This document shows positions 1 to 11,947 of a stretch of 11,947 nt of DNA, piece after piece. Under the pieces are notes generated by a model. It worked only from the letters and a program-made list of their open reading frames with translations, was not told where the DNA came from and made no database searches. Where the stretch lies: contig JAITQZ010000096.1 of the NCBI GenBank assembly GCA_031288635.1, forward strand, positions 1 to 11,947, given 5' to 3'. Position 1 is the stretch's first letter, and each line of letters opens with the position of its first letter. The DNA comes from Candidatus Peribacteria bacterium. Lineage in GTDB: Bacteria > Patescibacteria > JAEDAM01 > Absconditabacterales > Absconditicoccaceae. Position numbers and translations under genes: made by a program.

Positions 1-42
1 GATAGAATAACTTCCGCATTTTTTACATTTTCTTTGGTACAT
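1..42 (-). CDS. Possible start of a zinc-ribbon protein (partial, runs off left edge)
   Basis: Fourteen codons are visible, starting at an ATG (42-40) and reading MYQRKCKKCGSYSI before the window ends. The CxxCG knuckle near the N-terminus is typical of the first half of a small zinc ribbon. It points away from the small membrane gene at 117-383, with a perfect palindrome (53-77) between them, which fits a divergent promoter. There is no Shine-Dalgarno sequence upstream, but most genes in this window also lack one. With so few codons the call is tentative and no function can be named. Confidence 0.3.
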   Translation of the reverse strand, partial: MYQRKCKKCGSYSI

Positions 43-52
43 TTTGAAAAAA

Positions 53-77
53 TAGTAGATAAAACAATTATCTACTA
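53..77. promoter_or_regulatory. Perfect 10-bp palindrome with 5-nt centre, candidate operator
   Basis: TAGTAGATAA (53-62) and TTATCTACTA (68-77) are exact reverse complements around AACAA. The site sits about 10 bp upstream of the minus ATG at 42 and upstream of the plus-strand membrane gene, so it could be a dimeric repressor site in a divergent promoter. A TTGAAA at 44-49 could be a plus-strand -35 box. The alternative is a hairpin terminator, since a pyrimidine-rich run follows at 78-94; no gene is visible that it would terminate on the plus strand. Confidence 0.4.
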
Positions 78-116
78 CTCTTTTCCTTCTTTTTAGCCAC
101 ACATTTTTTTAATTAT

Positions 117-383
117 ACCGAAATAGAGTATGAGCTACTCCCAGAATCTAACAAAGAAACCTATTCCATTATAAAGAAGGTAGCTGTTGTTCTCCTTCTT
201 GCCATGGTTTTGCTAAGCTTAATTCTAAAGCTGGCTGGAAATAATTGGGGAGCAATTATACAGACAATGCTAATTGGGGCTATTGGGATAATGATAGTAA
301 TGGGACTAGGCTTTCTCTCTATCCTGGTACCCAACTGGGTACGAATGAGAAGGATTAGAAAACAACTAAAGAAGCTCGTTTAA
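117..383 (+). CDS. Small two-helix membrane protein, start unresolved
   Basis: A frame open from 63 to the TAA at 381-383 reads from about 117 as TEIEYELLPESNKETYSIIK, then two hydrophobic stretches (VAVVLLLAMVLLSLILKLA and about 25 residues from IIQTMLIGAIGIM) and a basic tail (RRIRKQLKKLV). This is a typical small inner-membrane protein with an acidic N-terminus and cytoplasmic basic end. The only in-frame ATG is at 204, which would remove the acidic segment and half of the first helix. No ATG, GTG or TTG lies in frame between 63 and 204, so either a rare start (ATA at 123) is used, the short form from 204 is made, or the 5' end is damaged. A perfect hairpin terminator overlaps its stop, which supports a real transcription unit. 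One CGA (codon before MRR) would read Trp. No family recognised. Confidence 0.55.
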   Translation, partial: TEIEYELLPESNKETYSIIKKVAVVLLLAMVLLSLILKLAGNNWGAIIQTMLIGAIGIMIVMGLGFLSILVPNWVRMRRIRKQLKKLV

Positions 384-395
384 GAGCTTCTTTTT
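368..395. terminator. Rho-independent terminator shared by convergent genes
   Basis: AAAGAAGCTC (368-377) pairs perfectly with GAGCTTCTTT (384-393) around a GTTTAA loop, with further T on the plus side and a T-rich run on the minus side. It contains the stop codon of the small membrane gene and lies about 11 bp beyond the leuS stop (406), so it can end transcription from both sides. Confidence 0.8.
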
Positions 396-405
396 GCGAG
401 TGGTT

Positions 406-3400
406 TTATGCTATAACGATATTCATAATTTTTCATGGTAGGTAAATTATTTTTTTTACTTCACTAGTAGTTAGGTAGGTATTTAGTTTTTCTGTGCCTT
501 TTATTAGCTCCAAAACTTTTTCCTGACTGGCAGTTGGTGAGACTTCAAGGGTTCCGCGGACTTTTCCGTTGAACTGGATAGCAAGGATTACGGTGTCGGA
601 AATCAGCTTTGTTTCGTCTCGTTGGGGTCGTTTTGCTTTGGTGAAGATAGAGAATTTGTTGCCTAGGAGGCTTCGAAATTCTTCGGCAAGATGGGGTGCA
701 AAGGGTGCAAGGAGGATGATGAAGGTTTCAAAAAGCTGACGGCTAATGGTGTTTTGCTCGCTGAGGGCGTTTGCTAAAATCATAAATTGCGAAATGGTGG
801 TGTTGAAACGGAAGGCGTCGATGTCTTCGGTCGTTTTTTTGATGGTTTGATGGAGGAGGGTTTCGATGTGTTTGGGGGCTGTAACGGTTTTTTGGGGTAT
901 TTCAACCCCGCTGGTCGCGGGGTTCGGACGAGGCACCCCGCAGTTTTGCGGGGTTCAGCCATCGTCCCTACTGTCATCGTTCGTTATCGGACGGTTTATT
1001 GAACCGTCCCTACATTGGGTGTTGTTGTTTGGATGGGTTAATGATGTATCTACTTTGTCCCGTAATGCTACGACTTTATCCAAAAACTTTCTCACTCCTT
1101 TCAATCCGTTGGTATTTCGTGAAATGAATTGGTCAAAGGGTCCCATAAACATTTCGTACATTCTGAATGCGTCAGCTCCATATTCGGCGATGACGTCATC
1201 GGGATTGACGACATTTCATCGTCTTTTCGACATTTTACGACCGTCTTGTGCCATAATGAGTCAGACTTTTTCATATCTTTGAAAAGGTTCTTGTTGGCTG
1301 ACGACACCAATGTCATAGAGGAATTTTTGCCAAAATCTTGCGTAAATCATATGTCTGGTTACGTGTTCTGCACCACCAACATAGACATCTACGTTTTTTC
1401 GATAGTGTTCGTTTTCTTTGTTGACTAGGGTTTGGTCATTTTTCGGGTCCATATATCTTAATCGGTACCGACTGGAACCTGCTCGTCCGGGCATGGTGTT
1501 GCTTTCTCTTTTTGCTTCGTTTCAGCAGATGGGACATGTTGTTTTCATTCGCCAATCTACATCATCCAAGGGCCCTTCTTCTCTGCCGGTCGGTTCGTAA
1601 TTGTCAATGTCTGGTAGAGTGAGAGGTAAAGCTGATTCTGGAAGTGGATTGACTTTACTAATATCGATTAGTTCAAACCTTCGTCCAACGAGTCCGTTAG
1701 TTTCTATTTTTTCTATATATCACGGAGTGAAGTTGTAGTGTTCTTTGAGGTCTTCAACAGTCTTTACCGATTTGAATTGTTGTTTGTTTCGATAAATTTC
1801 TGCTAAGGTAGGAGCAGTAAAGAGTTCTTCAAAGTTTTTTCGTTCAAATTTTTCTGTGATTTTTGCATACAGTACTTCATTAGTTTCTTTATTTACCATT
1901 TTTAGAACCTCACCAACTTTTATATTCCCAAAATATCTTTCTGGTTCTTCAGGGTTTAATGCTCTGGTTTCTATGGTTTTTTTTTGGGTTTTTATCCCTT
2001 CTCGGGTGTCTTGGTCATAGAAGTTGATGGTATGCAGTTTACCCCCCTTCTGAAGGGGGGCTTCTCCGCAATGTTTACAAAACACTACAGGAAATGGTTC
2101 ACCCCAATATCTTTGGCGAGAAAACACCCAATCCTGAATTTTATAATTGCTTTTTTCTCCTCCGAGGTTTCTTTCTGCGAGTCGTTGTTGCATTGCTTTG
2201 ATGGCTTCATCGCTCGTTAGTCAGGTGAAGTCTCAGGAGTTTATCAATCTTCACTTTTCACAAAAAGCAGTCTCTCATTCCACGAAAGCCTTAATTCAAG
2301 TAAGATTGTCTTTATGAGTCACTTGTTCCAATGCTTCTTGATAAGTCAACCATATTGCCTCTTGTTTTTCCTTTTCTTCATCCGCAACACTCAGAGGTGT
2401 TTCATCAATAAGTTCCAGCACAACATCGTGAGTAATCTTTTGCCTCCAGACATTCTTATTTTCTGCAAAGAAATTGCTTTCTGCTATTCGTCAAATAGTG
2501 TGGAGGGCTTTTGTTTTGTATCCTGTTTCTTCCAATACTTCTCTTTCTGCTGCCTGTAAAGGAGTTTCTCCTTCATCAATACCTCCTACTATTGGTGCAA
2601 TCCAACCGAATTTTTTGAACCTCACAAATAAAAACTTTCCATCTGATTTTCTCTGAATAACTGCGTTTATCGTTTCCCTACGTTCAGCCTTTTCATTTGG
2701 TGTTCATTCTATGGGCATAATACTTTGTACAATCGGAATATCGTACTTTTTCGCAAATTCAAAATCTCTTTCATCGTGAGCGGGAACTGCCATTACTACT
2801 CCCGTTCCGTAGTTTGCTAAGACATAATCACCGATGAAGATTGGAACTTCTTTTCCGCTGAATGGATTTATCGCGTAAGCTCCCGTAAATTGTCCGGTTT
2901 TCTCCTTTTGGAGTTCGGTTCTTTCGAGTTGGGTTTTGTATTTTGCTTGCTGTTTGTAGGCTTCAACGGGTTCGCGGTATTCATCGGTGGTGATTTGGTC
3001 AACCAATGGGTGTTCTGGTGCCATTACGACGAAGGTCATCCCGAAGACGGTATCTATACGGGTGGTAAAGACTCTGAACTTCCCTCCTTCTGAAGGAGGG
3101 GTAGGGGAGGTTCGTCCAGAGAGTTCATTTTGTACTGAACCCCCCGTCGCTTCGCTCCTTCCCCCCTTCATAAGGGGGGTTGCAACAACCATTTCAAATT
3201 CTGTTCCACTACTTTTTCAAATCCGATTTCTTTCTAATTCTTTCATACTTTCGTCCCAATGTAATTCGTCCAATCCTTCCAATAATCTATCTGCATATTT
3301 CGTAATTCTCAATACCCATTGTCTCATCGGTCTTTGCTCAACTTCACTGCCACATCTTTCACATTTTCCGTCTTCCAAATCTTCGTTTGCGAGTCCAGTT

Positions 3401-3954
3401 TTGCAATGTGGACATCGGTTGATGGGTTTGTAGTCAATGTAGGCTAAACGAACGTCGTTAGGATTTTCTCCTTTGTATTCGGAAATGGGGCGAGCCTGCT
3501 TTTTCTCCTCATCGTAATAATGAGTATAGAGCTGCAAGAATATCCATTGTGTCCACTTGAAATACTCAGGGTCAGCAGTACTAAAGCTTCTCTCTCGGTC
3601 ATAGGAAAATCAGATTTTTTCTAATTGTTGTTTATAATAAGTGATATTTTTGGTTGCAACATCTTGGGGTTTCATTTTATTGTCTATAGCATATTGTTCT
3701 GTTCCCAGTCCGAACGTGTCGAATCCCATAGGATGAAGTACAGAAAAACCTTCTAACATTTTTTTTCTAGCTAGCGTATCAGTAGCAACAAATCCTTTCG
3801 GGTGTCCTACGTGTAATCCTGCTCCTGAAGGATATGGAAACATATCTAAAATATAAAATTTTGCTTTCTGCGGGTCTTCGGCGACTTTGTAGACTTGTTC
3901 GGAAGCCCGTTTTTCTTGTCGTTTCTTTTCCATTGCGTTGAAGTTGATTTGCAT
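406..3954 (-). CDS. leuS: Leucyl-tRNA synthetase with inserted Nudix domain (recoded, 15 in-frame UGA)
   Basis: Charges tRNA-Leu with leucine in the cytoplasm (class Ia synthetase). Read with UGA=Gly it is one frame of 1182 codons from ATG at 3954 to TAA at 406, far longer than the usual 800-900. In order: class I motif HVGHP (residue 48), 'IGFSYD' (115), zinc knuckle CPHC/CERC (181-201), 'RNWIGKSSG' entering the editing domain, '[10 protein letters not shown]' and '[10 protein letters not shown]', a Nudix domain (about 427-565, complete Nudix box 457-479), 'NSGDFTGL', '[11 protein letters not shown]', 'AGSSWYWLRY', KMSKRWGN (variant of KMSKSKGN), anticodon-binding domain, and the C-terminal tail '[12 protein letters not shown]', which is reached only by reading through TGA at 433-435. 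At least 12 CGA/CGG codons fall on family tryptophans. Three palindromic insertions interrupt loops without breaking the frame. No Shine-Dalgarno sequence upstream. Confidence 0.97.
904..1013. repeat. Triple-hairpin palindromic insertion inside leuS
   Basis: Three perfect hairpins lie in a row: AACCCCGC/GCGGGGTT (904-911, 917-924), ACCCCGCA/TGCGGGGT (935-942, 947-954) and GGACGGTT/AACCGTCC (989-996, 1002-1009). The 9-mer CGTCCCTAC occurs twice (963-971, 1005-1013). The block is GC-rich in an AT-rich gene and encodes about 36 residues with no counterpart in LeuRS, in a loop of the anticodon-binding domain just before '[12 protein letters not shown]'. It keeps the reading frame. Confidence 0.75.
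2042..2060. repeat. Short palindromic insertion inside leuS
   Basis: CCCCCCTTCTGAAGGGGGG is a perfect 9-bp palindrome around a single T. In the leuS frame it adds 'APLQKGG' just after the 'FCKHCGE' knuckle that follows 'RYWGEPFP'. Its core (CCTTCTGAAGG) is shared with the 3082-3100 palindrome. Confidence 0.65.
3082..3181. repeat. Composite palindromic insertion inside the leuS editing domain
   Basis: Two perfect palindromes, CCCTCCTTC-T-GAAGGAGGG (3082-3100) and CCCCCCTT-CAT-AAGGGGGG (3161-3179), flank a GC-rich linker. Together they encode about 35 low-complexity residues (TPLMKGG...[10 protein letters not shown]) placed directly before the conserved editing-domain strand '[10 protein letters not shown]'. 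Such PPSEGG-type translations are typical of small intergenic palindromic repeats that have entered a gene in frame. Confidence 0.7.
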
Positions 3955-4004
3955 CGTGAATTCGAAAAAATATAAAGAATGTAGTAAAAATACTCTTTAT
4001 GGGG

Positions 4005-4032
4005 TTGAAATCAAGATGAAAATACCTATAGA
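4005..4032 (+). promoter_or_regulatory. Putative sigma70-type promoter, near-leaderless
   Basis: TTGAAA (4005-4010), a 16-nt spacer and TATAGA (4027-4032) precede the ATG at 4039 by only 6 nt, so transcription would begin at or next to the start codon. It lies in the 84-bp region between the divergent leuS and acidic-protein genes. Confidence 0.45.
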
Positions 4033-4038
4033 AAAGGT

Positions 4039-4446
4039 ATGCGTATTTCTCTATTTCATAAACCCGCTTTGTATTGGACCTTGTTAGCGATAGTGCTTTT
4101 GGCTCTCGCTGGGGGATTTTGGTATGTAAATGCTTTCCATTCGGCGTCTGAAAAAGCTGAAAAAAATGCTGTGGTATTGGTGACTGAAACTGCACCTACA
4201 GAAGTAGAAGTGGTTTTGGGAGGAGAGGTTTCTGAGGAAGAAATGGTGAATGAAGAAGTAGGAGAGGAGAGTAATCTTGTTTCTCAAGTGCAACCAACGG
4301 TGGAAAAAGCTGAACTGCCAAAAGAATTGCCTTCAGAGGAGACTTTTGAAGAGATTGGACTGCTAGAAAATGACCTTTCAGAGTGAGCGGATGAAGAAAT
4401 AGAAGTTATTTTTGAATGTGAGACGGGTGATGAAGGGCGAGAATAG
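4039..4446 (+). CDS. Acidic single-pass membrane-anchored protein, unknown function
   Basis: 135 residues. A basic N-terminus (MRISLFHK) leads into one transmembrane segment (about 11-31, rich in L/A/G), followed by a very glutamate-rich tail presumably outside the membrane. The frame passes one TGA (4384-4386, Gly) and ends at TAG 4444-4446; stopping at the TGA would lose the last 20 codons, which continue the same acidic composition (ADEEIEVIFECETGDEGRE). It is divergent from leuS and convergent with the next minus-strand gene, whose stop lies only 6 bp away. No domain recognised; the tail looks disordered and could be a cell-envelope spacer or a partner for a basic surface. Confidence 0.65.
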
Positions 4447-4452
4447 CCTGTT

Positions 4453-5304
4453 TTACTCAATCATTTCTTTTTCAATCATTTTCTTTCCATAACGGAATAC
4501 TTTAACAGGCTTTAACAGGAGGAATATTAGAAAGCCGATTACACTGATGACTCGCAGTAAGATTTTGAAAACTCCGATTAAAATAAAGTACATTAGTGCT
4601 ATTACCGCCAATTGAAAACCTTCATTTACTTGGGTAGTTTTGAGTTTTCCCATTAGAAATTCACAACTATTTTTACTGATTGAATCGCTCAGCTCTCCGA
4701 CTTGGGAAGTGAAAAAAGATTTTGTGTTTTCAAAAAATTGTTCGATTTCAGATTTTTCTGGTTGTGAGGGGGAGGTGGTTTTGATAGGAGTTTTATTAGG
4801 GGTCAGCTTTTTGAACATTTCGCTTCCTACGAGTTGGTCGGAAAACTGTATTAAATCTTCGCACGTGAAAGGGATTGCGGAGTATCTCCCGAGCATTAAT
4901 ACACTAAAGAATAGGGTTAAAATTGCTGCAATGGTGTATCCTCCTTCCGTAAAGTAAGCGAATGCTGAGAAACGGATTCTATTTTTTAGTTGGAGAAAGA
5001 GGAAAAAAAGCAGGAGCCCGATTGCGAGGTTAAACAGAAGGATTTCTCCATAGGAATGTCGCGTCTCTCCTCCTAAAAAGATTCATTCCCCGATGGTCAA
5101 GAGGAATACTACTATCCGTATCTTTCGATGGCGAAGTGGATACAAGTCAATTGCGAGAAAGTACAGCGAAAGAAAAAGCACAATAAAGCTGACTAACGGA
5201 ATTAAAATAGTGTTTGTTGCAAACAAGGTAAATATACACATTCCGTAAGCAAGCAAGGTTAGGAGTCCTGTAAGTGTGAAACGGACTTTTTTATGGAGGG
5301 TCAT
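4453..5304 (-). CDS. Multi-pass membrane protein of unknown function, operon with prepilin peptidase
   Basis: 283 residues from ATG 5304 (GTG at 5307 is also possible) to TAA 4453-4455, with one TGA read as Gly (5083-5085). The N-terminal half holds about five hydrophobic segments (around residues 10-30, 33-53, 63-73, 90-107 and 120-137). A soluble middle part of about 80 residues follows (from 'CEDLIQFSDQ' to 'KTTQVNEGFQ'), then two more hydrophobic segments and a basic tail with KKMIEKEMIE. It begins within 3 nt of the stop of the prepilin peptidase, so the two are almost certainly co-transcribed and translationally coupled. The context suggests a role near the pilus or secretion machinery, but there is no family match I can name. 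Confidence 0.7.
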
Positions 5305-5307
5305 CAC

Positions 5308-6150
5308 TTATGAGGGGGTAAGTAAAACGTGGAGTATTTCTTTTCCGTAGCGTATCAAAATGAGGAATGCAACAATCATTCCAGGCAGGAAAGGAAGGTT
5401 TGATGGTGTTGCGTTCTTATGGAGGGCGAAAAGGAGCATAAACGAAAACAGACAGGAGATGATGAGATAGCTAGAAAGGAAGTAGACCCGTTCCACGACG
5501 GATGAAAGAGGAAGAAAGACTTGTATTACGCTTCCCAATATTCCTGCAGCTAGTACATCGCCAAATCCAAATCCTTCAGCCTTTTTTTTGTATTTTATGT
5601 ATGCTATTGCTTTGCCTAAAAAGTAAATGACGAGGAATACGCAGAAAAAAATTACGGTTCCTTGCAATGCTTTCCGTAGGTTGTAGCCTCGTCCTCGTTG
5701 AGAGCAGAAAGACAGGAGGAGAAAAAGCAGACTGGCGGTGAGATGAAGTTCGTATTGTTTTAGGTCATACAATGCGATGAGAAATAGCAACCATATTCCT
5801 ATGGTGGGGATACTGGCTTGTTGTATTCGTTCTGTTGGTTGTGGCATTCCTAGTGTTCGTCGTGTCCCTAGGAAGATTATTACGGTTCAGATTTCTAAAG
5901 TTGGGTACCATCGAGAGAGTTTGGTGTTGCAATAACGGCATTTCCCCTTTTGAGAGAAGAAGCTTCGGAGCGGGAGTAAATCTGTTGTTCATAGGGTATG
6001 ATGGCAATGTCTACATTCCGAGCGACCAAAGAAAAAGCCTTTCAATGTCTGTCGATTTGGCAATTCTCCCAAACGAAAAAAAATCACGGACCCAAAGGAG
6101 CCAAAAACCAGACCTAAGAGGATGAGCAGGAGAATATTGAGCGGGAGCAT
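5308..6150 (-). CDS. pilD: Type IV prepilin peptidase (A24 family)
   Basis: Membrane aspartyl protease that cleaves the leader of type IV prepilins or pseudopilins and usually N-methylates the new N-terminus. 280 residues from ATG 6150 to TAA 5308, with two TGA read as Gly (5989-5991, 5887-5889). The N-terminal helix has the family 'GxxxGSFxxV' pattern (VFGSFGSVIFFRL). The cytoplasmic zinc loop follows: CRHC...'TTDLLPL'...CRYC with 'SWWYPTLE', where a CGA gives the Trp of the family 'SWxYPxvE'. The two active-site aspartates are plausible in 'LYDLKQYEL' and 'GFGFGDV'. About seven to eight hydrophobic helices are present, as expected. A TTG at 6243 would extend it but adds residues before the usual N-terminus. 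Read with the standard code it breaks into three fragments. Confidence 0.9.
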
Positions 6151-6218
6151 AGAGATTGGGGGATGATAAAATGATTTTTTATATGGAGTGAAGAAAAGAA
6201 TTTTTGAGATACTATTTC

Positions 6219-6519
6219 TTATTCTTTTTGTAGATATTCTCAAGAAGATAAATCGTCTCGTAAGGGGTTATTTTCTTCAGTTAAAGCAATTTTTTTTGCT
6301 CTTGACCGTCATTTTATCTTTTTTTCACAAGCAATAGCATCAGTGATTAAGTCGAATGTTTGAAACCAAACCAAACGATGGATATGGTACTTTTTAGTAA
6401 ATCATTCATTTTCTTCTCTTTTATGTTGTTGGACTCTTTTATGAAGGTTAGAAGTTACACCAACGTATAAGATTCCTTATTTTTTACTTGCTAGGATATA
6501 TATATCAATATCTTTTCAT
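6219..6519 (-). pseudogene. GIY-YIG family endonuclease, decayed
   Basis: Single-domain GIY-YIG nuclease of the about 100-residue class. The body is nearly intact in one frame from 6476 to TAA 6219-6221: 'GILYVGVTSNLHKR', 'GFTKKYHIHRLVWF', 'AIACEKKIKGWSRAKKIAL', 'NPLWDDLSS'. Upstream, 'YILASKK' runs into TAA at 6477-6479, and the likely ATG (6519-6517) is out of frame by 2 nt across a TATATATAT run, consistent with loss of one TA unit. So the gene has one nonsense codon and one frameshift. It is valuable as evidence for the code: TGA gives the Gly of 'GFTKKY' and 'KGW', CGG the Trp of 'KGW' and CGA the Trp of 'NPxW'. Sequencing error could explain the defects but would need two. Confidence 0.75.
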
Positions 6520-6582
6520 TAGTATAAGGAGAGGTAAAAGATTTATAGAAGTATTGTTATTCTTTTGGGAGAAGGATTTTTA

Positions 6583-6640
6583 TCTACAGAGATTCTTCAC
6601 TATGGCTCGCAAGCGTCGCCTCCGTTCAGAATGACGAGCC
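6583..6640. repeat. Short intergenic repeat, related to the copy near 11790
   Basis: TCTACAGAGATTCTTCACTA (6583-6602) matches 11790-11809 with one difference. It is followed by GGCTCG (6604-6609) and CGAGCC (6635-6640), which form a closing stem around a GC-rich loop containing TTCAGAATGACG. The whole resembles the 'GATTCTTCACT...TTCAGAATGAC' intergenic repeats seen in many bacterial genomes. The rest of the 6520-6698 gap shows an ATTGAA/TTCAAT hairpin (about 6668-6687) and two AGAGGTCT copies, but no gene. Confidence 0.55.
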
Positions 6641-6698
6641 CCTAGAAGAGGTCTCGATTCTTTTGTCATTGAATGGTAAAGTTCAATAAAAGAGGTCT

Positions 6699-7481
6699 TT
6701 AAGATTTCACTTTGTTTCTCGGAATGGCGATATGCGAGGAGGAACGTTTCATTCTGGCACTAATGACTTTTGAAATATTATAACAGAGTTCACTCAGGAG
6801 GTACATTTGGTGGAGGGAAATGACTTTCCACAGTGAAATGCCTGCTTTTAGGGTGGAAAAATCAATCTCTGCATCACAGACGTAGTCTGGAGAGCCTTCT
6901 CGTTCGGGTAAATGTTCTTTGTAGACGAAATGGAGACGGATTTTTTTTATTGCGGTTTTTTTCTGTCCTTTGGGGTCTTTTTTACTTGCGAGGAAAATTT
7001 TCTGTTTTTGGAAATCTTCTGCTTGGATGAGGAGTGATGGGGTACTAGAATGGCTTAGCACATTACGCAGAAAACGGATGGTTTGCTCAAATGCGAGATA
7101 TTGTTCGTTGAAAATGGTTTTTAAGGTGTTGCGAAAGGTGGGGACATTTTCTATCATCTCTCTCATTACGGAAAAAATCCCACGGAAAGCAGAGATTTCT
7201 GTGAGATAGCCAAAAACATTTTTGGAAGTAGAATGTTTGTGGATTTCGGAGAGTAAGGAAGATGTTAATTCTGCATTGATAGCAAAGGTACTATGTTCTC
7301 CTGTAGGAATACTGAGATGATGAGGGAGAGAGAGTAGTCTGCTTTTTGCTTGAGCTTCAAAAAACTTTCCGAGAGAGAGAAATTTGTAATACCCTTGTAA
7401 GAGTTCTAGATAAGCGAGCATTAGGGAAAGAAAGATAAAAATTACTAGCAATATACGTATTTTTTCAGAAATTACTAGCAA
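6699..7481 (-). CDS. Membrane-anchored protein with HEPN-like RNVLSH motif
   Basis: 260 residues from a TTG at 7481 to TAA 6699-6701; no ATG exists in frame upstream, so the start is provisional. An N-terminal transmembrane segment (about 10-30) is followed by a mostly helical soluble domain. R139-N140-V-L-S-H144 fits the R-x4-H signature of HEPN ribonuclease domains, with helices before it (YLAFEQTIRFL) and a later 'EIDFSTLKAGISLWKVISL' segment. HEPN proteins are often toxins or defence and RNA-cleaving factors, but membrane anchoring is unusual and the motif alone is weak evidence. The motif Arg is CGT, so it stays Arg in this code. Divergent from the Cys-module gene, 113 bp apart. An in-frame 13-nt direct repeat (7439-7451, 7469-7481) duplicates 'LLVI' at the N-terminus. 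Confidence 0.6.
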   Translation of the reverse strand: MLVISEKIRILLVIFIFLSLMLAYLELLQGYYKFLSLGKFFEAQAKSRLLSLPHHLSIPTGEHSTFAINAELTSSLLSEIHKHSTSKNVFGYLTEISAFRGIFSVMREMIENVPTFRNTLKTIFNEQYLAFEQTIRFLRNVLSHSSTPSLLIQAEDFQKQKIFLASKKDPKGQKKTAIKKIRLHFVYKEHLPEREGSPDYVCDAEIDFSTLKAGISLWKVISLHQMYLLSELCYNISKVISARMKRSSSHIAIPRNKVKS

Positions 7482-7535
7482 ATCTTTTTGTAGGGGGCAG
7501 ATTTCTGGGTAGGAGTAAAAAATCTTTCAAAAAAG

Positions 7536-7564
7536 TTGCTTTTTTTTGCATTCTCGGATATACT
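7536..7564 (+). promoter_or_regulatory. Putative sigma70-type promoter with 5'-UTR hairpin
   Basis: TTGCTT (7536-7541), a 17-nt spacer and TATACT (7559-7564) lie 30 bp before the ATG at 7595. A CTAAAG/CTTTAG hairpin (7563-7568, 7572-7577) overlaps the expected transcription start. It lies in the 113-bp divergent region with the HEPN-like gene; no clear promoter was found for the opposite direction. Confidence 0.55.
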
Positions 7565-7594
7565 AAAGAGACTTTAGATTTTAGTAAAATTCTG

Positions 7595-8977
7595 ATGAAA
7601 GAATTTCTCTCCCCTCCCAAGAAAAAAATACCGTTTTCCCAGAAGTTTTTGGGAAAAACAAAGTTTCATATTAGAAAACCTTTGGAATGTTCTGTAGGAG
7701 GTGTGTGGACGAGATGGGGAATTTATGGATTGATTGTGTTTTTCTGTGGGGTAGTCGTGTTTCATTTTCACCCAGCAAGTAATCAAAAATTTCAGTCTCA
7801 ATTTGAAAAAAAGGAAACAGGCGTTTCTCAGCTGGCTTATCTTTTTTATGATGCGGAGGGAAATGTTTATGATGTTTTTGGCACTCAAGGTGAACACGGT
7901 GTTCCTCAGTCTTGGGAGTATCTTTTTGAAGGGGTAGAAGTGATGACAGGGAATGATGAGTCTGCTCCTGAAATTCAAGTTCCTGTACAGGAAGAGACTC
8001 AGTTTTCTACGGGGAGTCAGTCTTCTTCTGTTTCTGCTACTGGGACGGTAAGTACGCTTCCAAAGCCTTCCGATTCGCTTCCTGCTGATGGAGAGCCAGA
8101 GAATGTTGATTTACCTGTAGCAAAAGTGTTTCCTTATGCAGAAAAGGGGGTCGTGTGAGGGGCGTTTTTTAGTGGTGAGAAGTCTGCATTGTCAGGGGTG
8201 CTTGAGGATGTTGATGGTCTAGGGGTGCATATTATTGAAGACTACAAAACGTGTGCTACGCCTTGGGGGTATCAGTTGGCTCACTGAGAAAGTGTTTTAG
8301 CGTATCAACAAGATATGCCCACTCCAGATACGTGTAAAATTGAGAGGAGAATTTGTTTTGATGGGAAACTTTCTGGCTCTTTTGGGCAACAGTCTTGTGC
8401 TACCAATACGAAGTATTCGTATTTTCAGGAACAATTTGTGAGTTATAATACTCCTCAAAAATCGGCTCCCGTTGTCCATCCGTGAAATACTGCAGCAAAT
8501 GTTTCTGATGGTAGCGTGAAAAGCTGAATTGAGGAAATTCTGGAGGTACCAAATCCTAGCGAAACTTCGTGGAAAGGGTCTCAATATCCTTTAGCTACTC
8601 CTGCAAAGGAAGTAGAACAGACTACTAGACCTTCTTTAGACTGTAAAGCTCCGTGGGGAGAAATTGTGAAACAGGGACAATTTGTGAAAGCGTATAAGCA
8701 CAAAAATGGGTTTAATGATGCTCCGTGTGAGGTACAGTTGAGGACGTGTGCTGTAGGAAAATTGGAAGGAAATTATGAGCAACTGTATTGTAGGAGTCGG
8801 GATATTTCTTATATTGATTGGTTAAATGGTATTCCAAATTGGGATTTAGGATTTTCTGCAGAGAAATTGAAATGGATTCAAAAGATAAGAGAGAGTGAAC
8901 TCAAGTATCAAAAGGAGTATGGAAATGCTTTGCATAGTGAGGTGTTAGAGCAGATTCTGGCAATTTTGGATACATAA
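7595..8977 (+). CDS. Surface protein with two tandem four-cysteine modules
   Basis: 460 residues from ATG 7595 to TAA 8975-8977, passing four TGA (8156, 8285, 8483, 8525), all read as Gly. A basic N-terminus precedes one transmembrane segment (about 42-58), then a Ser/Thr/Pro/Glu-rich linker, then two copies of the same module. Copy 1 has C220, C247, C254, C268 and copy 2 has C350, C378, C385, C399, giving spacings 27-7-14 and 28-7-14. Both share 'PWG', 'AY', an R before the third Cys, and 'GKLxG'. Even numbers of Cys in a predicted extracytoplasmic part suggest disulfides. A CGG (8798-8800) in 'CRSWD' would be Trp. Function is unknown; adhesion or host contact is a reasonable guess. Followed by a clear terminator. 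Confidence 0.85.
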
Positions 8978-8991
8978 ATCTGTTCTATCAG

Positions 8992-9028
8992 AAAAGGTAT
9001 ATCTAGTCTGATGGAGATACCTTTTTTT
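8992..9028 (+). terminator. Rho-independent terminator of the Cys-module gene
   Basis: AAAAGGTAT (8992-9000) pairs with ATACCTTTT (9017-9025) and continues into a T run, 14 bp after the stop codon. The 9029-9081 remainder is AT-rich leader of the next gene; TTGTTT (9036-9041) is a possible -35 box without a convincing -10. Confidence 0.8.
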
Positions 9029-9081
9029 CTTTCCATTGTTTTTCCCGACTAAAACCATACAACTATCATCAGATTTTTTTT

Positions 9082-10605
9082 ATGTTTTTTATAAATATGA
9101 CGCAAATAAATATGACGCAAACAGCACCTCCTATATTTCCTCCTCTTAAAAAAATTGCTCCTGCTGCTACTTCGCTGGTCAGTTTTCCGTATCACGTTGA
9201 CCTTAAGGAGATGAAAGATTTGGAGAGATATTATATTGGTCATCTGAGTTTTAAGGAGCTGTTGGCATCTGTGCTTTTTAATAAGAAGATTATTTTGGTT
9301 TTTTCTAGTAAGCCGAAACTGGATATTGCAAAAAACCTCCTCTATGATATGGGTATTAAAAATATTTGATTTGCTAGAGAAGAGCAAACGATATCGGGTG
9401 AAAAGTTTCAAAAATTTTTGGGAAAGGAACCGTTTAATCAATTTGAGCTTTATTTTATTCTCAAATACTGTTCCCATTTGTTTCAAGGGTATGGGGTCTT
9501 GGATTTGAATAGTAAAGGAGATTATATGGTGTATAATCTGATTAAGGATGAAAGGCAGGTTGTGAAATATCCGGTAGTTTTGACTACCCATCACGGTTTG
9601 TATTCGATTTTGGAAAAGGACGAGCATACCTATGCAGATTTTGATATTGTATTTTTCGATGTGGAGTGGTGGTATAGAAATTATAATGCATATCTTTCGA
9701 GAACTTGTGATTTGTATTATATTCAGAATTTTGTTGATATGCTGATGTATAAGTATAACAACATTGCTTCTTCCAATGGAGATACTAAAGGCAAGCAGAC
9801 ACTTTCCGATTTCGATATGTTTTTCACGATGTTTCTCGGAATTTTGTGGACGGATACGAAGAAACTTTTTTTGGGGCGTGCGGAGGATGACCTCATTATT
9901 AATCCTCTTGCTAATCATCCTGATTTCTATCAGACGAATTTATTGCTTCCCAAGCTGAAAGCGTTCAAAGAACCTTTGCAAATGACTTTGTCTGAGCAGG
10001 ATTTTCAAACGTTATGGAAGCAAATTGAGCATTTTCTTACGATTACTGAAACGATTGCCAAGGTGCAGAGAAAAATGTATGGGCAGACAGGTTCAGATTT
10101 CTATTTTCTTTTTTCTGAGGACGCAAAATTTACCAATCGAGATGAGTTCAAAGAACTGTTTCATAGAAATCATATTGTTTTTTTGTCCAATCATGAAAAA
10201 GGGTATAAAAAGCTGGTTGAGGCTCCGCTTCCCCCTTTTCGTAGTCTTACACATATTACTACCCTTGGAGGATTGGAGACAAAACTTTCTGAACTGTCCG
10301 CAGCGAAAAATGCTATTTTCATTATTTCGACCGTGAAAGATGAGTCTAGAGAGATTTTTGAGGCTCTGCAGAAAATGCGTTTCCTTGCTGACTATGAATT
10401 ACTCGTGGAGAATATTACGGGGGGAGCAGGAAAAAATATGTATAAAGCCAATAAAAAGCAGAAGAAAATTCTGGTGGGAGGCTATAATTTTCTGATGATG
10501 TGTTATGCCCAGAAAATTCGTTTTGATGAAATTTTGGTGTGGAATGTTAGAGGGTCTAATTCAGAAGTGATTTTAAGTGATGTGAAGTGGTATCAACCGA
10601 AATAA
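9082..10605 (+). CDS. Putative inactive SF2 helicase-like (DinG/XPD-related) protein
   Basis: 507 residues from ATG 9082 to TAA 10603-10605, with one TGA (9367-9369, Gly96). The order of segments recalls DinG/XPD helicases but catalytic residues are missing. 'KKIILVFSSKPKLDIAKNLL' looks like motif Ia, but the stretch before it lacks a GxGKT P-loop ('YYIGHLSFKELLA'). 'VVLTTHHGLYSIL' (about 165-177) resembles the 'VVVTNHALL' motif. 'FDIVFFDVEWW' (D193-V-E-W) sits where a DEAH box is expected. The C-terminal part ('NAIFIISTVKDESREIFEAL', 'ENITGGAGKN', 'KKILVGGYNFLMM') follows the helicase domain 2 order, with the expected motif V 'GTxSFWEG' degenerate. I infer a helicase-derived, probably ATPase-dead protein; it could instead be an unrelated family with chance likeness. 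A tandem 15-nt repeat at the N-terminus leaves the start uncertain by about 10 residues. Confidence 0.7.
9091..9120 (+). repeat. Tandem 15-bp direct repeat at a gene start
   Basis: The unit ATAAATATGACGCAA occurs twice without a gap (9091-9105, 9106-9120) and encodes INMTQ twice. Each copy carries an in-frame ATG (9097, 9112), so the gene has three possible start codons. Confidence 0.85.
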
Positions 10606-10651
10606 GTGTTGTAGGTAGGATGGGGTATTTTATGGGGAATTTACGTAGATG

Positions 10652-11533
10652 TTATTTTATGAAGGCTTTTACAATTCTGATATTAAAATGGAAGGTCTGT
10701 ACCTCTTCAAAGGTCAGTCGGTCTCCAAATTCAGCTTGTAAGATTTCTACTTGTCGGGTCATCATTTCGAGAAACATTGTGAGAGGAAAGAGGAAAGAGG
10801 AAAGTTGAAAGTTTTTGATTTGTTGAAACATCTCTCTATACGGGTCTAGTCCGTCCGTTCCACCGACGAAGGCGAGGCGTGGTTCTCGTTTTTGGACGTT
10901 CTCGAGAGCGTTGGTATCGAAGGTTTCATCGGGGATGTAGGGGAGATTTGCTACTAAAATGAGGTCGGAGGATTGGTTCAGCTGATTTCAGAGTGTTGGT
11001 GAGAGGAAGGAAGCGAGGTTGGATTTGAGGAATTGGGTTTGGTAGGTGGTGGGGTGAGGGATGAGGGTGGTGTAGTTTTTTTTGGCAACGTTTAAGGCTT
11101 CTTCTGAAATATCTGTGAGATAGGCTTTTTGAAAAAAGGTGGGATTTTGGAGAAGGATAGAAATGCCTAGTATTCCAGACCCTGTTCCGATGTCTACCAG
11201 TATTCAGCAATCAGGTTTTTTTTGCTGTTGGATTCGTTCACTGACGGCTGTAATCATATATTCGGTCTCTGGGCGAGGGATGATAGTGTGTTCGTTTACG
11301 AAAAACGGTACTCCGAAAAATTCTACGTTTCCCAGAATGTATTCTAAAGGCTTTTTTTCGATGGTGTAGGCGTGATAGTCTTGTTGGATTTGATGAAGTT
11401 GTTGGTCTGTGAGAGTATCGTCTAGGTGGAGCCATAGTTGTTCTCTCGTTAGTCAGAAGTGAGCTTGGAGGAGTTTTTCCAATACGAATTTTTGTTTGTA
11501 GTCAGGCTGTTGGAGGAGCTGTTGGATGGTCAT
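10652..11533 (-). CDS. prmC: Peptide chain release factor N5-glutamine methyltransferase
   Basis: Methylates the glutamine of the GGQ motif of class-I release factors using S-adenosylmethionine. 293 residues, ATG 11533 to TAA 10652-10654, about the family length. An N-terminal helical domain is followed by the family signature IPRPETE (85-91), the SAM-binding loop 'VDIGTGSGILG' (G116-T-G-S-G120), the catalytic NLPY (196-199), and 'EPRLAFVGGTDGLDPYREM'. Three TGA (11453, 11204, 10988) read as Gly; the one at 11204 lies just before the SAM loop ('CGILVDIG'). The CGA in 'QKWEPRLAF' sits at a position that is usually aromatic, and the Arg of IPRPETE is CGC. Convergent with the helicase-like gene, 46 bp apart, with no obvious terminator between. 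It is not operonic with prfA here, unlike in many bacteria. Confidence 0.95.
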
Positions 11534-11627
11534 TTCTTTTTGTGAACAAAAAAATAAAAAAAAAGACTGTCTGAAGAGTACGGTTTCGCTGCTGGAAAGC
11601 AACCCGTTTTGTGGTTGAACTTTCTCT

Positions 11628-11657
11628 TGTTATTTTGGTAAGTGTTCACGGTATAAA
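11628..11657 (+). promoter_or_regulatory. Weak candidate promoter in the right intergenic region
   Basis: TTGTTA (11628-11633) and TATAAA (11652-11657) are 18 nt apart. No clear gene follows within 190 bp, so it might serve the partial frame at 11850, an unrecognised RNA, or nothing. Between prmC and this point only AT-rich sequence and a CAACC/GGTTG hairpin (about 11600-11616) are seen. Confidence 0.25.
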
Positions 11658-11686
11658 TAAAAAAGTTCTTATTTTTCCGTGGAGGT

Positions 11687-11835
11687 CGTCATTCAGAGGA
11701 GAACCAAGCTATGTTTCAATGAACTGCATTTGAATGACGAAGGAATCTCTGTAAATAAAAATTTATTTTATCCCTCAAAGGAACACTTGTCTACAAAGAT
11801 TCTTCACTACCCCGCAGGGACTGTGGGACGTTCAG
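11687..11835. repeat. Composite intergenic repeat with inverted parts
   Basis: CGTCATTCA (11687-11695) and TGAATGACG (11731-11739) form a perfect inverted repeat. GAATCTCTGTA (11743-11753) is the exact reverse complement of 6585-6595 and of the nearby 11792-11802 with one change. TCTACAAAGATTCTTCACTA (11790-11809) then matches the 6583 copy, followed by a GC-rich CCCCGCAGGGA segment and TTCAGAG. It looks like nested or head-to-head copies of the same short element. Confidence 0.55.
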
Positions 11836-11849
11836 AGTTCCTACGGTAA

Positions 11850-11947
11850 ATGCAAGTCGAAATAGTAAGATTAAGATCGGTTGTATTGGGTATCGTTACA
11901 GAAGATAGACCAAGCAACCAAAAGTGTTTTCTTCATCATAGCAGTAA
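11850..11947 (+). CDS. Possible start of a gene running off the right edge
   Basis: An ATG at 11850 opens a frame with no stop to the window end (32 codons, beginning MQVEIVRLRSVVLGIVTED). It lies directly after the composite repeat and has no recognisable motif. On the opposite strand a 22-codon frame (MMKKTLLVAWSIF) is closed by TAA, so the plus frame is preferred, weakly. Confidence 0.25.
   Translation, partial: MQVEIVRLRSVVLGIVTEDRPSNQKCFLHHSS

Follow-up and report, generated by a model that had tools for sequence, protein, structure and literature searches.

Genes of the window

The window, that is, the whole stretch of 11,947 nucleotides that was analysed, carries on its minus strand leuS (406..3954), encoding a leucyl-tRNA synthetase (LeuRS) of 1182 aa when TGA is read as Gly and CGA/CGG as Trp. 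The product matches Pfam tRNA-synt_1_2, tRNA-synt_1 and Anticodon_1, and LeuRS entries of the PDB (to 1.3e-175). On the same strand, a prepilin peptidase (A24) gene (5308..6243; Pfam A24_N_bact 1.7e-22, Peptidase_A24 2.9e-6) contains CGA/CGG codons, including in the stretch SWWYP at 5902-5916, and a prmC-like methyltransferase gene (10652..11533; Pfam PrmC_N 7.6e-7, PrmA 7.1e-7) has four CGA codons that would be read as Trp and uses CGC for the Arg of IPRPETE. A broken minus-strand gene, which by its motifs we take to be of the GIY-YIG family, occupies 6249..6500 and has CGG in KGWSR (6300-6314) and CGA in NPLWDD (6252-6269). These codons, like the SWWYP stretch, are as described in an earlier note on this DNA, which proposed that CGA and CGG are read as Trp; presumably Trp is what the families expect at KGWSR, NPLWDD and SWWYP. 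No tRNA genes were found within the window. A literature search for a NUDIX domain inside LeuRS yielded nothing evident among the matches listed (titles and abstract starts).

CGA and CGG in leuS fall on tryptophan columns

The leuS frame holds 23 CGA/CGG and 15 TGA codons. As reference we used 72 standard-code LeuRS, kept by length from 76 frames; a profile search of genome contigs had returned at least 80 LeuRS loci, the close relative L037 and 79 from other bacteria, and the panel was drawn from the latter. Seventeen of the 23 CGA/CGG codons could be aligned, the other six lying in inserts. Thirteen of the 17 fall on columns where Trp is the commonest residue, nine of them on columns with 96-100% Trp, and the remaining four face Y (88%), K/R/M (33/22/19%), F (52%) and Y (46%). 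None of the 17 lies on a column of the 72 LeuRS where Arg is commonest, contrary to what NCBI table 25 would predict, as that table alters TGA only and leaves CGA/CGG as Arg, a point that the earlier note had right. The enrichment on Trp columns is strong (hypergeometric p = 1.6e-18), and chance placement was rejected, since 13 was never attained in 200,000 random draws, the highest count being 6.

The individual positions, all on the minus strand, are as follows. CGA (3919-3921) and CGG (3907-3909) of EKKWQEKW (3907..3921) occupy 99-100% Trp columns, and columns of 100% Trp are occupied by CGA in YDW (3595..3597), NWCPHC (3415..3417) and SWNTNG (1117..1119) and by CGG in RNWIG (3223..3225). 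CGA also falls on columns of 99% Trp (1399..1401), 96% (1549..1551, and 673..675 in EEFWSLLG), 83% (628, in KWPQWDE, 619..630) and 60% (2182..2184). Within GWAGSSWYWLRY (1462..1485), CGA 1483 and CGG 1468 sit on columns with 74-76% Trp. The earlier note had listed 13 leuS codons as family tryptophans: CGA or CGG stands in frame at every one, and the family assignment holds for all except 1462 and 619, both CGA, which in the wider family are aromatic (Tyr/Phe) columns. Two CGA codons on Trp columns, 1549 and 1399, were missing from that list.

Log-likelihoods computed over the window LeuRS favour Trp for CGA (+32.1 as Trp, -32.0 as Arg; 13 sites) and for CGG (+7.3 and -11.8; 4 sites). TGG, as had been noted, is also used for Trp (+18.2), with 7 TGG against 13 CGA/CGG at Trp columns. 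CGT, CGC and AGA are each best as Arg, leaving the CGN box split as proposed, and TGA is best as Gly, with 8 of 9 on Gly-majority columns. Arg makes up 50% or more of the residues at 27 columns; there leuS has 17 AGA/AGG/CGT/CGC codons and no CGA/CGG, in line with the claim that functional arginines never use the latter; the motif codons cited for it are also right (CGC and AGA in SRQRYWG, CGT in FTTRIDT, CGC in IPRPETE).

Relatives share the replacement and sister orders do not

The window LeuRS groups among genomes of one order of 49 genomes, the LeuRS of which do not form one clade in a quick tree. Its nearest LeuRS is that of G038 (83% over 652 columns), and the source names among the matches listed for it include SR1 (P0006), Absconditabacteria (P0032) and Gracilibacteria (P0087). 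From the order we collected 47 LeuRS loci, several ending at contig or locus boundaries, from 46 of the 49 genomes (G019, G022 and G030 are absent, and G032 gives two loci). CGA lies on Trp-majority columns at 319/377 sites and CGG at 28/36, together 347/413. At columns with at least 50% Arg there are 722 Arg codons and not one CGA/CGG among 1153 cells; a placement mainly on Arg columns, which the earlier note had named as evidence against its reading, was looked for in these relatives and not seen. CGA/CGG outnumber TGG at Trp columns in 22/47 loci, with TGG still ahead in wider gene samples.

Codon exchange between relatives gives the same picture: CGA swaps with TGG and rarely with Arg codons. 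When 137 gene pairs of G042 and G043 were pooled, the 157 CGA sites of G042 faced 46 TGG, 29 CGR and a single Arg codon. CGR faced Arg codons at 2/168 sites for G042 and 4/69 for G037, each against G043, and TGG did so at 4/176 and 1/79 in the same comparison. When G037 was set against G042, CGT faced CGR at 4/37 sites. Distant bacteria, compared over more genes, give a weaker signal: in G043, CGA faced Trp 29 times and Arg 6 times out of 90, CGG 4 and 2 times out of 17, and TGG 56 and 15 times out of 192; in G042, CGG faced each of the two once out of 6.

As controls we took the best 30 LeuRS of 60 and the best 30 of 59 searched genomes from two sister orders. For the order with in-frame TGA, CGA is on Arg at 69/106 sites and never on Trp, and CGG on Arg at 20/38 and on Trp once (L416); 11/30 LeuRS of the sister order in which TGA is Gly have no CGA/CGG at alignable sites. 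For the second order, CGA is on Arg at 58/120 sites and CGG at 39/77, with none on Trp. CGA and CGG thus keep their Arg meaning in the LeuRS of two sister orders, one of them with TGA as Gly.

It could be argued that both codons still mean Arg and that leuS is decaying or mis-assembled, its Trp codons having mutated to CGA/CGG, given that TGG to CGG is one transition and that one window gene, the GIY-YIG remnant, is broken. Yet the same Trp-column replacement occurs in the LeuRS of at least 43 of 46 relatives' genomes (44/47 loci have at least one CGA/CGG at conserved Trp columns) and in the pooled gene pairs of G042 and G043, CGA/CGG are absent from LeuRS Arg columns, and the sister orders show the normal meaning. 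A leuS pseudogene with ordinary Arg codons is contradicted by the LeuRS columns and by codon exchange, and we consider decay hardly credible.

Tryptophan-type tRNAs with UCG and CCG anticodons

A tRNA-Trp-like gene with a UCG or CCG anticodon, which the earlier note had suggested looking for, is present in the relatives: 46/49 genomes of the order have such a tRNA with the Trp-type G73. The search used a covariance model of the tRNA; a strict UCG pattern had matched 13/49 genomes, some hits being non-tRNA. The UCG tRNA occurs in 44/49 genomes and CCG was found in 12. G73 is present in 56/56 parsed UCG/CCG tRNAs and R1:U72 in 49/56, one further CCG tRNA (G044) being unparsed. No UCG/CCG tRNA of the G73 type was found in the sequence fetched from G031, G032 and G049. 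The Arg-type GGAT D-loop (A20) occurs in 0/45 distinct UCG/CCG tRNA sequences of the order. Outgroup tRNA-Arg(UCG) have A73 in 28/30, the GGAT D-loop being required by their search pattern, which matched 68/89 genomes of one outgroup order. G043 is the genome for which we read a complete tRNA complement: among the 37 tRNA genes on its contig, UCG and CCG both have G73, GCG, UCU and CCU end in A73, and there is no ACG tRNA. A normal tRNA-Arg for CGA/CGG, also named as counter-evidence in the earlier note, was sought in the relatives; among the sequences retrieved for the order, a canonical tRNA-Arg(UCG) is carried only by one G031 contig, which looks like contamination. TrpRS above cut-off is present as one copy in 45/49 genomes and as two in G023, with none found in 3; two TrpRS enzymes sharing the work were rejected, since 45/49 genomes have a single one.

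A tRNA with G73, mostly R1:U72, and the anticodon UCG (in some genomes also CCG) would be charged with Trp by TrpRS and would read both CGA and CGG, and CGT/CGC would be read by a tRNA-Arg(GCG). Some members of the order might read CGA/CGG ambiguously, as either Trp or Arg, if TrpRS and ArgRS both accepted the UCG tRNA; this might explain the few CGR sites that face Arg codons (4/69 for G037 against G043). However, TGG faces Arg codons too, none of the 1153 cells at LeuRS Arg columns holds CGA/CGG, and the UCG/CCG tRNAs are without the Arg bases A73 and A20, so that we give ambiguity only a small chance.

Because column profiles, codon exchange and the relatives' tRNA genes agree, the reading of the earlier note is borne out, and the uncultured source organism very probably (probability about 0.97) uses the Absconditabacterial code, in which CGA/CGG are Trp, CGT/CGC Arg and TGA Gly. 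We take this code to be NCBI table 37, since added.

Origin of the CGA/CGG tRNAs

The body of the CGA/CGG tRNAs is nearer to sister-order tRNA-Trp(CCA) than to tRNA-Arg(UCG), which suggests that they are tRNA-Trp with a changed anticodon. The comparison used 38/45 outgroup and 16/32 order tRNA-Trp fragments, omitting near-identical or offset rows, found with a pattern requiring AGGG as the first bases and a loop with CTCCAAA; this pattern-sampled panel was used because 14 full outgroup tRNA-Trp had been chosen by likeness to the covariance-model tRNA. When the anticodon, base 37, acceptor and discriminator are excluded, outgroup tRNA-Trp(CCA) is a closer match than outgroup tRNA-Arg(UCG) for 33/33 UCG and 11/12 CCG tRNAs, the twelfth CCG being a tie. 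The variable loop has 4 bases in 45/45, as in outgroup tRNA-Trp (37/38), against 5 in 25/30 tRNA-Arg(UCG), and A37 is kept in 12/12 CCG tRNAs. These features count against the alternative that the CGA/CGG tRNAs descend from the former tRNA-Arg(UCG) through exchange of its identity bases, a route published for the AGG-to-Met change in Bacilli. Such descent would account for G37 in 31/33 UCG tRNAs, as in 30/30 tRNA-Arg(UCG), and for the anticodon arm CGGTCTTCGGAACCG, common among outgroup tRNA-Arg(UCG); with the acceptor stem included, tRNA-Arg(UCG) is the closer match for 1/33 UCG and 1/12 CCG tRNAs. G37 may nevertheless be selected for reading codons that start with C, and we regard an Arg origin as unlikely.

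For the origin from tRNA-Trp, we lean towards a history in which the class-ancestral tRNA-Trp(CCA) was copied and its anticodon changed while CGA/CGG were scarce; in some members of the order CGA would later have become frequent again, now as a Trp codon. The anticodon would have passed from CCA to CCG (one base) and then to UCG. Somewhat less than even odds attach to a fuller exchange. In this version an altered anticodon would have turned the class-ancestral tRNA-Trp gene itself into the decoder of CGA/CGG, and the tRNA-Trp that reads UGG in the order today would have a different body, acquired or strongly remodelled; the Trp decoder would thus have been swapped, and in roughly half the LeuRS sampled the captured codons have become the majority at conserved Trp positions.

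Significance and comparison with known codes

Database proteins of the group carry false Arg, as the earlier note had expected (aligned relatives have either R or W at identical columns), plus false Trp where TGA is read as Trp, and these residues mislead annotation, trees and models. With CGA frequent as a Trp codon in this order, and with TGA as Gly but CGA/CGG as Arg or absent from LeuRS in a sister order, different steps in the reassignment of a sense codon can be viewed together. Our data show heavy use of CGA/CGG as Trp in some relatives and a possible source of its tRNAs; comparing tRNA bodies offers a way of testing where the new decoder came from.

The code itself is already known: Shulgina and Eddy reported CGA/CGG as Trp in Absconditabacteria in 2021 (PMC8629427), the computational report to which the earlier note had correctly referred, and it is repeated in PMC13092985. 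Their code and ours agree in CGA/CGG as Trp, UGA as Gly and CGU/CGC as Arg, and in UCG and CCG tRNAs with G73 and without A20 and a tRNA-Arg(GCG), found here in relatives. Their paper, on 6 species, sees an early stage in which the codons are rare, with CGA below 37 per 10,000 in all and CGG below 7 in all but one (PMC8629427). CGA use is higher here, at 47 per 10,000 in both the G042 sample and the G043 long frames, although the counts were made differently (in Pfam domains there); TGG is higher still, at 53 and 70. The GC content of the window is 0.39, against 0.26-0.38 in those species. In the literature consulted we found no earlier report of CGA/CGG outnumbering TGG at LeuRS Trp columns (22/47 loci) or of the tRNA-Trp-like body of the CGA/CGG tRNAs.

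In Anaerococcus and RFN20 Bacilli, CGG is likewise Trp with a Trp-type tRNA(CCG) (PMC8629427), but there CGA stays Arg, tRNA(UCG) is missing and UGA is not Gly. The Gracilibacteria-type code (table 25, 'order of G100') shares TGA as Gly with the code described here and differs from it in CGA/CGG, which lie mainly on Arg columns in the 30 LeuRS of that order.

CGA and CGG lie on tryptophan columns of the window LeuRS

The frame at 406-3954 on the minus strand encodes LeuRS, 1182 aa long, when TGA is read as Gly and CGA/CGG as Trp, the code of NCBI table 37. We aligned this protein, with CGA, CGG and TGA masked as X, to 72 LeuRS from other bacteria, drawn from among the matches listed in a LeuRS search of genome contigs. 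A reference column exists for 17 of its 23 CGA/CGG codons, and 13 of these 17 fall on Trp-majority columns, which make up only 25 of the 794 aligned (p = 1.6e-18). The other four lie on columns of Y, K/R/M, F and Y; none of the 17 lies on an Arg-majority column of the panel, and where Arg makes up at least half of a column (27 columns) the window gene has no CGA/CGG. The same test returned Trp for TGG, Arg for CGT, CGC and AGA, and Gly for TGA. The earlier note had matched CGA/CGG to tryptophans of the protein family in leuS and in two further genes, and had proposed that they mean Trp. The profile bears this out for leuS; in the prepilin peptidase and the broken GIY-YIG-like gene these codons sit in agreeing sequence context, judged by context rather than by family alignment.

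The window LeuRS also carries several inserts. A NUDIX domain (PF00293, Pfam E 2.4e-13) occupies aa 427-543 (window 2326-2676), within the CP1 editing region, and precomputed Pfam lists give PF00293 for 14 of the 120 LeuRS listed as nearest. The second insert, of ~130 aa (aa 636-766, window 1657-2049), is shared by four of 12 aligned relatives (P0003, P0005, P0008 and P0011); it has no Pfam match and is perhaps ASCH/EVE-like. Further inserts at about 3085-3186 and 889-1032 are missing from aligned relatives or take another form there. They resemble repeats that were inserted and are translated in frame, one of them holding ATPLMKGG...[13 protein letters not shown] stretches; a repeat search did not single them out. 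Elsewhere, a plus-strand open frame of 507 aa (9082-10605) has no Pfam match and only one CGA/CGG codon.

The tryptophan reading is shared across the order

A locus of the uncultured bacterium isolate AlinenLipids_bin-4377 (L037) led to a genome, G001, and to the order of that genome, with 49 searchable genomes, all of which hold matches to the window LeuRS. A quick LeuRS tree pairs the window with genome G038 (support 92; 83% identity over 652 columns) and nests the pair among 30 rows of the order that form a well supported set; 12 further loci of the order, with a divergent LeuRS, are placed elsewhere. In 47 LeuRS loci from 46 genomes of the order, 319 of 377 CGA sites and 28 of 36 CGG sites lie on Trp-majority columns. 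Columns with at least half Arg hold 722 Arg codons in these loci, and not one CGA/CGG in 1153 cells.

As controls we used the best-matching 30 LeuRS of a sister order with in-frame TGA, and 30 of a second order in which TGA is a stop. In the sister order 69 of 106 CGA sites lie on Arg columns and none on Trp, and of 38 CGG sites 20 lie on Arg and one on Trp; in 11 of these 30 LeuRS no alignable site holds CGA/CGG. The second order has CGA on Arg at 58 of 120 sites and CGG at 39 of 77, neither on Trp. Both groups gave Arg, so the profile method is able to return it. TGA as Gly, common to the sister order and the G001 order, and CGA/CGG as Trp, seen in the G001 order, are therefore separate steps. 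The sister-order CGG on a Trp column belongs to locus L416 (genome G114, in-frame TGA); it possibly reflects an independent or leftover CGG to Trp change, and it fits a suggestion in print that CGG may mean Trp in some Gracilibacteria.

Codon pairs give the same answer independently of any reference code. For this count we aligned homologous genes of relatives, masking CGA, CGG and TGA. Between genomes G042 and G043 of the order (137 gene pairs), 157 CGA sites stand opposite TGG 46 times, CGA/CGG 29 times and an Arg codon once, and of 711 AGA sites, 447 stand opposite Arg codons, two opposite TGG and one opposite CGA/CGG. For G037 against G043, 69 CGA and CGG sites face TGG 18 times, CGA/CGG 25 times and Arg four times; for the window against G043 (6 pairs), 16 sites face TGG three times, CGA/CGG nine times and Arg never. 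A single mutation separates CGA from AGA and CGT, and two separate it from TGG, so its pairing with TGG is not due to mutational nearness. Against distant bacteria the signal of G043 is weaker, in the same direction: of 90 CGA sites, 29 face Trp and 6 face Arg; for TGG the counts are 56 and 15 of 192, and for CGG, in small numbers, 4 and 2 of 17.

tRNAs for CGA and CGG resemble tRNA-Trp

The single 1.18 Mb contig of G043 (40 kb of it N) has 37 tRNA genes, among them tRNA-Arg(GCG) for CGT/CGC and tRNA-Arg UCU and CCU, all with A73; no ACG tRNA was found among the 37. Its UCG and CCG tRNAs, labelled Arg by ARAGORN from the anticodon, both carry G73. By the rules given in PMC8629427 (a Trp tRNA has G73 and lacks A20, with A/G1:U72 as a supporting feature) they are predicted Trp acceptors. 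Of the order's 49 genomes, 44 have a tRNA(UCG), at least 12 a tRNA(CCG) and 46 one or both. All 56 parsed UCG/CCG tRNAs have G73 (R1:U72 in 49, G1:C72 in 7), and a GGAT D-loop is absent from all 45 distinct sequences; outgroup tRNA-Arg(UCG), found with a pattern that has GGAT built in, show A73 in 28 of 30. One TrpRS copy above the family cut-off is present in 45 of 49 genomes, so in most genomes the same enzyme would have to charge tRNAs with CCA, CCG and UCG anticodons. No TrpRS above the cut-off was found in three of the 49 genomes, and G023 alone has two matches.

A search of the 49 genomes found no Trp-type UCG/CCG tRNA in G031, G032 or G049. The first two have very low GC and 0-1 CGA/CGG in LeuRS, possibly a stage with unassigned codons, or assembly gaps. 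G031 also has a canonical tRNA-Arg(UCG) (L159/L380, contig C58), with A73, GGAT and encoded CCA, in a Pro-His-Arg-Arg-Leu cluster; the contig has a GC of 0.32, against 0.25 for locus L379, and looks like contamination of that assembly.

Possible origin of the tRNAs

A tRNA(UCG) model run over 353 genomes of the class (E <= 1e-15) matched 15 genomes outside the order, 14 through tRNA-Trp(CCA) and one through a canonical tRNA-Arg(UCG). The 14 all have a 4-base variable loop, and seven have the D-stem GTGT/GCAC. We compared tRNA bodies over 36 positions, excluding anticodon, base 37, acceptor and discriminator. Pattern-sampled outgroup tRNA-Trp(CCA) was closer than outgroup tRNA-Arg(UCG) for 33 of 33 UCG and 11 of 12 CCG tRNAs, the twelfth being tied. 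With the acceptor stem and a model-picked Trp panel, Trp was closer for 32 of 33 and 10 of 12, one UCG and one CCG being closer to Arg and one tied. The simplest reading would be that a tRNA-Trp was copied and its anticodon then changed from CCA to CCG to UCG. Two points count against a tRNA-Trp origin: the UCG tRNAs carry G37, as tRNA-Arg does, and a supported tree cannot be had from so small a number of positions.

The order's own tRNA-Trp(CCA) has a different body, with D-stem GCTC and a variable loop of 5 (16 of 16 sampled). An ancestral tRNA-Trp may have taken over CGA/CGG, leaving UGG to a tRNA-Trp of another body, with CGA/CGG the majority at Trp columns in about half the sampled LeuRS. 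We hold this tentatively, at a probability of roughly 0.4, reduced slightly because TGG still leads in wider gene samples and this kind of tRNA-Trp body is common, nearest on average, without the acceptor stem, to tRNA-Lys and tRNA-Arg. The accessible text of PMC8629427 raises a one-base anticodon step in its Discussion, shows the opposite route, a recharged tRNA-Arg, for AGG in Bacilli, and leaves the route in Absconditabacteria unsettled. Our literature search, which stopped short of subscription papers and preprints, found no account of where this group's CGA/CGG tRNAs came from.

Comparison with known users of the code

Together, the window profile, the relatives, the codon pairs and the relatives' tRNA genes uphold both the observation and its interpretation as Trp. 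The code itself is already known: the screen that the earlier note mentioned is PMC8629427 (2021), and PMC13092985 states that CGG and CGA are Trp codons in Absconditabacterales and describes their CCG tRNAs with 5-bp anticodon stems. The window adds a further user, on a branch in which the code is well advanced. Of 47 LeuRS loci, 22 have more CGA plus CGG than TGG at Trp columns, 2 have equal numbers and 23 have fewer, with none in 3, a result for a single Trp-rich gene rather than genome-wide usage. In shared genes of the G042 sample CGA makes up 47 per 10,000 codons, the same figure as in the long G043 frames, with TGG still commoner in both (53 and 70); the G037 sample has CGA 34, CGG 9 and TGG 48. 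PMC8629427 describes an early stage in 6 species, with CGA below 37 per 10,000 throughout and CGG below 7 in all but one species, counted within Pfam domains, whereas CGA stands at 47 in G042 and G043.
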